A DNA stretch of 64,000 nt, from assembly GCF_022761115.1 (NCBI RefSeq), contig NZ_JAKWJS010000002.1, forward strand, positions 124,001 through 188,000. Direction: 5' to 3'. Below, in pieces: positions 1-64,000 of the stretch (its first letter is position 1; the number at the start of each line of letters is the position of its first letter). Under the pieces are notes generated by a model that did no database searches, had not been told where the DNA came from, and was given only the letters and a program-made list of their open reading frames with translations. The translations under genes and the position numbers were made by a program. This stretch comes from Dyella sp. RRB7. GTDB taxonomy: Bacteria > Pseudomonadota > Gammaproteobacteria > Xanthomonadales > Rhodanobacteraceae.

Positions 1-2
1 AC

Positions 3-3000
3 CAGACCGTCACGCCACTGACGCTCGGTGAGTTGTGGGCCATCCCGATCATGCTGCGGTTGGCCTTGATCGAGAACCTTCGTCGCGTCGCATCCCGCGT
101 GATGGTGGATTGGAACGATCGCAACCTGGCCGACCAGTGGGCCGATCGAATGACGGAGATCGCCGAGCGCGACCCCAAGAGCGTCGTGCTTGCCGTCGCG
201 GACATGGCGCGATCACACCCGCCGATGGCCAGCTCTTTCGTGGCGGAGCTGACGCGGCGGCTGCAAGGGCAGGGGCCCGCGCTGGCGTTGCCCCTGAACT
301 GGATCGAGCAGCACCTGGCCGAATCGGGCTTGAGCATCGAACGCTTGGTGCAGATGGAGGCGCAGCAACAGGCAGCCGACCAGGTTTCCATCGGCAACAG
401 CATCGGCAGCCTGCGCATGCTGTCCGCGTTGGACTGGCAGGAGTTCGTGGAAAGCACCAGTGTCGTCGAGCGCATCTTGCGAGACGATCCGGCGGCCATC
501 TACACAGCGATGGATTTCGCCACGCGCGATCACTATCGCCACGTGGTGGAGTGGCTGGCCCGCCATAGCGCGCTGTCCGAGGCCGAGGTGGCGCAGGCCG
601 CCGTCGAGCTTGCCAGGCAGCACGCGCAAGCTGGCAAAGACACGGATGTCGAGGCCCATGTCGGCTTCTATCTGGTCGACCGCGGATTGCCCGCGCTGGA
701 ACAGCACATCGCCGTGCGGCATCCCTTGGCGGAGGTCTGGCAGCAACGCATCAAGCGGTCGCCGCTGACGTTCTATCTCGGTTCGATCGCACTGCTCACG
801 GGGTTGTTCGCCTGGCCACTGTTGTCCAGCCTCGGGGGCAGCGGCATACACGGCCTATGGCGCCTGCTGATCGCCCTGCCCATTGTCGTGGTCACCAGCC
901 AGCTGTCGATCAGCCTGGTGAACTGGCTGGTGTCCATCGTGATGAAGCCGCAGATGTTGCCACGCATGGACTATTCCGAGGGTTTGCCGAGCCAGGTGCG
1001 CAGCTTGGTGGTGGTGCCCTCGATGTTCTCCTGCGTTGAGGACGTCAACGAACTCGTCGAGGGCCTGGAGGTTCGCTTTCTGGCCAACCGTGACCGGTAT
1101 CTTCATTTCGCCTTGCTGACCGATTTCACCGATGCCGACGCGGAAGTACTGGAACAGGACGCCGCCCTGCTCGAGCTTGCGCAACGGCGAATCAGCCAGC
1201 TCAATGAAACCTACGCCGACGCGGGTGCCGATCGCTTCTTCCTGTTTCATCGGCCGCGCCGCTGGAATGCCATCGACAAGGTCTGGATGGGGGCCGAGCG
1301 CAAGCGCGGAAAGCTGGCCGACCTCAACGCGCTGCTTCGCGACGGCGATGCCAGCCGGTTTTCCTTGATCGTCGGTCACACTGCCGCGCTGAAGGACGTG
1401 AAGTATGTGATCACCCTGGACGTCGACACGCAGCTTCCACGCGGCGCGGCGCGCCAGTTCATCGGCGCCATGGCGCATCCGCTCAATCGCCCGGTCTATG
1501 ATGCCGGCAAGCGACGGATCGTGGCCGGCTACGCCATTCTGCAGCCACGGGTCGGCATCAGCCTGCCCAGCGCCGTGCGTTCCATCTACGCGCGCTTGTT
1601 TGGCAGCGACGCGGGTATCGACCCCTATACGCGGGCTGTGTCGGATGTTTATCAGGATCTCTTCGGGGAAGGCTCCTTCATCGGCAAGGGCATCTATGAC
1701 CTGGATGCCTTCGAGCGCGCGATGGAAGGACGGTTTCCCGACAACAGCATCCTCAGCCATGACCTGATAGAGGGCTGCTATGCGCGGTCGGGCCTGATCT
1801 CCGACGTGCAGCTGTACGAGGAATATCCCTCCCGCTACAGCGCGGACGCCAATCGCCGGCATCGCTGGATCCGTGGCGACTGGCAGTTGCTGCCCTGGCT
1901 GTTGCCACGCACCCCAATACGAAGCGGGGCGATCGAGCGGAGTTCGTTGTCGGCGCTGTCGCGCTGGAAGCTGTTGGACAACCTGCGTCGCAGCCTGGTC
2001 CCGTCCTCGTTGCTTGCGTTGCTGCTGTTGGGCTGGTTCGCCGTGGCGCCGGTAGCCTGGTGGACGCTCGGCGTGCTGGCCGTGCTGTTGTTGCCGCCGC
2101 TGCTGACGTCGTTGCTCGGCTTGCTGCAGAAATCGCGCGACCTGCCGCTGGACCAGCACCTGCGCGTCGCATTCCACGCCGCCGGCCAGCATTTCCTGCG
2201 CGCCTTGCTCGTGCTGGTGTGGTTGCCGCACGAAGCGCTTTACAGCCTGGACGCAGTGGTGCGAACGCTGTGGCGCGTGGCGATCAGCCGGCGACACCTG
2301 TTGCAATGGAACGCATCGAGGGAGATCGAGCGCACCAGCGCGGCGTCGCTGGCGGGGCTCTATCGGTTGATGTGGATCGCGCCGTGTCTCGCGGTGATCG
2401 TCATCCTGGCCCTGGCGCTGCGACGGCCGGTGGCGCTGGCCGTGGCGTGGCCGAGCCTGCTGTCGTGGCTGGTGGCGCCGGCTATCGCATGGTGGCTGAG
2501 CAAGCCGCCCGCGCGCGTCGCGTTTGCGCCGAGCGCGGGTCAATTGCGCTTCTTGCGGAAACTGGCGCGTAAGACCTGGGCGTTCTTTGAGGCGCATGTC
2601 GGGCCGCAGGAAAACTGGCTGCCACCGGACAACATCCAGGAGAAGCCCTCGCTGGTCATCGCGCATCGCACCTCGCCCACCAACATGGGGCTGGCCCTGC
2701 TGGCGAATCTGGCGGCATACGATTTCGGTTATCTGACCATGGAGCGGCTGCTGGAGCGCACCCGTCTTACCCTTGAAACCATGCAACGCATGGAGCGACA
2801 CCGGGGGCATTTCTATAACTGGTACGACACGCTGTCCCTGCGGCCGCTGCCGCCGCACTACATCTCCGCTGTCGACAGCGGCAATCTTGTCGGTCATTTG
2901 CTGACGCTTCGTGCCGGCCTGTTGGCGCTGGTGGACGACCCGCCGTTCGATGCACGGCTATTGGATGGCCTGGTCGACACGCTGGAGATCTTGCGCGAAG

Positions 3001-6000
3001 CGCTCACGGCGCGTGGCATCGACATGGCTCCGCTCGGCGATTTCCAGCATCAGCTCGATGCCGCTCGCACGGCGCCGCCGGTATCGCTTACCGAGGCGGA
3101 AGCCTGCATGAGCCGGCTGCTCGCAGAGGGCGAGGCCGTCGCGGCCGTGCTGCAGGTCGATCCCGAGGATGAGGTGGGCTTCTGGCTCTCGGCGATGCTG
3201 CTGCAATGCCGCGATGCCAGCGCCTATCTTGGCCGCTTCGTATCCGCATCAGCCGTCGATGAGGGTGCCTGGCAGACCAGCATTCCCTCCTTGCGCCAAC
3301 TGGCGGCGCTTGATGGAGGACTTCGAACCGGTGTGGCGACGCCGGATTCGGCCAAGGCGCAGCAGGCTGCCGCAGCGTTCATCGAGACGATCGGGCAGTT
3401 GGCGCGGCAGCTGGGCGAGCTCGCCGTCATGGAATATGGCTTTCTCTACGATACGCATCGCGATCTGCTCGCCATTGGCTACAACCTGGACGAGCGCCGG
3501 CTCGATGCGGGCTTCTACGACCTGCTTGCCTCCGAGGCCAGGCTGACCAGCTTTGTCGCCATCGCGCAGGAACAGCTGCCACAGGAAAGCTGGTTCACGC
3601 TGGGCCGGCTGTTGACCACGGCGGGCGGCGAGCCGGTACTGCTGTCGTGGACGGGCTCGATGTTCGAATACCTGATGCCCATGCTGGTGATGCCCAGCTA
3701 CGAGGGAAGCCTGCTCGACCAGACCTGCCGCGCCGCCGTGGCCCGGCAGATCGAATATGGCAACCAGCGCGGCACGCCCTGGGGCATTTCCGAGTCCGGC
3801 TACAACACGGTGGATGCTCATCTGAACTATCAATACCGGGCATTCGGCGTCCCTGGCCTGGGTCTCAAGCGTGGCCTGGGCGAAGAGCTGGTGGTGGCGC
3901 CGTATGCCACGGCGCTGGCGCTGATGGTGGCGCCCGAGGCGGCCTGCGCCAACCTGCAGCGGCTTGCCGGCGAAGGGCTGGAGGGGCGCTTCGGGCTGCA
4001 TGAAGCGATTGATTACACCCCGGCGCGCTTGCCGCGTGGGCAAACGTCGGCGGTGATTTTCTCGTTCATGGCCCATCATCAGGGCATGAGCCTGTTGGCG
4101 CTGGATTACGTGCTTCGGCAACAGCCGATGCAGAAGCGTTTTGAAGCCGATCCCAGTCTCCAGGCAACGCTGCTGCTGCTGCAGGAACGCATGCCAAAGA
4201 CCGCGATGGAATATCTGCATACCGCCGAATTTTCCGCCGCGCAGGGCACGGCGCCGGCCCCGGAAGCCACCTTGCGCGTGTTCACCGACCCGGACCGGAT
4301 GAGGCCGGCGCTGCAATTGCTCTCCAACGGCCGTTATCACGTCATGGTCAGCAGCGCCGGCGGCGGCTACAGCCGTTGCCGGGACATGGCCGTCACGCGC
4401 TGGCAGGAGGACATCAGCCGCGACAACTGGGGCATGTTCTGTTATCTGCGCGACGTGGCCAGCGGCGAATGCTGGTCCGCCGCCTATCAGCCGATGCTGA
4501 AGAAGCCGGACCACTACGAGGCGATTTTCTCGGATGCACGCGCCGAATTTCGCGTGCGCCAGCGCGATTTCGATGCGCATACCGAAATCGTGGTGTCGCC
4601 CGAGGACGATATCGAGCTTCGCCGCATCCGGCTGACCAACCGTGGGCGGACGCGACGCACCATCGAGATCACCAGTTATGCCGAGGTGGTGCTGGCGCCG
4701 GCGATCGCCGATGCGCTGCACCCGGCATTCAGCAACCTGTTCGTGCAGACCGAGCTGGTACGCGCGCTGCAGGCCATCATCTGCACGCGCCGGCCACGCT
4801 CCAGCGGCGACCACGTGCCGTGGATGTGCCATCTGATGGCCGTGCATGATGCGGATATCGACGTGATCTCGTATGAGACCGATCGCGCCCGCTTCATCGG
4901 CCGTGGGCGCAGCCTGGATGATCCCGCGGCGATGGATTCATTCGCCGATGGCGGTGGCCGCCTGTCGGACAGCGAGGGATCGGTGCTCGACCCGATCATC
5001 GCCATTCGCTGCCGGATCACGCTGGAGCCCGAGCAGTCGGCGCTGGTGGACATGGTGACCGGGGTGGGCGACAGCCGGGATGCCTGCCTGCACCTGATCG
5101 AGAAGTATCGTGACCGGCATCTGGCCGATCGCGTATTCGACCTGGCCTGGACGCATAGCCAGGTGCTGCTGCGCCAGCTCAATGCCAGCCTGGCCGATGC
5201 GCAGCTCTACGAACAGATGGCGGCATCCATCATTTACGCCAGCGCGTCGTTGCGCGCGGAAGCGAGCATCTTGCGGATCAACCGGCGTGGCCAATCCGGC
5301 TTGTGGGGGCAGGCCATTTCCGGCGACCTGCCCATCGTGCTGCTGCATGTTTCCAATCTCTCGCATATCGAGCTGGTACGCCAACTGGTGCAGGCGCATG
5401 CGTATTGGCGACTCAAGGGCCTGGCCGTGGACCTGGTGATCTGGAATGAGGATCACGCGGGCTACCGGCAGCAACTGCAGGACCAGATCATGGGCCTGAT
5501 CGCCTCCGGGGTGGAGGCGAGCCTGATCGATCGGCCCGGCGGCATCTTCGTGCGTTCGGCCCAGCAACTGTCCAACGAGGATCGCATCCTGGTGCAGGCC
5601 GTCGCGCGCCTGGTGCTGGCCGACAACCGGGGCAGTCTGGCCGAGCAGATCGGGCGCCGCCAGCTGCGGATCAAGCCGGCGCGCCTGCAAATGACCGAGA
5701 GCTGGATTCCCGAGTTCAGCGCCACTCGCCCCACGCCCGATAGGGTGCCGGCCGATTTGCAGTTGCGCAGCCCCTACGGCGGATTCAGTGCGGACGGCAC
5801 CGAATATGTCATCGCACTGGCGGCGGGGCAGACCACGCCGGCCCCGTGGGCCAACGTGCTGGCCAATCCGCAGTTCGGCACCATCGTGTCCGAAAGCGGC
5901 GGCGCCTATACCTGGGCGGAAAACGCCCACGAATTCCGCCTGACGCCATGGGGCAATGACCCCGTCACCGACGCCAGCGGCGAGGCCCTCTACCTGCGCG

Positions 6001-8162
6001 ACGAACAGACCGGGCGCTATTGGTCGCCCACGCCGTTGCCGCGACGCGGCGAGGGCGCCTACCTGACCCGGCACGGGTTCGGCTACAGCGTGTTCGAGCA
6101 CCAGGAAGACGGCATCCACACGGAGCTATGGGTCTATGTGGCGCTGGATCTGCCGGTGAAATTCATGGTGCTGAAGGTGCGCAATGGTTCGGGCCGCATG
6201 CGGCGACTGTCCGCCACTGGCTATGTCGAGTGGGTGCTCGGCGACTTGCACTCGCGTACGGCCATGCATGTGGTCACGGAGTCCGACCCGGTGACCGGCG
6301 CCCTGTTTGCGCGCAATGCCTACAACACGGAGTTTCCCGAGCGTGTGGCGTTTTTCGATGTCGACAACCCGGCGCGCAGCATCAGCGGCAATCGCAGCGA
6401 ATTTCTGGGCCGCAACGGCAGTACGCGCGCCCCCGCGGCGATGGGCAACGCCTCCCTGTCGGGGCAGGTGGGGGCAGGGCTGGACCCTTGCGGGGCCATC
6501 CAGATTCCCTTTGAGCTGGATGATGGCGACGAGTACGAGGTCATCTTCCGGCTCGGCCTGGCCGGCGACACCAAGGCGGCGATTGCGCTGGTGCAACGCT
6601 GCCGCGGACTCGGCAGCGCGGCGGCCGCGCTGGATGCAGTGCGGCTTCATTGGCATTGGACGCTTGGCAAGGTCCAGGTGCAGACGCCGGACCCGGCGGT
6701 CAACGTGCTCGTCAACGGTTGGTTGATGTACCAGACCATCGCCTGCCGCTTCCTCGCGCGCAGCGGTTATTACCAATCCGGAGGCGCCATCGGCTTCCGC
6801 GACCAGCTGCAGGATTCGATGGCGATGGTGCACGCCGCGCCGTATCGCGCGCGCCAGCATCTGCTGCTCTGTGCCGCCCACCAGTTTCCCGAGGGTGACG
6901 TGCAGCACTGGTGGCATCCGCCACTGGACCGGGGCGTACGCACCCGTTGCTCCGACGACTATCTCTGGTTGCCCCTCGCCACCAGCCGCTATGTGGTCAC
7001 CACCGGGGACAGCGGCGTGCTCGACGAAGTCGCCGGCTATATCGAAGGGCGGCGGGTCAGCCTGGACGAGGAATCCTATTACGACCTGCCGGCGCACTCG
7101 GAACTGCGCGAAACGCTCTACCAGCATTGCGTGAGGGCCATCGAGCACGCCGCGCCACGCGGATCGCATGGATTGCCGCTCATCGCCTGCGGCGATTGGA
7201 ACGACGGCATGAACCGGGTGGGCGAGCATGGCCGGGGCGAGAGCGTCTGGCTCGGTTTCTTCCTCTACGACGTGCTGCTTCAGTTCGCGCCGATCGCGCG
7301 CCTGCACAATGACGCGGCATTCGCCGCGCGTTGCGAAGCCGAGGCGGCGACGCTGAAGGAAAGCCTTGAGCAACATGGCTGGGATGGTGCCTGGTATCGG
7401 CGCGCTTATTTCGATGATGGCACGCCGCTGGGCTCGGCGGGCAACGACGAGTGCCAGATCGACTCGATCGCGCAGAGCTGGTCGGTCCTGTCCGGCGCGG
7501 CCCGTGACGATCGTCGACGTCAGGCGATGGCGTCGCTGGACCAGCGGCTGGTACGTCGCGACATGGGGTTGATCCAGTTGCTGGATCCGCCGTTCGATCG
7601 TTCCGCGCTCGATCCCGGTTACATCAAGGGTTATGTGCCGGGCGTGCGCGAGAACGGCGGCCAGTACACCCACGCCGCGATATGGGCCGCCATGGCCTTC
7701 GCCAAGCTGGGAGACGGCGAGCGCGCGTGGGAATTGCTGCGCATGATCAATCCGGTCAACCACAGCCGGACCGCCGAGGCGATGGATATCTACAAGGTCG
7801 AACCGTACGTCGTCGCGGCCGATGTCTACGCGGCGCCCACGCACGTGGGACGCGGCGGCTGGAGCTGGTACACCGGCTCGGCGGGCTGGATGTACCGGCT
7901 GATGGTGGAATCGCTGCTTGGCCTGCGCATGGAAGGCGAGCACCTGTGCATTGCGCCGGTGCTGCCGGCGGATTGGCCATCGTTCAAGCTGGACTATCGC
8001 CACGCCGAGACGGACTACCACATCACCGTCACGCGGGCCGACGCGGGTGAGGGCGGCGATCAGGTCAGCCTGGACGGCGAGATCCAGGCCGGCGAATGCA
8101 TCTTGCTGACCGACGACGGCCGGGACCATTACATCGACGTGCAGTGCCGGGTGTCCACCTAG
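3..8162 (+). CDS. ndvB: Cyclic beta-1,2-glucan synthase (NdvB-like), 5' end outside window
   Basis: Very large inner-membrane enzyme (over 2,700 residues visible) that polymerises UDP-glucose into beta-1,2-glucan. The frame is open to the left edge and the first visible residues (PLTLGELWAIPIMLR) are internal family sequence, so the true start lies upstream. Order of domains: membrane helices near 780-950; a GT84 glycosyltransferase with a DVD motif at about 1419-1427 and RRHRWIRGDWQ near 1855-1890; a second group of helices near 1990-2480; a glucoamylase-like domain (SYEGSLLDQ, ISESGYN) near 2550-4230; two carbohydrate-binding halves of the GH94 superfamily near 4300-5100 and 5760-6550; and a C-terminal GH94 phosphorylase domain with GDWNDGM at 7191-7211, whose Asp is the expected general acid. 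In characterised relatives the GH94 part sets chain length. It heads a same-strand run of sugar-phosphate genes. Confidence 0.93.
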   Translation, partial: QTVTPLTLGELWAIPIMLRLALIENLRRVASRVMVDWNDRNLADQWADRMTEIAERDPKSVVLAVADMARSHPPMASSFVAELTRRLQGQGPALALPLNWIEQHLAESGLSIERLVQMEAQQQAADQVSIGNSIGSLRMLSALDWQEFVESTSVVERILRDDPAAIYTAMDFATRDHYRHVVEWLARHSALSEAEVAQAAVELARQHAQAGKDTDVEAHVGFYLVDRGLPALEQHIAVRHPLAEVWQQRIKRSPLTFYLGSIALLTGLFAWPLLSSLGGSGIHGLWRLLIALPIVVVTSQLSISLVNWLVSIVMKPQMLPRMDYSEGLPSQVRSLVVVPSMFSCVEDVNELVEGLEVRFLANRDRYLHFALLTDFTDADAEVLEQDAALLELAQRRISQLNETYADAGADRFFLFHRPRRWNAIDKVWMGAERKRGKLADLNALLRDGDASRFSLIVGHTAALKDVKYVITLDVDTQLPRGAARQFIGAMAHPLNRPVYDAGKRRIVAGYAILQPRVGISLPSAVRSIYARLFGSDAGIDPYTRAVSDVYQDLFGEGSFIGKGIYDLDAFERAMEGRFPDNSILSHDLIEGCYARSGLISDVQLYEEYPSRYSADANRRHRWIRGDWQLLPWLLPRTPIRSGAIERSSLSALSRWKLLDNLRRSLVPSSLLALLLLGWFAVAPVAWWTLGVLAVLLLPPLLTSLLGLLQKSRDLPLDQHLRVAFHAAGQHFLRALLVLVWLPHEALYSLDAVVRTLWRVAISRRHLLQWNASREIERTSAASLAGLYRLMWIAPCLAVIVILALALRRPVALAVAWPSLLSWLVAPAIAWWLSKPPARVAFAPSAGQLRFLRKLARKTWAFFEAHVGPQENWLPPDNIQEKPSLVIAHRTSPTNMGLALLANLAAYDFGYLTMERLLERTRLTLETMQRMERHRGHFYNWYDTLSLRPLPPHYISAVDSGNLVGHLLTLRAGLLALVDDPPFDARLLDGLVDTLEILREALTARGIDMAPLGDFQHQLDAARTAPPVSLTEAEACMSRLLAEGEAVAAVLQVDPEDEVGFWLSAMLLQCRDASAYLGRFVSASAVDEGAWQTSIPSLRQLAALDGGLRTGVATPDSAKAQQAAAAFIETIGQLARQLGELAVMEYGFLYDTHRDLLAIGYNLDERRLDAGFYDLLASEARLTSFVAIAQEQLPQESWFTLGRLLTTAGGEPVLLSWTGSMFEYLMPMLVMPSYEGSLLDQTCRAAVARQIEYGNQRGTPWGISESGYNTVDAHLNYQYRAFGVPGLGLKRGLGEELVVAPYATALALMVAPEAACANLQRLAGEGLEGRFGLHEAIDYTPARLPRGQTSAVIFSFMAHHQGMSLLALDYVLRQQPMQKRFEADPSLQATLLLLQERMPKTAMEYLHTAEFSAAQGTAPAPEATLRVFTDPDRMRPALQLLSNGRYHVMVSSAGGGYSRCRDMAVTRWQEDISRDNWGMFCYLRDVASGECWSAAYQPMLKKPDHYEAIFSDARAEFRVRQRDFDAHTEIVVSPEDDIELRRIRLTNRGRTRRTIEITSYAEVVLAPAIADALHPAFSNLFVQTELVRALQAIICTRRPRSSGDHVPWMCHLMAVHDADIDVISYETDRARFIGRGRSLDDPAAMDSFADGGGRLSDSEGSVLDPIIAIRCRITLEPEQSALVDMVTGVGDSRDACLHLIEKYRDRHLADRVFDLAWTHSQVLLRQLNASLADAQLYEQMAASIIYASASLRAEASILRINRRGQSGLWGQAISGDLPIVLLHVSNLSHIELVRQLVQAHAYWRLKGLAVDLVIWNEDHAGYRQQLQDQIMGLIASGVEASLIDRPGGIFVRSAQQLSNEDRILVQAVARLVLADNRGSLAEQIGRRQLRIKPARLQMTESWIPEFSATRPTPDRVPADLQLRSPYGGFSADGTEYVIALAAGQTTPAPWANVLANPQFGTIVSESGGAYTWAENAHEFRLTPWGNDPVTDASGEALYLRDEQTGRYWSPTPLPRRGEGAYLTRHGFGYSVFEHQEDGIHTELWVYVALDLPVKFMVLKVRNGSGRMRRLSATGYVEWVLGDLHSRTAMHVVTESDPVTGALFARNAYNTEFPERVAFFDVDNPARSISGNRSEFLGRNGSTRAPAAMGNASLSGQVGAGLDPCGAIQIPFELDDGDEYEVIFRLGLAGDTKAAIALVQRCRGLGSAAAALDAVRLHWHWTLGKVQVQTPDPAVNVLVNGWLMYQTIACRFLARSGYYQSGGAIGFRDQLQDSMAMVHAAPYRARQHLLLCAAHQFPEGDVQHWWHPPLDRGVRTRCSDDYLWLPLATSRYVVTTGDSGVLDEVAGYIEGRRVSLDEESYYDLPAHSELRETLYQHCVRAIEHAAPRGSHGLPLIACGDWNDGMNRVGEHGRGESVWLGFFLYDVLLQFAPIARLHNDAAFAARCEAEAATLKESLEQHGWDGAWYRRAYFDDGTPLGSAGNDECQIDSIAQSWSVLSGAARDDRRRQAMASLDQRLVRRDMGLIQLLDPPFDRSALDPGYIKGYVPGVRENGGQYTHAAIWAAMAFAKLGDGERAWELLRMINPVNHSRTAEAMDIYKVEPYVVAADVYAAPTHVGRGGWSWYTGSAGWMYRLMVESLLGLRMEGEHLCIAPVLPADWPSFKLDYRHAETDYHITVTRADAGEGGDQVSLDGEIQAGECILLTDDGRDHYIDVQCRVST

Positions 8163-8303
8163 CTGCGGGCACCGGCAAGCGTCACGCCGTGGCAAGCCCA
8201 TCCATGCCCGATCTTAACGCGGCATGGGTCATGCTCAGGATCGCCCTGGCCGCCTGGTTATCGCGGCTGCATGTCCCGCCACCCAAGGAACCCGCAATCC
8301 GTC

Positions 8304-9692
8304 ATGACGAGTACTTCCTCCGATGCATTCGTGTTCTTTGGTGCGACCGGTGACCTGGCGTACAAGAAGATCTTCCCGGCGCTGCAGGCGATGATTCAAG
8401 CGGGTGAGCTGGATATGCCGATCATCGGCGTCGCTTATGCCGGCTGGACGCGGGAGCAATTGCAAGAACGTGCGAAGGCCAGCCTGAAAGAGCATGGCGG
8501 GGTCGACGCCGAGGCATTCGCCAAGCTCTCCACCCAGTTGCAGTACATCGACGGCGACTACAACGATGCGTCAACCTACACTCGACTGAAGCAGACACTG
8601 GGCGATGCGCAACGGCCACTGCATTACATGGCCATTCCGCCCAGCATGTTCGAGACGGTGGTACAGGGGCTGGCCAAGGCCGGTTGCGCCAGGGACGCGC
8701 GCATCGTGGTGGAGAAGCCGTTCGGTCGCGATCTGGCCTCGGCCATCGCCCTGAACCGCACGCTGCATGAGGTGTTCCCCGAATCGTCGATCTTCCGCAT
8801 CGATCATTACCTCGGCAAGGAAGCCGTGCAGAACCTGCTGTACTTCCGCTTTGCCAACACCTTCCTGGAGCCGATCTGGAATCGCACTTATATCGACAGC
8901 GTGCAGATCACCATGGCCGAAAGTTTCGGCGTCGAAGGGCGCGGCAGCTTCTACGAGGAGGCCGGCGCCCTTCGTGACGTGGTGCAAAACCATTTGTTGC
9001 AGGTCACCGCGCTGCTGGCGATGGATACGCCGATCGGGCATGACGCTGTCGCCATGCGCGCCGAAAAGCTGCGGGTGTTCCAGGCCATGCGTCCCCTCGA
9101 CCCCCGGGAGGTGGTGCGCGGCCAGTTCAAGGGCTATCGGGAGGAAAAGGGCGTTGCACCCGACTCCCAGGTCGAAACCTTCGCGGCATTGCGCTTGCAT
9201 ATCGATACCTGGCGCTGGGCCGGCGTGCCGTTCTACATTCGCGCCGGCAAGCGCCTGCCGCTGACGGCCACCGAGGTGATGGTGGACCTGAAGTGCCCGC
9301 CGCTGCCCGTATTCGACGAGATCACGCCAGCGCAGTCGAACTACTTTCGCTTTCGCCTCAGTCCCGAGGTGGTGATATCGGCCGGCGCGCGCGTCAAGCA
9401 GGCCGGCGAGGCGATGCGTGGCGAAGCGGTGGAGCTGATAGCGCGGCATCAACCACCGCAGGAAGAACAGCCGTACCGGCGACTGCTTGGCGACGCGATC
9501 CGTGGCGATGCCTCGCAGTTCACCAGTGACGCCTGTGTCGAAAGGGCCTGGGCCGTGGTCGATCCCGCGCTGGGCGATGCCGAGCCGGTCCACGAGTACG
9601 CCCCTGGCAGCTGGGGCCCGGCATTGGCCACGGAGCTGATGGCGGACAGTGAAGGCTGGCACGATCCCAAGCCGGAGGCGACGCCGTCATGA
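8304..9692 (+). CDS. zwf: Glucose-6-phosphate 1-dehydrogenase
   Basis: Cytosolic enzyme oxidising glucose-6-phosphate to 6-phosphogluconolactone with reduction of NAD(P)+, the entry step of the pentose phosphate pathway. The N-terminus has the Rossmann motif [12 protein letters not shown], and the substrate and catalytic signature [15 protein letters not shown] is present near 8800. The 462 residues are slightly shorter than the usual 490. An in-frame ATG at 8271 also exists; I chose 8304 because the family begins just before the Rossmann strand and AAGGAA lies 13-14 bases upstream, but the choice is not firm. The stop overlaps the next start (ATGA at 9689-9692), implying translational coupling. 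A 141-base gap separates it from the glucan synthase. Confidence 0.95.
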
Positions 9693-10423
9693 CGACGCCC
9701 CAGCCACTCGTATTCCTGCTCGATGTCGACAACACCTTGCTCGACAACGACCGCTTTGCCGCCGACCTTACGGCGCAACTCGACCAGGCATTCGGCAAGG
9801 ACGAGCGTGAACGTTATTGGTCCATCTATGCCGGGCTGCGGGATACGCTTGGCTATGCCGATTACCTGGGTACCCTGCAGCAGTTCCGCCTGGACAACAG
9901 CGACGAAGCGGCGTTGCTGCAGCTGTCGTTCTTCCTGCTGGACTATCCCTTCCACGAGCGGCTCTATCCGCATGCGCTGGAGGCGATCCATTACCTGGAA
10001 ACCATGGGCGCCCCGGTGATTCTTTCCGATGGCGACATCGTGTTCCAGCCGCGCAAGATCCAGCGCGCCGGCCTCTGGCACGCCGTGGACGGCCGCGTGC
10101 TGATCTATGTGCACAAGGAACGCACGATCGACGCGGTGCTGCAGCGTCATCCCGCCGCACATTACGTCATGGTCGACGACAAACCGATGTTGCTGGCTGC
10201 GGTGAAACGGGCACTCGCCGGCCGGGTCAGTACCGTCTTCGTGCGGCAGGGGCATTACGCCGCCGAAGCGGAGCACGCCGCGATCGATCCCGCACCCGAC
10301 TACACCATCGACCACATCAGCGACCTGCGGGGATTGTCGCCAGCGGATTTCCCTGCCATCGCCACCCTCCAGGCCGCCCGCGTCAGTCGCGACGGTACCG
10401 TCAAAGCCGCACCTCCGGAGTAG
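9689..10423 (+). CDS. HAD-superfamily hydrolase
   Basis: Cytosolic HAD-like phosphatase of 244 residues. Motif I is [10 protein letters not shown] near the N-terminus, with nucleophile Asp and acid/base Asp; motif II is probably the LSDGD segment, a lysine follows in VHKERT, and motif III/IV is VMVDDKP. The substrate cannot be read from sequence. Its position between zwf and tal, overlapping zwf by ATGA and separated from tal by two bases, suggests a sugar-phosphate or damaged-metabolite phosphatase serving the same operon; that role is inference. Confidence 0.8.
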
Positions 10424-10425
10424 CC

Positions 10426-11526
10426 ATGAAACCCACCCGTCGATTACACGATCTCGGCCAGAGCCTGTGGCTGGACAATATCACCCGCGAGATGCTCGAT
10501 AACGGCACGTTGCGTCGTTATATCGACGATCTCTCGGTCACCGGCCTTACCTCCAATCCGACCATCTTCGACGGGGCCATCGGCGGCGGTCGCGCCTACG
10601 ACGCCGCCATCCGCGAGAAAGCGAAGGCCGGGAAGTCCGGCGAAAGCCTGTTCATCGAATTGGCGCTCGAAGATCTACGCCGCGCTGCCGATATGTTCCA
10701 GCCGGTGTTCGAGGCCAGTCATCACGTCGACGGCTGGGTTTCCATGGAAGTGTCGCCATTGCTCGCCAGCGATGCCGCCGGCACCATCGAGGCCGCACAA
10801 CAGATTCACGCGCAAGCGGAACGGCCCAATCTGTTCGTGAAGATTCCCGGGCTGCCCGAGGGCCTTCCGGCGATCGAGGCGTCGATCTACGCCGGCATAC
10901 CGATCAACGTCACGCTGCTGTTTTCCCGCGAGCAGTATCTCGCCGCCGCGGAGGCCTATATGCGTGGCATCGAACGGCGCATCGAGGCGGGGCTGGAGCC
11001 TCGAGTCGGCTCGGTGGCCTCGCTGTTCGTGAGCCGATGGGATGTGGCGGCCAACGGCAAGGTGCCACCCGAGCTGCACAATAAACTCGGCATTGCGGTC
11101 GCCCGGCGCACTTACCGCGCCTATCGCGAGCTGCTCGCCACGCCACGTTGGCGCAAGCTCAATACTGCGGGCGCCCAGCCCCAGCGACTGCTGTGGGCCA
11201 GCACCGGCACCAAGGATCCCCAGGCGTCCGACACGCTGTATATCCAGGCCCTGGCGGCCCCGGACACCATCGACACCATGCCGGAGAAAACCCTGCTGGC
11301 GTTTGCCGAGCATGGCGCGCTCGACGGCGTGATGGCCACGGATGGCGGCGATGCCGAGGAGGTGCTGGCACGCTTCGGGCAGGCAGGCGTCGACGTCGAT
11401 GCGCTGGCCAGCCGGCTGCAGCGCGAAGGCGCGCAATCGTTCGTTACATCCTGGCAACAATTGCTGCAGCGCATTTCGGACAAGGGCGCCGGGCTTCCCC
11501 AGGTCTCGCAGAGGGCTTCGTCATGA
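10426..11526 (+). CDS. tal: Transaldolase
   Basis: Pentose-phosphate enzyme moving a dihydroxyacetone unit between sedoheptulose-7-phosphate and glyceraldehyde-3-phosphate. The start at 10426 is set by the Shine-Dalgarno CCGGAG five bases upstream and by the family N-terminus ([18 protein letters not shown]); the frame is open further upstream but that part is the shadow of the HAD gene. The motif [15 protein letters not shown] is near the N-terminus, and the Schiff-base lysine is expected in LFVKIPG near 10850. At 366 residues it is the longer form seen in actinobacteria and many proteobacteria, which is fused to pgi in some lineages; here pgi is separate but overlaps by ATGA at 11523-11526. 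Confidence 0.95.
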
Positions 11527-13211
11527 TGCCTTCTCCCACCACCTCACATGCAGCCAGCCTGACCTGGCTGCCGGCCTGGCAGGCGTTGCTGCAGCATGCC
11601 AGGCAGATGGACCGCAACCATCTGCGTGAATTGTTTGCATTCGATCCGGGCCGTGGCGAGCGCCTGCATGTCGAGGCGGTGGGCATGTATTTCGACTACT
11701 CCAAGCAGCGGGTCGTCGACGAAACGATGCGCCTGCTGCGCGAGCTGGCCGACGCCTGCAGCCTGAAGCAGCGCATGGAGGCGATGTTTCGTGGCGACAA
11801 GATCAATGCCACCGAAGGGCGCGCCGTCCTGCATATTGCCTTGCGCGCGCCGGCCGGGGCACGCATCGACGTCGATGGCGAGAATGTCGTGCCGAAGGTG
11901 CATGAGGTACTCGACCGCATGGCCGACCTGGCCGGGCGCGTGCGCGATGGCCGCTGGACGGGCTACACCGGCAAGCCCATTCGCCACGTCATCAGCATCG
12001 GCATCGGCGGCTCCGACCTTGGACCGGTCATGGCGTATGAGGCGCTGCGCCACTACAGCCAGCGCGACATCAGCTTCGGTTTCGTCTCCAACGTGGACGG
12101 CACGGATTTTGTCGAGGCGACGCGCGGCCTGGATGCGGCCGAGACGCTTTTCATCATCTGCTCCAAGACGTTTACCACACAGGAAACGTTGACCAATGCG
12201 CACGCGGCCCGCGACTGGTGCCTGCGTGGGCTGGGCGGCGCCGAGGCCGAAAAGGGCGGGGCCATCGCCAGGCACTTCGTGGCGGTATCCACGAATGCCG
12301 AGGGCGTGGCCAGGTTCGGTATCGACACCGAGCATATGTACGGCTTCTGGGATTGGGTCGGTGGCCGCTACTCGATGGATTCCGCGATTGGGCTGTCGAC
12401 CATGCTGGCCATCGGCGCGGAGCATTTCCGCGAGATGCTGGCCGGCTTCCACGCCATGGACGAGCATTTCCGCCACACGCCGCTGGAAAGCAACCTGCCG
12501 GTGCTGATGGGCTTGCTCGGCATCTGGAACAACAACTTCCTGGGCGCATCAACGGTGGCGGTGCTGCCCTACGAGCAATACCTGAAACGGTTTCCCGCCT
12601 ACCTGCAACAGCTGACCATGGAGAGCAACGGCAAGCACGTGACGCTGGAAGGCGCTACGGTGGACTATGAAACCGGCCCGGTCTACTGGGGCGAGCCGGG
12701 CACCAATGGGCAGCATTCGTTCTATCAGCTGATCCACCAGGGCACCCGCCTGATTCCATGTGACTTCATCGGCTTCTGCCAGCCGCTGAACCCGCTGCCG
12801 GATGGACACGGCGGCGACCAGCATGACCTGCTCATCGCCAACCTGATCGCGCAGAGCGAGGCGCTGGCGTTCGGCAAGACGGCCGACGAAGTGAGAGCCG
12901 AAGGCACCGCCACCGAGCTGGTGCCGCAGCGTACCTTCGAGGGCAATCGACCCAGCACGACGATTCTTGCCGAACGGCTTGACCCATATACGCTGGGCAC
13001 GCTGGTGGCGTTGTACGAGCACAGCGTGTTCGTGCAGGGCGTGATCTGGAATATCGACTCGTTCGATCAGTGGGGCGTGGAGCTGGGCAAGGCACTGGCC
13101 AAGCGCGTCGAGGCTGAGATCGCCGGCAAGGACGCTACCGGGCTCAACCACGACAGTTCCACCAACGCGCTGATTCGCCGGTACCGCCGGTTGCGGGAGG
13201 CGCGGCCATGA
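11523..13211 (+). CDS. pgi: Glucose-6-phosphate isomerase
   Basis: Interconverts glucose-6-phosphate and fructose-6-phosphate. It carries the sugar-phosphate-binding stretch [12 protein letters not shown] near 11990, [12 protein letters not shown] near 12525, the LTMESNGK signature near 12615 and the C-terminal signature [16 protein letters not shown] near 13050. The length of 562 residues is near the family's 550. The start at 11523 gives MMPSP and overlaps the tal stop; the open frame upstream is the shadow of tal. The stop overlaps the pgm start by ATGA at 13208-13211. Confidence 0.96.
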
Positions 13212-14866
13212 GTACCACCATCAGCCCGCTCGCAGGAAAGCCGGCGCCGGCATCCTTGCTGGTCGACGTGTCCAAGCTGCTGGCGGCGTATGCCGACCTT
13301 CGTCCCGATCCGTCGCTGCCGGCCCAACAGGTGGCCTTCGGCACCTCCGGCCACCGCGGCAGTTCGTTCGAGCGAAGCTTCAACGAATGGCATGTGCTGG
13401 CGATCAGCCAGGCGATCTGCGAGTACCGCAAGGGCAAGCAGATCAATGGCCCGCTGTATATCGGCTTCGATACCCACGCGCTGTCACAGCCGGCGTTCGA
13501 GAGCGCGCTGGAAGTACTGGCGGCGAACGGCGTCGAAACGATGATCGCCCGCGGCGGAGAGTTCACCCCGACACCGGCAGTCTCCCACGCCATCCTGGGC
13601 CACAACCACCGGCGAAACTCGGGCCTGGCCGATGGCATTGTCGTCACGCCGTCGCACAACCCACCCGACAACGGCGGCTTCAAGTACAACCCGCCCAACG
13701 GCGGACCGGCCGACGTGAACATTACCGACTGGATCCAGGATCGCGCGAACGCCTTGATGCGCGGTGGCCTGAAGGAGGTGCGGCGGGTGCCGTTCACCCA
13801 GGCACGCCACGCTTCGACCACGCATGAATTCGATTTCCTCGATACCTATGTCGGCGATCTCGGCAGCATGATCGACTTCGATGCGATTCGCGGCGCCGGC
13901 ATCCACATGGGCGTGGATCCGCTTGGCGGTGCCGGCGTGCACTACTGGGCGCCGATCGCGGAGCGTTACCGGATCGACCTCACCGTCGTCAGCGAGGAGG
14001 TCGACCCGCAGTTCGGCTTCATGAGCGTGGACTGGGACGGCAAGATTCGCATGGACCCCTCGTCGTCCTACGCCATGCAGCGCTTGATCGGGCTGAAGTC
14101 CCAGTACGACGTGGCGTTTGCCTGCGATACCGATCATGACCGCCATGGCATCGTGACGCGCAGCAGCGGCCTGATGGTGCCGAACCATTATCTTTCGGTG
14201 CTGATCGACTATCTGTTTCACCACCGCCCGCAGTGGAACGCCAAGGCGGCGGTCGGCAAGACCCTGGTGAGCACGGCCTTGATCGATCGCGTCGCCAGGC
14301 GGCTGGGCCGCCGGCTCTACGAGGTACCGGTCGGCTTCAAGTGGTTTGTGGATGGGCTGCTGGATGGATCGCTGGGTTTTGGCGGCGAGGAAAGCGCCGG
14401 CGCCTCGTGCCTGCGCCGCAACGGCGAGGTGTGGACCACGGACAAGGACGGCATCGTGCCGGCGCTGTTGTCGGCGGAAATCACCGCTCGCCACGAGGGC
14501 GATCCCGGTGAGCGATACCGGGCATTGGTCCAGGCTCTGGGCGAGCCGGTGGCGGACCGCGTCGAAGCGCCGGCGACGGCCGAGCAGAAAGCACGGCTGT
14601 CCAGACTCTCGCCGAAGCAGGTGCAAAGCACCGCGCTGGCCGGCGAGAAGATCGAAAGCGTGATCGATCGCGCGCCGGGCAACAACGCGCCCATCGGCGG
14701 CATCAAGGTCTCCACCGCCAATGGCTGGTTCGCCGCCCGGCCGTCGGGCACCGAAGACATCTACAAGATCTACGCCGAGAGCTTCAGGGATGGCGCGCAT
14801 TTGCAATCGATCCTGCAGGAAGCCCAGCAGATCGTCGACGCCGCACTCAAAGGCAGTGCGGCCTGA
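13208..14866 (+). CDS. pgm: Phosphoglucomutase (alpha-D-glucose specific)
   Basis: Converts glucose-1-phosphate to glucose-6-phosphate and back, linking glucan and UDP-glucose metabolism to glycolysis and the pentose pathway. The phosphoserine loop is [13 protein letters not shown] near 13640, the metal-binding loop is DTDHDRHG near 14135, and the sugar-binding GGEESAG and phosphate-binding [10 protein letters not shown] are present near 14380 and 14740. At 552 residues it matches the bacterial Pgm family (about 546). It can both supply glucose-1-phosphate for UDP-glucose and the glucan synthase, and recover glucose-1-phosphate released by GH94 phosphorolysis. Confidence 0.96.
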
Positions 14867-14909
14867 ACGCCCGCGGTAGTTACTTCCTCTTGCCTCACAG
14901 GTAGCCGAT

Positions 14910-16958
14910 ATGTCCGCCAAGCTCGACTCGTTGTGCGTCAACACCATCCGCTTCCTGTCGATCGACATGGTGCAAAAGGCCAATAGCGGGCATCCCGGCA
15001 TGCCGCTGGGCGCCGCGCCGATGGCCTACGTACTATGGACCCGCTGGCTCAGGTACAACCCGCGCAATCCGGCGTGGGCGGATCGCGACCGCTTCGTGCT
15101 GTCGGCCGGGCACGGTTCGGCGTTGCTGTACAGCCTGCTGCACCTGACCGGCTACGACCTTTCGCTGGATGATCTCAAGCAGTTTCGCCAATGGGGCAGC
15201 AAGGCGCCGGGGCATCCCGAGCGCGGCCACACGCCCGGCGTGGAAACCACCACCGGGCCGCTGGGCCAGGGCATGGCCAACGCGGTGGGCATGGCCATCG
15301 GCGAAGCCCAGCTGGCGGCGCGCTACAACCGGCCGGGTCATACGGTGATCGATCACCGCACCTATGCCATCGTCAGCGACGGCGACCTGATGGAAGGCGT
15401 GGCATCCGAAGCTGCCTCGTTGGCTGGGCATCTGCGGCTCGGCAAGCTGATATGCCTGTACGACGACAACTACGTCACCCTTTCGGCGGGCACCGACATC
15501 ACGTTTTCCGAAGATCGCGCACAGCGGTTCGAGGCTTATGGCTGGCACACGGTGCGCGTGCACGATGGCAACGATCTCGATGCCATCCAGGCCGCCTTGC
15601 TGTCGGCGCATCAGCAGACCGGCAGGCCGTCGCTGATCCTGGTGCGCACGCATCTTGGCTACGGTTCTCCCGAGCAGGACAGCTTCAAGGCGCACGGCTC
15701 TCCGCTTGGCGTGGAGGATGTGCGCAAGACCAAGCAGACGCTGGGCTGGCCTGCCGAACCGGATTTCCTGATACCGGACGAAGCGCTGGCCCATTTTCGC
15801 GAAGCGGTCGGGCGCGGCGCGGATCACGAAGCGGCGTTCAAGCAACGCCTGCGGGCTTATGGCGAGGCTTTTCCGCAGCTCAGCGCGGAGCTGCAGCGGA
15901 GCCTGTCCGCCGAGCTTCCCGCGGGCTGGGACACCGATATCCCCGTGTTTCCCGCCGATGCCAAGGGGCTTGCCACGCGAGACGCGTCGAGCAAGGTGAT
16001 GAACGCGATAGCCCCCAGGCTGCCGCCCCTGACGGGAGGCTCCGCCGACCTCAACCCATCCACCAAGACCGCACTGAAGGACCTGGGCGATTTCAATCCG
16101 CCCGCATCGACGGGCGAGGATGTGCAGGGCTCCGATCCGGCCGGCTGGAGCTGGCAGGGACGCAATATCCATTTCGGTGTGCGCGAACATGCCATGGGCG
16201 CCATCGTGAACGGCCTTGCGGCACACGGCGGCTTTATTCCCTTCGGCTCCACCTTCCTGATCTTCTCGGACTATATGCGCCCGCCCATCCGGCTGGCCGC
16301 GCTGATGGGGCTGCATGTCATTCACGTATTCACCCATGACAGCATTGCACTGGGCGAGGATGGCCCCACGCATCAACCGGTGGAGCAGCTGGCGAGTTTG
16401 CGCGCGCTGCCCAACCTGGTGGTGATCCGCCCGGCGGACGCCAATGAAACGGCGGTCGCCTGGCGGGTGGCGGTGGAAACGCGCGCTGCCCCGGTAGCGC
16501 TGGTACTGACCCGGCAGAACCTTCCCACGCTCGATCGCCAGCGCTATGCCAGCGCCGAAGGTTTGCGCCAGGGCGCCTATGTCCTTAGCAACCCGCCGGC
16601 CGGCGAGCCCGAGCTGATGCTTATCGCCAGCGGCTCCGAAGTGAGCCTGATGCTGCAGGCGGCGGAACGCCTGCAAGGGCAGGGCATCGCGGTGCGCTGC
16701 GTTTCGATGCCGAGCTGGGAGTTGTTCGAGGCGCTACCGCAGGCCGAGCGGGACCGGGTGTTGCCGCCCTCGATCAAGGCGCGACTCGCCATCGAGCTGG
16801 GCGTATCGCAAGGCTGGAACCGCTACGTCGGCGCGCACGGCGACATGCTGGGCGTCGAGCGCTTCGGTGCCTCCGCGCCAGCGGAGGTGATGTTGCGCGA
16901 ATATGGGTTTACCGTGGACAACGTCTGCGCACGCGCGCTGGCGTTGCTGGGACGATAG
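14910..16958 (+). CDS. tkt: Transketolase
   Basis: Thiamine-diphosphate enzyme of the non-oxidative pentose pathway. It has the [13 protein letters not shown] segment, the diphosphate-binding [18 protein letters not shown] stretch near 15380, the Tkt histidine region [15 protein letters not shown] near 15230 and the central pyrimidine domain with VREHAMG near 16180. The length of 682 residues is normal. The ATG at 14910 follows pgm by 43 bases, so it is probably the last gene of the zwf-HAD-tal-pgi-pgm-tkt operon. It ends 40 bases from a convergent gene; no clear intrinsic terminator is visible there. Confidence 0.96.
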
Positions 16959-16998
16959 GACCTTGGCCGTGTGGTTAGCCGCACCAGCCGCTCATGCC

Positions 16999-18138
16999 TC
17001 AATCGGGCAACAAGTGGGCTCGAAGACCATTGGGATCGACTTGATATCTGCGCCGTTTCCCTTGCTTATCGGAGAACTCCAGCAGGCCGGGGGCGCCCAC
17101 GTACAAGGGATCCTTTACCTCGGGGCAATGGTCGCCGCGAACGATCGGAATGGCTTCATCAATCAGTGCCGTCAGTAAAGGGCGCACATAGATGCGACAA
17201 GTTTTCTCGGTATCGTTAAACAGTACGACGTAATCCGTGGCCTCATGAAAGTTGACCCAATAGGTATCAAAACGCTGTGCGTCCGGAACATCGAGAGGCC
17301 TGCCGTCCAGGTTGAAGAATTTCAGGGCTCCCCGGCGAACCGCGAATAGGGCGGATGCTGGGGAGTCCACCATGCCGACGGTCAGTTGGCCTACGCCCTC
17401 GTAGGCCGTCGGGATGATTTCCTTTAGATCGGCCAGCCGCAGCAAACCCCAGTGGTTGTCTCCGTCACAGACTTCGGTGAATGCCCGAAGGGTTACCGGC
17501 CACTTTTCGTTCAGTTCAACCGCCTTGCCGGCCTGTGAGCAAATGCCGCTTGCGTACCATTGCGGCGCACGGGCCGCGATTCGCCCGGCGCGGATGCGTA
17601 CATACGTATAAAAAGCGAAGCCCCATTCGTCGGGAGCGCCCCGAGTCAACCGCAAGACCATGCCCTGGCCCTTCTTGGCATCGTGGAGGTAGACGCTTTC
17701 GTATTTGTTGAACTGATCGATGAGCACCCGTCCCTGGGCGTCGAGCAAGGCAGCGCAGCCCTTGCGCATGGCAACAAATGTGGTGGTATCCGAAACAGGT
17801 TCGATGGATTCGTACAGTTCGTCGCCATAGGGAGACGGCGCGTAACGCATGGAATAGAGCGTCTTGTCCGGAAGGTGATGCTCACGAACCGACCTGGACC
17901 AGATCGAATCGGGCTCCAATGCTCCCCTGTAGCCACTGGCCCTGTACCCTTCAAAGATCGTCGGACGATGCCGAGGATCGTCACCCGCGCTTTCAACGCA
18001 GCGCTCCCGCCACTGCCGCTCGATGCGCGATCGGTCAGAAATGTTCTGTTGGCTGCTTTCGAGTACGCCGGCGGTGGCGGCGAAACTGGCGCAGGCGAGG
18101 CCCATGATGGCGACGATGCGACGAAGACCGTTGTCCAT
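16999..18138 (-). CDS. Secreted protein of unknown function
   Basis: The 379-residue product begins with a clear signal sequence (positively charged MDNGLRR, then a hydrophobic stretch ending in SFAATAG), so it is probably periplasmic. A GGAG motif lies about 11 bases before the ATG. I do not recognise the family. The body has repeated segments in which a value-like phrase precedes a Gly-Arg turn (DAQGRVLID, NLDGRPLDV), somewhat like WG-repeat proteins, but this is only a resemblance. It is convergent with tkt and sits 88 bases downstream of gnd on the same strand, so it could be read with gnd, but nothing in it points to sugar metabolism. Confidence 0.6.
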   Translation of the reverse strand: MDNGLRRIVAIMGLACASFAATAGVLESSQQNISDRSRIERQWRERCVESAGDDPRHRPTIFEGYRASGYRGALEPDSIWSRSVREHHLPDKTLYSMRYAPSPYGDELYESIEPVSDTTTFVAMRKGCAALLDAQGRVLIDQFNKYESVYLHDAKKGQGMVLRLTRGAPDEWGFAFYTYVRIRAGRIAARAPQWYASGICSQAGKAVELNEKWPVTLRAFTEVCDGDNHWGLLRLADLKEIIPTAYEGVGQLTVGMVDSPASALFAVRRGALKFFNLDGRPLDVPDAQRFDTYWVNFHEATDYVVLFNDTEKTCRIYVRPLLTALIDEAIPIVRGDHCPEVKDPLYVGAPGLLEFSDKQGKRRRYQVDPNGLRAHLLPD

Positions 18139-18226
18139 GATTTGCGGATCTCCATGATTTCTTTTCGACGGCTTCGGTCATCGTAGGCCGGTTTCACATT
18201 GAACAGGCGCTGCGGTAGCGATCCGC

Positions 18227-19132
18227 TCACTCGCTTTTGATCGGATGTCCGCCGAACTCGTTGCGCATGGCCGACAGCAGCTTGTCGGAGAACGAGTCCG
18301 TGTCGCGCGAGCGCAGCCGTTCGATCAACGACTGGGTGATCACCGGCGCGGGTACGTTGAGATCGATGGCCTCGTCCACCGTCCATCGCCCCTCACCCGA
18401 ATCGGCGACATAAGGCGCGATGCCGGTCATGCGCGGGTTCTTTTCGAGCGCGGCGGCGGTCAGGTCCAGCAGCCAGGAGCGCACCACGCTGCCGTAGCGC
18501 CATATCTCCGCCACCTGGTGCAGGTCCAGGGCGAATTCGCTCTTGTGCTGGAGAATGGAGAGGCCTTCGGCATAGGCCTGCATCATCCCGTATTCGATGC
18601 CGTTATGGATCATCTTGGTGAAGTGGCCCGAACCCACGGGGCCCACCCGTCCCCAGCCCCGTTCGCTGGACGGCGCCAGCGTTTCGAACAACGGACGCAT
18701 GCGTTCGACGGCCGCCGCATCGCCGCCGATCATCAGGCTGTAGCCTTCGTCCAACCCCCAGACGCCGCCGCTGGTGCCGCAGTCGATGTAGTGAATCTGC
18801 TGGTCGGCAAAGGCCTTGGCCCTGCGCATGCTGTCCTTGTAGTTGGAATTGCCGCCATCGATGACCGTGTCACCCGCCGCCAGCAGCGGCAGGAGTTCCT
18901 TGAGGGTGCCATCCGTTATGTCGCCCGCAGGCACCATCAGCCATAGCGTGTGCGGGGTGGGCAGCGCCGCCACCAGGGCGGCCAGCGAGTCCGCGGACGC
19001 GGCGCCCTGGTTTTCCAGCGCCTTGCGCGCGTCGGGCTTCGGGTCGAAACCCACCACCTGATGTCCGCCACGGACAAGACGTTGGGCCATGTTGGCGCCC
19101 ATGCGGCCGAGGCCGATCATGCCGAGTTTCAT
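18227..19132 (-). CDS. gnd: 6-phosphogluconate dehydrogenase, decarboxylating, short form
   Basis: Oxidatively decarboxylates 6-phosphogluconate to ribulose-5-phosphate, completing the oxidative branch begun by zwf. Visible motifs are the Rossmann GLGRMGANMAQRL, the substrate motif GGNSNYKDS, CGTSGGVWGL and the catalytic KMIHNGIEYGMM. At 301 residues it is the short YqeC/GndA-like form rather than the 470-residue enzyme. The second beta strand of the Rossmann fold ends in an aspartate (VVGFDPKPD), which usually favours NAD+ over NADP+. It is on the strand opposite to zwf and tkt. Confidence 0.92.
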   Translation of the reverse strand: MKLGMIGLGRMGANMAQRLVRGGHQVVGFDPKPDARKALENQGAASADSLAALVAALPTPHTLWLMVPAGDITDGTLKELLPLLAAGDTVIDGGNSNYKDSMRRAKAFADQQIHYIDCGTSGGVWGLDEGYSLMIGGDAAAVERMRPLFETLAPSSERGWGRVGPVGSGHFTKMIHNGIEYGMMQAYAEGLSILQHKSEFALDLHQVAEIWRYGSVVRSWLLDLTAAALEKNPRMTGIAPYVADSGEGRWTVDEAIDLNVPAPVITQSLIERLRSRDTDSFSDKLLSAMRNEFGGHPIKSE

Positions 19133-19243
19133 GCGATTTCCTTGAGCGAGGTGAAGGGTGCTGCAGTGGCGCTGCGCACCATTGTCCGCGCGCGGCGGAT
19201 AACAGCGCGTGACAGGCCAGCCATGGCGGCTAGCGTGGCGCGG

Positions 19244-20767
19244 TTATCGCGCCAGCCAGCGCCGGACCCTGGCCTGGACAACAGGCGTAAAGCGCGTGCG
19301 ATAGTACGCCTGCGCGGCTTTCTGGATCGCCGCCGCCTGGGTCGGATAGGCGTGAATGATCCGCGCCAGCGTGCGTAGGCCAATACCCGCGACCATGGCG
19401 AGGGTGATCTCATTGATCATGTCCCCGGCGTGGCGGGCAACGATGGTGGCGCCAAGAATCTTGTCGGTGTGGCCCTTGACGTGGATCTTCACGAAGCCGT
19501 CTTCCTCGCTGTCCGTTATGGCGCGATCGATTTCGTGCATGGGAACAGTGAAAGTCTTTATCGGTATCTCCAGTCGATTGGCTTCGCGAACGTACAGGCC
19601 GACATGTGCGATTTCCGGATCGGTAAAGGTGCACCACGGAACGACCAGTTCGCTTTGCCGCTCCCGTCCGCCAAACAGTGCGTTCTGCACCACGATGTGG
19701 GCCGAGGCCTCGGCTGTATGCGTGTACTTGTGTTCCAGGCACACGTCACCGGCGGCATAGATGTTGGGGTTGCTGGTGCGCAGGAAATCATCGACATGAA
19801 CGCCATTGATGAGGTCGTAGTCCACGCCTGCCGCCTCAAGACCCAGTTGCTGGACATTCGGCACATGGCCGATGCCGGTCAGGATGGCGTCGACCACGAT
19901 CGTGTTCCGATAGTCGTCGCTGACCAGGTCGACCTGCTTCTCGCCATTTTCCACGCGCACCGCGACCGCCATGGTATTGAGCCGGACCTCGATGCCATCG
20001 CGGGCAAACGCATCCGAAAGAATCTGGGCGGCATCGCGCTCCTCCTTGCCGAGGAACAAGGGCATGTCCTGCACGATGGTGGTTTTCGAGCCGAGTCGGC
20101 AGAAGGCCTGGGCCAGCTCGCAGCCCAGCGGTCCGCCACCGATGACCAGCAGGCGGCGTGGCAGCTCGGTCAGGTCGAATACGTTTTCGCTGGTGAGGTA
20201 GCCCGCTTCCGCCAGGCCAGGGATGGGCGGAACCATGGGGTAGGCACCCGTCGCTATCAAAGCCTTTTCGAAACGCAGCACCTCGTCCTTGACCATCAAG
20301 GTGTCCGGCCCGGAGAAACGGGCGTCCCCGAAGAACAGGTCGATGCCGTCATTGGCCAGCCGGTGAGCCGAGTCTTCACCGCTGAGGTGGGTGCGAATAC
20401 GCCTGACGCGCTCCATCACGGCAGGAAAATCGACCGTGATGTCACAGGGCACCTGCGCCCCATAGCGCCGCGCGTCGCGCATTTCGGCGTACAGCTGGGA
20501 CGTGCGGATGATGGTCTTCGAAGGGATGCAGCCGCCATTGAGCGAGTCGCCCCCCAGCATGTCCCGCTCGATCAATGCCACCCTGGCGCCCAAGGCCCTG
20601 GCCACCTTGGCGGCGGCGAGCCCGGCCGGCCCGGCGCCAATGACCGCCAGGTGATAGGGGATGGAAGGGGCGGGGTTGCTCCATGTATGCGGGCGCACAT
20701 TGGCCATGCGCTCGCGCTCGTACGCATCCTGGGGCGTGCTGATCGATGGGTCGCGCGGCTGCGGCAT
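19244..20767 (-). CDS. FAD-dependent pyridine nucleotide-disulfide oxidoreductase homologue (mercuric reductase/lipoamide dehydrogenase-like)
   Basis: 507-residue flavoprotein with an N-terminal FAD-binding GAGPAGLAAAKVARALG, a second dinucleotide fold (LLVIGGGPLGCELAQ), the FAD-contact GDVCLEHKYTHTAEA and a C-terminal dimerisation domain with the HAYPT motif expected near the active site. The redox box reads GGDSLNGGCIPSK: the first of the two cysteines that form the active disulfide in mercuric and lipoamide reductases is serine (codon TCG), while the second is kept. The reaction is therefore uncertain. A 112-base gap separates it from gnd. The start overlaps the stop of the upstream glucanase gene (ATGA on the minus strand at 20766-20769 region), so the two are coupled. 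Confidence 0.85.
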   Translation of the reverse strand: MPQPRDPSISTPQDAYERERMANVRPHTWSNPAPSIPYHLAVIGAGPAGLAAAKVARALGARVALIERDMLGGDSLNGGCIPSKTIIRTSQLYAEMRDARRYGAQVPCDITVDFPAVMERVRRIRTHLSGEDSAHRLANDGIDLFFGDARFSGPDTLMVKDEVLRFEKALIATGAYPMVPPIPGLAEAGYLTSENVFDLTELPRRLLVIGGGPLGCELAQAFCRLGSKTTIVQDMPLFLGKEERDAAQILSDAFARDGIEVRLNTMAVAVRVENGEKQVDLVSDDYRNTIVVDAILTGIGHVPNVQQLGLEAAGVDYDLINGVHVDDFLRTSNPNIYAAGDVCLEHKYTHTAEASAHIVVQNALFGGRERQSELVVPWCTFTDPEIAHVGLYVREANRLEIPIKTFTVPMHEIDRAITDSEEDGFVKIHVKGHTDKILGATIVARHAGDMINEITLAMVAGIGLRTLARIIHAYPTQAAAIQKAAQAYYRTRFTPVVQARVRRWLAR

Positions 20768-22092
20768 CAGTGTGATTCCCCATCATGGTTGGCGCGTTGC
20801 TGCAGCCAGCCGCCGCGAAAACCGGCGCGATGCAGGCCGCTGCCGATGTAAGGGCAGTCGCGCATCAACTGCCAGATCGATCCCGTGCGGTGGTTCTCGA
20901 TCATCATGAACACGATGCCCTGGTCCAGCCCGTAATGCCCCGCTGAGACCCACGGATGGCCGTGGCTATCGGGCAGGGAAGGGTTGAAGCTGCTTGCCAG
21001 GCGACCCTCCGTCAATATTTCCGGGTAGCGACAGATCATGTGGCGTATCGAACCCAGCACGACATCGGGCGCGAACGGTAGCGATGCCAGTACCGCGGGG
21101 GCGGACAGCGTGCCGTCGTCCGGTCCATAGGGCACGCCACGGGCGGCGTAGCCAAACAGACGCCGTGGTTCGTTGTGCACATCGGGCTGCTCGTCGGTGG
21201 GGCCGTCGCAGGCCGACAGGCCCCAGCAGTGTTCGCCGTAGCCGGTGAACTCGTGCGGATTGCGTTGCGCGTACTCGCGCTGGATAAAGACGGCCCGGCT
21301 CGAATTCTGGAAGTAGTCCGAACGCGCCTCGCGCATGAAGCGGTCGCGGATGCCACGAAAATCGATCCAGGCATGCGAGAACTGGTGCACGAACAACGGG
21401 CCGGCATAGAGGTAATCGTGGTTGTACAGGTTTTCCCACTGATAGGTGGACGTCCATGATTTGTAGCAGCTCCCGGTAATGGGGTGGGTTGGCGACCCCA
21501 TGGCCAGCACGTACAGCACGATGGCCTCGCTGTAGCCCTCCCATCCGTAATGCAGGAAGCTGCATTCGGGTTTCCAGCCTTGCCGGATCGTGTCGCCGCC
21601 ACCTTGGGCCCAGTGCCAGTCGATGCGCCGATAGAGAAAGTCGGCCAGTTCGCGCAACTCGTCCTCATCATCCGTCGCTGCCGTGAAGTACATGCCTGCG
21701 GCAAGTACGCCGGCGATGAGCAGCGCCGTATCGATCATCGACAGTTCCGAGCGCCACACGCGCTCACCACTGTGCATGTCGAGAAAGTGAAAATAGAAGC
21801 CCTTGTAACCGGTTGCCGTGGGGCTGCCACTCTGGTCGCTGTCGCGAAAGAAGCGTAACGCGGCCAGGCAGCGTTGAACCGCATCGTGGCGATCCAGCCA
21901 ACCGCGCTCAACGGCGACGGGATACGAGGAAAGTGCGAAGCCCACCACGGCAATGCTGGCCGGTGAGCCGGGGCGCGAGGTATCGGCGACCAATCCGTTG
22001 GAGGGGTTGGTGTTCAGCAGGAAGTAGTCGAACGCTGCGTGCTGCAGCCGGTCGAGCATGGCTTCATTCGTGAGCGGAGTCAGCTGTACCAT
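20767..22092 (-). CDS. Glucoamylase-family protein, probable GH144 endo-beta-1,2-glucanase
   Basis: 441-residue protein of the PF10091 glucoamylase-like fold. The family hallmarks are LQHAAFDYFLLNTNPSNGLVADT at the N-terminus, KGFYFHFLD, SMIDTALLIAGVLAAG, the MFTAATDDE-like stretch and the C-terminal HPWVSAGHYGLDQG. Characterised bacterial members of this group (GH144) cut linear beta-1,2-glucan to sophoro-oligosaccharides. No convincing signal peptide is visible, so it may act in the cytosol or be exported by another route. It is related to the middle domain of the glucan synthase at 3-8162, and is divergent from a GH94 protein, which supports a role in beta-1,2-glucan breakdown. Confidence 0.82.
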   Translation of the reverse strand: MVQLTPLTNEAMLDRLQHAAFDYFLLNTNPSNGLVADTSRPGSPASIAVVGFALSSYPVAVERGWLDRHDAVQRCLAALRFFRDSDQSGSPTATGYKGFYFHFLDMHSGERVWRSELSMIDTALLIAGVLAAGMYFTAATDDEDELRELADFLYRRIDWHWAQGGGDTIRQGWKPECSFLHYGWEGYSEAIVLYVLAMGSPTHPITGSCYKSWTSTYQWENLYNHDYLYAGPLFVHQFSHAWIDFRGIRDRFMREARSDYFQNSSRAVFIQREYAQRNPHEFTGYGEHCWGLSACDGPTDEQPDVHNEPRRLFGYAARGVPYGPDDGTLSAPAVLASLPFAPDVVLGSIRHMICRYPEILTEGRLASSFNPSLPDSHGHPWVSAGHYGLDQGIVFMMIENHRTGSIWQLMRDCPYIGSGLHRAGFRGGWLQQRANHDGESH

Positions 22093-22337
22093 CGAATGAG
22101 TTCCAGACAGGGGCGCCGGACCCGATTGAACGTTGCCATGTCATTCGGAATAAGGTCTTCCGATGATGTCGCAGAGCGGTGCATGTGCCGCGTGTAGGGA
22201 TACGGCGGGGCAGCACGTTGTCCCAGTCACCGAGGTCCAGGAACTTCACACGGTATTACACCTGTGCGGCCTTATGCTCAAGTGCAGCGCGATGCGAATC
22301 CACCGCGCCATCGTGCACATGGGAGTTATGACGCCAC
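22093..22337. promoter_or_regulatory. Divergent intergenic region between glucanase and GH94 genes
   Basis: These 245 bases separate the two divergent glucan-degradation genes and must hold both promoters. No strong sigma-70 boxes, operator palindrome or RNA structure could be picked out by eye. A stop codon at 22329-22331 lies in frame just before the GH94 gene start. A GGGAG at 22321-22325 is 12 bases before that start, which is far for a ribosome binding site. Confidence 0.4.
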
Positions 22338-25300
22338 ATGCCATGCCGCCCTTCATTACCTGGTGACGCACCAGCGCAGGTGCAGCTGCTGTCCAATGGC
22401 CGCTATACGGTGATGCTGGATGCCGCAGGTTCCGGCTATAGCCAGTGGCGCGGGTTGGCTGTTACGCGCTGGCGTGAAGATCCCGTTGGCGATGGCTGGG
22501 GAAGCTACCTGTTGTTGCGGGATGAGGAGAGCGGCGAAACCTGGTCGCCGACCATCCAGCCCTACGGTGCGGATGATGACAGCCATGCGGCCGAGCTGTG
22601 CGGCGATCGCGTCAGCATGACGTGCCGGCGCAACTTGTTGATGACCAGGCTGGATATCGCGGTTGCCGCCGATCGGGACATGGAATGGCGAGGCGTCACG
22701 CTTATCAACCAGGGGGCACGCGAACGCAGGATCTCGCTGACCTCGTATGCGGAGCTCGTGCTTGGGCCGGCCGGTGCAGATGCGGCGCATCCTGCCTTCT
22801 CCAAGATGTTCGTGCAAACCGAGTGGGTGGGACAGGGCGGGATACTGCTGGCCACGCGCCGGCGGCGTTCGCCCAGCGAGCCCGAGGTGTGGGCCGCGCA
22901 TCGGGTCGTCGCTGGTAGCCTTGCCGACGATGGCGGCGAGTACGAAACGGATCGCATGCGATTTCTGGGGCGTGGTCGCACGCTGCGGCGTGCCCAGGCC
23001 ATGCAGGTAGGCACGGCGCTGTCGAATACCGATGGTTGCGTGCTTGATCCCGTCTTCAGTCTTCGGCGCCGGGTAACGATCGCAGCTGGTGCCAGTGTGC
23101 AGGTGGCGTTCCTGACTGCGCTGGCCAGCTCACGCGCCGACGTGCTCGCGCTGATACGGTCATGGGGCGAGCACGCTGCGGCGGAAGACATCCTTGCGGG
23201 ATCGGCGGCGTATGCGAAAGAGGAGCAGGCGCGCCTGGGCATCCAGGCCGACCAGGTCGCCCGTTTTGATGGCGTGACGGCGGCTTTGCTGGTGGCGGAC
23301 CCGGCGTTCAGACCTCCTTCGGAGGTGCTTGAGCGAGGTGTCGGTGGAGCGCCGGTGCTTTGGAGCTGCGGCATTTCAGGCGATCGGCCGATCGTTCTGC
23401 TGCGTATCGCCAGCAGTTCTGGTATGACCTGCGTGCACGAGCTGTTTCTCGCTCAGCGCTATTGGCAGGCCAGGCAACTGGGTGTCGACATCGTCCTGCT
23501 GGATACCGCCGATGGCGATGCCTTGCACGCGGCGTTGGGGCAACTGGCCGGGACCCAGAACGAGCAGCTAAAGAGCGATGCGCAGGCTGTCGCGGCACAA
23601 GCATTCGCGCTGCGCGACAGTGATATTTCCGACGCGGTACGCAACGGCCTGGCGACTGCATCCCGCATCGTGCTGGATGCTTCCAAGGGCTTTTCCATTT
23701 CGGCCATGCGGAATCGGGAACTACCTGTTCACCAATCCGCCATTGCCGGTGACGGTGCATTCCTGGCCAAGGAAAAATCACCCGGCGACTCATCAATGCC
23801 TTGGCCACCTGCCGAGGCGCCCAGGGGCGAATTCGACAATGGCCTGGGCAGCTTTGGCAACAGCGGGCGAAGCTACGCGATCAAGCTTCGGGATGGCCAG
23901 TGCACGCCAGTCCCCTGGGTCAACGTCATTGCCAATCCCGAATTCGGATTCCTCGTCTCGGCGGAGGGTGGTGGTTATACCTGGTCGTCCAACAGCCAGC
24001 AGAATCCGCTGACGCCCTGGCCGAACGATCCGGTCAGCGATGTTCCGCAGGAAGTGCTGTATCTGCGCGACGAAGACAGTGGTGCCTTGTGGAGCGCCAC
24101 GGCGGCACCCATTCGCGTTGCCGGCGCGACCTATGCCATTGAGCACGGCAAGGGCTATAGCCGTTTTACCCACGATGCGCACGATATTGAAATCGATCTT
24201 CTGCAATTTGCGCCTACGCATGACCCCATCAAGTTGTCGCGACTTCGCCTCCGCAATCGCTCAAGCCACAGGCGGCGCCTGTCCATCACGGCCTACGTGG
24301 CATGGGCATTGGGTGCGAACGGCACCGTGCCAGCCCCCTTCGTGACAACCTCGCGTGATGCTCTTACAGGTGCGCTGTTCGCGCGCAATATGTGGCGTGC
24401 CGAGTTTCACGAGCGCGTTGCGTTCATGGACCTCGGCGGCCTGCAGCGCAGCATGACGGGGGATCGGCTGGAATTCCTGGGCCGCCTTGGCTCTGTGGAC
24501 CGCCCCCACGCACTGGTCGGCAACTTGCCGTTATCGGGGCGCGTGGGGGCCGGGCTGGCCCCTTGCGGCGCACTGCAGGCATCCATCGAACTGGCGCCCG
24601 GCGAGCAGGTCGACCTGCGATTCATGCTCGGCGAAGCCAGCATGGTCGGTGAAGCACAGTCGTTGGTCGGGAAGTACCGCGCGATCGACCTCGATGCCGT
24701 TTTGCGTGATGTTCAGTCGCAATGGAGCGATCTGCTCGACACCGTGCAGGTAAGTACGCCGGATCGCGCGATGGATATCCTGCTCAACGACTGGCTGCTC
24801 TATCAGGCGCTGGGGTGCCGCATGTGGGCGCGCACGGCGTATTACCAGGCCAGCGGTGCCTATGGCTTTCGTGACCAGCTGCAGGATGCGATGGCGCTAT
24901 GCGTGGCCCGACCCGCTCTCGCCCGCGAGCATCTGCTGAGGGCTGCGTCGCGGCAGTTCATGCAGGGCGATGTGCAGCACTGGTGGCTGCCGCCATCGGG
25001 GCAGGGCATCCGCACCCGGATCAGCGACGACCGTCTCTGGCTTGCCTATGTCGCTGCCCATTACGTCAAAACGACCGCCGACCACGCCGTCCTCGATGAA
25101 ATCATCCCGTTTCTCGATGGACCGCCCATCAAGGACGGAGACACCGACGCGTTCTTCCAACCGGGCATCGCCAGCGAACACGCGAGCGTGTACGAACACG
25201 CAGCGCGTGCGATCGATTCCAGTTTGACGCTGGGTGCGCACGGGTTGCCGTTGATAGGCACGGGCGACTGGAATGACGGCATGAATAATGTCGGTGCGGA

Positions 25301-26258
25301 AGGACGCGGCGAAAGTGTCTGGCTGGCCTGGTTCCTGCTATCGACTGTCCGCGATTTTCTGCCCTACGCCCGCGCTCGCGGTGAGCGGGCGCGGCTAGAC
25401 CGCTGGCAGGCCTATGCGAGTGGCCTGCAAGGAGTACTGGAGGGCAACGCAGGCTGGGATGGCGGGTGGTACCGGCGCGGCTATTACGACGATGGTACGC
25501 CCCTGGGTTCGAGCGAAAGCGAGGAATGCAAGATTGACGTCATTGCACAATCGTGGAGCCTGATCTCCGGCGTGGCGGATCCCGCCCATGCGTTGCAGGC
25601 GATGAACGCTGTCGAGAAATATCTGATAAGGCACGATGAGAAGATCGCGCTGCTTTTCACCCCGCCGTTTGACCACACGCCGTTGAACCCCGGCTACATC
25701 AAAGGTTACCCGCCCGGCATACGTGAAAACGGTGGCCAGTACACCCACGGCGCCACCTGGTCGATCTTTGCGTACGCGATGCTTGGGCAGGGCGACAAGG
25801 CAGCCGAATTGTTCGACATGCTCAATCCCATTCGCCACAGCGAGACGGCGGAGGCAGTCGCCCGTTACCAGGTTGAACCCTATGTGGCCTGCGCCGATGT
25901 CTATTCAGTGGCTCCACATATCGGTCGCGGCGGCTGGACCTGGTACACCGGTTCGGCCGGCTGGCTCTATCGGGCCGGACTGGAGGCCATCCTGGGCTTT
26001 CATCGGATTGGCGACCATCTGCGCATCAATCCATGCATTCCCCCATCCTGGCCACGCTTCGACCTTGTCTACCGCCATCGCGGCAGCCGGCATGGAGCCA
26101 CGCGCTACGTGATTGCGGTGGAGAATCCTGCGGGCATCAGCAGCGGCGCAGTCCTGGTTGAGCTCGATGGCAAGGCGCTCGATACGGATCAGATCCCACT
26201 CGTCGACGATGGGCGCGAGCACCACGTTCGCGTCACGCTCTTGCGTGGCTTGGCTTGA
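22338..26258 (+). CDS. GH94-family glycoside phosphorylase-like protein (truncated-architecture paralogue of the glucan synthase)
   Basis: The 1,306-residue product aligns with only the C-terminal half of the NdvB-like protein: it begins at the first sugar-binding half (VQLLSNGRYTVMLD against LQLLSNGRYHVMVS) and has no glycosyltransferase, no membrane helices and no glucoamylase-like domain. It contains two PF06165-type halves (about residues 15-270 and 510-760) and a GH94 catalytic domain with FRDQLQDAMAL, GTGDWNDGMNNVG at about 25260-25300 and GGQYTHGATW. The catalytic Asp of GDWNDG is kept. The likely activity is phosphorolysis of beta-1,2-oligoglucans to glucose-1-phosphate, by analogy with known GH94 members; other beta-linkages cannot be excluded. 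The start at 22338 follows an in-frame stop and lacks a good ribosome site, so it is uncertain. Confidence 0.82.
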   Translation: MPCRPSLPGDAPAQVQLLSNGRYTVMLDAAGSGYSQWRGLAVTRWREDPVGDGWGSYLLLRDEESGETWSPTIQPYGADDDSHAAELCGDRVSMTCRRNLLMTRLDIAVAADRDMEWRGVTLINQGARERRISLTSYAELVLGPAGADAAHPAFSKMFVQTEWVGQGGILLATRRRRSPSEPEVWAAHRVVAGSLADDGGEYETDRMRFLGRGRTLRRAQAMQVGTALSNTDGCVLDPVFSLRRRVTIAAGASVQVAFLTALASSRADVLALIRSWGEHAAAEDILAGSAAYAKEEQARLGIQADQVARFDGVTAALLVADPAFRPPSEVLERGVGGAPVLWSCGISGDRPIVLLRIASSSGMTCVHELFLAQRYWQARQLGVDIVLLDTADGDALHAALGQLAGTQNEQLKSDAQAVAAQAFALRDSDISDAVRNGLATASRIVLDASKGFSISAMRNRELPVHQSAIAGDGAFLAKEKSPGDSSMPWPPAEAPRGEFDNGLGSFGNSGRSYAIKLRDGQCTPVPWVNVIANPEFGFLVSAEGGGYTWSSNSQQNPLTPWPNDPVSDVPQEVLYLRDEDSGALWSATAAPIRVAGATYAIEHGKGYSRFTHDAHDIEIDLLQFAPTHDPIKLSRLRLRNRSSHRRRLSITAYVAWALGANGTVPAPFVTTSRDALTGALFARNMWRAEFHERVAFMDLGGLQRSMTGDRLEFLGRLGSVDRPHALVGNLPLSGRVGAGLAPCGALQASIELAPGEQVDLRFMLGEASMVGEAQSLVGKYRAIDLDAVLRDVQSQWSDLLDTVQVSTPDRAMDILLNDWLLYQALGCRMWARTAYYQASGAYGFRDQLQDAMALCVARPALAREHLLRAASRQFMQGDVQHWWLPPSGQGIRTRISDDRLWLAYVAAHYVKTTADHAVLDEIIPFLDGPPIKDGDTDAFFQPGIASEHASVYEHAARAIDSSLTLGAHGLPLIGTGDWNDGMNNVGAEGRGESVWLAWFLLSTVRDFLPYARARGERARLDRWQAYASGLQGVLEGNAGWDGGWYRRGYYDDGTPLGSSESEECKIDVIAQSWSLISGVADPAHALQAMNAVEKYLIRHDEKIALLFTPPFDHTPLNPGYIKGYPPGIRENGGQYTHGATWSIFAYAMLGQGDKAAELFDMLNPIRHSETAEAVARYQVEPYVACADVYSVAPHIGRGGWTWYTGSAGWLYRAGLEAILGFHRIGDHLRINPCIPPSWPRFDLVYRHRGSRHGATRYVIAVENPAGISSGAVLVELDGKALDTDQIPLVDDGREHHVRVTLLRGLA

Positions 26259-26340
26259 AGATCACAGCCCAATCGTCACGTGGCGACCCCGCTCCAACTA
26301 GCGTGAAATTGTTGCGGGTGATAGGGGTGCGTGGACGTGG

Positions 26341-26580
26341 TCAGGAGGGGATTTCGCTTAGAACCTTCTCTACCTGCTCAAGCCTCTTCTCGATCTGGTC
26401 GAGGCTGGACTGAATTTTTTCCTGGAAGGCCACATTATTGGCCAGAAGCTCCTTTATCGCCGTGGAGCCTTCTTGAGCCATCTCTCGCTGGGTCTGGAAT
26501 TTTTCAGAAAAGATGCTGTGCACATACCAGCCCACGATGGCCGCTACAGGAATAAGGATACCGAATGCTTGTCCGTCCAT
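26341..26580 (-). CDS. Small membrane-anchored coiled-coil protein
   Basis: 79 residues: a single N-terminal membrane helix (FGILIPVAAIVGWYVHSIF) followed by a charged, heptad-like segment (IQSSLDQIEKRLEQVEKVL) that should form a coiled coil. A good GGAGAG ribosome site lies about seven bases before the ATG. It starts 12 bases after the stop of the winged-helix regulator, so the two form a small operon. Function unknown; the regulator may control it. Confidence 0.7.
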   Translation of the reverse strand: MDGQAFGILIPVAAIVGWYVHSIFSEKFQTQREMAQEGSTAIKELLANNVAFQEKIQSSLDQIEKRLEQVEKVLSEIPS

Positions 26581-26592
26581 GTTCTCTCCTGA

Positions 26593-26898
26593 TCAGTCGT
26601 CGATTGCGAGTCTGTGGATGACCTTTGCATCCACCTTCAGTTGGAAGGGCGCCACCTTGAAATACTTGTGCGCCTTTCCCTCTTTGGAAACTTCGAGCCG
26701 CCCCACAAGAAACCCCGCGGCCTCAAGCTTGCCCAAGTGGGCGTAAAGCAAAGGCCTGGACATGCCAAGCCGGCGCGCGAGCTCACTTATGTGAAGCTCG
26801 CTTCCCGCCAGAGCGCCAATGATCTTCAAGCGTTGCGTGCTCGCGAGCGCCGCTAATTGGGTGGCGAGCTGGTCGAGTTCGGCACTCTTTTTGGTCAT
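26593..26898 (-). CDS. Winged-helix (ArsR-like) transcriptional regulator
   Basis: 101-residue DNA-binding protein. The sequence QRLKIIGALAGSELHISELARRLGMSRPLLYAHLGKLEAAGFLVGR is a standard winged helix with a recognition helix SRPLLYAHLGKLE. No cysteine-rich metal site is visible, so it is not an evident arsenic sensor. An inverted repeat at 26901-26916 sits two bases before the start codon, which suggests autoregulation and leaves no room for a normal ribosome site, so translation may be leaderless or start differently. Confidence 0.8.
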   Translation of the reverse strand: MTKKSAELDQLATQLAALASTQRLKIIGALAGSELHISELARRLGMSRPLLYAHLGKLEAAGFLVGRLEVSKEGKAHKYFKVAPFQLKVDAKVIHRLAIDD

Positions 26899-26900
26899 AC

Positions 26901-26916
26901 GTCAATAATAATTGAC
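26901..26916. promoter_or_regulatory. Inverted repeat, probable operator of the winged-helix regulator
   Basis: GTCAAT and ATTGAC arms of six bases flank a four-base AATA spacer, directly upstream of the regulator's ATG. Size and position fit a dimeric winged-helix repressor site; binding is inferred. Confidence 0.45.
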
Positions 26917-27044
26917 ATATGTTATGAAGGCAATGGATGTGCCGGCCGAGTAGGGCAGGAGATCCTTGTTCCGGCGAACACGGGGCTGGCATTGATCCAG
27001 ATGCAGGCTAAATGCGCGTTCGCCTTGCGATGGCATGGCGCTTC

Positions 27045-30000
27045 TCATAGGGATGGTTGCCTGGCCTTCCAATTCAGCTGAAACATCACCTCCCGCCCAT
27101 AGATGTTGTAATTTTCATTATTGAAATAGGGATAGGAGAGATAGGTCGAATCGGCAGGCGGCATCTTGTTCGTCACGTTGTTTACAAGCAACGACAATTC
27201 AAGGCTTCGAATGGGCCGGTAGCTCACGCCGCCGTTGAAGGTGGTCCATGGCGATACGCGGCCGGAACCTGGAAATTCGGCGCCATCGTTCGTTGCGGCG
27301 AAATTCGGCGAAGGTCCGTAGCGGTGCCCATACAGCGTGCTTGTCCATTGCCCGTTCGGGCTTGTCCAGGTCAGGCTGCCGCTGATGATGCTTTTGAATT
27401 CGGTGCTGTACAGCGGATTGGCCAGGCGATCGGTTGGCGTCTGGCCGGATGCCAGCTGGTAGTCGTGCTTAAGCATGTCGTTGCTGTCGAATTGCACGCT
27501 GAAGCTGCCGATGTTCGAAGGAGAGAAGCGATAACGCGCGCTCCCGATGATTGACTTGGTCACCTCGTTGGCGAGGTTTGCGTAATACGTGGTGACACTG
27601 GTGACCGGGCCGTTGCCGTAAGCACGCTGCACCTGGCCGTTGACGGGGTTGGTTATCGCCATGCATTGCGCCGAAGCGGGATTGAGCTGGCCCAGCAGGC
27701 ACTGCGCATCCGTTTGCATCAGCAAGTCCAGGCTCTGCTGCACGACTTCGTTCTGGATCGCCAGATGCAGATAATCGACGCTCAAGCTTAGATTGTCGGT
27801 TGGCGTCCACACCGTGCCGAGCGTCCAGCTTTGCGCCACGGTCGGTTGCAGCTTGGGGTTGGCCAGCGAAGTACCCTGAATGCCATATTGGTAGGCTGTT
27901 CCGCAGTCGGCGCTGCGGGCCAGGGTGCATTGATAGTAATCGGTGATGGTCGTGTAGTAGTCGGTAGGCCCAAGAAATATGGATGACAGATCCGGGGCCT
28001 TGAATGCGGTGGTGATATTTCCACGGAACAGCAGGGCATCGACCGGCCTGTATTCGATGCCGGCCTTATGCGTGAATTTATGATTGTTGCTGCCTTGGTC
28101 CAGCGCGTAATAGTCGTAACGGCCGGAGAGATCGACGGTCAGGGTTTTGAACAACGGAAGATTCAGTTCGAACGCCGAGGCGGCGTGTGAACGCTGTCCG
28201 CCGCCGCCGGTTTCCGCATGTTCGAAGATGGCGCCTTGCATAAACAGCGGATTGACTGGCTCATACCAAGCCTCATTGCCGCCTTCGGCCAAAATGGCAA
28301 GCCCCGCATCACCGCCGGGAAGACCGAACAGCGTGGCGTTGCTGATCGTGGCACGCGTGTCGTTAATCCAGGTGTTGCTGAATTCGCCGACGTTTCGCGT
28401 GAAGCTTGCATATTGCGCGGGCGTTATCGGCTGGAAGAATGCCCTGTAGTTCGGGTTGTACATGTTGACGCCCGCAACAGGGTCGACACCGACAACAGGT
28501 CCCAGCATGCCGTTGAAAAAATCGTCGACCCCGGCCTTGATCGTCAGCGGCTCAACGACATCTGTGCGATCGCCCGTGCGCAGGTAGTAGATGTCCCAAT
28601 CCCACCCCGAATCGCCCCATCGGCCGTTGGCGCCGACATGGGTCTGATACAGCAGGTCGTCCTGCCGATACATCTGGCCAGCCGCGCCACCGGGCATTTC
28701 TTCGGGGGCAAAGTACTTTTCCAGATAAAGGAAGTGGCCGGTGGCGGCGTCTTCGATGACTCCCTGCGGCAAGTCGTCGGAAAACCACGCGGGAACGCCG
28801 GGGAACCAGCGCTGTTGTTGCCAGTTCAACATGGCGCCGCCATAAAGGCGGGTGTAGTCGCTGAGCCGATAGTCAAGTTTCAGCATGCCATCGTAGCTGC
28901 GGGACTGATTGCTATAAGTCGCATAGCCGTCCAATCTGCGCGAACCGCAATACTGTCCCGGCGGGCTTGCGGCGCCGCCCGTGACCAATGCCGTACTGCC
29001 GCCAAACAGGCTGCCCGCGCAACCGGCCGGTGGGTCGAGATAACCCAGGGGATAGCCCGTATTGGTGTTGCTTGTGCCGTAATCGACGATGGCGGCCTGA
29101 GTGCTCGTCGCAGTCCCGCCCCCCGGGCCGGAGTTGATGCCTGCCGTCAACGGGCGCTGGTAACCCCAGATCGGCGATGCGTTGTCGAATTCGACGGCGC
29201 CCAGGAACCTGAGTTTCTCGAAACTGCGGCCGTAGGCGTAACTCAGGCGCTGGCTGGCCCCGCCGCCATCCGAAAAGTTTCCCGTGCCCACGGATAACTC
29301 TTCGACATTCATGTTCGACTTCGTGACGACGTTGATGACTCCGCCGATGGCTTGCGAGCCGTAAATGGATGAAGCACCGCCCGGCATCACGTCGATATGG
29401 TCAACCATGGCGAGCGGGAGGTTGGAGACGCTGGTGAAGTTGATCGTGCCGTTATAAAGCCGTCCAAAATTAGCGACCGGCTTGCCATCGACCAAAATCA
29501 ACGTGAACTGCGGATTCAATCCGAACAGGCTGACCGGCTGCGCGCCCTGCGTAAAGGATCCGGCCGCTTGCGGGCCTTGCACCGAGCCGGTCGCAAGGAC
29601 GGAGTTCTGCAGCACCTCGGCGACGCTGTTGAAGCCGCGTGCCTTGATATCGGCGGCGGTGATGCTGTAGGTGGGCGTGGCGGTCTGGATCGAGGCGTGA
29701 CCGATCAGCGATCCGCTGACGCTGACCGTATCCAGCGTGCCTGGTGCTTCGGGTACGGCTTTCGCGACGGATTTGGCCGCGGATGGACGAAAGGGTGGGG
29801 ACAACGTCAGCACAAAGGTGGAGTCGTTCACCGCCTTCCATGTCAGGTCCGTATCGACAAGCAACTGTCTCAGCGCTTCTGTCGGCGTGAATCGCCCGGA
29901 AATGCCATGCGTGGTTTTACCGGCGGACAGCTCTGGCGAATAAATAAGCTGGATATCGCCTTGCGCGGCCAGCGCGTCGAGCGCGTTGCGAAGATCACCT

Positions 30001-30209
30001 GCGCCGATGGCGTAGTGACGGGCTTGCACGGCCCCCTCATCGGCCAGTGCCATGGGGGCGGCCAGCAGCAAGTACACCCCGCAAAGGGCGATGGCGAGCC
30101 GATGTCTGCCTGTCGCGGCACGGCGAAACAAGAAAGCTGACAGTCCGGTGCCGCGCACAGCGAGTCGGAAAGAGGCCCACGACCGTCTTTCCTTAAAGCT
30201 GCCCTGCAT
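27045..30209 (-). CDS. TonB-dependent receptor with N-terminal STN signalling domain
   Basis: 1,054-residue outer-membrane receptor. It opens with a long basic leader and hydrophobic segment (LAIALCGVYLLLAAPMALA), then an STN domain at about residues 65-130 (YAIGAGDLRNALDALAAQGDIQLIYSPEL), a TonB-box-like DTVSVSG, a plug domain (ADIKARGFNSVAEVLQN, ILVDGKPV, MPGGASSIYGSQAIGGVINVVTK) and a large beta-barrel ending in a family-like NYNIYGREVMFQLNW. The STN domain implies that ligand binding is signalled through an anti-sigma factor; a FecR/FecI pair lies 3 kb upstream on the same strand. The ligand is not evident. The ribosome site is weak, with AGGA touching the ATG. Confidence 0.9.
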   Translation of the reverse strand: MQGSFKERRSWASFRLAVRGTGLSAFLFRRAATGRHRLAIALCGVYLLLAAPMALADEGAVQARHYAIGAGDLRNALDALAAQGDIQLIYSPELSAGKTTHGISGRFTPTEALRQLLVDTDLTWKAVNDSTFVLTLSPPFRPSAAKSVAKAVPEAPGTLDTVSVSGSLIGHASIQTATPTYSITAADIKARGFNSVAEVLQNSVLATGSVQGPQAAGSFTQGAQPVSLFGLNPQFTLILVDGKPVANFGRLYNGTINFTSVSNLPLAMVDHIDVMPGGASSIYGSQAIGGVINVVTKSNMNVEELSVGTGNFSDGGGASQRLSYAYGRSFEKLRFLGAVEFDNASPIWGYQRPLTAGINSGPGGGTATSTQAAIVDYGTSNTNTGYPLGYLDPPAGCAGSLFGGSTALVTGGAASPPGQYCGSRRLDGYATYSNQSRSYDGMLKLDYRLSDYTRLYGGAMLNWQQQRWFPGVPAWFSDDLPQGVIEDAATGHFLYLEKYFAPEEMPGGAAGQMYRQDDLLYQTHVGANGRWGDSGWDWDIYYLRTGDRTDVVEPLTIKAGVDDFFNGMLGPVVGVDPVAGVNMYNPNYRAFFQPITPAQYASFTRNVGEFSNTWINDTRATISNATLFGLPGGDAGLAILAEGGNEAWYEPVNPLFMQGAIFEHAETGGGGQRSHAASAFELNLPLFKTLTVDLSGRYDYYALDQGSNNHKFTHKAGIEYRPVDALLFRGNITTAFKAPDLSSIFLGPTDYYTTITDYYQCTLARSADCGTAYQYGIQGTSLANPKLQPTVAQSWTLGTVWTPTDNLSLSVDYLHLAIQNEVVQQSLDLLMQTDAQCLLGQLNPASAQCMAITNPVNGQVQRAYGNGPVTSVTTYYANLANEVTKSIIGSARYRFSPSNIGSFSVQFDSNDMLKHDYQLASGQTPTDRLANPLYSTEFKSIISGSLTWTSPNGQWTSTLYGHRYGPSPNFAATNDGAEFPGSGRVSPWTTFNGGVSYRPIRSLELSLLVNNVTNKMPPADSTYLSYPYFNNENYNIYGREVMFQLNWKARQPSL

Positions 30210-30390
30210 TCCTATCTCGCCCCTCCCACCTGGATCGCCAATTATCCAACCCGCTTGTGATGCCTGCCGGGGCTGCGAGCCAAATGGAGCTCAGTGAGCA
30301 CTCCCGGCCTTTTCCCTAACCTACTGACGCCCTCCCGAAAACTCAATAACGAGACGAAGGAGGGCATCGGCGCCCAGTTTTTGAAGTGAC

Positions 30391-30418
30391 AAAAAGCCCG
30401 GCCATCAAGGCCGGGCTT
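30391..30418 (-). terminator. Rho-independent terminator downstream of the S53 peptidase
   Basis: Read on the minus strand, a perfect ten-base GC-rich stem AAGCCCGGCC/GGCCGGGCTT with a five-base loop is followed by a run of T. It lies about 50 bases past the stop of the peptidase gene and separates it from the TonB receptor. Confidence 0.85.
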
Positions 30419-30469
30419 CACAGCATGGATGCGCGTCCATGCGCATCGATAAACGGCAAAGTCCCGATC

Positions 30470-32962
30470 TTAGAACGTCAGGCTCCAGCTATTGAGCTTG
30501 CCGGAGTCGCCGTAGTACTCGGGATCGTTGTCGATGATCTTCAGCTTCCAGGTGCCGTTGGCGGGCACCGAGGACGCATTCACCGTCCAGGTGGTGTTGA
30601 TGTTGCCGTCATCGTCATAATCGGGTTGCTGCAGCACGGTAGTGGAGCCATTGGGCGCAATGAGCTCGATCGTCAGGTCGCCCGACCAGTTGTGCTTGAT
30701 GTTGGCATGCACCTGGAGGTTGGACGGCGCGTTGCCGGACTCGCCGGTTACCGCGATGCTGCTGGTGATGGTGGCGTTGTCACCGATCGTCACGGCCTTG
30801 GTGTTGCTGAACACGGCACCGTTGCCGCTGCCGCCGCCACTACCGCTGGTCACCGTCACCGAGGCGGTCTTGGTATTGGTCGCGCCGGTGCTGTCGGTCA
30901 CCGTCAAGGTGACGGTGTAGGTGCCGGCTGCCGCATAGGTGTGGCTGGGGCTGGCCGAGGTCGAGGTGCCGTTGTCGCCGAAATTCCAGGCGTACGAAGT
31001 GATCGTGCCACCGGTATCCGTCGAGCTGTTGGTGAAGCTCACCGCCAGGCCGCTCACGGTATCGGTGAAGTTGGCCACCGGATTGCCCGCCGGCGGAGGC
31101 GTGCCGCCACCGCTCGAGCTTCCCCAGTACTGGGTGACATAGGCATTGAACTTGGCGATGTCCAGGCTGCCCCAGCCGGTGGTGTTGTCGTAGCCCGTGG
31201 CGGCGCTGTAGCCATAGCCGTTGTAACCGTTGTTGCCCGAGGTCACGTCATGCAGCGGCGTGGCGTCTTTCGGGAAGTAGGTGTACATGTTCTGCGTCGG
31301 CAGGCCCAGCGAGTTGTTGTTGGCCGATTCGATGCGTGCCCAGATGCCGACGAAAATCGGCGAGGCAAGGCTGGTGCCACCGTATTGCTGCCCGGTCTGG
31401 CCGTTGGCGACAATGATGGCGCCCGTCGCCGAGGCCGCGTCAAACGCCACGTCCGGCAATTCGCGCTTGGTTACCGACGAGCCCAGTGCGGTGGTCTGCC
31501 ATGCCGGAGCGGTTTCGAACAGGCTGACGCCGCCACCCGTGGCCCACAGGCGCTTGTTGTTGTCGTTATTGCTTGGATCGACGGCCGCCAAGCCTTCGTT
31601 CCACACCGTTTCACCGGACCAGGTGGTGGTGCCCGAGGTGCTCAGCGTGGTGCCGCCCACGGCGACGACATTCGGCGACGAGGCCGGTTCGCTCACGCCG
31701 TAATGGCTCAGGCTGATCTCGACCTTGCCGCTGGAGTTGGCGACATAACCCGGCGCGCCCTCGGTGGGGTCGCTGGACCACTGGTAGACGCCCGCATCGC
31801 CTGCCGCCACCGAAAAGATCTGACCCTGTGCAACGGCCTGCGCGAACACCTTGTCGTCCGCTGCCTGGGTGCCGGAGTTGTTGGCCGCCGTTTCGTCCTC
31901 GCCCAGCGACACATTGATGACCTTGGCCACATTGTCGGTAACGGCCTTGTTGTAGGCCGCTGTAATGGTAGCGTCGGTTAGCTGGCTGTCGTTGCTGTCG
32001 CCATTGATGGCGGCGTAGAAGATCAGCTGTTTCACGCCGCCGGAGACGGCGGTGATGTCCTGGCTGTCCAGTGCCCACTCGCCGTCGTCACCGTCATTGG
32101 CCAGCGTACCGCTGCCGCCGGCAACCGTTAGCGTATTGACCGTGGCCAGGCCGGCGTTCTTGGTGAAGGTCTTCAGGTCGGCGATCGTCTGGGTCATATC
32201 GCCCCAGGTGATGATGCCGACGGTGGTGTTGGAGGCGCTCGGCGTGCTGCCGACGTCATAAATCTTGGGGAAATCCGTCGGCTGGTGTCCGACCTGGCCG
32301 CTGGAGGCCTGGGTCTTCGCATCCGTGCTGACGCGATGTGACATGACGTGAGGTTTCACGTAATCCTGCAGACCCAGCACGACATCCACGATGCCACCCA
32401 GCGACTGCGGCACAGTGACATCGGAGGCATTGGCGAAATGCTGCTTGCCCTTGAAGCTGAAGGTCTTCATGTTGGCGTTGAACGCCGCGTTGGCATTGGC
32501 CGCGCTGCCGTCGGCGGATACCAGCAGATTGTTCGGCGCAACTTTGATGTTAGTGAAGCCGTAGGCTTCCAAATGCGCCACCACGGCCTGCACATCGGCA
32601 TCGCTCGGTGCGTATTGGGCCTTGAACTGGGCCGGCGTCAGAAAGTGGTGATAGCTGGCGCTTCCCGGCTTGTTCACCGCCTGCAGGAAGCTCTGCAGCT
32701 GGTCGACATTGCGCAGGTTAAGGCTGACTTCCACATGCAGCGATTTGCTCTGTTCCAGCGGCGCGATCTGCGAGGCGTCGACCGACGGATGGCCGGTCAT
32801 CACCAGCGTGGAAACCTGGTTGCCACTGTTCTGGATGCCCGCGTGCGTGCGCGTGGGTGCCCAGGTATTGTCGGCATGCGCCGATAGCGACAGCAACGCC
32901 AGCGACAACGCGGCCGGCAACAGCAGTTTGCGATTCCCCGAAAGACGAATACTGCTCGACAT
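30470..32962 (-). CDS. Secreted S53 family peptidase (sedolisin) with PKD and P-type C-terminal domains
   Basis: 830-residue exported serine-carboxyl protease. Signal peptide LLLPAALSLALLSLSAHA, then a pro-kumamolisin activation domain (to about residue 210; HHFLTPAQFKAQYAP), and a catalytic domain with the Glu and Asp of the triad in GEWALDSQD and the serine in GGTSLASP; DVAFDA and the calcium-site-like stretch before the end of the catalytic domain are also present. After a short linker come a PKD domain (PVANFTDTVSGLAVSFTNSS ... YAWNFGD) and a C-terminal P/proprotein-convertase-like domain ending NSWSLTF. Such enzymes work at acid pH outside the cell. A TAAGGGAG ribosome site lies before the ATG. 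It lies between FecR and the TonB receptor, so liberated peptides may be the receptor ligand; that is inference. Confidence 0.93.
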   Translation of the reverse strand: MSSSIRLSGNRKLLLPAALSLALLSLSAHADNTWAPTRTHAGIQNSGNQVSTLVMTGHPSVDASQIAPLEQSKSLHVEVSLNLRNVDQLQSFLQAVNKPGSASYHHFLTPAQFKAQYAPSDADVQAVVAHLEAYGFTNIKVAPNNLLVSADGSAANANAAFNANMKTFSFKGKQHFANASDVTVPQSLGGIVDVVLGLQDYVKPHVMSHRVSTDAKTQASSGQVGHQPTDFPKIYDVGSTPSASNTTVGIITWGDMTQTIADLKTFTKNAGLATVNTLTVAGGSGTLANDGDDGEWALDSQDITAVSGGVKQLIFYAAINGDSNDSQLTDATITAAYNKAVTDNVAKVINVSLGEDETAANNSGTQAADDKVFAQAVAQGQIFSVAAGDAGVYQWSSDPTEGAPGYVANSSGKVEISLSHYGVSEPASSPNVVAVGGTTLSTSGTTTWSGETVWNEGLAAVDPSNNDNNKRLWATGGGVSLFETAPAWQTTALGSSVTKRELPDVAFDAASATGAIIVANGQTGQQYGGTSLASPIFVGIWARIESANNNSLGLPTQNMYTYFPKDATPLHDVTSGNNGYNGYGYSAATGYDNTTGWGSLDIAKFNAYVTQYWGSSSGGGTPPPAGNPVANFTDTVSGLAVSFTNSSTDTGGTITSYAWNFGDNGTSTSASPSHTYAAAGTYTVTLTVTDSTGATNTKTASVTVTSGSGGGSGNGAVFSNTKAVTIGDNATITSSIAVTGESGNAPSNLQVHANIKHNWSGDLTIELIAPNGSTTVLQQPDYDDDGNINTTWTVNASSVPANGTWKLKIIDNDPEYYGDSGKLNSWSLTF

Positions 32963-33278
32963 TTATGAACTCCCTTAAATTTAGGACGAACGAGCCCAAT
33001 GCGGCTACATGAGCCCCATGCAATAGTCATGACCGCACTCAAGTGCGGTATCTCGATTCACCAGGAAGTGGCCAGCGACCCCCTACCACTCAGAAGACGA
33101 CGCCCCTCAACGGTCCATGTACGTCGATCATGCTGCAGTGTCGCCATGGATAAGACGCGCGCAAAAGGGAAAAACCTACCTCCCTTGCGGAAGAAAGTTT
33201 CATCTTTGTGTCGTGGTTGGCGAAATGCCCGATTCGCGCCGCGTCGCGGCGAAGGCCGGAGCGGCGAGGGGGCGTAAG
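32963..33278. other. Intergenic region upstream of the S53 peptidase
   Basis: These 316 bases contain the peptidase promoter and leader on the minus strand. Apart from the ribosome site of the peptidase nothing convincing is visible: no stable terminator, no RNA gene, and the open frames crossing it have no recognisable product. Confidence 0.5.
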
Positions 33279-34286
33279 TCAGCGATCGTGAAGCAACACG
33301 ATCTGCGTGTCGCTGATGCGCTTGGCGCGAACCGGCCAGCCTTCCTGCAGCAGTTTCAGGAACGTTTGCTGGTCGTTGGTACGGAAGATGCCGCTGATGC
33401 GGATGTCCTGCAAGGACGGATCGCCGATCTGGACCTTGGTGGCACTATAGCGGTTCATCTCGGCGACAAGGTCAGGCAGGCGCCAGTCGTGGATGAACAG
33501 CTTGCCCTGGGTCCAGCCTTGCGCCTTTTGCAGGTCAATGGAATGCACGGGCGAGATGTGCCCCATGTCATCGTAGGCCAGGTTTTGCCCGTTATTCAGT
33601 AGCGCGTTTTGCGGCGTGCCACCCGAAGGTTCGGTGGCAATGGCCAATTTGCCCTTAAGCAATGACACATCGGTACAGCCGTCGTTGATACGTACCTGGA
33701 ATTGCGTGCCGACCGCAGTAACCGTGCCGCGTTGCGCGTGCACCACAAACGGCCAGGCGTGATTACCCTGTACCGTGAACTGCGCTTGTCCATGCAGCAA
33801 ATCCACCTGGCGCGTCCGTGCGCTGTAGCGAACGACAACTTCCGTATCTGTATCCAGCATGATGGACGAGCCATCCGACAGCTGCACGGTTTGCTGCTGG
33901 CCCGCGGCGGTGGTGTAGGCGATGCCGATCGGGTCGGCATGATTTGCCCGCCAATACGGAAGCACCACCAATAAAGCGACCACAGCGGCCGCCAGGGCCG
34001 GTAAAAGCCAGCGCTGGGGCGTGCGTGTTTTAGGTTCCTGGCGCAGGGCACGCTGCGCCGCAGCCATGATGGCTGGATCCTTGACGGTCGCCGCGCTCCG
34101 TTTCCACACCGATTCGACCTCGCGATAAGCGGCGGCGTGAGCTGGGTCCGCCGCACGCCAGCGCTCAAACGCGGCGCGTTCGTCGGCCGGACAGTCAGCT
34201 TCAAGCAGGCGGACGAACCAGTGCTCAGCCTCGTCGCATGAGTCCGGCCCGGCGCCCGTGTTTGCGTTCCACTTGTCCATGTTCAT
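33279..34286 (-). CDS. fecR: FecR-family anti-sigma factor
   Basis: 335-residue inner-membrane regulator. The N-terminal cytoplasmic domain (DUF4880-like) has EAEHWFVRLLEADCPADERAAFERW and DPAHAAAYREVESVWK, followed by one membrane helix (LLPALAAAVVALLVVLPYW), the FecR beta domain (AYTTAAGQQQTVQLSDGSSI, QFTVQGNHAWPFVVHAQRGTVTAVGTQF in part) and a C-terminal DUF4974-like domain that would meet the receptor's STN domain. The start overlaps the sigma factor stop by one base (34286). It should hold the sigma factor inactive until the TonB receptor signals. Confidence 0.9.
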   Translation of the reverse strand: MNMDKWNANTGAGPDSCDEAEHWFVRLLEADCPADERAAFERWRAADPAHAAAYREVESVWKRSAATVKDPAIMAAAQRALRQEPKTRTPQRWLLPALAAAVVALLVVLPYWRANHADPIGIAYTTAAGQQQTVQLSDGSSIMLDTDTEVVVRYSARTRQVDLLHGQAQFTVQGNHAWPFVVHAQRGTVTAVGTQFQVRINDGCTDVSLLKGKLAIATEPSGGTPQNALLNNGQNLAYDDMGHISPVHSIDLQKAQGWTQGKLFIHDWRLPDLVAEMNRYSATKVQIGDPSLQDIRISGIFRTNDQQTFLKLLQEGWPVRAKRISDTQIVLLHDR

Positions 34287-34867
34287 TAAAACGTGTCCGC
34301 CGACGATTCACCTACCTTGCGGCGCAATTGAGCGAGTGCGGTAGCAAGATGCTTTTCGACCATTTTCACTGAAATGTCGCAGCGCTTGGCGATCTGTGCG
34401 TGGCTCAGGTCGTGAACCCGCTTCAGCAGATAGACCCGCTGGCATTTGGGCGGCAGCTCAAGGATGGCCCGGGTAAGCTGCGTCACTTGCTGCTCATAAA
34501 CAGCGCGTTGCTCCGGCGATTGCTCGGTTGCCGCAATATCCAGCCCATCAAGGGGGACGTGCTCCTTGGCGTGATGCGTCAGTGCCACGCGAAACTGGTC
34601 GTTCGCAACATTAACCGCAATCCGATACAGCAACTGCCGCCATGCCGAAGGCGGTTCCGATTCGCGGTAGCGAAGCAGTTTGGTCATGCTCTCTTGCGCC
34701 GCATCTTCGGCATCCTGCTCAGAAGCCGTCCTTGCGCGCAGAAACTGCAGCAAGCCACGAAACTGGCCGCGAATAAAGGCGTCAAAGCTATGCGCATGAG
34801 CGCGCTCGTCGACGGCCGAGGCTTCCGGCAACGGAACGATTGGCACACTCTCCCCCTTGCTCTCCAT
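34286..34867 (-). CDS. fecI: ECF sigma-70 factor (FecI-like)
   Basis: 193-residue extracytoplasmic-function sigma factor. Region 2 is FDAFIRGQFRGLLQFLRAR through EDAAQESMTKLLRY, and region 4 is LPPKCQRVYLLKRVHDLSHAQIAKRCDISVKMVEKHL, with an HTH for the -35 box. A GAGG ribosome site stands six bases before the ATG. Coupled with fecR directly downstream. Probable targets are its own operon, the S53 peptidase and the STN receptor, inferred from position. Confidence 0.9.
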   Translation of the reverse strand: MESKGESVPIVPLPEASAVDERAHAHSFDAFIRGQFRGLLQFLRARTASEQDAEDAAQESMTKLLRYRESEPPSAWRQLLYRIAVNVANDQFRVALTHHAKEHVPLDGLDIAATEQSPEQRAVYEQQVTQLTRAILELPPKCQRVYLLKRVHDLSHAQIAKRCDISVKMVEKHLATALAQLRRKVGESSADTF

Positions 34868-35240
34868 CTATGACCTCATGCCGCTTTACCCGGCGCCCCC
34901 ATTCGAATTTGGACCAAAATGCCGCGGCATGCAATCGCCTCGCCGTTATGCCCTCTGGAAGCATGCCTTGAGCTTTTGGTAGCTGCCTGATGGGCGCGGT
35001 CGCCATTTTTTTGCGGGGAAAGAAAAATATCCGCCACATGCCGCGATGCCGATTGGCGGTGTTGCGGGATGCTTCGGTCATTGCGCGTGGCGCCATCCAG
35101 GCCTGCGCGCGGGGAGGGGACAAGACCGTCCTAACGGGGCGGTGATCGTTCACGGCCCGCTCGATAGGTTCGGGAGGTACACCGCGCGAGGCGTGGATGG
35201 CCGAGCCGAGGCTAAGAGCGCCGTACACGCTTTTGGTACC

Positions 35241-35257
35241 CTGTCACGAGGTGACAG
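35241..35257. repeat. Perfect 7-bp-arm palindrome
   Basis: CTGTCAC and GTGACAG arms around a GAG spacer, 13 bases upstream of a possible small reading frame at 35270. It could be an operator of a lost plasmid or phage-type repressor. Confidence 0.4.
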
Positions 35258-35269
35258 TGGGCAGGGAGC

Positions 35270-35432
35270 ATGTCCAAGGTTCTTCAGGGCGCAATCTATG
35301 TGCTTGCGCTTCTGCTCGCTGGTTTGGCTTGAAGCGCAGCAGCAAGCACTGTTGGTTCAACGGTGCAGGGATCAGCAGCTTGGGTTGCAGGATGAACAGT
35401 GTCGTGAGGCTTTGCGGCTGACAGATGGATGA
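35270..35432 (+). pseudogene. Possible relic of a small membrane/lipoprotein gene (TrbK/Eex-like), frame disrupted
   Basis: An ATG at 35270 with AGGGAG close before it opens a hydrophobic peptide (MSKVLQGAIYVLALLLAGLA) that stops at 35332. In an overlapping frame, a segment with two cysteines (LVQRCRDQQ, DEQCREALRL) continues to 35432. Joined by one frameshift near 35325 they would make a 53-residue protein of signal peptide plus cysteine pair, as in entry-exclusion proteins of conjugative systems. This reading is tentative; it may be chance. Confidence 0.2.
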
Positions 35433-35645
35433 GCGTTGTGTTGCCGGCACAGTGATTCCGGCAGCTGAGTTCGAGTCTATAGATGCCCATTTGACGCTAG
35501 CTTCAGAACCCGGGCATAGCGCTTTAAGCCAATGATTTTCAAAACGGCACATACCGCTAGGGCGGGAATTATGGCCAGCCCAATATTTCGCATAATGTAT
35601 ATTATGTCAAAAGCTGGAAGTTCTGATTGCGTTGCAATTTGGTGG

Positions 35646-35854
35646 TGATCGTGTCGTCCCCCACTTAACCGTGTCACCCATCCGGCTAACCGTGTCATCC
35701 CACGTAACCATGTCATCTTCTGATTGGATTGGTGGCGCCTACGGTTCAAAACGACCTACAAGGGACGCCTATTGGCTGACATCAGGAACAACCACAGGTC
35801 GACGTACCGTCAGAGTGGATCAATTGTTTGAGTCATCCAATTAACCATGTCATC
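35646..35854. repeat. Cluster of degenerate direct repeats (TAACCRTGTCATC type)
   Basis: Copies begin at about 35646 (poor match), 35666, 35687, 35705 and 35842. The first four are spaced 18-21 bases, all in the same orientation, with consensus TAACC-G/A-TGTCATCC. This spacing is like iterons or the multiple terminal repeats of some insertion sequences such as the IS21 family. No transposase or replication gene remains between them. Confidence 0.55.
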
Positions 35855-35874
35855 GATCTGCGGAGCCAAGAGAT

Positions 35875-36798
35875 CTATTTCGGCGTTCGTGTGCTAGCTG
35901 ATTTCGTCTTTCGCTGGCCACGCTTCGCACCGGCCTTGGGTGCAGGCGGTGAATTCTTCTGCTTGGCTGGAATTGCTGCGTAAGCTTCCGAGAGCGCTTT
36001 CTCCAGGGCGTTGACTTGGCCTGTTTGGCGCGCAACTTCCTGTTCGAGATGGCGCACCTCATCTCTAGTCGAGTCGTATCGGGTTTGTATCGCGGTGACA
36101 ACATCTCGATGCACTCGTTCGGCTGCCTCATGCCGCTGCTGCCATTGCTTGGCATCTTGTCGAGCCCGATCGACCTCTTGGTGAGCGCGATCTTCCACGG
36201 CGCGAATATGTACTTCCTGACGCTCACGCTCGGTTCGCAGAGCGACTTGGCTGTCGTCCAGCTGAGCCCGAAGCGCCTGGATCAGCTTCGCTTGTTGGTC
36301 GCACTGGGCTTGCAAGCGATCCCGTTGTTGCACCAGGTCCGCACGCAGCGCATGACTGTCCTGTAGTTGGCCATCCAGGGTGCGACAGGCGTGTTCGGCG
36401 AGGTCCCGGGCTGTCTGGGCTTGGGCTACGGTGATTTCCGCCGTCTGTAGCTTTGCTTCCCAAGTTTCACGCTCCTGTGCCAATTGATTCCGAGCTGCCG
36501 CCAGGACGCCGCGTTCGTTGGCAAAGCGACTGTCCAGCGAGCGCTCGGCATGGTCGGAGGCGAGGCGCCACAACTCGATCATCGCCTGCCCCACCGAACT
36601 CGGCACCTCTGGCAGGGTACTGAGTTGTCGCAAGCGCTCCCCAAGTTGGCCACGCCAAGCGTCGAGCATGCGCGTGATGGTGTTGGGCGAACCCGTACCA
36701 AGCTCGGCGCGCACTTTCTCCACGGTGGGATTTTCACCGGCCGCCAGAATGGCGTCCGCCGCCGCATTGACCTGCTCTTGAGTGATGCCGCGTGCCAT
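35875..36798 (-). CDS. TnpT/KfrA-like coiled-coil DNA-binding protein (relic transposon copy)
   Basis: 307 residues: an N-terminal KfrA-type DNA-binding domain (MARGITQEQVNAAADAILAAGENPTVEKVRAELGTGSPNTITRML in family register) followed by a long alpha-helical coiled coil with many Gln and Arg and a basic C-terminal tail rich in Lys. A GGAG ribosome site precedes the ATG. It is divergent from a truncated tyrosine recombinase, the tnpT-tnpS layout of Tn4651-type Tn3 elements, where the pair resolves cointegrates. It could instead be a plasmid KfrA; the pairing favours tnpT. The gene itself looks intact. Confidence 0.7.
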   Translation of the reverse strand: MARGITQEQVNAAADAILAAGENPTVEKVRAELGTGSPNTITRMLDAWRGQLGERLRQLSTLPEVPSSVGQAMIELWRLASDHAERSLDSRFANERGVLAAARNQLAQERETWEAKLQTAEITVAQAQTARDLAEHACRTLDGQLQDSHALRADLVQQRDRLQAQCDQQAKLIQALRAQLDDSQVALRTERERQEVHIRAVEDRAHQEVDRARQDAKQWQQRHEAAERVHRDVVTAIQTRYDSTRDEVRHLEQEVARQTGQVNALEKALSEAYAAIPAKQKNSPPAPKAGAKRGQRKTKSASTRTPK

Positions 36799-36902
36799 GG
36801 ATGGGTCTCCTCGATCCGCGCCCTGCCCGCTTGGTTTCGTACTCGCGATAAGTGATGATTATCGTGGGTAGACGCCCTATTTCGTAGTATACATTACATA
36901 TT

Positions 36903-37487
36903 ATGAAAGGTATTTCCACGATTCCGGTGCTTGCCGAACCCGCTTCCAGCCTGGTGCTGCCGGAACAATTGGCCCAGCAAGCGGCCAATGCGGTGCGCGA
37001 ACTATTAGCCGAAGCGGCGGCCGCGAACACCACGCGCAGCTACGCCAGCGCCCTGCGCTACTGGGCGGGCTGGCATGCGGCGCGCTACGGCATCGACATG
37101 ACGTTGCCGGTGCCCGAAGTCACCGTGCTGCAGTTTGTGGTCGACCACGTGGTGCGTCGTTCGGCCGATGGCGAACTCGCGTGGGAATTGCCGCAGGCTG
37201 TCGATCAGGCGCTGGTGGCCGCGGGTCTCAAGGCCAAGCTGGGCCCGTGGATACTGGCGACGGTCCGCCATCGGGTGGCGGTGCTGTCGACCGCGCATCG
37301 GCTCAAACACGTGACCAATCCGTGCGAACAGCCGGCGATCCGCACGGTGCTGAGCCGGGCTGCCCGGGCGGCGGTCAAGCGCGGGGAGCGGCCGCGCAAG
37401 AAGACCGCGATCACCCTCGCCGAGCTCGAAGCCATGCTGGCGACTTGCGATGACAGCCTAGAAGGGGTTGAGCCGAGATACGTGTAA
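36903..37487 (+). pseudogene. Tyrosine recombinase (TnpS-like) truncated by transposon insertion
   Basis: Only the N-terminal core-binding domain and the first part of the catalytic domain remain (NTTRSYASALRYWAGWHAARYG, ITLAELEAMLATCDDSLEG). The native frame is broken at 37463, where the inverted repeat of the 14.7-kb transposon begins; the last eight residues (GVEPRYV and stop) are coded by the repeat. The catalytic Arg, His-x-x-Arg and Tyr are all missing, so it cannot recombine DNA. Its 3' part is not found on the right side of the transposon. Confidence 0.85.
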
Positions 37488-37512
37488 TTTTGATAAGTAG
37501 GAAGCCGATTCA
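37464..37512 (+). repeat. Left terminal inverted repeat of the Tn3-family transposon
   Basis: Starts with GGGG as usual in Tn3-family elements. It matches the reverse complement of 52137-52185 over 49 bases with four mismatches (positions 4, 38, 40 and 44), including an uninterrupted 33-base match. Confidence 0.93.
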
Positions 37513-37642
37513 CTCCTACTTTCAATGCGTTACAAGGAAATCAAGGTGCCGGGGCTCTCCGACCTGCCCGGGCGCGGATGAGCGGTCCCCGCACCGCCCC
37601 CTCCCTTCTCGGCGGCGGAGATCGTGCCGTCACCCGGCGATA

Positions 37643-39073
37643 TCAGCCAGGCAATACCGTTTTTAGGCTCACGATCGTGACCGTCTTCGCGCCACGCGTC
37701 AGCGCGACGTACAAGTCCTTTGGAGACATCGCATCCGCTTCCAGGACGATCGCGTGTGGGTATTCAAGCCCCTTCACGAGCAAAGTAGTTCCGATGAGCT
37801 TGTTATGTCGAATTGGTCGCCCAGAGTGCCGAAAATCGCGTTGATACCGATGAGCGCTTTCGGACAGGCTCAGCCCTTCGTTAACTTGATGCACGCGAAG
37901 GACGCTCAGAAGCCGATACAGAAGGTCGCGCCTGTAGATCGACGTCTGAGGGTTGCCTTGAATGGCATTAATCAAACGCACCAAATTCGTCGTTGAGTCG
38001 CATGCCAGGTATTGGTTCGCAGCATGCAAGACATCTGGATATTTAGTCGCCCGAGTGGCTTTCGCCAACTCGCCCCGCTTTGTCGCCGCGCTCAGAATTT
38101 CACCGACACCGTTACAACACTTCTTACAGAACTCGATCACAAGGCAGAGTCTTTGGCCTGCCTCTTTTGCCGCTTCGAGCTTCTTGATGAAATTGAAGAG
38201 GTCCTTGCCTTCGACCTCTTCAATACTGGAAAACTTACCACCAAGGGACTGCGCGAGCTTGTGGGTCTTGTTCTTGGACTTTTGATCGCCGGCGTGAATG
38301 GCGATTACTGCTTCGTCATGATCCAAAAAGGGATAGAAGAAGTTCAGGCGTTTCATGTTCGTGAAGTCTGTCAAATCGACAGAAACCCGCTTGATGCCTT
38401 TGGGTAATGGAGCGGCGAGGGAAATTTGTTGGCCCGCACGAAGACGTTTGCCGACATCATCAAGCCAGTCCCCCAGCTCCGTGGCTCCCGCTATATGCCA
38501 GCGCCATGGTTTCGTGAGCTCACCCAGCAGCTTGTAGTGCGGGTATATCTGCTGTTCCCAATTTATTGGTTGGTCATCAAAGTCGAAGATGGCTTGCATA
38601 GGGTCGCCCAATAGACGACAAGGAAGTAGATTCGCCAACGCACTGATCAGCAGATGCTGCTGTGTGGAGCAGTCTTGGTACTCGTCGACATAGATGCCGG
38701 CATAGGAACATCGGACGAGTCGTTCGACAAACGGCCTTTCAAGCAAGCCGGCACACGCTTCGTAGAGCCTTGCCCAATCTTTGGCTTCTGGGTACTCCTT
38801 CGTCCACTTCGACGTCTTCGGGAAATACAGGCACAACCTAAGCGCCCAGCTCGCTATCGTGTCTATTTGGTAGTTCGAACTAGGAACTGCCAGGGACTGC
38901 ATTTTTTTCTTGATCGCGTGGACGCCGGCATAGGTATGTGTCAGGACCAATTGCCGTTTCGATGCGGCCTTGACAGCCGATGCGATCAGGTGCGTCTTAC
39001 CATAGCCCGCGGGCGCGATGACATAGCCTTTGCCGTCGAACTGGGCGAGCGTGCGAGCCAGGTCCTCATCCAT
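37643..39073 (-). CDS. gajB: UvrD/Rep-like superfamily 1 helicase, GajB-like
   Basis: 476 residues with the SF1 set: motif I APAGYGKTH (residues 20-28), motif II VDEYQDCS (129-136), motif III LLGDPMQAIF (about 154-163), motif V LVKGLEYPHAIVLEAD and motif VI KDLYVALTRGAKTV near the C-terminus. It is shorter than UvrD (about 720), as expected for GajB (about 490). The start overlaps the 3' end of the OLD-nuclease gene by eight bases. In Gabija the helicase-like GajB binds GajA and activates on DNA ends produced during phage infection. Assignment rests on the pair, not on the helicase alone. Confidence 0.82.
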   Translation of the reverse strand: MDEDLARTLAQFDGKGYVIAPAGYGKTHLIASAVKAASKRQLVLTHTYAGVHAIKKKMQSLAVPSSNYQIDTIASWALRLCLYFPKTSKWTKEYPEAKDWARLYEACAGLLERPFVERLVRCSYAGIYVDEYQDCSTQQHLLISALANLLPCRLLGDPMQAIFDFDDQPINWEQQIYPHYKLLGELTKPWRWHIAGATELGDWLDDVGKRLRAGQQISLAAPLPKGIKRVSVDLTDFTNMKRLNFFYPFLDHDEAVIAIHAGDQKSKNKTHKLAQSLGGKFSSIEEVEGKDLFNFIKKLEAAKEAGQRLCLVIEFCKKCCNGVGEILSAATKRGELAKATRATKYPDVLHAANQYLACDSTTNLVRLINAIQGNPQTSIYRRDLLYRLLSVLRVHQVNEGLSLSESAHRYQRDFRHSGRPIRHNKLIGTTLLVKGLEYPHAIVLEADAMSPKDLYVALTRGAKTVTIVSLKTVLPG

Positions 39074-40775
39074 GGTCCACCCATGTGCGGAGCCGACTCA
39101 GTTTGCTGGCCAGCTCACGCTGTTTGAAATCCGGATCTGCGAAGGCGGGAGCAATCACTTCAAACCACGCCTGCGCATCGGAAATGGATTTGAACCACGG
39201 GGATGACTTGGACTTTGCTGCATCACCGATCGCTTTTCGAAGCTCTGGAGACTCAGGCCATTGCATGACGTCGGCATCCAGGGCTATGTCCAATTTTGAG
39301 CGGACGTTGTCGTGGACTGGATGCCCAAGATCCTGCCCTAACTTGACAGATGCAAGAACGCTACTCCACGGCAAATCGAGCATGGCCCGCTGTTCAAGAG
39401 CAAGCTGATCGGACCAAATAAGCACTTCGATCGCTTGTTTTGTTAGATCTTCGGCATCGTTAGGCGAGAACTGTTGCGGGGCATCCCCATCGGCCACCGC
39501 AAAGACGTCATAGTGAAGGGCTTTAAATCCCGCAGCGAGGGGTTTGATCTTGCTCGCACCGCGTGCATCCAGCAGAACGGCACCCGCATAGGACAACGGA
39601 TTGAGGCCTTCCGCCACCCAGAAATTATCCAGGCCACGTAGAAAACCAACCTCGGTCGCGCCCTCGCAGACGATGACTTTCATCGATAGAAACGCTTCCG
39701 CGCTGGACCGGATGTGACCTTGAACATTGAGTCCGTCCAAGTCTTTTCCAGTGGTTGCGACCACCTCTACGCCGCCTTCCAATTTGTGCACGACATGAAG
39801 TTCATCAACCGTCAGCTCACGCAAGACGGAGGGCGAGTGAGTCGTCAGGAAATACTGCCCCGTTGGATCCTCTTTGATATGTCGCATCAGGCGCGCGATC
39901 CGATGAGGCTCCAAGCCAAGCTCTACCTCATCGAACAGCGTGATGTGCTGCTCGTCGAGACCTTCCTTCTGGATGCCACACAAAAGCATTCTTCGCGACC
40001 CCAGCCCGAGCTGTCGCAACGGTATTTCCCCGTCGTGCAACGTCAGCCCGCCCAGCCTGATGCTTATGGATGCGAGGTCAAGATGAGCTTTGAACGAATC
40101 GTCGACCGGAACGCCAAGCTTCTTTGCCACCGCTTCTGACTTCGCCGCGGCCGTGTCGAAACTCTTTAAAGCGGTTGCGCGCTGCCCATCGAGTGAGCTT
40201 CGCGCTGCTCGCGTCGCGTCCACAAGCGATTCGCTCAGATTTTCAGCTTCCGTGATCCTCGCGAGCGCGGTTCCGGACGCCCAAGTCAGCTGCTTTTCGC
40301 TATAGGAGCCAATCAGGCCAACGTTTACTCGTGCACGATCAGCTGACCGAAAGTCGACACCATCGGCATTTCGAGCGGTGATAACCCGCCATTTTGGTTC
40401 CAGCTCTTTTCCCACGGTGAGGCGGACGCTCAGTACGATCTCATCACCGTCTTCGGGCTCGTCATGAAGGTTGAATGCGGCCTTGTCCCATCCACGCAGA
40501 TGCGCACCGTATTTTTGCTCGGCGCAGAACTCGTCGGGCAGATCACCGATCACGATCTCAATTTTTATCGGGACGTCGGTCTTGCAAAGATGAAAATCAG
40601 AGTCATTAAATGCGAGATTCCACTGTGGATTGAAAGCGCAGCGGATTGCCTCAAGGATCGTCGTTTTGGCGGAATCGCCCTTGCCAATTAGGCAAAATAC
40701 CCGCTGATCGGGAAGATTCCATTCCAGATCTTTGATGCCCCTAAAGTTCTGAATACTGATTCTTCTTATCTTCAC
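39066..40775 (-). CDS. gajA: OLD-family ATP-dependent endonuclease (ABC ATPase + TOPRIM), GajA-like
   Basis: 569 residues. N-terminal ABC-type ATPase: IQNFRGIKD, Walker A GKGDSAKTT (residues 31-39), signature-like LGLGSRRML near residue 255, Walker B ITLFDEVELGLEP near 280 and the switch histidine YFLTTHSPSVLREL near 305. C-terminal TOPRIM nuclease: VIVCEGATEVGFL near residue 365 and VADGD near 425, the acidic metal-binding residues. Length and order match GajA (about 580 residues). The start is GTG with AAGG seven bases upstream. Followed by the overlapping helicase gene, the class-2 OLD plus UvrD pairing that defines Gabija phage defence. Confidence 0.85.
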   Translation of the reverse strand: MKIRRISIQNFRGIKDLEWNLPDQRVFCLIGKGDSAKTTILEAIRCAFNPQWNLAFNDSDFHLCKTDVPIKIEIVIGDLPDEFCAEQKYGAHLRGWDKAAFNLHDEPEDGDEIVLSVRLTVGKELEPKWRVITARNADGVDFRSADRARVNVGLIGSYSEKQLTWASGTALARITEAENLSESLVDATRAARSSLDGQRATALKSFDTAAAKSEAVAKKLGVPVDDSFKAHLDLASISIRLGGLTLHDGEIPLRQLGLGSRRMLLCGIQKEGLDEQHITLFDEVELGLEPHRIARLMRHIKEDPTGQYFLTTHSPSVLRELTVDELHVVHKLEGGVEVVATTGKDLDGLNVQGHIRSSAEAFLSMKVIVCEGATEVGFLRGLDNFWVAEGLNPLSYAGAVLLDARGASKIKPLAAGFKALHYDVFAVADGDAPQQFSPNDAEDLTKQAIEVLIWSDQLALEQRAMLDLPWSSVLASVKLGQDLGHPVHDNVRSKLDIALDADVMQWPESPELRKAIGDAAKSKSSPWFKSISDAQAWFEVIAPAFADPDFKQRELASKLSRLRTWVDHG

Positions 40776-40788
40776 GATTCGACCTTAT

Positions 40789-41313
40789 CTATCGCAAGTC
40801 TGCTCGAGCACGGATATCGCTCGCCGAGGCGATCGGGAGAGCAATAAAATCTAGCTCTGCCATCTCGTCATAGGTGTTGAGGAACGGCAGGTACAACTCA
40901 ACCACCCAGGCATCTCCTTCCTTCCGACCCGCGTAGGGGTGGAGGATTTCGCCATCCGGCCGACACCGATCGAAACGCAGCACGCCTTCATGCGGATAGC
41001 GGCCTCCCTTGTCCTGGTGACGCGCCTTCAGCATATGCGCGACGACCTCACTGGGATAGCCTGGATGACCTGAGGTTTTATGCTCGCGCACCGCGGCGGT
41101 GATCGCATCCGTCTCGGTCAAGTGGCAGCGCTTGATCTCATGCTCATCGAATACCTTTTCCTTGGCGATGTACGGCGGCCCTTGATACCAAAGCGGGTCC
41201 TTGCAATCGAGCGGGATAGCCAGAATGGTTCGCGTGCCGACGTCCGTGCAGCGCCACCGAAAACCTGCGCTCCCCACGAATTCCAGGCCAATATGAAAAT
41301 CTGCGTGCTTCAC
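40789..41313 (-). CDS. Conserved-looking protein of unknown function preceding gajA
   Basis: The 174-residue frame begins at a GTG with a strong GGAGG ribosome site five bases before it; the open frame continues upstream to 41430 but that extension has no such site. I do not recognise the family. The sequence is soluble, with HADFHIGLEFVGSAGFRWRCTDVGTRTILAI at the start and a DAWVVELYLPFLNTYDEMAELDF segment near the end; no membrane helix or known motif. It ends 13 bases before gajA, so it is probably the first gene of the same operon and could be an accessory or regulator of the defence pair, or unrelated cargo. Confidence 0.6.
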   Translation of the reverse strand: MKHADFHIGLEFVGSAGFRWRCTDVGTRTILAIPLDCKDPLWYQGPPYIAKEKVFDEHEIKRCHLTETDAITAAVREHKTSGHPGYPSEVVAHMLKARHQDKGGRYPHEGVLRFDRCRPDGEILHPYAGRKEGDAWVVELYLPFLNTYDEMAELDFIALPIASASDIRARADLR

Positions 41314-41446
41314 GGCCCCTCCGGTGATAGCTGCGTTTCCTCCGTTGAAGCATAGCCAGCCTCGGTCTCGACATGTGAGTCGCTTCGCTGCCCCTGCTGC
41401 GGGCCACGCGGAATCACCACCCCCGACCATATGACTGGGGCGCCCC

Positions 41447-42424
41447 TCACTCAGATCGCTTACGTTTACGTCCTGCGGCCATTTGGGTTTCCGCTGTCAC
41501 TGCCCGCGCTTCCGCCGATTGAAGCGCGGCAGTCAGTCCGGCCGTCTGGCCTCGTGCGGTGGCCAACTCGAGGGCCAATTGATCGCGCTCGACAGTCATG
41601 CTGGCGAGCGTCGCCAGGCGTGTCTCGTTGTCAGCCAACTCGCGGCGATGACGGGCAATTTCCAGGCGCATCTCGGTAAGGCTTGACTGCTGCTCTTCGC
41701 TTCGCTGCCGCAGCTTGGCCAGCTGTTGCTCGGCTTGCCGGAGCCCTTCGCGTGCTGCGTCCGTTTCCTGCAGCATGCGGGCCTGAGCGGCCTCCACGCG
41801 GTCGTTCGCCTTGTCCCGCTCCACTTGAAAAGCGGCATCACGGGCCGCGACGGTGGCCTGGAATTCAGTCGTCAATCGGTCGTGGTTTTGCCGCGCGGCT
41901 TCCAGTTGCTGAGCCATGTCGGCACGGACAGTCGTCACTTCCTGTTGCAGGGCCTGGACTTGTCCGAGCGCATCGTGCTTGGCTTCGGTTTCGCTAGCGA
42001 GCTGCTGTTGAAGTTCGGCGCGTTGCTCGTGCAGTCCGCTCACCTCGTGCCTTAGCTGATCGGCCGCGGTCAACGCCGCGTCCCGCTCGCTGATGAGCTC
42101 ATCATGGGCTTGCTGCAATGCCGCCAGGTCCGACTCCAGTGCTTGGCGGTGCTCGCTAAAGACCTTCTCGCCTTGTTCGACGGCGGCCACCCATAGCGAA
42201 CGCATCGCGTCAGCGATCGCCGGCGGCAGATCGGCGCCGAGCGCATCGGCCTTCGCCCTTTCATCCTTCCACAGTTTCAGTTCGTCGTTGATTGTGGTGC
42301 GGCTGCCTTGCTGGATGGCGGCATAGATCAGGTCGACGGTGAGTTCGTGCGGGTGTTTGCCGCTGGCCACCAGGTTGGCGGCGGCTTCGCGGGTGCGTTG
42401 ACGGGTATCGCTGACGCGGCTCAT
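41447..42424 (-). CDS. tnpT: TnpT cointegrate-resolution protein (KfrA-like coiled coil)
   Basis: 325 residues: a KfrA-type N-terminal DNA-binding domain (about 1-90; QRTREAAANLVASGKHPHELTVDLIYAAIQQGSRTTIND region) then a nearly continuous coiled coil rich in Gln, Ala and Arg, and a basic tail GRKRKRSE. GGAG lies six bases before the ATG. Divergent from the tyrosine recombinase with a 171-base intergenic region; in Tn4651 TnpT stimulates TnpS recombination at the site between them. It shares only the general layout with the relic copy at 35875. Confidence 0.8.
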   Translation of the reverse strand: MSRVSDTRQRTREAAANLVASGKHPHELTVDLIYAAIQQGSRTTINDELKLWKDERAKADALGADLPPAIADAMRSLWVAAVEQGEKVFSEHRQALESDLAALQQAHDELISERDAALTAADQLRHEVSGLHEQRAELQQQLASETEAKHDALGQVQALQQEVTTVRADMAQQLEAARQNHDRLTTEFQATVAARDAAFQVERDKANDRVEAAQARMLQETDAAREGLRQAEQQLAKLRQRSEEQQSSLTEMRLEIARHRRELADNETRLATLASMTVERDQLALELATARGQTAGLTAALQSAEARAVTAETQMAAGRKRKRSE

Positions 42425-42487
42425 AACGGCTCCAGTCGCTCACAAGGCAGATTTCGATGGTCAAGGTAGCCGTATATCACAGTATTA

Positions 42488-42503
42488 CGTTATACGTATA
42501 ACG
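42488..42503. promoter_or_regulatory. Perfect 16-bp palindrome in the tnpT-tnpS intergenic region, probable recombination (rst) or operator site
   Basis: CGTTATACGTATAACG is self-complementary throughout. It lies in the 42425-42595 gap, where the resolution site of Tn4651-type elements is placed and where divergent promoters must also lie. The exact recombination core cannot be read by eye. Confidence 0.55.
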
Positions 42504-42595
42504 ATATGACCAGGAAATTTACGATAATCGCTATAATCAGAAGTCTTTGCCCTGTACGCTGTGCGAGGTGACCGCCTGGCAGTGAGGAAAGCTCG

Positions 42596-43741
42596 ATGGC
42601 CGACATGACCGTGACAATCGCTGCCGGCGTGACGTTGCCGCCGACGTTATCGGGCGCCCATGGAGCCAATCGCGCCCCATCCGGCGTGCCTCGCCAGATC
42701 GCCGCAGACACCGACGTCGCTGCCATAGGCGTGTGGTTGGCCGAATACATGGACTCGCCCCACACGTTCCGCAGCTACCGCAAGGAAGCCGAACGGCTGC
42801 TGGCTTGGGCGACTCAGGTGCGTGGCAAGGCGATCTCTAGCCTGACCCGTGAAGACGTGCTGGCTTATGAGGCTTTCCTGGCCAATCCGCCCGCTGATTG
42901 GTGCGATGACGCATTGGCCCGTCGCGGCGACCACCGTCGCCTGTTTGCCGGGCCGCTATCTAATCGAAGCCGGCGCCAAGCCCTCGGCATCCTGGCTGGC
43001 CTGTTCAATTACTTGGTACGTGCGGGCTACCTGGCGGGATCGCCATTCGCACTGCAACCGCGTCGCCGCCGTGGGCGTAAGGCATCCCCCCAGGTCGAGC
43101 GCTTTCTGGATCGCCCCCTCTGGGCCGATGCCTTGGCTCAGCTGGACCGCTGGCCCTGTCTGACGTCGCGCGAGCATCAGCGCTATGAACGCTCACGCTG
43201 GGTACTTCGCTTGTTGTACGAAACTGCGCTGCGCGTGTCGGAAGCCGCGCAGGCGCAGGAAGCGGATCTGCAGCTGGTCCGCGGCCGGTGGTGGCTTCGC
43301 GTCATTGGCAAAGGCGGTGTCGAAGGCCGGGTTCCGTTGAGCGACACCTTGATGCGAGAGTTCGCGCGCTACCGCTCCTTTCTTGAGCTATCGCCCACGC
43401 CAGAGGTCGGCAGTCGGCGCCCACTCATTCTGGGTATTGCAGGGCGCGAGGACGCACTCACGCCGACGGCGGTCTACCTCATCGTCAAAGACACCTTCGC
43501 CCGGATCGCTGACGACTGGGAAGCTAAAGACCCGGCACGCGCCGCACGGCTCCGACGCGTGTCGACCCACTGGCTTCGCCACACCGCTGCCTCGCACCAG
43601 GCGGATGACGGCAATCCCATTCACCACATCCAACAAAACCTACGCCACAGCTCCATTGCTACCACGTCGATCTATCTGCATGCGGAAGACGATGCCAGGC
43701 ATGCAACGACAACGGAGCGGCAACAACGATCGGAGGCATGA
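42596..43741 (+). CDS. tnpS: TnpS tyrosine recombinase (cointegrate resolution)
   Basis: 381-residue site-specific recombinase. The SAM-like core-binding domain spans about 40-180 (SPHTFRSYRKEAERLLAWA); the catalytic domain has the first Arg in ETALRVSEA, Lys in GKGGVEGRVPL, HWLRHTAAS (His-x-x-Arg), the later His in NLRHSS and the nucleophile Tyr in TTSIYLHAE. The set is complete. GAGGAAAG sits seven bases before the ATG. The stop overlaps the next gene's start (ATGA at 43738-43741), so the RES gene is translationally coupled to it. Confidence 0.9.
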   Translation: MADMTVTIAAGVTLPPTLSGAHGANRAPSGVPRQIAADTDVAAIGVWLAEYMDSPHTFRSYRKEAERLLAWATQVRGKAISSLTREDVLAYEAFLANPPADWCDDALARRGDHRRLFAGPLSNRSRRQALGILAGLFNYLVRAGYLAGSPFALQPRRRRGRKASPQVERFLDRPLWADALAQLDRWPCLTSREHQRYERSRWVLRLLYETALRVSEAAQAQEADLQLVRGRWWLRVIGKGGVEGRVPLSDTLMREFARYRSFLELSPTPEVGSRRPLILGIAGREDALTPTAVYLIVKDTFARIADDWEAKDPARAARLRRVSTHWLRHTAASHQADDGNPIHHIQQNLRHSSIATTSIYLHAEDDARHATTTERQQRSEA

Positions 43742-44901
43742 TGGGACTGGTCAAGAGCGAATGGATGGAAGCCCAGGAGCGAGGTTGGTCGGCACCGGAA
43801 ACATTCGTGTGCGCCGACTGTGTCGACGACCAGCATCTCAAAGATCTGATCAAGCGCGCTGCCTGTGCTGACACCTGCGATTACTGTGGCCGAAGCGACG
43901 TGGTGGACATTGCGGCCGAATCCCATGTCGTGATGGAGGCTGTCTACGACACGATCCATACTTACTACTGTGAACCAGCAGCAGGCGGCGTGCCCTATGA
44001 CGGCGGCTTTGTCGTGCCGCCGATCGATGTGCAAGAGGTCCTGGACAATCTGGGCTTCGATGGGCATGCAGATTTTGTCGAGGCGGTCGTCGATGCCGAA
44101 GTCAATGGGGACGCCTTCGTCCCCGCTGCTAACGGGCATTGGGCAGGTAGCCATCCGCACGAAGTGCTTTCATCAGCATGGAGCTTGTTCACGCATACGG
44201 TGAAGCACGAGACGCGCTTCCATTTTGCGGACGCACCACGATCCGAATCCACGTCGCCTTACGAAATCGACGTGGCCGACGTCTTGCCCGCCATCGCGCA
44301 GCGCCTTCGCCCGTTGATTCGCACCCTCCCGGCGGGGACTGACGTCTATCGCTCACGGTTGCGTTCCCGTGGTCAGGCCTGGTTGCCCGGTGCAAAGGAG
44401 TTGGGACCGCCTCCGAAAGAGAAAACGTCGGCGGGCCGGATGAACCCGGCGGGCATTCCTTACCTCTATACCGCTTTCGACAAACCAACGGCTCGTCGCG
44501 AAATCGGAATCACCGGTCGGACGAGCCACACCGTATTCACGGCCACCTTCACGTTGTCGAAGCCGCTAGAAGTCATCGACCTGACCCAGTTGCCGCCTAT
44601 GCCGTCGCTCTTTGACGTGGCCAACAAAGAGGCGCGCGAGCAGGCCTTATTCATTCGGGCGTTTGTCGACGCCCTCAGCAAGCCGGTGATGAAGGACGGT
44701 CATGAGCACATCGACTATGTGCCCTCCCAAGTCGTTTGCGAATACTTGGCCCAGGTCTTCGAACCGGCACCGGGCACCAAGCTCGGCGGCCTGATCTATC
44801 CGAGTGCCGTGCACCCTGGCGGGAAGAATCTTGTGGTTTTTCCCGAGGATCGTTATTGGGGCACCTTTCACGGGGTCACCTTTGCCCGCGCCGGGAAATG
44901 A
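43738..44901 (+). CDS. RES-domain protein with zinc-finger-like/HEPN-associated N-terminal region
   Basis: 387 residues. The N-terminal part has two Cys pairs (C25-x2-C28 and C47-x2-C50: FVCADC, TCDYCGR), as in HEPN/RES N-terminal domains. The C-terminal 190 residues are a RES domain: YRSRLRS, RMNPAGIPYLYTAFDKPTARREI and LIYPSAVHPGGKNLVVFPED contain the conserved Arg, Tyr, Glu and Ser. RES proteins in toxin-antitoxin systems consume NAD+. No Xre/MbcA-type antitoxin gene is adjacent. It overlaps tnpS by ATGA, so it is made together with the recombinase. It could be a defence or stability toxin; activity is inferred. Confidence 0.8.
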   Translation: MMGLVKSEWMEAQERGWSAPETFVCADCVDDQHLKDLIKRAACADTCDYCGRSDVVDIAAESHVVMEAVYDTIHTYYCEPAAGGVPYDGGFVVPPIDVQEVLDNLGFDGHADFVEAVVDAEVNGDAFVPAANGHWAGSHPHEVLSSAWSLFTHTVKHETRFHFADAPRSESTSPYEIDVADVLPAIAQRLRPLIRTLPAGTDVYRSRLRSRGQAWLPGAKELGPPPKEKTSAGRMNPAGIPYLYTAFDKPTARREIGITGRTSHTVFTATFTLSKPLEVIDLTQLPPMPSLFDVANKEAREQALFIRAFVDALSKPVMKDGHEHIDYVPSQVVCEYLAQVFEPAPGTKLGGLIYPSAVHPGGKNLVVFPEDRYWGTFHGVTFARAGK

Positions 44902-44945
44902 AACCGCGCCGTCCTGAGCGCCAATCAGCAATGGCGACCGAACGG

Positions 44946-44964
44946 GCAAATCATCATGATTTGC
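44946..44964. repeat. Perfect inverted repeat after the RES gene
   Basis: Nine-base arms GCAAATCAT/ATGATTTGC around a single C, 44 bases past the RES stop and between convergent genes. No T run follows, so it is more like a protein-binding site than an intrinsic terminator. Confidence 0.5.
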
Positions 44965-45022
44965 TAGACCGGCAGATGTTTGGCTTCCGCCTTCGTGCGT
45001 CGAGGTCCAGCCGTGTTGCGCC

Positions 45023-45388
45023 CTAGGCTGTGCGCTTCCGAGGACGCGCGGTATTTGCTACGGACTTGGGCGCGGAAGCCGGTGTGCAGGACTGACCGGT
45101 CGCGCAGCAGCAATTCTCAGTTAGGTAGCCCACCAATTCATTCATGACCTCAAGGATGGGCGAGTAATAGATGAATCGGCTTTCTTGTCGGCTGGTGATC
45201 AGCCCAGCATGAACGAGTTCCTTCAGGTGGAAGGAGAGAGTGGCATTGGCTAGCCCGAGCCGTTCGGCGATCACGCTAGCCGCTAAGCCATCGGGAGCGT
45301 GCTCCACAAGCAGGCGATATACGGCCAATCGCGACTCTTGGGCGAGAGCGGATAGGACGGTGATGGCTTGTTTGGTCTGCATTGGCAT
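45023..45388 (-). CDS. arsR: ArsR-family arsenic-responsive repressor
   Basis: 121-residue winged-helix repressor (QESRLAVYRLLVEHAPDGLAASVIAERLGLANATLSFHLKEL). A C-terminal cysteine cluster, NCCCATGQSC, gives a Cys pair and a third Cys six residues further, the spacing of the As(III) site in the Acidithiobacillus ferrooxidans-type ArsR; the classic CxC of helix 3 in plasmid R773 ArsR is absent. The chosen start MPMQ has no clear ribosome site. It is last in the minus-strand arsenic operon, 64 bases after arsC, and a short inverted repeat ACACTGAGTGT in that gap may be a local control site. Confidence 0.9.
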   Translation of the reverse strand: MPMQTKQAITVLSALAQESRLAVYRLLVEHAPDGLAASVIAERLGLANATLSFHLKELVHAGLITSRQESRFIYYSPILEVMNELVGYLTENCCCATGQSCTPASAPKSVANTARPRKRTA

Positions 45389-45452
45389 AGGAGGAATCGG
45401 AGACTTCGTAGAAAACACACTCAGTGTAGGAGAAATGCCGTGGTCGTGACGG

Positions 45453-45965
45453 TTACGACTGACCAGGTGCTGCTGAGCTCTGCCCGATGGAAGCAAGCCG
45501 GCTAGTGAGTGCCAGGCGGTCCAGTGCTTCGATACGCAAGTTCATCAATAAGCTAATGCGTTGCTGGAGCAGACTTCGTGCCAGCAGAAAAGCCTTGTAG
45601 ATGACTTCGTCGTCGCCCGCCGCTTTGGCTGGATCAGGAATGCTCCAGTGCGCCGTGATGGGCGCGCCCGGCCACGCGGGACAGACTTCGCCCGCGACCT
45701 GATCGCACACGGTGATCACGAAATCCATCACTGGCGCACCAGGACGGGTAAATTCTTCCCAGCTTTTGCTTCGCAGTGTCGCCGTCGGTAGATCCACCGC
45801 TCGCAATACCTCCAAGGTTTGCGGGTAGATGAACCCCTTGGGCTGACTGCCCGCACTGAAGCCGTGAAACTGGCCCTTACCAAAGTGATTGGTGATTGCC
45901 TCGGCCAGGATGCTACGTGCCGAGTTTCCGGTGCAAACGAACAAGACGTTGTAATGCCCCTGCAT
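45453..45965 (-). CDS. arsC: Arsenate reductase, LMW-phosphatase (thioredoxin-linked) type
   Basis: 170 residues. The phosphatase loop [12 protein letters not shown] (Cys-x5-Arg) binds arsenate, and later cysteines in VITVCDQVAGEVCPAWPG form the disulfide relay. Reduces arsenate to arsenite for export by Acr3. It begins 12 bases after the acr3 stop. Confidence 0.92.
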   Translation of the reverse strand: MQGHYNVLFVCTGNSARSILAEAITNHFGKGQFHGFSAGSQPKGFIYPQTLEVLRAVDLPTATLRSKSWEEFTRPGAPVMDFVITVCDQVAGEVCPAWPGAPITAHWSIPDPAKAAGDDEVIYKAFLLARSLLQQRISLLMNLRIEALDRLALTSRLASIGQSSAAPGQS

Positions 45966-45977
45966 GGCAGTCTCCGC

Positions 45978-47060
45978 TTAGGCTGTGCGTGCTTCGTACC
46001 AGTGCTTACTCACCGTGACGATGCGAACCACTGACAGCATCACCGGCACCTCGATCAGGACGCCTACCACGGTGGCCAGGGCGGCCCCCGAGTGCACGCC
46101 GAACAGTCCCACGGCCGTGGCCACCGCCAACTCGAAGAAGTTGCTCGCTCCGATCAGTGCCGACGGCGCCGCAACACAATGCGGCACACCGAGCTTCCGA
46201 TTGAGGAGGTAGGCCAGGCCGGAGTTGAAGTAGACCTGGATCAAGATGGGTACCGCGAGCATCGCGATGATCAGGGGCTGCGCAAGGATCTGCTGTCCCT
46301 GGAAGCCGAACAGCAGCACCAAGGTCAGCAGCAAGGCACTCAGCGAGATCGGTCCCAGTCGCGTCAGCAGGCGTTGGAGTGCATCGTGACCACCATGGGC
46401 CAGCACGACACGGCGCAGGACGACGCTGATGAGCACCGGGACGACGATATAAAGCACGACTGAGAGAATCAGCGTGTTCCACGGGACGGTGATGGCCGAG
46501 ATGCCCAGCAACAACCCGACGATCGGCGCAAAGGCAACCACCATGATCGCGTCGTTCACGGCGACCTGACTCAGGGTGAAATTGGGCTCGCCGCCGCACA
46601 GGTTGCTCCAGACGAAGACCATGGCCGTGCACGGGGCCGCGGCAAGCAGGATCAGGCCGGCCACATAGGAATCGAGCTGATCGGCCGGCAAGCAGGCCGC
46701 GAACACATGGCGGATGAAGATCCACCCCAGCAACGCCATCGAGAAGGGTTTGACCGCCCAGTTGATGAAGAGCGTGACACCGATGCCTTTCCACTGATGG
46801 CGCACACCCGCCATCGCCCCGAAGTCGATCTTCAGCAGCATGGGAATGATCATCAACCAGATCAGCACCGCCACCGGTAGATTGACCTGTGCGACCTGCA
46901 TATTTCCCAAGGCTTCGAACGATCCGGGCAGCAGATGGCCGAGCAAGGTGCCGGCCACGATGCAGAGCAGCACCCACACGGTGAGATAGCGTTCGAAGAA
47001 TCCGATGCGGGCTACCTTGGATGGTGGCGTCGCGTCGATGGTGGTCGTGGCCTGGTTCAT
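45978..47060 (-). CDS. acr3: Arsenite efflux transporter Acr3
   Basis: 360-residue inner-membrane exporter with ten predicted hydrophobic helices (YLTVWVLLCIVAGTLLGHLL first). The Acr3 signature AAAPCTAMVFVWSNL includes the essential cysteine, and NDAIMVVAFAPIVGLLLG is also typical. I set the start at MNQATT, where the ATG overlaps the stop of the upstream arsC (ATGA at 47057-47060); the open frame further upstream is the shadow of that arsC gene. Confidence 0.95.
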   Translation of the reverse strand: MNQATTTIDATPPSKVARIGFFERYLTVWVLLCIVAGTLLGHLLPGSFEALGNMQVAQVNLPVAVLIWLMIIPMLLKIDFGAMAGVRHQWKGIGVTLFINWAVKPFSMALLGWIFIRHVFAACLPADQLDSYVAGLILLAAAPCTAMVFVWSNLCGGEPNFTLSQVAVNDAIMVVAFAPIVGLLLGISAITVPWNTLILSVVLYIVVPVLISVVLRRVVLAHGGHDALQRLLTRLGPISLSALLLTLVLLFGFQGQQILAQPLIIAMLAVPILIQVYFNSGLAYLLNRKLGVPHCVAAPSALIGASNFFELAVATAVGLFGVHSGAALATVVGVLIEVPVMLSVVRIVTVSKHWYEARTA

Positions 47061-47575
47061 GCGGCATCCTCGTTGTCGTCTTCGCCGGTCATCGCGCCGA
47101 TACCATCGAGCGCCCACTTGAGGTCGTCCTGACTCATCGTCTCGACAGGCAGGTTTAACAACGCCATGAGTCGGTAAGTGATCAGCATGTGCGCCTTGCG
47201 GAAGGCTTCGTTGATGGCAACGGGACTGCCCTTGACCGCCGCCGGATCCGGCAGGCCCCAGTGGGTGCGTACGAAGTCGCCAAAAAGCACCGGACACGGT
47301 TCATTGGCGGCGCTGTCGCAAACCGTCACCACGATGTCCAGCGGCGGCGCGCCTTCGCCGACAAAGCGGTCCCACGACTTGCTGCTCAGCCCATCGATGG
47401 GAATACCTGCCGTCGCGAGCTCTTCCAGGGCATAGGGGTTAACTTGGCCGGTCGGTTTGCTGCCGGCGCTGTAGGCCTCGAATCGGCCTTGACCCAGGTG
47501 GTTGAGGGTGGCTTCGGACAGGATGCTACGGGCCGAATTGCCCGTACAGATGAAGAGAACGCGACAAGGATGCAT
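47057..47575 (-). CDS. arsC2: Second arsenate reductase, LMW-phosphatase type
   Basis: 172 residues, first gene of the minus-strand arsenic operon. The loop [12 protein letters not shown] and the later cysteines in [18 protein letters not shown] match the thioredoxin-linked ArsC family. It is clearly related to but diverged from the copy at 45453; the acidic C-terminus ([10 protein letters not shown]) is an extension. Overlaps acr3 by ATGA. Confidence 0.92.
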
Positions 47576-47611
47576 GGCGCCGTGGATCCAGGGGTGGCTG
47601 CGATGGTTGTA

Positions 47612-47637
47612 ATTCTATATTTCCATAATGATAGAAT
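47612..47637. promoter_or_regulatory. Probable ArsR operator in the divergent arsC2/arsH promoter region
   Basis: ATTCTAT and ATAGAAT arms, perfect inverted copies of seven bases, lie 12 bases apart in the 96-base gap between the divergent arsC2 and arsH genes, an AT-rich island in GC-rich DNA. Position and form suit ArsR; binding is inferred. Confidence 0.6.
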
Positions 47638-47671
47638 CGTTACATCAACGCAACTGGTCCGGACCCTTGCC

Positions 47672-48499
47672 ATGACGCTGCATGACTTACCCCACATCAC
47701 CGCTGATGTGCTCGACAAACCCAGCCTGGACAAGCTGGCCCTGCCAGCGGGTTCCAGTCATCCGCCGAGGATCTTGATCCTGTACGGTTCGTTGCGCCCG
47801 CAGTCGTTCAGCCGAAAGTTGGCTCTGGAGGCCGAGCGGATTCTTCAGCAGTTTGGCGCCGAAACCCGGGTGTTCGATCCTCATGAGTTACCGATGCTCG
47901 ACAGCGTGCCCGCGAGCCACCCCAAGGTGCAGGAGCTGCGCGCACTGTCCCTGTGGTCGGAAGGCCAGGTCTGGGTGAGCCCGGAACGTCATGGCTCGGT
48001 GACCGGGGTATTCAAGAATCAGATCGACTGGCTACCGCTGGAAGATGGCAGCGTGCGTCCCACCCAGGGACGGACCTTGGCCGTGATGCAAGTCAGTGGT
48101 GGCTCGCAGTCCTTCAACGTGGTCAATGCGCTGCGCGTGCTCGGTCGCTGGATGCGCATGGTAACCATCCCGAACCAGTCGTCGGTGGCAAAGGCCTGGC
48201 AGGAGTTCGATGACCAAGGTCGCATGAAGCCGTCGGCGTTTTACGATCGCGTCGTGGACGTGATGGAAGAGCTGTTCAAGTTCACGCTGATGGTGCGCGA
48301 TCGCAGCGACTATCTCGTGGACCGCTACAGTGAACGCAAGGGTGCGGCCGAGGCCCTCGCGCTTTCCGCCGCCGCGGGAGTCACGGAGGTGATCGCTGCT
48401 TCCGCGCCCGCACCGTTGCCGGCGACGGATTCCGCAACAGCGCGCAAGCCTTCCACGCGTCCGGCCTGCTGCAGCAGTACCACGGAGGCCTGTTCATGA
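47672..48499 (+). CDS. arsH: ArsH organoarsenical/NADPH-flavin oxidoreductase
   Basis: 275 residues. Flavodoxin-like FMN protein with the phosphate-binding [15 protein letters not shown] and the ArsH-specific stretches [28 protein letters not shown] and [23 protein letters not shown]. Oxidises trivalent organoarsenicals. Start chosen at ATG 47672; the longer open frame upstream crosses the arsC2 gene. A C-terminal extension of about 40 residues ends with a cysteine-containing tail ([12 protein letters not shown]) that ArsH proteins normally lack. Confidence 0.93.
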
Positions 48500-48930
48500 C
48501 GCCCACGCCTATGCCGGTCACCATCTACCACAACCCTGACTGTGGTACCTCGCGCAACACACTGGCATTGATCCGCCATGCAGGCATCGAGCCCACCGTT
48601 ATTGAGTACCTGCAGCACCCGCCCACGCGCGAACGGTTGATCCAGCTGATCGACGAAGCCATGTTGCGACCGCGCGAGGCGGTGCGTGAAAAGGGGACCC
48701 CGTTCGCGGCGCTTGGCCTGGGCGAGCCTGGCGTCACCGATGAGATGATTATCGACGCCATGCTTGCGCATCCCATCCTCATCAATCGGCCCTTCGTGGT
48801 GACGCCGATGGGGACGCGGCTATGCCGCCCGTCCGAGGTGGTGCTGGACATCTTGCCGCCGGTCACGCGTCCCTTCACCAAAGAGGATGGCGAAGTGGTG
48901 ATCGATGCCCAGGGGCAGCGCGTCCGATAG
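48496..48930 (+). CDS. arsC3: Arsenate reductase, glutaredoxin-linked type
   Basis: 144 residues of the ArsC/Spx fold: [19 protein letters not shown] with the catalytic Cys, then the [11 protein letters not shown] and [16 protein letters not shown] stretches with the Arg residues that bind arsenate. Mechanistically distinct from the two LMW-phosphatase-type enzymes in this operon. The start overlaps arsH (ATGA at 48496-48499). Confidence 0.93.
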
Positions 48931-49122
48931 CGAGGCGCCGGCGGATGGTCGTTCTGTCACCACCATGCGCCGCTTCCTGTTTTAAGATCCGACGCTTTAA
49001 GGCGGTGGGGCTCGACGCGATCGTCGGCCCCGTGGGCGGCGGTGCACGGTCGCAAGAACATTGGCCACGCGCGCTTGCCGTTCTGCCGCACTACAACCTA
49101 GCAGTCAACATCGAGGAATGGC

Positions 49123-52083
49123 ATGGCTTCGATTGACCGGACGGCGTACCCGCAATTCAAACGCAATCCTGTAGTTCGCGAGCTCGTCGCGTTCTATACG
49201 CTCTCTGATACCGAGCTCGCGTTCGTCACGCAACATGCCCGACAAGCGCCCAGCCGCCTAACGCTGGCCATCTTGCTCAAAAGCTTTCAACGCCTGAAAT
49301 ATTTTCCTGCGTTGGATGATGTACCCCTCGCCGTGATTCGCCACATCCGGGCATCCTTGAAATTCAGGATGCAGATCAAGCCGGCGACTCCCAGCACCGT
49401 CACGCTCTACCGCTATCACCAGCTCGTTCGTAAAAATCTGCAGTTTCAGGCGTTCGAGCATGGCGGGTTAGATGTCGCCGCCCGCGCCATCCAAGACGCC
49501 GCAGCGGTCATGGACAATCCGCCCGACCTGATCAACGTCGGCATCGAACAACTGGTCAAGGATCGTTTCGAGCTTCCCGCGTTCAGCACACTCGACCGCC
49601 TTAGCCGTCGCATTCGCACCCTGGTCAACGGTCGCTTCTTTGCCGAGATGGAACGGCGCCTGACCACGGAAGAGAAAGAGCGCCTGGATGCGCTTGTTCA
49701 GTCGAAAGGATCGGCGGCCAAAAGCCCGCTCCACGAGGTGAAGCGGCTACCCAAGCGATCCTCCCTCAAGCACTTCCAAGAGTTGCTCGACCACATGGCG
49801 AAGCTCGACGAGCTCGTTGCCACGGAGCAGCCGCTGGCCGGCATTCCTGAACTCAAACGCAAGCATTTCGCCGCAGAAGCACGAGTCTTGGATGCGGCGG
49901 AGCTAAAGGACTTTCGACCCGCCAAACGCCGCGCGTTGCTGCTGTGCCTAATCCATCGTGCTCGCGTCCAAGCGCGCGATGATCTCGCCGACATGTTCAT
50001 CAAGCGGATCGGCAAGATCCACAACCACGGCAAGGAAGAACTGGAGCGTCTGCGTAGCCGCTACCGTGAAAAGGCAGAGACGTTAGTGGCCACCATGTCC
50101 GATGTCATCCGTGTACTGAGCGAACATCACAGCGACACCACAGCCGGGCGCGAGATACGGCGCCTGGTGACGGCGCGCGGGAGCATCGAGACCTTTCAGC
50201 AGGACTGCAACGCGATCGCAGCCCACAGCGGCGACAACTATCTGCCGCTGCTGTGGCCGTACTACAAGTCTCATCGCGCCACCATTCTTCGCATGGTGCG
50301 GCTGCTGGATATGAAGTCGACCACAGAGGATCAATCGCTGATTGATGCGATGGAGCTCGTGCTTGCCCAAGAGCGCAGTCGCAGCGAATGGCTGGATGAG
50401 CCCGTGGACCTTTCGTTCACCACACACCTTTGGCGGAAAACACTGATTCACCGCATGGAGTCGGGGGAGGAACGGATCCATCGACGCCATTTTGAGGTCT
50501 GCGTGTTTTCATCGCTGGCCAACGAGCTGAAGTCAGGCGACGTGGCCGTTCGCGGCTCGGAAGCCTATGCAGATCAGGGCGAGCAACTGCTGACTTGGGA
50601 AGAATGCGAGCCACAAGTGGAGGACTACTGCCGCACACTAGATCTGCCGTCGAACCCGGTTGCGTTCGTCAATGCACTGCAATCGCGCCTGATGGCGATG
50701 GCTGAGCAGACCGATCAGGAATATGTCGACAACGGCCAGGTCGTGATCGACGATCAAGGTATGCCCGTCCTGAAGCGCAACAAGGCCAAGGAAATGACGG
50801 GCAGCGCACGCGCCCTTGAAACAGCCATCCATGAGCGCCTGAAAGAACGCAGTGTCATTGATGTGTTGTGCGACGTCGGGCACTGGACCAACTGGCACCG
50901 TCACTTCGGCCCCTTGTCGGGCTCCGATCCTAAGATCGACCAGCCGGCCGAACGCTATGTACTGACGGCCTTTACCTACGGATGCAACCTGGGCCCGAAC
51001 CAGGCCGCCCGGCATTTCCGGGGTGCGGTGTCGGCGCACATGCTCTCGTTCGTCAATCGCCGGCACATTGATGCCAACAAGTTGTCAGCTGCCTGCCGGG
51101 ACATCATCAATAGCTACGCAAACCTGCAGCTCCCCAAGCATTGGGGCGATGGCAAGCGTGCGGCGGCGGATGGTACCAAGTACGAGATGTACGACCAGAA
51201 CACGCTGGCGTCGTATCACATTCGCTACGGCGGCTATGGCGGCATTGCCTACCACCACGTCTCTGACACCTATGTGGCGCTCTTCAGTCACTTCATCCCG
51301 TGTGGCGTCTGGGAGGCGGTCTATATCATCGACGGACTACTGAAGAACACGTCCGATATCCAGCCAGACATCGTGCATGCCGACACGCAGGGCCAGTCAT
51401 TGCCCGTGTTTGGCTTGTCCCACTTGCTGGGCATCCAGCTCATGCCGCGTATTCGCAACTGGCAGGACTATCGGTTCTTCCGACCAGAAGCCGATGTGAC
51501 CTATGAGCATATCGACGCGTTGTTCCGCGATAGCGTCGACTGGGACCTCATCGAAACCCATTGGAAGGATCTCATGCGGGTCGTTCTGTCGATCAAGGCA
51601 GGCAAGATCGCCGCATCAACTTTGCTGCGACGGCTGGGCAACAACAGTCGCAAGAACCGGCTGTATCACGCTTTTCGCGCGCTGGGGTCCGCAGTGCGGA
51701 CATTGTTCTTGCTCCAGTACATCTCCGATCAGGACCTGCGCGAGCAGATCACCGCGTCGACCAACAAGGTCGAGGCCTACAATGGCTTCTCGAAGCACTT
51801 CTTCTTCGGCGGGGAGGGGGTTATTGCCGACAATGATCCCGTCGAGCAAGAAAAGGCCGTCAAATATAACGACCTGGTCGCCAACGCGGTGATCTTCCAT
51901 AACGTCGTGGAGCAGACCCGCATCATTAAATCCTTGATGCGGGATGGCTGGAAAATCACGGCAGAGGATGTTGCAGCCTTGAGCCCCTACGTAACGGCGC
52001 ACATCAAGCGCTTCGGTGACTATCTCATCGACATGGATGCCATCCCGGACCCGTACGAGAGCGACTTAGCTTTGGCCGCCTAA
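49123..52083 (+). CDS. tnpA: Tn3-family transposase TnpA
   Basis: 986 residues, the usual size. The DDE catalytic residues are in AADGTKYEMYDQ (about residue 682), IVHADTQGQSLPVFG (about 752) and STNKVEAYNGFSKHFFFGG (about 883). The N-terminal DUF4158-like domain begins with the FKRNPVVRELVAFYTL stretch. GAGGAAT precedes the ATG. It ends 53 bases before the right inverted repeat and appears intact, so the element could still be mobile. The 192 bases between arsC3 and tnpA hold nothing recognisable. Confidence 0.95.
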   Translation: MASIDRTAYPQFKRNPVVRELVAFYTLSDTELAFVTQHARQAPSRLTLAILLKSFQRLKYFPALDDVPLAVIRHIRASLKFRMQIKPATPSTVTLYRYHQLVRKNLQFQAFEHGGLDVAARAIQDAAAVMDNPPDLINVGIEQLVKDRFELPAFSTLDRLSRRIRTLVNGRFFAEMERRLTTEEKERLDALVQSKGSAAKSPLHEVKRLPKRSSLKHFQELLDHMAKLDELVATEQPLAGIPELKRKHFAAEARVLDAAELKDFRPAKRRALLLCLIHRARVQARDDLADMFIKRIGKIHNHGKEELERLRSRYREKAETLVATMSDVIRVLSEHHSDTTAGREIRRLVTARGSIETFQQDCNAIAAHSGDNYLPLLWPYYKSHRATILRMVRLLDMKSTTEDQSLIDAMELVLAQERSRSEWLDEPVDLSFTTHLWRKTLIHRMESGEERIHRRHFEVCVFSSLANELKSGDVAVRGSEAYADQGEQLLTWEECEPQVEDYCRTLDLPSNPVAFVNALQSRLMAMAEQTDQEYVDNGQVVIDDQGMPVLKRNKAKEMTGSARALETAIHERLKERSVIDVLCDVGHWTNWHRHFGPLSGSDPKIDQPAERYVLTAFTYGCNLGPNQAARHFRGAVSAHMLSFVNRRHIDANKLSAACRDIINSYANLQLPKHWGDGKRAAADGTKYEMYDQNTLASYHIRYGGYGGIAYHHVSDTYVALFSHFIPCGVWEAVYIIDGLLKNTSDIQPDIVHADTQGQSLPVFGLSHLLGIQLMPRIRNWQDYRFFRPEADVTYEHIDALFRDSVDWDLIETHWKDLMRVVLSIKAGKIAASTLLRRLGNNSRKNRLYHAFRALGSAVRTLFLLQYISDQDLREQITASTNKVEAYNGFSKHFFFGGEGVIADNDPVEQEKAVKYNDLVANAVIFHNVVEQTRIIKSLMRDGWKITAEDVAALSPYVTAHIKRFGDYLIDMDAIPDPYESDLALAA

Positions 52084-52136
52084 CGGGAGGGGCAGTGGAC
52101 CCCACCAAAAGGCCAGCAAGTCATTGATCCATGTAA

Positions 52137-52185
52137 TGAATTGGCGTTCTACTTATCAAAATTACACGTATCTCGGCTCAATCCC
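52137..52185 (-). repeat. Right terminal inverted repeat of the Tn3-family transposon
   Basis: Reverse-complement counterpart of 37464-37512, with four mismatches in 49 bases; the outermost bases read GGGA instead of GGGG. The receptor gene starts just outside it. Confidence 0.93.
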
Positions 52186-52194
52186 TATCTCATC

Positions 52195-54537
52195 ATGCTC
52201 GCATGCGGCAGCGGCCTGGCCACCATGGCGGCATCGTACGCACAGGACACACCGCCCGGAGGCGCCACACCAGCGGTACCTCCGCTGCATTCGCCGCCGG
52301 ACGCACCGCGCTCCAGCACGGGCGTTCGCCAGGCCGCGGCACCAGCGCCCACGCCCGACAAGGCAATCAATCTTTCCCAAGTCGTCGTCACCGCCGCGAA
52401 GCGCACCGAATCCATCCAAAGCGTGCCGATTCCCGTCACCGTCGTCACGCTCAACCAGCTTCAAAACCAGGGTTTGAATGACGTGCAGGACCTCACCCAT
52501 GCGGTACCCGGCCTCACGGCGCAAGGAGGCTCATCGGAGACGCTGCAGATCCGGGGCATTGGCACGCCGGACAATGCACGCACGGCCGAGTCGAGCGTGG
52601 GCATCGTGCTGGACGGTGTCGCGCTCGACAGCAATGCATCGGCCGGGCCACCCCAGCTTTTCGATGTGGCGCGCATCGAAGTGCTGGAAGGGCCGCAAGG
52701 GACACTGTTTGGCCGCAGCACATCGGCAGGCCTTCTCAACATCACCACCAATGCGCCTGATCCCAGCAAGACCCAGGTGATCCTGCATGCCGATCAGGGC
52801 AGTCGCGACAGCGGCACACGCACGGCGGTCCTGAACCTGCCAACTTCCACCTACTCGGCCCTCCGGCTTTCATTCGCCAACACGAAGGAGCCGCAGACGG
52901 TCTACAACGACTATCAACACTCCTGGAACGACTCGTTCTACGACAGTTTCCGTGCGCGTTACCTTTGGCAGCCCACGGACAAACTGACGTTCAACCTGAT
53001 CGGCGATTTCACTCGATACAGCGAGACAGGCGGCGGCGACTGGCCTGTCTACCAGTCCACGCCCGGAAGCCGCTTGAGCCAGCTGCTTGCTGTCTGCGGC
53101 ATCGTGCCGAGCCAGGACAACAATCACGTGTGCCAGGACGGTCCGAACGATAACCATGCCAAATCGGACGGAGTTTCGGCGGAGGTCAATTACGATCTTG
53201 GCAACGCAACGCTTACGTCCATCAGCTCACTGCGACGCCTGCGAACCTGGGGACCGGGTGGCGATGCCGACAGCACACCCATCAACCTGCTCAACATCAA
53301 TCTGGGGAACGCTGACCTTCGCAATGAGAGCCAGGAGTTTCGACTGACGTCATCGGACAACGACTTCGTCGACTACGTGGCCGGCTTGTATTACTTCCAC
53401 AGCAAGCAGCTCTATCAAACCCTTCAGGTAGGGCAGCCGCTATTGCCGTTGCCGTATGTCCTTGGCCAATCGTCGCTGACCAATGCGCGCGAGAGGAGCT
53501 ACGCCGGATTCGGTGAGGCCACGCTCAAGTTCACGCCCACGTTCCGTGGCGTGATCGGTCTGCGCTACGGCAACGACGACATCGCCGCAGACACGGATCG
53601 TGCCCTGGCGCCGGGCGCGATCGCTCCCTTTACCGGCCTCGTCGCCATCAACGGGCACGTCGATCACGACTATCACTCTCTGCGGCTTGGCTTGCAGAAG
53701 GACCTGGCCGACAACCTGATGTCGTACGTCACCTTTACCAAAGGCTATAAAGGCCCGGCCGTCAACGATCAGGCGACGACCAACGACGTACCGGTGATCA
53801 TCAAGCCGGAGATTCCGATTTCATGGGAGGCGGGCCTCAAGACCACCTGGCTGGAGGGCCGGCTTGGCCTCAATGGCTCGATCTATCACACGCGTTACGA
53901 AAACTATCAGTCGCTGCTGTTCGATCCCGGCTCGGCGACCTATGTCTACGGCAACGCACCTTCCGTCACCATCAAAGGGTTTGAAGTCAGCGCCTTTGGG
54001 CATTTGAATCCCAACCTCACCCTCAACATGGGGTTGCTTTACAACGATGGACGCTACGGCCCGGGTTACTACGTCTCCTGTGCCCCGAACCAAACCCTTG
54101 CGGAAGGATGCAAGCCGTTCACCAACGCCATGGGCGTGACCGCAACCACCACGGATGCAGCCGGCCATCCATTGATCGGCGCCCCCAAGGTCAAGGTAAC
54201 GCTCAATGCCACTTATACCCATGCATTGAACGCCAGGCTGGACGGTTTTATCTCGGGCGATGCCCTTTACACCTCCCGGATTTATTTCGACCCGGCGTAC
54301 GATCCGGCCGACTCCACTGGCAGCCATGTGACCCTGGGCACCAAGGTGGGCGTGCGCGCCCACGACGGTCGCTGGGGCGCCTATCTGTACGTAAGGAACC
54401 TGACCAACGAGTTCCTGCCGCAGTATCGTTTTGTCACGCCATCGGGAATTGTCCTGGGGGACAGGAATACCTACACCCAGACCGTCGGTGCCGATTCGTT
54501 CCGGACCGTTGGCGTGTCGTTCGACTTGAATTTCTGA
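52195..54537 (+). CDS. TonB-dependent receptor, native 5' end replaced by transposon end
   Basis: Outer-membrane receptor of 780 residues from the ATG at 52195. TonB box VVVTA, plug SIQSVPIPVTVVTLNQLQNQGL and LQIRGIG, VARIEVLEGPQGTLFGRSTSAGLLNITTN, and barrel to a C-terminal FRTVGVSFDLNF ending in Phe. The transposon ends at 52185, ten bases before this ATG. The signal peptide from this ATG (MLACGSGLATMAASYAQ) has no basic n-region; starting at the in-frame TTG 52141 inside the inverted repeat would add KLHVSR and restore one. The native start is lost, so expression and export are uncertain. It precedes a TetR-glycosidase-esterase-transporter set, suggesting uptake of a glycoside. Confidence 0.85.
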   Translation: MLACGSGLATMAASYAQDTPPGGATPAVPPLHSPPDAPRSSTGVRQAAAPAPTPDKAINLSQVVVTAAKRTESIQSVPIPVTVVTLNQLQNQGLNDVQDLTHAVPGLTAQGGSSETLQIRGIGTPDNARTAESSVGIVLDGVALDSNASAGPPQLFDVARIEVLEGPQGTLFGRSTSAGLLNITTNAPDPSKTQVILHADQGSRDSGTRTAVLNLPTSTYSALRLSFANTKEPQTVYNDYQHSWNDSFYDSFRARYLWQPTDKLTFNLIGDFTRYSETGGGDWPVYQSTPGSRLSQLLAVCGIVPSQDNNHVCQDGPNDNHAKSDGVSAEVNYDLGNATLTSISSLRRLRTWGPGGDADSTPINLLNINLGNADLRNESQEFRLTSSDNDFVDYVAGLYYFHSKQLYQTLQVGQPLLPLPYVLGQSSLTNARERSYAGFGEATLKFTPTFRGVIGLRYGNDDIAADTDRALAPGAIAPFTGLVAINGHVDHDYHSLRLGLQKDLADNLMSYVTFTKGYKGPAVNDQATTNDVPVIIKPEIPISWEAGLKTTWLEGRLGLNGSIYHTRYENYQSLLFDPGSATYVYGNAPSVTIKGFEVSAFGHLNPNLTLNMGLLYNDGRYGPGYYVSCAPNQTLAEGCKPFTNAMGVTATTTDAAGHPLIGAPKVKVTLNATYTHALNARLDGFISGDALYTSRIYFDPAYDPADSTGSHVTLGTKVGVRAHDGRWGAYLYVRNLTNEFLPQYRFVTPSGIVLGDRNTYTQTVGADSFRTVGVSFDLNF

Positions 54538-54615
54538 TGATGGCCAACCGCTCAGGGCGAATACCCGCCAATCGGGAAGACGCGCCTCCCTATCACAGGA
54601 CATGGACACCCGACA

Positions 54616-55323
54616 TTGACTACTAAACGCCAGCCACCCAAAGCATCGAACCGCCCAAGCAAGAGCAAGGCGCCGCAGGTCAAGCCGCTGGCCGCTCGTC
54701 GCTCTCATGCGCAGCGCAGCGCCGAAACCCAGGCCAAGCTCATTGAGGCAGCCATTGCGTGCCTGCATCGCGCTGGATACGCCGCGACCACGGTGACCAT
54801 GGTCGCGGATGAGGCCGGAGTAAGTCGTGGCGCGATGTCGCACCAGTACCCGACCAAAACGGACTTGATGCTTGCGGTCGTCCAGGCGGTGTACGAGCAG
54901 GATGCCGAGCACTACAACCGGACCATGGCCGCGGCGCCTCCCGCGCAGTGGCTGGCCGACCTGCCGTCCACCATGTGGGACGTCATCAGCCAGCCCTCCG
55001 GCACCGCGGTGATGGAAATCATGCTCGCGTCGCGCTCCGATCCGGAGCTCGCCGACAAGCTGCGGACCATGCAAACCGCCATCGACACGCGCGCGCACCA
55101 ATGGATCGTCGATCGCATCGCCAGCGCGGGCCTGCGCGATCGCCCCGATGGCGAAGCCATCCATCGCCTGTTCGTCTCGGCCATGCGCGGGCTGTCGCTG
55201 GAGGGCCTGTTTCGTCGCGATCCGGCCGGCGTCCAAAAATCGGTGGCCGTGCTTGGGGAAATCCTGCACCTGCTGTACCCCGCCTTGAAGACAAAACTTC
55301 CGAAGTCACGCAAAAAACCATGA
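54616..55323 (+). CDS. TetR-family transcriptional regulator
   Basis: 235 residues with a basic N-terminal arm (KRQPPKASNRPSKSKAPQ) and a TetR helix-turn-helix, AETQAKLIEAAIACLHRAGYAATTVTMVADEAGVSRGAMSHQYPTK being its core in register. The C-terminal ligand domain is generic. The start is TTG; an ATG at 54602 leads at once to a stop. Its stop overlaps the GH1 gene by ATGA at 55320-55323. It probably controls the neighbouring glycoside genes. Confidence 0.85.
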   Translation: MTTKRQPPKASNRPSKSKAPQVKPLAARRSHAQRSAETQAKLIEAAIACLHRAGYAATTVTMVADEAGVSRGAMSHQYPTKTDLMLAVVQAVYEQDAEHYNRTMAAAPPAQWLADLPSTMWDVISQPSGTAVMEIMLASRSDPELADKLRTMQTAIDTRAHQWIVDRIASAGLRDRPDGEAIHRLFVSAMRGLSLEGLFRRDPAGVQKSVAVLGEILHLLYPALKTKLPKSRKKP

Positions 55324-56555
55324 TCAACATCACGACGCGACGCGCCGTCCCGGAGGGATTCCTCTGGGGCGTGGCAATCTCTGCGCACCAAAGCGAGGGA
55401 GGCAATCAGAACTCGGACGTATGGCTGGCGGAGAACGTGACGCCTACGCTATTTCGCCAGCCATCCGGCCTTGCCTGCGACAGCTACCATCGCTACGCCG
55501 AAGACATCGCCATCGCGGCCGGCGCAGGATTCAACTGCTATCGATTCGGCATCGAATGGTCACGCATCGAACCGCAGCCGGGCACGTTTTCCGAAACGGA
55601 GCTGGACCGCTATTCGCGCATGGTGGACCTTTGCCTGGAGCGTGGCCTGGCCCCCATGGTGACCTATAGCCATTTCACGGTACCGAGATGGTTCGCCGAG
55701 CGCGGGGGGTTCGAGAAGGCGGATGGCGCCGACTTGTTTGCGCGCTTTGCCGAAAAGGTCACCCGGCGCCTGGGCGATCGCCTGGCCGCGGCAACAACCT
55801 TCAACGAGGCCAACATTCAACGCCTGTTGTCGCTCATTCGCTCGCCCAGGGACCAGTTGATGAGTCGCCGCATGATGGCCGAATGCGCCAGGCAGACCGG
55901 GGCAAAGAACTTCTCGTCCTTGCTGTTCACCGATTACCGCAAGACGGAACCCGTGTTGCTCGATGCGCACCGCAAGGCCATGGCGGCCATGAAGGCCGGG
56001 CCCGGGAAGTTTCCGGTCGGCCTTACCCTTACCATGCAGGACATCCAGGGCGTTGGCTGGGTCAACGCCGCCAGGCTAGTCATGGCCAAGCTCTATGGCC
56101 CATGGCTTGACGAGGCGGCCAAAGCGGACTTCATCGGCGTGCAGACTTATACCCGCGCAAGAATCGGCTTGCGCGGACCGCTCCCCCCGCCCAAGTACGC
56201 GGACATGACCGATGCAGGCTACGAGTTCTACCCGCAAGCACTAGGTGGAACCATTCGCCTCGCCGCCGCTCGTACCGGGCGCCCGGTCTATGTCACCGAG
56301 AGCGGTATCGCCACCGGAAATGACCAGCTTCGCATCGCGTACATCAATGCCGCGCTCCGTGAAGTCCGCAGCTGCCTCGACGAAGGCATCGATGTGCGCA
56401 GCTACATTCACTGGTCGCTGCTGGATAACTTCGAATGGACGGCCGGCTATACGCAACGCTTCGGCCTGGTCGAGGTGGATTTTGAATCATTCGAGCGCAC
56501 GCCCAAGCCAAGCATATTCCACCTTGGCTCGATGGCGCGCGAAGGCCGCCTATGA
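55320..56555 (+). CDS. Glycoside hydrolase family 1 (beta-glucosidase-like)
   Basis: 411 residues. FLWGVAISAHQSEGG at the N-terminus (variant of the family FxxGxATSAxQxEG), FGIEWSRIEPQPG, acid/base Glu in ATTFNEAN (usual TFNEP, here Ala for Pro) and nucleophile Glu in VYVTESGIA (usual TENG, here Ser for Asn). Both catalytic Glu are kept. C-terminal WSLLDNFEWTAGYTQRFGLVEVDF is classic. No signal peptide, so cytosolic, and it would cleave a glucoside after import. Start overlaps the TetR stop. Confidence 0.9.
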   Translation: MINITTRRAVPEGFLWGVAISAHQSEGGNQNSDVWLAENVTPTLFRQPSGLACDSYHRYAEDIAIAAGAGFNCYRFGIEWSRIEPQPGTFSETELDRYSRMVDLCLERGLAPMVTYSHFTVPRWFAERGGFEKADGADLFARFAEKVTRRLGDRLAAATTFNEANIQRLLSLIRSPRDQLMSRRMMAECARQTGAKNFSSLLFTDYRKTEPVLLDAHRKAMAAMKAGPGKFPVGLTLTMQDIQGVGWVNAARLVMAKLYGPWLDEAAKADFIGVQTYTRARIGLRGPLPPPKYADMTDAGYEFYPQALGGTIRLAAARTGRPVYVTESGIATGNDQLRIAYINAALREVRSCLDEGIDVRSYIHWSLLDNFEWTAGYTQRFGLVEVDFESFERTPKPSIFHLGSMAREGRL

Positions 56556-56677
56556 ACCGGGCAGGATTCCCTGCCCTCGCCACCTGTGGGTGCCTGCCAG
56601 CAATGACCAGGAAGGACGGGCATTCGCCTGGAACCCAGCGGGCCACTGCGTTTTGATCTTTACGAGGAACCAGCACA

Positions 56678-57517
56678 ATGTCACAGAAAACGATTCCCCA
56701 GGGCATGGTGGACGAACTCGAACCCACTCCGCGCACGAATACGCCTTTCGAACGGGCCGTCCTCGACTACATTCTCAAGACCGGACCTCGCGACATGGAA
56801 ATGTACGCGCGAATCACCGATCCGCAGACCCGAACGGCCTACGAGGCGGCTGAGCTCCAACGCCGCGCAACGGACTGGCCGCACCTTGGCATGTATCGCG
56901 GTGAAAATGCTTCGCTGCATGTCCGTCCGGACGTCGTCTTCATCGGATGCTCCATCACCGAAATTTGGCAGCACGGCGATGCGTCGCTCTTTTCCAATGG
57001 AATCGTAGGGCGCGGGATCAGTGGGCAAACATCGCAGCAGTTGCTCCTCCGCTTCTATCCCGATGTCGTCGCACTGCGCCCCAAGGTAGTTCATATCCTT
57101 TGCGGTAGTAACGATATCGCAGGGAACACGGGGCCTTGCACGCCTCAGGACTACAAGAACAACATCATGGCGATGATGGACCTGGCCTTTGCCAACGGCA
57201 TGGCCGTCGTGATCGGAAGCATCCCCCCGTCCAATCAATTCAATCACCGTCCCGAGATGCACCCGGCGGCAAGAATTGCCGAACTCAACACATGGCTGCG
57301 GGAAATCGCCGGCAAGCGGGGAGCGACATACGTCGATTACTTTTCGGCCCTGACGGACATCGACGGGTCGTTGCCACCGAAGTATTCCAACGACGGACTT
57401 CACCCCAATGCCGCCGGCTACGAGGTCATGCGCCCGCTCGCCCTGGCAGCCATTCGGTCCAGCCTGGCCGCGGCCCGAAGGCTGCAGCCGGTGGACCATG
57501 CGTCCCCACGCCAGTAG
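56678..57517 (+). CDS. SGNH/GDSL-family hydrolase (esterase)
   Basis: 279 residues. Block I VFIGCSITEIW with the nucleophile Ser (GCS in place of GDS), block II GRGISGQT, block III GSNDIAG, and the catalytic Asp/His in SNDGLHPNAAGYEVM. No clear signal peptide. Probably removes acyl groups from the sugar substrate handled by the GH1 enzyme; the substrate is inferred only from context. A 122-base gap follows the GH1 stop. Confidence 0.88.
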   Translation: MSQKTIPQGMVDELEPTPRTNTPFERAVLDYILKTGPRDMEMYARITDPQTRTAYEAAELQRRATDWPHLGMYRGENASLHVRPDVVFIGCSITEIWQHGDASLFSNGIVGRGISGQTSQQLLLRFYPDVVALRPKVVHILCGSNDIAGNTGPCTPQDYKNNIMAMMDLAFANGMAVVIGSIPPSNQFNHRPEMHPAARIAELNTWLREIAGKRGATYVDYFSALTDIDGSLPPKYSNDGLHPNAAGYEVMRPLALAAIRSSLAAARRLQPVDHASPRQ

Positions 57518-57555
57518 TCGCCTTCACGCCATCGTCAACCCCGCAACGAGCCAAC

Positions 57556-59049
57556 ATGACCGACGCATATCCGGAGCCGCTGGCGCTTGATCCAGAATAT
57601 TCACGGCTCAGCCCCATTCGGCCGCTTTCGAAGATCGCCTATAGCGCAGGGGCGTGGGTGGACGGCATCGCCAGCAACGCCGTCCACACGTTCGGGTTGT
57701 TTTATATAACAACGGTCCTGGGCGTGCCCGGTGCGCTTGCCGGTTTTGCGCTATCGGCGGGGCTTTTTATCGATGCCGTCTTTGACCCGCTGATCGGATC
57801 GATATCCGACTCATGGACGTCAGGCCTGGGGCGGCGGCTTCCCTTCATGCTGCTCGGCTTGCCGCTTGCCGTCATCGCCTTCCAACTGTTCTTTTCCGCA
57901 TCGGCCGCTCCAACCGGCAGGCAAGCGTTTTGGAACATCCTTGCGCTTTCCATCATGCTGCGAAGCTCCGTGTCGCTGTTCAACCTGCCGTTCCTCGCCT
58001 TCGGCGCCGAACTCACCGACGATTACTCGGAACGATCAAGCATAGCCGCCTGGCGCTGGGGCGCAGGCATGTTCGGCGGGATCATCGTCGTTGCCGTGGG
58101 CTTCGGCGTCTTCTTCAAGGATACCGACAGCCTTCTGCACGCTTCCGCCTATGCCCATTTCGCCACCTGCTGTGGCGCCATAGCAACCGTGGGCGCCCTG
58201 GCCTCGCTCTGGGCCACCTTTCGCCTGCGTCATCGTGCGCACGCCACTTCCGTGCCATCACGGGGCATATTACGAACCCTGCTCAAAGGCACGGCTGAGA
58301 TCATCAGGAACCGGTCATTTCGGGTGCTGTTCTTATCGACCATGCTTTTCTTCGTGGCGGAAGGCGCCACGCTTTCCCTGGGCCTGCATGTCAATACGTA
58401 CTTCTGGAAACTGTCGGCCCGGGATATCAAGTTTGTCACGGGAGCATTTTTTCTCGGCCTTGTCATCGGTGCGCCGATCATCGGCACGATCGCGCGGAGG
58501 CTGGAGAAAAAGAGCCTCGTGCTGGCCAGCATAGGCATACTCACCCTGGCGCAGGCGGCGCCTGGCGGCCTTCGGCTCGCAGGCCTGTTCCCGCTGCAAG
58601 GCCAGGTGCTGGCCGCCACGCTGGTCTGCGACAATTTCCTGATCGGGCTTGCGCTTTCCACTGCCGCCATTGCCGCGAATTCGATGCTCGCCGATGCCGC
58701 TGACGAGCACGAATATCTATTCGGGGAACGCCGGGAGGGTTTGTACTTCGCCGGCTGGGCATTCGCCGTCAAGTCCGCCAGTGGCGGCGGCGCTCTCCTG
58801 GCGGGGCTTGCACTCGCGCTGAGCGGGTTCGCTGTCAAGGATCCGCTGGCTCGGGACGTGACGCCGCTCGCGGTCACCCCGCACACGGCCAACATATTGG
58901 CTTTTTTCCACGGCCCCGCGGCCGCGCTCCTGTCGGCGGCGGGCTTGCTCGTGCTGGCTCCGTACAAACTCGACCGTGCAAGACATGCCCTCATCCTGGC
59001 AACTTTGCGTGCTCGACGCGTCGGTGTGGCCGAGATGAGAGCTAACTAA
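57556..59049 (+). CDS. GPH-family (MelB-like) sugar/glycoside transporter
   Basis: 497-residue inner-membrane protein with about 12 hydrophobic helices. The opening LSKIAYSAGAWVDGIASNAVHTFGLFYITTVLGV and FIDAVFDPLIGSISDSWTSGLGRR, with the Asp pair and GRR loop, are typical of the glycoside-pentoside-hexuronide cation symporter family. ATG at 57556 follows the esterase by 38 bases. With the TonB receptor, GH1 and esterase it completes an uptake-and-hydrolysis set. Confidence 0.88.
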   Translation: MTDAYPEPLALDPEYSRLSPIRPLSKIAYSAGAWVDGIASNAVHTFGLFYITTVLGVPGALAGFALSAGLFIDAVFDPLIGSISDSWTSGLGRRLPFMLLGLPLAVIAFQLFFSASAAPTGRQAFWNILALSIMLRSSVSLFNLPFLAFGAELTDDYSERSSIAAWRWGAGMFGGIIVVAVGFGVFFKDTDSLLHASAYAHFATCCGAIATVGALASLWATFRLRHRAHATSVPSRGILRTLLKGTAEIIRNRSFRVLFLSTMLFFVAEGATLSLGLHVNTYFWKLSARDIKFVTGAFFLGLVIGAPIIGTIARRLEKKSLVLASIGILTLAQAAPGGLRLAGLFPLQGQVLAATLVCDNFLIGLALSTAAIAANSMLADAADEHEYLFGERREGLYFAGWAFAVKSASGGGALLAGLALALSGFAVKDPLARDVTPLAVTPHTANILAFFHGPAAALLSAAGLLVLAPYKLDRARHALILATLRARRVGVAEMRAN

Positions 59050-59104
59050 CTAATAGTCAGTGGCGCTGGCGAGGCAGGCCGCCCATTGAATGGAATGCGA
59101 CAAC

Positions 59105-59132
59105 TGCAAGGCTGGATTCTCCAGGCCTTGCA
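59105..59132. terminator. Hairpin between convergent transporter and hydrolase genes
   Basis: TGCAAGGC-TGG pairs with CCA-GCCTTGCA around a five-base loop with one bulged G. No T run follows on either strand, so intrinsic termination is possible but weak. Confidence 0.35.
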
Positions 59133-59143
59133 CTGGCCACGGA

Positions 59144-59547
59144 TTATGACGTCGCCCCGTGCGATGACCCGCCCGATTCCAGGAACTGCGAAACATCCCG
59201 TACGAATTCCCGCGGATACTGAAACAGCGACCCGTGGCCCGCGTCGGGATAGAGAATGAGTTTGGCGTCTGGCAGATTCTGCTGGAGCAGGAACGAATTG
59301 ATCGGGTAGATGATCACGTCCTTGCCCCTGTTGACGACCAGCGTGGGTTGCTTTATCGCACCCAGATAGGCGTAAGGATCTTTCCTTGGCGCACCGGAAG
59401 CCGACAGCGCGGCGATTTGCGCAGGGCCCACCTTGGCGCTGACCTTTGGGTCACGGTTGACCTGGCGTTGCCTATAGCGCGCCAGAAAGGCTCGGCCAGC
59501 TGCCTGGCTCGATGGCGATGGCGTGCCAAGATGGCGGGCGCCAGTTT
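59144..59547 (-). pseudogene. C-terminal remnant of an alpha/beta-hydrolase (paralogue of the next gene)
   Basis: The open part encodes SQAAGRAFLARYRQR, then GPAQIAALSASGAPRKDPYAYL and a C-terminus with VVNRGKDVIIYPIN and PDAGHGSLFQYP. It is collinear with the last 130 residues of the gene at 59554-60408 but differs at many positions. The whole N-terminal half, including the nucleophile serine, is missing, so it cannot be catalytic. The remnant starts directly after the stop of the intact paralogue, which suggests a tandem duplication that later lost its 5' half by deletion. Confidence 0.75.
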
Positions 59548-59553
59548 CTGCGC

Positions 59554-60408
59554 CTAGTTGGCCTCGGCAATAAAGTCACTGACGTGTTTCACGAAGCGGT
59601 CCGGATACTGGTACTGCGAGCCGTGGTTGGCGTCCGGATAGAGGATCAGCTGCGCGTTGGGAATGTGCTGCTGCAGGAGGTAGGAGTTGATGGTGTAGAT
59701 GATCACGTCCGTTCCGCCGTTGATCACCAGGGTGGGCTGGTGCAGCTGCTTGAGGTAGTCATAAGGGTTCTCGCGCGGCGCGCCCCACTTGCCCAGCGCT
59801 TCGATCTGCGCCGGCGCCACCTTCTCGTTCACCTCCGGATCGCGGTCCTGCGTGCGCAGGCGGAAGCGCTGGAGGAAGGCGCGGCCGGCCGCCTGGCTGG
59901 CCGCGGAGTCGGTGAAGAACACCTTCAGCCACAGGTGATCGGGTTCGTCGTAGGTGGCGCCGAAGATCCGCTGCGCTTCGGGCGTGAGCGAGGCCATGCC
60001 CTCGCCGCTGCGCGGCCCGGTGCCGACCAGGACGAGCTTGCGCACCAGCCGCGGTTCGTCGATGGCCAACGTCTGCGCCACCAGGCCGCCGAGCGAGAAA
60101 CCCAGCACATCGACCTGGGTCAAGCCCAGCGCCTTGATGAAGGCCGCCGCATTCGCCGCCATGCCCTCGATGGTGGTGGGCACCTCGCCGGAGGAACTGG
60201 CGATGCCGGCGTTGTTGAACAGGATCACCTCGCGGTCCTTGGCCAGGCCATCGGTGATGAGCGGATCCCAGTGATCCATGGTGCCGGTGAAGTGCATGTT
60301 GAGCACCAGCGGTACGCCGCCAGCCTTGCCGAAGCGGCGATAGGCGAAGCGGATGCCGTTGGCCTGGACGTACTGGGTCGGCGCGGTTTGATGGGTATGA
60401 AGCGTCAT
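59554..60408 (-). CDS. Alpha/beta-hydrolase
   Basis: 284 residues. Catalytic triad in VLGFSLGGLVAQ (Ser), NGGTDVIIY (Asp) and DANHGSQYQ (His); the oxyanion region is NMHFTGTMDHWDPLI. Start at MTLHTHQ, with AAGGAC six bases before the ATG; the open frame runs further upstream without a ribosome site. The substrate is unknown; relatives are annotated as general hydrolases, haloperoxidase-like or lactonase-like. On the same strand as the tautomerase gene 91 bases upstream. Confidence 0.85.
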   Translation of the reverse strand: MTLHTHQTAPTQYVQANGIRFAYRRFGKAGGVPLVLNMHFTGTMDHWDPLITDGLAKDREVILFNNAGIASSSGEVPTTIEGMAANAAAFIKALGLTQVDVLGFSLGGLVAQTLAIDEPRLVRKLVLVGTGPRSGEGMASLTPEAQRIFGATYDEPDHLWLKVFFTDSAASQAAGRAFLQRFRLRTQDRDPEVNEKVAPAQIEALGKWGAPRENPYDYLKQLHQPTLVINGGTDVIIYTINSYLLQQHIPNAQLILYPDANHGSQYQYPDRFVKHVSDFIAEAN

Positions 60409-60499
60409 CGAGATGTCCTTGGTTTTCTTGCATGGCCAGGCGCCACGCACGCCAACGATGAAAACAGAGTGCTGGCCGGCTTGGCGAGCTTGGCGGCGG

Positions 60500-60889
60500 C
60501 TACAACTCACCAGTCAGGAACTGGGCCTTTCCCAAACCAAAACTCCAGTCGGCATCGGAGTTCGTGCTGATGCTGACCATGACGTCGGATGGTTCGATGC
60601 CGCACTTGCTGCCGAGGTGTTCGCATACCTGGCGATAGAACGCCAACTTCGCTTCCACCGGCCGCGGACGACTGACCACGCTTATCACGACCAGCTTGTC
60701 GGTGCGTCGAAGGCCAAGGCCGGTATCCTCAATGAACATCGTGTGAGGATCGTGCTCATGGACGATTTGATAGCGGTCCCGCTCGGGAACATGAAAGGCC
60801 GCCAGCATGCCGGCATGCACGGCATCGCACAGCGCCTTGATCTCGCCAGCCGTGCGGCCTTTACGTATATCGATTCGTATCAACGGCAT
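60500..60889 (-). CDS. Tautomerase-superfamily protein, malonate semialdehyde decarboxylase-like
   Basis: 129 residues, the same length as MSAD. After Met removal the protein starts with catalytic Pro1, and counting from it gives Asp37 (PERDRY), Arg73 and Arg75 (SRPRP), and Trp114 and Phe116 (DADWSFG), the positions reported for the MSAD active site; the end NSDADWSFGLGKAQFLTG fits the same family. GGAGG lies about nine bases before the ATG. MSAD decarboxylates malonate semialdehyde to acetaldehyde, but related members act on other substrates, so the reaction is only likely. Confidence 0.85.
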   Translation of the reverse strand: MPLIRIDIRKGRTAGEIKALCDAVHAGMLAAFHVPERDRYQIVHEHDPHTMFIEDTGLGLRRTDKLVVISVVSRPRPVEAKLAFYRQVCEHLGSKCGIEPSDVMVSISTNSDADWSFGLGKAQFLTGEL

Positions 60890-61059
60890 GATGTGGAACC
60901 TCCATCGCGTCTGTCGATGAAGACAGTATCGAGCATGCCGGATGATAGAAATTCGCGCCGCCGAAGCCTTGAACTTTCTTGCAGGTTTTGGCCAATTTAT
61001 GCAGCGCCTGGGCTGGTCCGCACCTTCCATGATGCGGCAACAGGTGCGCCATGCCCTCG

Positions 61060-61695
61060 CTAGGGGTCGATAAATCCTCGGCGCACGGCGATGATCACCG
61101 CATGGGTTCGATCCGATGCCCCCAGCTTGAACAGAATGTTCTTCATGTGGGATTTGACCGTATCCTCGGTCACGAACAGCGAGTCGGCGATGGCCCGGTT
61201 GCTAAGGCCGGATTTGACCAGCCTCAATACGCTCAACTCGCGCACGGTGAGTCCGGCGGTTCCCCGATGGGCCGACAGGTCGTGACTGATCTCTGCGGCC
61301 ATCACCTGTCGCCCCTCAGCGGTGGCCCGCACCGCCTCGACAATCTCTTCGCGACTGGCCGATTTCAGTAAATAGGAGGTAGCGCCAAGGGTCAGGGCCT
61401 GGGTCACCCGCGCATCGCCGGGATAGATCGTAAACACCACGATGCCTGCACCGGGCGACAGCTTTTGTATCGCGGTAATGGCCTGCAAGCCGTCGACATG
61501 GGGCATCTGCAGGTCCATCAGCGTCACGTCGGGCTGCAAGGATTCGAACAGGGTTATCGCCTGGGCGCCATCGACGGCCTCGCCCACGACCTCCATGCCC
61601 TCCTCCAACTGAATGGCGGCGCGTAAGCCGTCCCTCATCATGGGATGGTCATCGGCGATAAGGACGCGGATCGGCTTCTTCTGTTCGGTCCCCAA
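61060..61695 (-). CDS. NarL/FixJ-family response regulator
   Basis: 211 residues. Receiver domain with the acidic pair IADDHP, phosphorylated Asp in VTLMDLQMPHVDG and Lys in LLKSASREE; C-terminal LuxR-type HTH LTVRELSVLRLVKSGLSNRAIADSLFVTEDTVKSHMKNIL in register. No histidine kinase gene is beside it in this window, so the partner is elsewhere. The regulated genes are not evident. Confidence 0.9.
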   Translation of the reverse strand: MGTEQKKPIRVLIADDHPMMRDGLRAAIQLEEGMEVVGEAVDGAQAITLFESLQPDVTLMDLQMPHVDGLQAITAIQKLSPGAGIVVFTIYPGDARVTQALTLGATSYLLKSASREEIVEAVRATAEGRQVMAAEISHDLSAHRGTAGLTVRELSVLRLVKSGLSNRAIADSLFVTEDTVKSHMKNILFKLGASDRTHAVIIAVRRGFIDP

Positions 61696-61874
61696 GGTGA
61701 ACTACTCTGGCTGCTGGGCGTGGCGAACGCGCCCGCCTAGGGTGACGGGCGGTGACGATGAGGTCTGGTCATCGTATACGCATCAGCACGCCAGGCAATA
61801 ACCCTTCCGGGTGGTATTCGCGCGAAGGCATGGCAGATACGCCTTGAGGCGGCGGGAAGGCATGCGGGACGCGG

Positions 61875-62165
61875 CTAGCGTCCATGGCTACGCCGCTCAC
61901 CGTGGATGATCCCCAGCAGAAAATGCACCACCAGATCGTCCAGGCCAAGGATGAGCATTTCCTTGGCGGTTCGATTGTCCAGGGTCACAATCGGCTCGCG
62001 GCTAAACCAGTGCTCCAGCACCCCATGGTCGGGCTCGATGCGGGAGGCGACAAGCATGATGAGGGATTTGCGCAATTCATAGCTGTTGGCGACCCTGCCT
62101 CCGGTTTTCGCGAGGAGTGGTCGCCGACTGGGCGCTACGCCCATGGACACTATATTGCTCGGCAT
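61875..62165 (-). CDS. Small protein with DUF2384-like (Xre/MbcA/ParS toxin-binding) C-terminal domain
   Basis: 96 residues. I start it at the ATG at 62165, five bases after AGAGG; a GTG two codons earlier is in frame. The C-terminal half, DHGVLEHWFSREPIVTLDNRTAKEMLIL followed by GLDDLVVHFLLGIIHGER in register, resembles the toxin-binding domain of Xre/MbcA/ParS antitoxins that neutralise RES toxins. No Xre helix-turn-helix is obvious in the short N-terminus and no toxin gene is next to it. The nearest RES gene is 17 kb away inside the transposon. The assignment is by pattern, moderate. Confidence 0.55.
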   Translation of the reverse strand: MPSNIVSMGVAPSRRPLLAKTGGRVANSYELRKSLIMLVASRIEPDHGVLEHWFSREPIVTLDNRTAKEMLILGLDDLVVHFLLGIIHGERRSHGR

Positions 62166-62424
62166 GATCACCTCTATTGCTTTGCGCCGGCTTCGCGGCC
62201 CATGGCTTACCTTTCAAAGGCTCGCCGCTGGATGATCGGCAACGCGCCTCGCCGGCGATAGAACGACTGCGCTCTCTTTTCACAAAATTGTCAGCGCGCC
62301 CAAGAGCGTGAACAGGCTTTTACGGGTGATCCTTGAGTGATGCAGCCTCAGCACGGCAGATATCCCGGTTAGCCGCTTCGCGGGCAACAGGGAACAGCCT
62401 GGTCGGCCCAGGTGAAAACATCGC

Positions 62425-63645
62425 CTAGGGCGAGTTAGGAACGATGACGCCACCGCGCCGCTTCTCGGTCGCGAAATACCCAAGCGCCAGCAATGGAAGC
62501 AATGCTCCCAGCGCGGAAACGCCGGCCCAGCCGAGCCGCGCGAACGCCCAGCCGCTCAACGCCGAGCTGATCGCGCCGCCAGCAAAGAACGTCGCCATGA
62601 AGAGCCCGTTGATGCGGCTACGTTGCTCGGCGCCCAGCGAATAGATGGCACGCTGGCTGAAGACCAGGTTGGCGGACACGGCGAAATCGAGCAGAACCGC
62701 CGCCGCGACAATCATGCCAAGCGCAAAGCGCGAGTTATGCGGCACGGCGTTGGTAAGCAAAAACGCCAGCGACGCCAGCAGCATGGCGCCCGCGGTACCC
62801 TGCCGGCTGAAACCACGATCCGCCAGGCGTCCGGCAAACGGTGGCGCAATCGCGCCGGCCACGCCAGCCAGTGCCACGAAGGCAATACCTTGCTGGCTCA
62901 TGCCGAACGGCTCGCCACTGAGCCATAGCGGCACGGCGGTCCAGAACACACTAAAGCTGCCGAACATGGCGGCCTGGTAGAAACCGCGCCGACGCAGCAA
63001 TGCCGTGTCCAGGAAAATGCGCCCGAGCGAACCGAGCAGGCTGCCGTAAGTCAGTGGCTGCGTGGGCGTGCGCCGCGGCAGCGCAAAGGCAAGCACCACG
63101 ATGACCGCGGCCATCAGGGCCGCCGACAAGCGGAATACTTCGCGCCACGACCAGGCATTGGCGATGATGCTCGACACCGGTCGCGCCAGCATGATGCCCA
63201 ACATCACGCCGCTGACCACTCGCCCGACCGCGCGGCCACGCACTTCTTCCGCGACGAAATACGTGATGTACGGCACCAGCACCTGCACCACGGAGGCGAC
63301 CAGGCCAATCAGGAAAGCGATCACCAAATACGCGCCGGCCAGGGTGGTGAGGCTCAACGCGAGCGTGCACAGCAATTCGATCGTGGCGAGCGCCAGCACC
63401 AAGCGCTTGTTCTCGAACAGGTCACCCAGGGGCACGATCATCAACAGGCCGACGCCGTAGCCGGTCAACGGCAAGGTGACCAGCAGGCCACTGGCGGAAC
63501 GTGGCATGCCGAACGCCGCGCTTATCAAGCCGGTAAGCGGCTGGGCATAGTACAGGTTGGCCACGATCATGCCGCAGGCCGCCGCCAGGAGGAATTGCAA
63601 GGCGGCGAGCGACACGACATGGCGGGGGCTGGACAAGGATGACAT
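62425..63645 (-). CDS. Major facilitator superfamily transporter
   Basis: 406-residue inner-membrane protein with 12 hydrophobic helices. The loop PLGDLFENKRLVLAL carries the MFS motif A-like pattern (G-D-x3-x-K/R), and RRGFYQAAMFGSFSVFWTAVPLWLS opens the second half. Start at MSSLSSP with CGGAG five bases before it; an upstream in-frame ATG lacks a site. Substrate not readable; relatives are drug or sugar-efflux type exporters. Confidence 0.88.
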   Translation of the reverse strand: MSSLSSPRHVVSLAALQFLLAAACGMIVANLYYAQPLTGLISAAFGMPRSASGLLVTLPLTGYGVGLLMIVPLGDLFENKRLVLALATIELLCTLALSLTTLAGAYLVIAFLIGLVASVVQVLVPYITYFVAEEVRGRAVGRVVSGVMLGIMLARPVSSIIANAWSWREVFRLSAALMAAVIVVLAFALPRRTPTQPLTYGSLLGSLGRIFLDTALLRRRGFYQAAMFGSFSVFWTAVPLWLSGEPFGMSQQGIAFVALAGVAGAIAPPFAGRLADRGFSRQGTAGAMLLASLAFLLTNAVPHNSRFALGMIVAAAVLLDFAVSANLVFSQRAIYSLGAEQRSRINGLFMATFFAGGAISSALSGWAFARLGWAGVSALGALLPLLALGYFATEKRRGGVIVPNSP

Positions 63646-63684
63646 GGAAACTCCGTTATACCTCGACAAGGCAGCGTGGCAACG

Positions 63685-64000
63685 TCAGAGCACTTCGAAC
63701 ACGCTGTACACCGGGCCGTAGGCAAAGCGATGGCCCACGCCGATGGCCAGCACGTCGTTCAACCATGCATAGCGACCGGCGGGTGCTTCGAAGATCGGAT
63801 TGATGCGAAAGTAGTAGTCGGCCGGATCCACCTCTTCGCCCTGCTCCAGCCGACGGATGACGTCGGGTTCGCCATGGCGAAGACCGCGGTAAGACATGAA
63901 AACCGGCGTGCCGTCGTCGGTTTGCAGCGTGAGGCGCACATCCAGCGCGACGCTGCCGTCGTTGCGCACCGCCTGCCAGTCGCTGCCACCGTCAAGCACC
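63685..64000 (-). CDS. DUF3237-domain protein, 5' end outside window
   Basis: The visible 105 residues contain LDGGSDWQAVRNDGSVALDVRLTLQTDDG in register and YYFRINPIFEAPAGRYAWLNDVLAIGVG, typical of the DUF3237 fold, whose function is unknown. The frame is open to the right edge; family members have about 50 more residues at the N-terminus. It stops 39 bases before the MFS start, so the two probably form one transcript. Confidence 0.8.
   Translation of the reverse strand, partial: VLDGGSDWQAVRNDGSVALDVRLTLQTDDGTPVFMSYRGLRHGEPDVIRRLEQGEEVDPADYYFRINPIFEAPAGRYAWLNDVLAIGVGHRFAYGPVYSVFEVL

Follow-up and report, generated by a model that had tools for sequence, protein, structure and literature searches.

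The 64,000-nucleotide stretch of Dyella sp. RRB7 DNA analyzed here (the window) contains two genes, gajA and gajB, that very probably form a Gabija-type pair from a separate clade, borne as accessory cargo on an autonomous Tn4651-type arsenic-resistance transposon and acting by a Gabija-like mechanism (Table 1). Both the defense system and the transposon type are known; as far as the search extended, their combination is new. The locus places a candidate phage-defense gene pair in an autonomous, replicative Tn3-family transposon, beside metal resistance and with signs of movement between replicons of a single genus.

Table 1. Features of the transposon and its cargo (positions in the window)
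Feature	Position	Strand	Evidence
Left terminal inverted repeat, starts GGGGTTGAGCCGAGATACG	37464..37512	+	Repeat comparison; same end base in ASV21
gajB-like, short UvrD-type SF1 helicase, 476 aa	37643..39073	-	PADLOC PDLC04173, motifs
gajA-like, OLD nuclease (ABC ATPase + TOPRIM), 569 aa, GTG start	39066..40775	-	
Third ORF, 174 aa from GTG at 41313	40789..41313	-	
tnpT-like resolvase-pair helper, KfrA_N, coiled coil	41447..42424	-	PF11740, 65.9 bits
tnpT-tnpS intergenic region, 171 bp, expected place of rst	42425..42595	.	Position only
tnpS-like tyrosine recombinase, 381 aa	42596..43741	+	PF00589, 72.2 bits
HEPN/RES-domain protein, toxin-like	43738..44901	+	PF18870 and PF08808, above cut-offs
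Arsenic-resistance cluster	45023..48930	.	Pfam matches
tnpA, Tn3-family transposase, 986 aa	49123..52083	+	PF01526, 492 bits
Right terminal inverted repeat	52137..52185	-	Repeat comparison; ASV21 copy

Identification of the gajA-gajB pair

The preliminary description had read a Gabija-like pair from gene order, overlap, and motifs, all of which are confirmed and are now joined by the profile matches that it had proposed to seek. GajA matches PADLOC model PDLC04168 end to end (655.6 bits, E 1.7e-197, residues 1–568), as GajB does PDLC04173 (533.8 bits, E 1e-160, residues 14–474). OLD, AriA, and PtuA were rejected as identities for GajA, at 66.4, 70.2, and 54.9 bits, respectively, versus 655.6 for the GajA profile. 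The protein combines an OLD-type ABC ATPase with a TOPRIM domain bearing the Glu and DxD of Gabija, and the motifs VIVCEGATE and VADGD, noted earlier, are really there. Alignment of the TOPRIM metal residues had been set beforehand as a critical test of the Gabija reading; E371, D429, and D431 are invariant in an alignment of ten sequences (A1) and line up with two canonical GajA proteins. Directly adjoining gajA, with an 8-nt overlap between the reading frames, is the gene for a UvrD/Rep-like SF1A helicase in which the motifs GYGKT, DEYQD, GDPMQ, KGLEY, and YVALTR are kept. The Walker A motif of GajA deviates, with Ala rather than Gly preceding the lysine.

Among solved structures, the monomer model of GajA (pLDDT 77) is matched best by chains of Gabija GajA and TsOLD, although at TM-scores of only 0.4–0.5. 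The GajB monomer model is weak (pTM 0.50), and UvrD/Rep/PcrA-type chains score above GajB, which is at rank 20. By phmmer, the best solved chains for the two proteins are GajA and GajB, with residues 1–76 forming the best stretch of GajA.

The span 37643–41313, originally taken as the defense operon, also includes a third ORF on the same strand, whose GTG start is position 41313 and whose longest form starts at 41430. This part of the assignment fell away. The ORF has no match in Pfam, PADLOC, or NCBIfam profiles, and it was rejected as a third Gabija component since its relatives in seven further loci have no adjoining gajA. Two of these loci, in genomes G041 and G052, place the relative after tnpT of a tnpS/tnpT pair, and the stretches examined around the other five contain none of the queried transposon genes. 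A further relative, in genome G036, lies beside tnpA inside a sibling element. All three genomes lack a gajA match.

A separate Gabija clade

Judged by their profile scores, the window genes belong to a Gabija clade separate from the experimentally studied one. First, they are best matched by PDLC04168 and PDLC04173 and not by models PDLC00062–00148, whose numbers and descriptions suggest that they are the original GajA/GajB models; the top scores among these are 108.4 bits for GajA and 43.9 bits for GajB. Second, a canonical Lactococcus GajA reaches only 80.6 bits against the GajA profile of this clade. The earlier note had also named, as evidence against Gabija, a nuclease grouping with OLD classes that lack a helicase partner; instead, this clade does pair with a UvrD-like helicase, gajA and gajB being adjacent in 17 of 17 cellular loci examined and in seven of eight viral-contig loci, with the eighth match at the end of its contig. 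The finding also draws attention to a Gabija clade that seems not to have been studied by experiment: of 318 plasmid records matching GajA, 187 are from Klebsiella, and the sole Klebsiella record that was scanned reaches 800.9 bits against the GajA profile of this clade.

Structure of the transposon

The element measures 14,722 bp, its terminal inverted repeats reaching out to 37464 on the left and 52185 on the right, and the independent copy in Dyella sp. ASV21 ends at the corresponding bases. The repeats can be read as 65 nt at 83% identity or as 50 nt at 92% (37463–37512 and 52137–52186). Over its full length, the transposase shares 77–78% identity with Tn3-family transposases of Xanthomonas among the 30 matches listed. 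The arsenic-resistance cluster encodes an ArsR-type regulator, two LMWPc-type ArsC proteins, an SBF transporter that is presumably ACR3-type, an FMN_red protein taken here to be ArsH-like, and an ArsC-family reductase. The initial identification of a Tn3-family element with arsenic resistance is therefore upheld by its transposase, ars genes, and inverted repeats. Membership in the Tn4651 subgroup follows from the Tn3-family DDE transposase, the divergent tnpS/tnpT pair, and terminal repeats with a 5-bp duplication, the last seen in the ASV21 and G036 copies. According to the available text of PMC7157771, divergent tnpT and tnpS are the layout of this subgroup, and the rst resolution site is located between them.

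The description of the transposon as apparently complete holds for its two ends and gene set; the window copy itself has no 5-bp target duplication (left TAGAA, right TATCT). Elsewhere in the genome, the missing half of a truncated recombinase at 36903–37487 has only weak matches (29–34% identity), and a search of 60 other genomes for the receptor gene to the right of the element found no counterpart at E 1e-150.

The gajAB pair has GC contents of 0.535 and 0.547, the lowest of the 13 element genes measured (others 0.57–0.64), which fits their capture from elsewhere. They lie behind tnpT in the same direction, and a simple consensus scan of 37400–42700 found no sigma-70-like promoter. This arrangement would also suit an OLD-type nuclease-helicase pair devoted to DNA repair or to transposon replication and cointegrate handling, and thus Gabija by profile only. 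The separation of the clade from the original GajA models is compatible with such a role, as is the link of OLD proteins to DNA repair described in the accessible part of PMC8136825. This reading is nevertheless decidedly unlikely: genomes G036, G041, and G052 carry the tnpS/tnpT pair but lack a gajA match, and the gajA-gajB pair lies near an Abi-family gene in Serratia and a Shedu gene in Phyllobacterium, with no Tn3 transposase found in either stretch examined.

Cargo genes also lie between tnpS and tnpA, where the HEPN/RES gene overlaps tnpS by 4 nt. With gajAB behind tnpT and this toxin-like gene behind tnpS, the two could form a self-armed transposon module driven from the resolution region, which would deploy immunity and toxin together against rivals upon entry into a new cell or cointegrate formation. 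This extension is speculative and unlikely.

Copies and mobility

The host of the window element is a soil bacterium. Comparison with other genomes provides evidence that the gajAB cargo is mobile, the element moving between replicons of Dyella. First, Dyella sp. ASV21 carries the same element, 98% identical and with the same 14.7-kb arrangement and borders, at a site unrelated to that of the window copy. Second, the ASV21 copy is flanked by a perfect 5-bp duplication, ATAAC, and the corresponding empty site is present in a related plasmid, p1 of Dyella sp. BiH032. The sibling element in G036 has a 5-bp duplication, TATGC. In genome G005, the ends of at least three element copies are seen, next to the duplications ATAGT and TAGTA and at the ATAAC site. 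This genome also has an internal contig of 5.1 kb, whose first 3,000 bases, the part compared, are 100% identical to ASV21; no gajA is present in the G005 contigs searched, and no contig there joins an element end to the inside. Of the 17 cellular loci examined, only that of ASV21 has gajAB housed in a transposon that encodes its own tnpA.

The missing duplication and nonmatching flanks of the window copy could suggest that gajAB came to lie near a transposon by chance or chromosomal rearrangement. Such proximity is extremely improbable and already refuted by the ASV21 copy, whose shared arrangement, borders, duplication, and empty site bear out the original reading of gajAB as transposon cargo.

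The pair is under purifying selection, with dN/dS between the window and ASV21 copies of 0.11 for gajA and 0.09 for gajB. These values, the kept catalytic residues, and the intact reading frames in both Dyella copies make it highly unlikely that gajAB has lost its activity in this strain as a passenger undergoing decay, even though the Walker A motif deviates and GajB is cut or split in three of the 17 cellular loci (J. lividum, Caballeronia, and S. meliloti).

Proposed function and significance

If the pair works like the Gabija systems of solved structure, GajA and GajB may assemble into a single complex, 4:4 as in Gabija, that targets DNA of phages or other foreign DNA when RecBCD-type enzymes do not guard it. 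The TOPRIM site of GajA would cut or nick this DNA with the help of the GajB helicase, and cutting would stop phage replication; the transposon may benefit as well. Phage defense by gajAB is only inferred here because the literature searched holds no published experiment on this clade. Should it be confirmed, phage immunity could hitchhike on selection by metals. In the literature searched, which covered few subscription journals, no description of Gabija carried by a Tn3-family element came up, nor does one appear in the accessible portions of PMC8649781, PMC12375680, PMC12342005, PMC12548467, and PMC8987985.

Comparison with known systems

The pair resembles the Gabija system of Bacillus cereus VD045 in gene order, domain layout, the TOPRIM Glu and DxD, the helicase DEYQD box, and the Gabija GajA chains that best match the GajA model. 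It differs in its low sequence similarity, its separate PADLOC models (PDLC04168–04173), and the Gly-to-Ala change in Walker A.

The element shares with TnXax1 and the Tn4651 subgroup the divergent tnpT/tnpS pair, a separate tnpA, short inverted repeats, and, in the ASV21 and G036 copies, the 5-bp duplication. Unlike TnXax1, compared here by its description in the available text of PMC7157771 and carrying xopE and mlt, it bears gajAB, HEPN/RES, and ars genes. TnHdN1, the only tnpS/tnpT example with a toxin-antitoxin module in the collection of that paper, as far as its available text goes, likewise has a toxin-like gene directly after tnpS and before tnpA, whereas the window element has no recognized antitoxin partner. 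Gabija is also cargo of Tn7-like transposons, where a UvrD-family helicase typically accompanies the OLD nuclease; the accessible portion of PMC8649781 tabulates 338 such elements, counted by nuclease. The carrier in the window, in contrast, is a replicative transposon of the Tn3 family.

Features of the transposon and its borders (window numbering)
Feature	Position	Strand	Description
KfrA-like gene	35875-36798		partner of the recombinase gene
Recombinase gene	36903-37487		ends at left inverted repeat
Left inverted repeat	37464-37512
gajB	37643-39073	-	PADLOC PDLC04173; Pfam UvrD-helicase
gajA	39066-40775	-	PADLOC PDLC04168; Pfam AAA_15, AAA_21, OLD-like TOPRIM
Third ORF	40789-41313	-	family of about 175-aa proteins
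HEPN/RES-domain gene	43738-44901		4-nt overlap with tnpS
Right inverted repeat	52137-52185
TonB-dependent receptor frame	52141-54537		begins within right inverted repeat

Identity of the gajA-gajB genes

The minus-strand segment 37643-41313 consists of three ORFs, gajB, gajA and a third. The preliminary description read the first two as a gajA-gajB layout, and the PADLOC profiles bear this out: PDLC04168 covers GajA residues 1-568 (655.6 bits), PDLC04173 covers GajB residues 14-474 (533.8 bits), and the genes do overlap, as claimed, by 8 nt. In phmmer searches of solved structures, Gabija GajA is the best match of GajA (E 7.6e-8) and Gabija GajB the sole match of the helicase (E 0.0055), both over short stretches; 5 of the 19 distinct GajA structure matches are unrelated kallikrein chains close to the cut-off. 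Outside PDLC04168-04173, the best scores with PADLOC GajA and GajB models are far lower (108.4 and 43.9 bits), and a canonical Lactococcus GajA scores only 80.6 bits against PDLC04168; the two proteins are thus placed by sequence in a branch of Gabija apart from the canonical ones. No experiment on this branch was found in the literature searched.

An alignment of ten sequences shows no variation at GajA residues K37, H313, E371, D429 and D431 (window numbering), and these residues align with GajA proteins from one Lactococcus and one Enterococcus plasmid. The preliminary description had made its reading depend on the TOPRIM metal residues, and E371, D429 and D431 do align with these two canonical proteins. 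The TOPRIM site of B. cereus GajA is reported as E379, D432 and D434 (PMC10781630); E379A reportedly abolishes cutting, and the ATPase-domain mutants K35A and H320A retain it (PMC8136825). Immediately before the Walker A lysine, Dyella has Ala, Janthinobacterium Ser, Phyllobacterium Thr and Sulfitobacter Cys; the remaining five clade members, like the two canonical proteins, have Gly at this position. An alignment against six GajB proteins of the clade and three canonical ones shows that the helicase motifs of GajB are kept. For the GajA structure model (pLDDT 77, built from eight sequences), the best solved matches are Gabija GajA chains and TsOLD, then retron Eco8, with TM-scores of 0.4-0.5. 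The model of GajB is weaker (pTM 0.50): UvrD ranks first among its solved matches and GajB comes at rank 20.

Transposon structure and flanks

Between the inverted repeats lie gajB, gajA, the third ORF, tnpT, tnpS, the HEPN/RES gene, the ars cluster and tnpA, so the proposed enclosure of gajAB together with arsenic resistance stands. Besides this tnpA, no Tn3-type transposase was found in the Dyella genome. The divergent tnpT/tnpS pair and separate tnpA match the layout described for the Tn4651 subgroup (PMC7157771). The HEPN/RES gene occupies the slot of the toxin-antitoxin pair in TnHdN1, another Tn3-family transposon; in the 121-bp gap from it to arsR, the only overlapping ORFs are short and begin with TTG or GTG. 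The third-ORF family has no Pfam match; its members follow tnpT in two other genomes and adjoin tnpA in another.

The window copy has no target duplication (TAGAA and TATCT at its two sides); most probably, the element inserted here and adjoining DNA was later lost or exchanged. The TonB-dependent receptor frame starts inside the right repeat, so the gene may have lost its original start or had it replaced. In another genome (G034, locus L074), relatives of the KfrA-like gene and of the recombinase, which is longer there, are located close to another Tn3-type transposase. A partial OLD/GajA-like stretch is also found near these relatives.

Copies in other genomes

Dyella sp. ASV21 (G017, locus L001) harbours the whole element, 98% identical and bounded at the same ends, and ATAAC occurs on both sides. 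The sequences flanking the ASV21 copy align with plasmid p1 of Dyella sp. BiH032, at 79.6% over 10.9 kb on one side and, adjacent to the other, at 68.8% over 0.9 kb; in p1 they meet without an insert at L075 25210-25212, an empty site. Because of this match, the ASV21 contig is itself taken to be a plasmid. In G005, at least three copies' ends of the same transposon type lie at contig ends (L033, L034, L036, L037, L038), with 5-bp duplications ATAGT and TAGTA; one site is the ATAAC site of ASV21, with 8.2 kb of flank 100% identical. A sibling element in G036 has a TATGC duplication, ends alike over 37-39 nt and a TnpA 85% identical; no gajA match was found in that genome.

A comparison of the two Dyella copies gives dN/dS 0.11 for gajA (37 synonymous, 14 non-synonymous differences) and 0.09 for gajB (13 and 4). 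The ratio is 0.018 for tnpA and highest for arsR (0.52) and the arsH frame (0.60), the latter measured over a frame overlapping an arsC gene. GC content is 0.535 in gajB and 0.547 in gajA, compared with 0.584 in tnpA, 0.57-0.63 in the ars genes, 0.64 in tnpT and tnpS and 0.62 in the window.

Distribution and comparison with known systems

The clade is uncommon in genomes, with matches in 4 of 368 others drawn from the class (cut-off E 1e-40). Among 100 relatives, three matched below E 1e-70 (G017, G030, G045) and 11 more weakly (E 1.2e-17 or above). GajA matches occur in 318 plasmid records, 187 of them from Klebsiella. In all 17 cellular loci fetched (ten of these 318 records and seven genomes), a gajB match directly follows gajA on the same strand; it is interrupted by an IS3 element in J. 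lividum and split between frames in Caballeronia and S. meliloti. Seven of eight viral-contig loci are likewise paired, and the eighth gajA match lies at a contig end.

With two transposase queries, a Tn3-type transposase was found at two cellular loci out of 17, those of ASV21 and Cupriavidus pHG1, and at no viral locus out of eight. The stretches covered extended about 5 to 15 kb to either side of gajA for the cellular loci and less far for several of the viral contigs. Inverted repeats were sought in a minority of loci; the count of transposon-borne gajAB may therefore be too low. In pHG1 of Cupriavidus necator, a pair of 38-bp inverted repeats, 89% alike and Tn3-like in look, encloses gajAB of this clade (L053 11556-19446). 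No transposase is annotated within the segment and no duplication was seen; the arrangement hints at a second case of gajAB within a Tn3-like element.

Gabija is described as a GajA-GajB complex (PMC10781630; PMC10822852), and by analogy the window proteins would be expected to form one. Searches of the literature on Gabija and Tn3-family transposons turned up no published case of Gabija within a Tn3-family element; its carriage by Tn7-like transposons is already published (PMC8649781).
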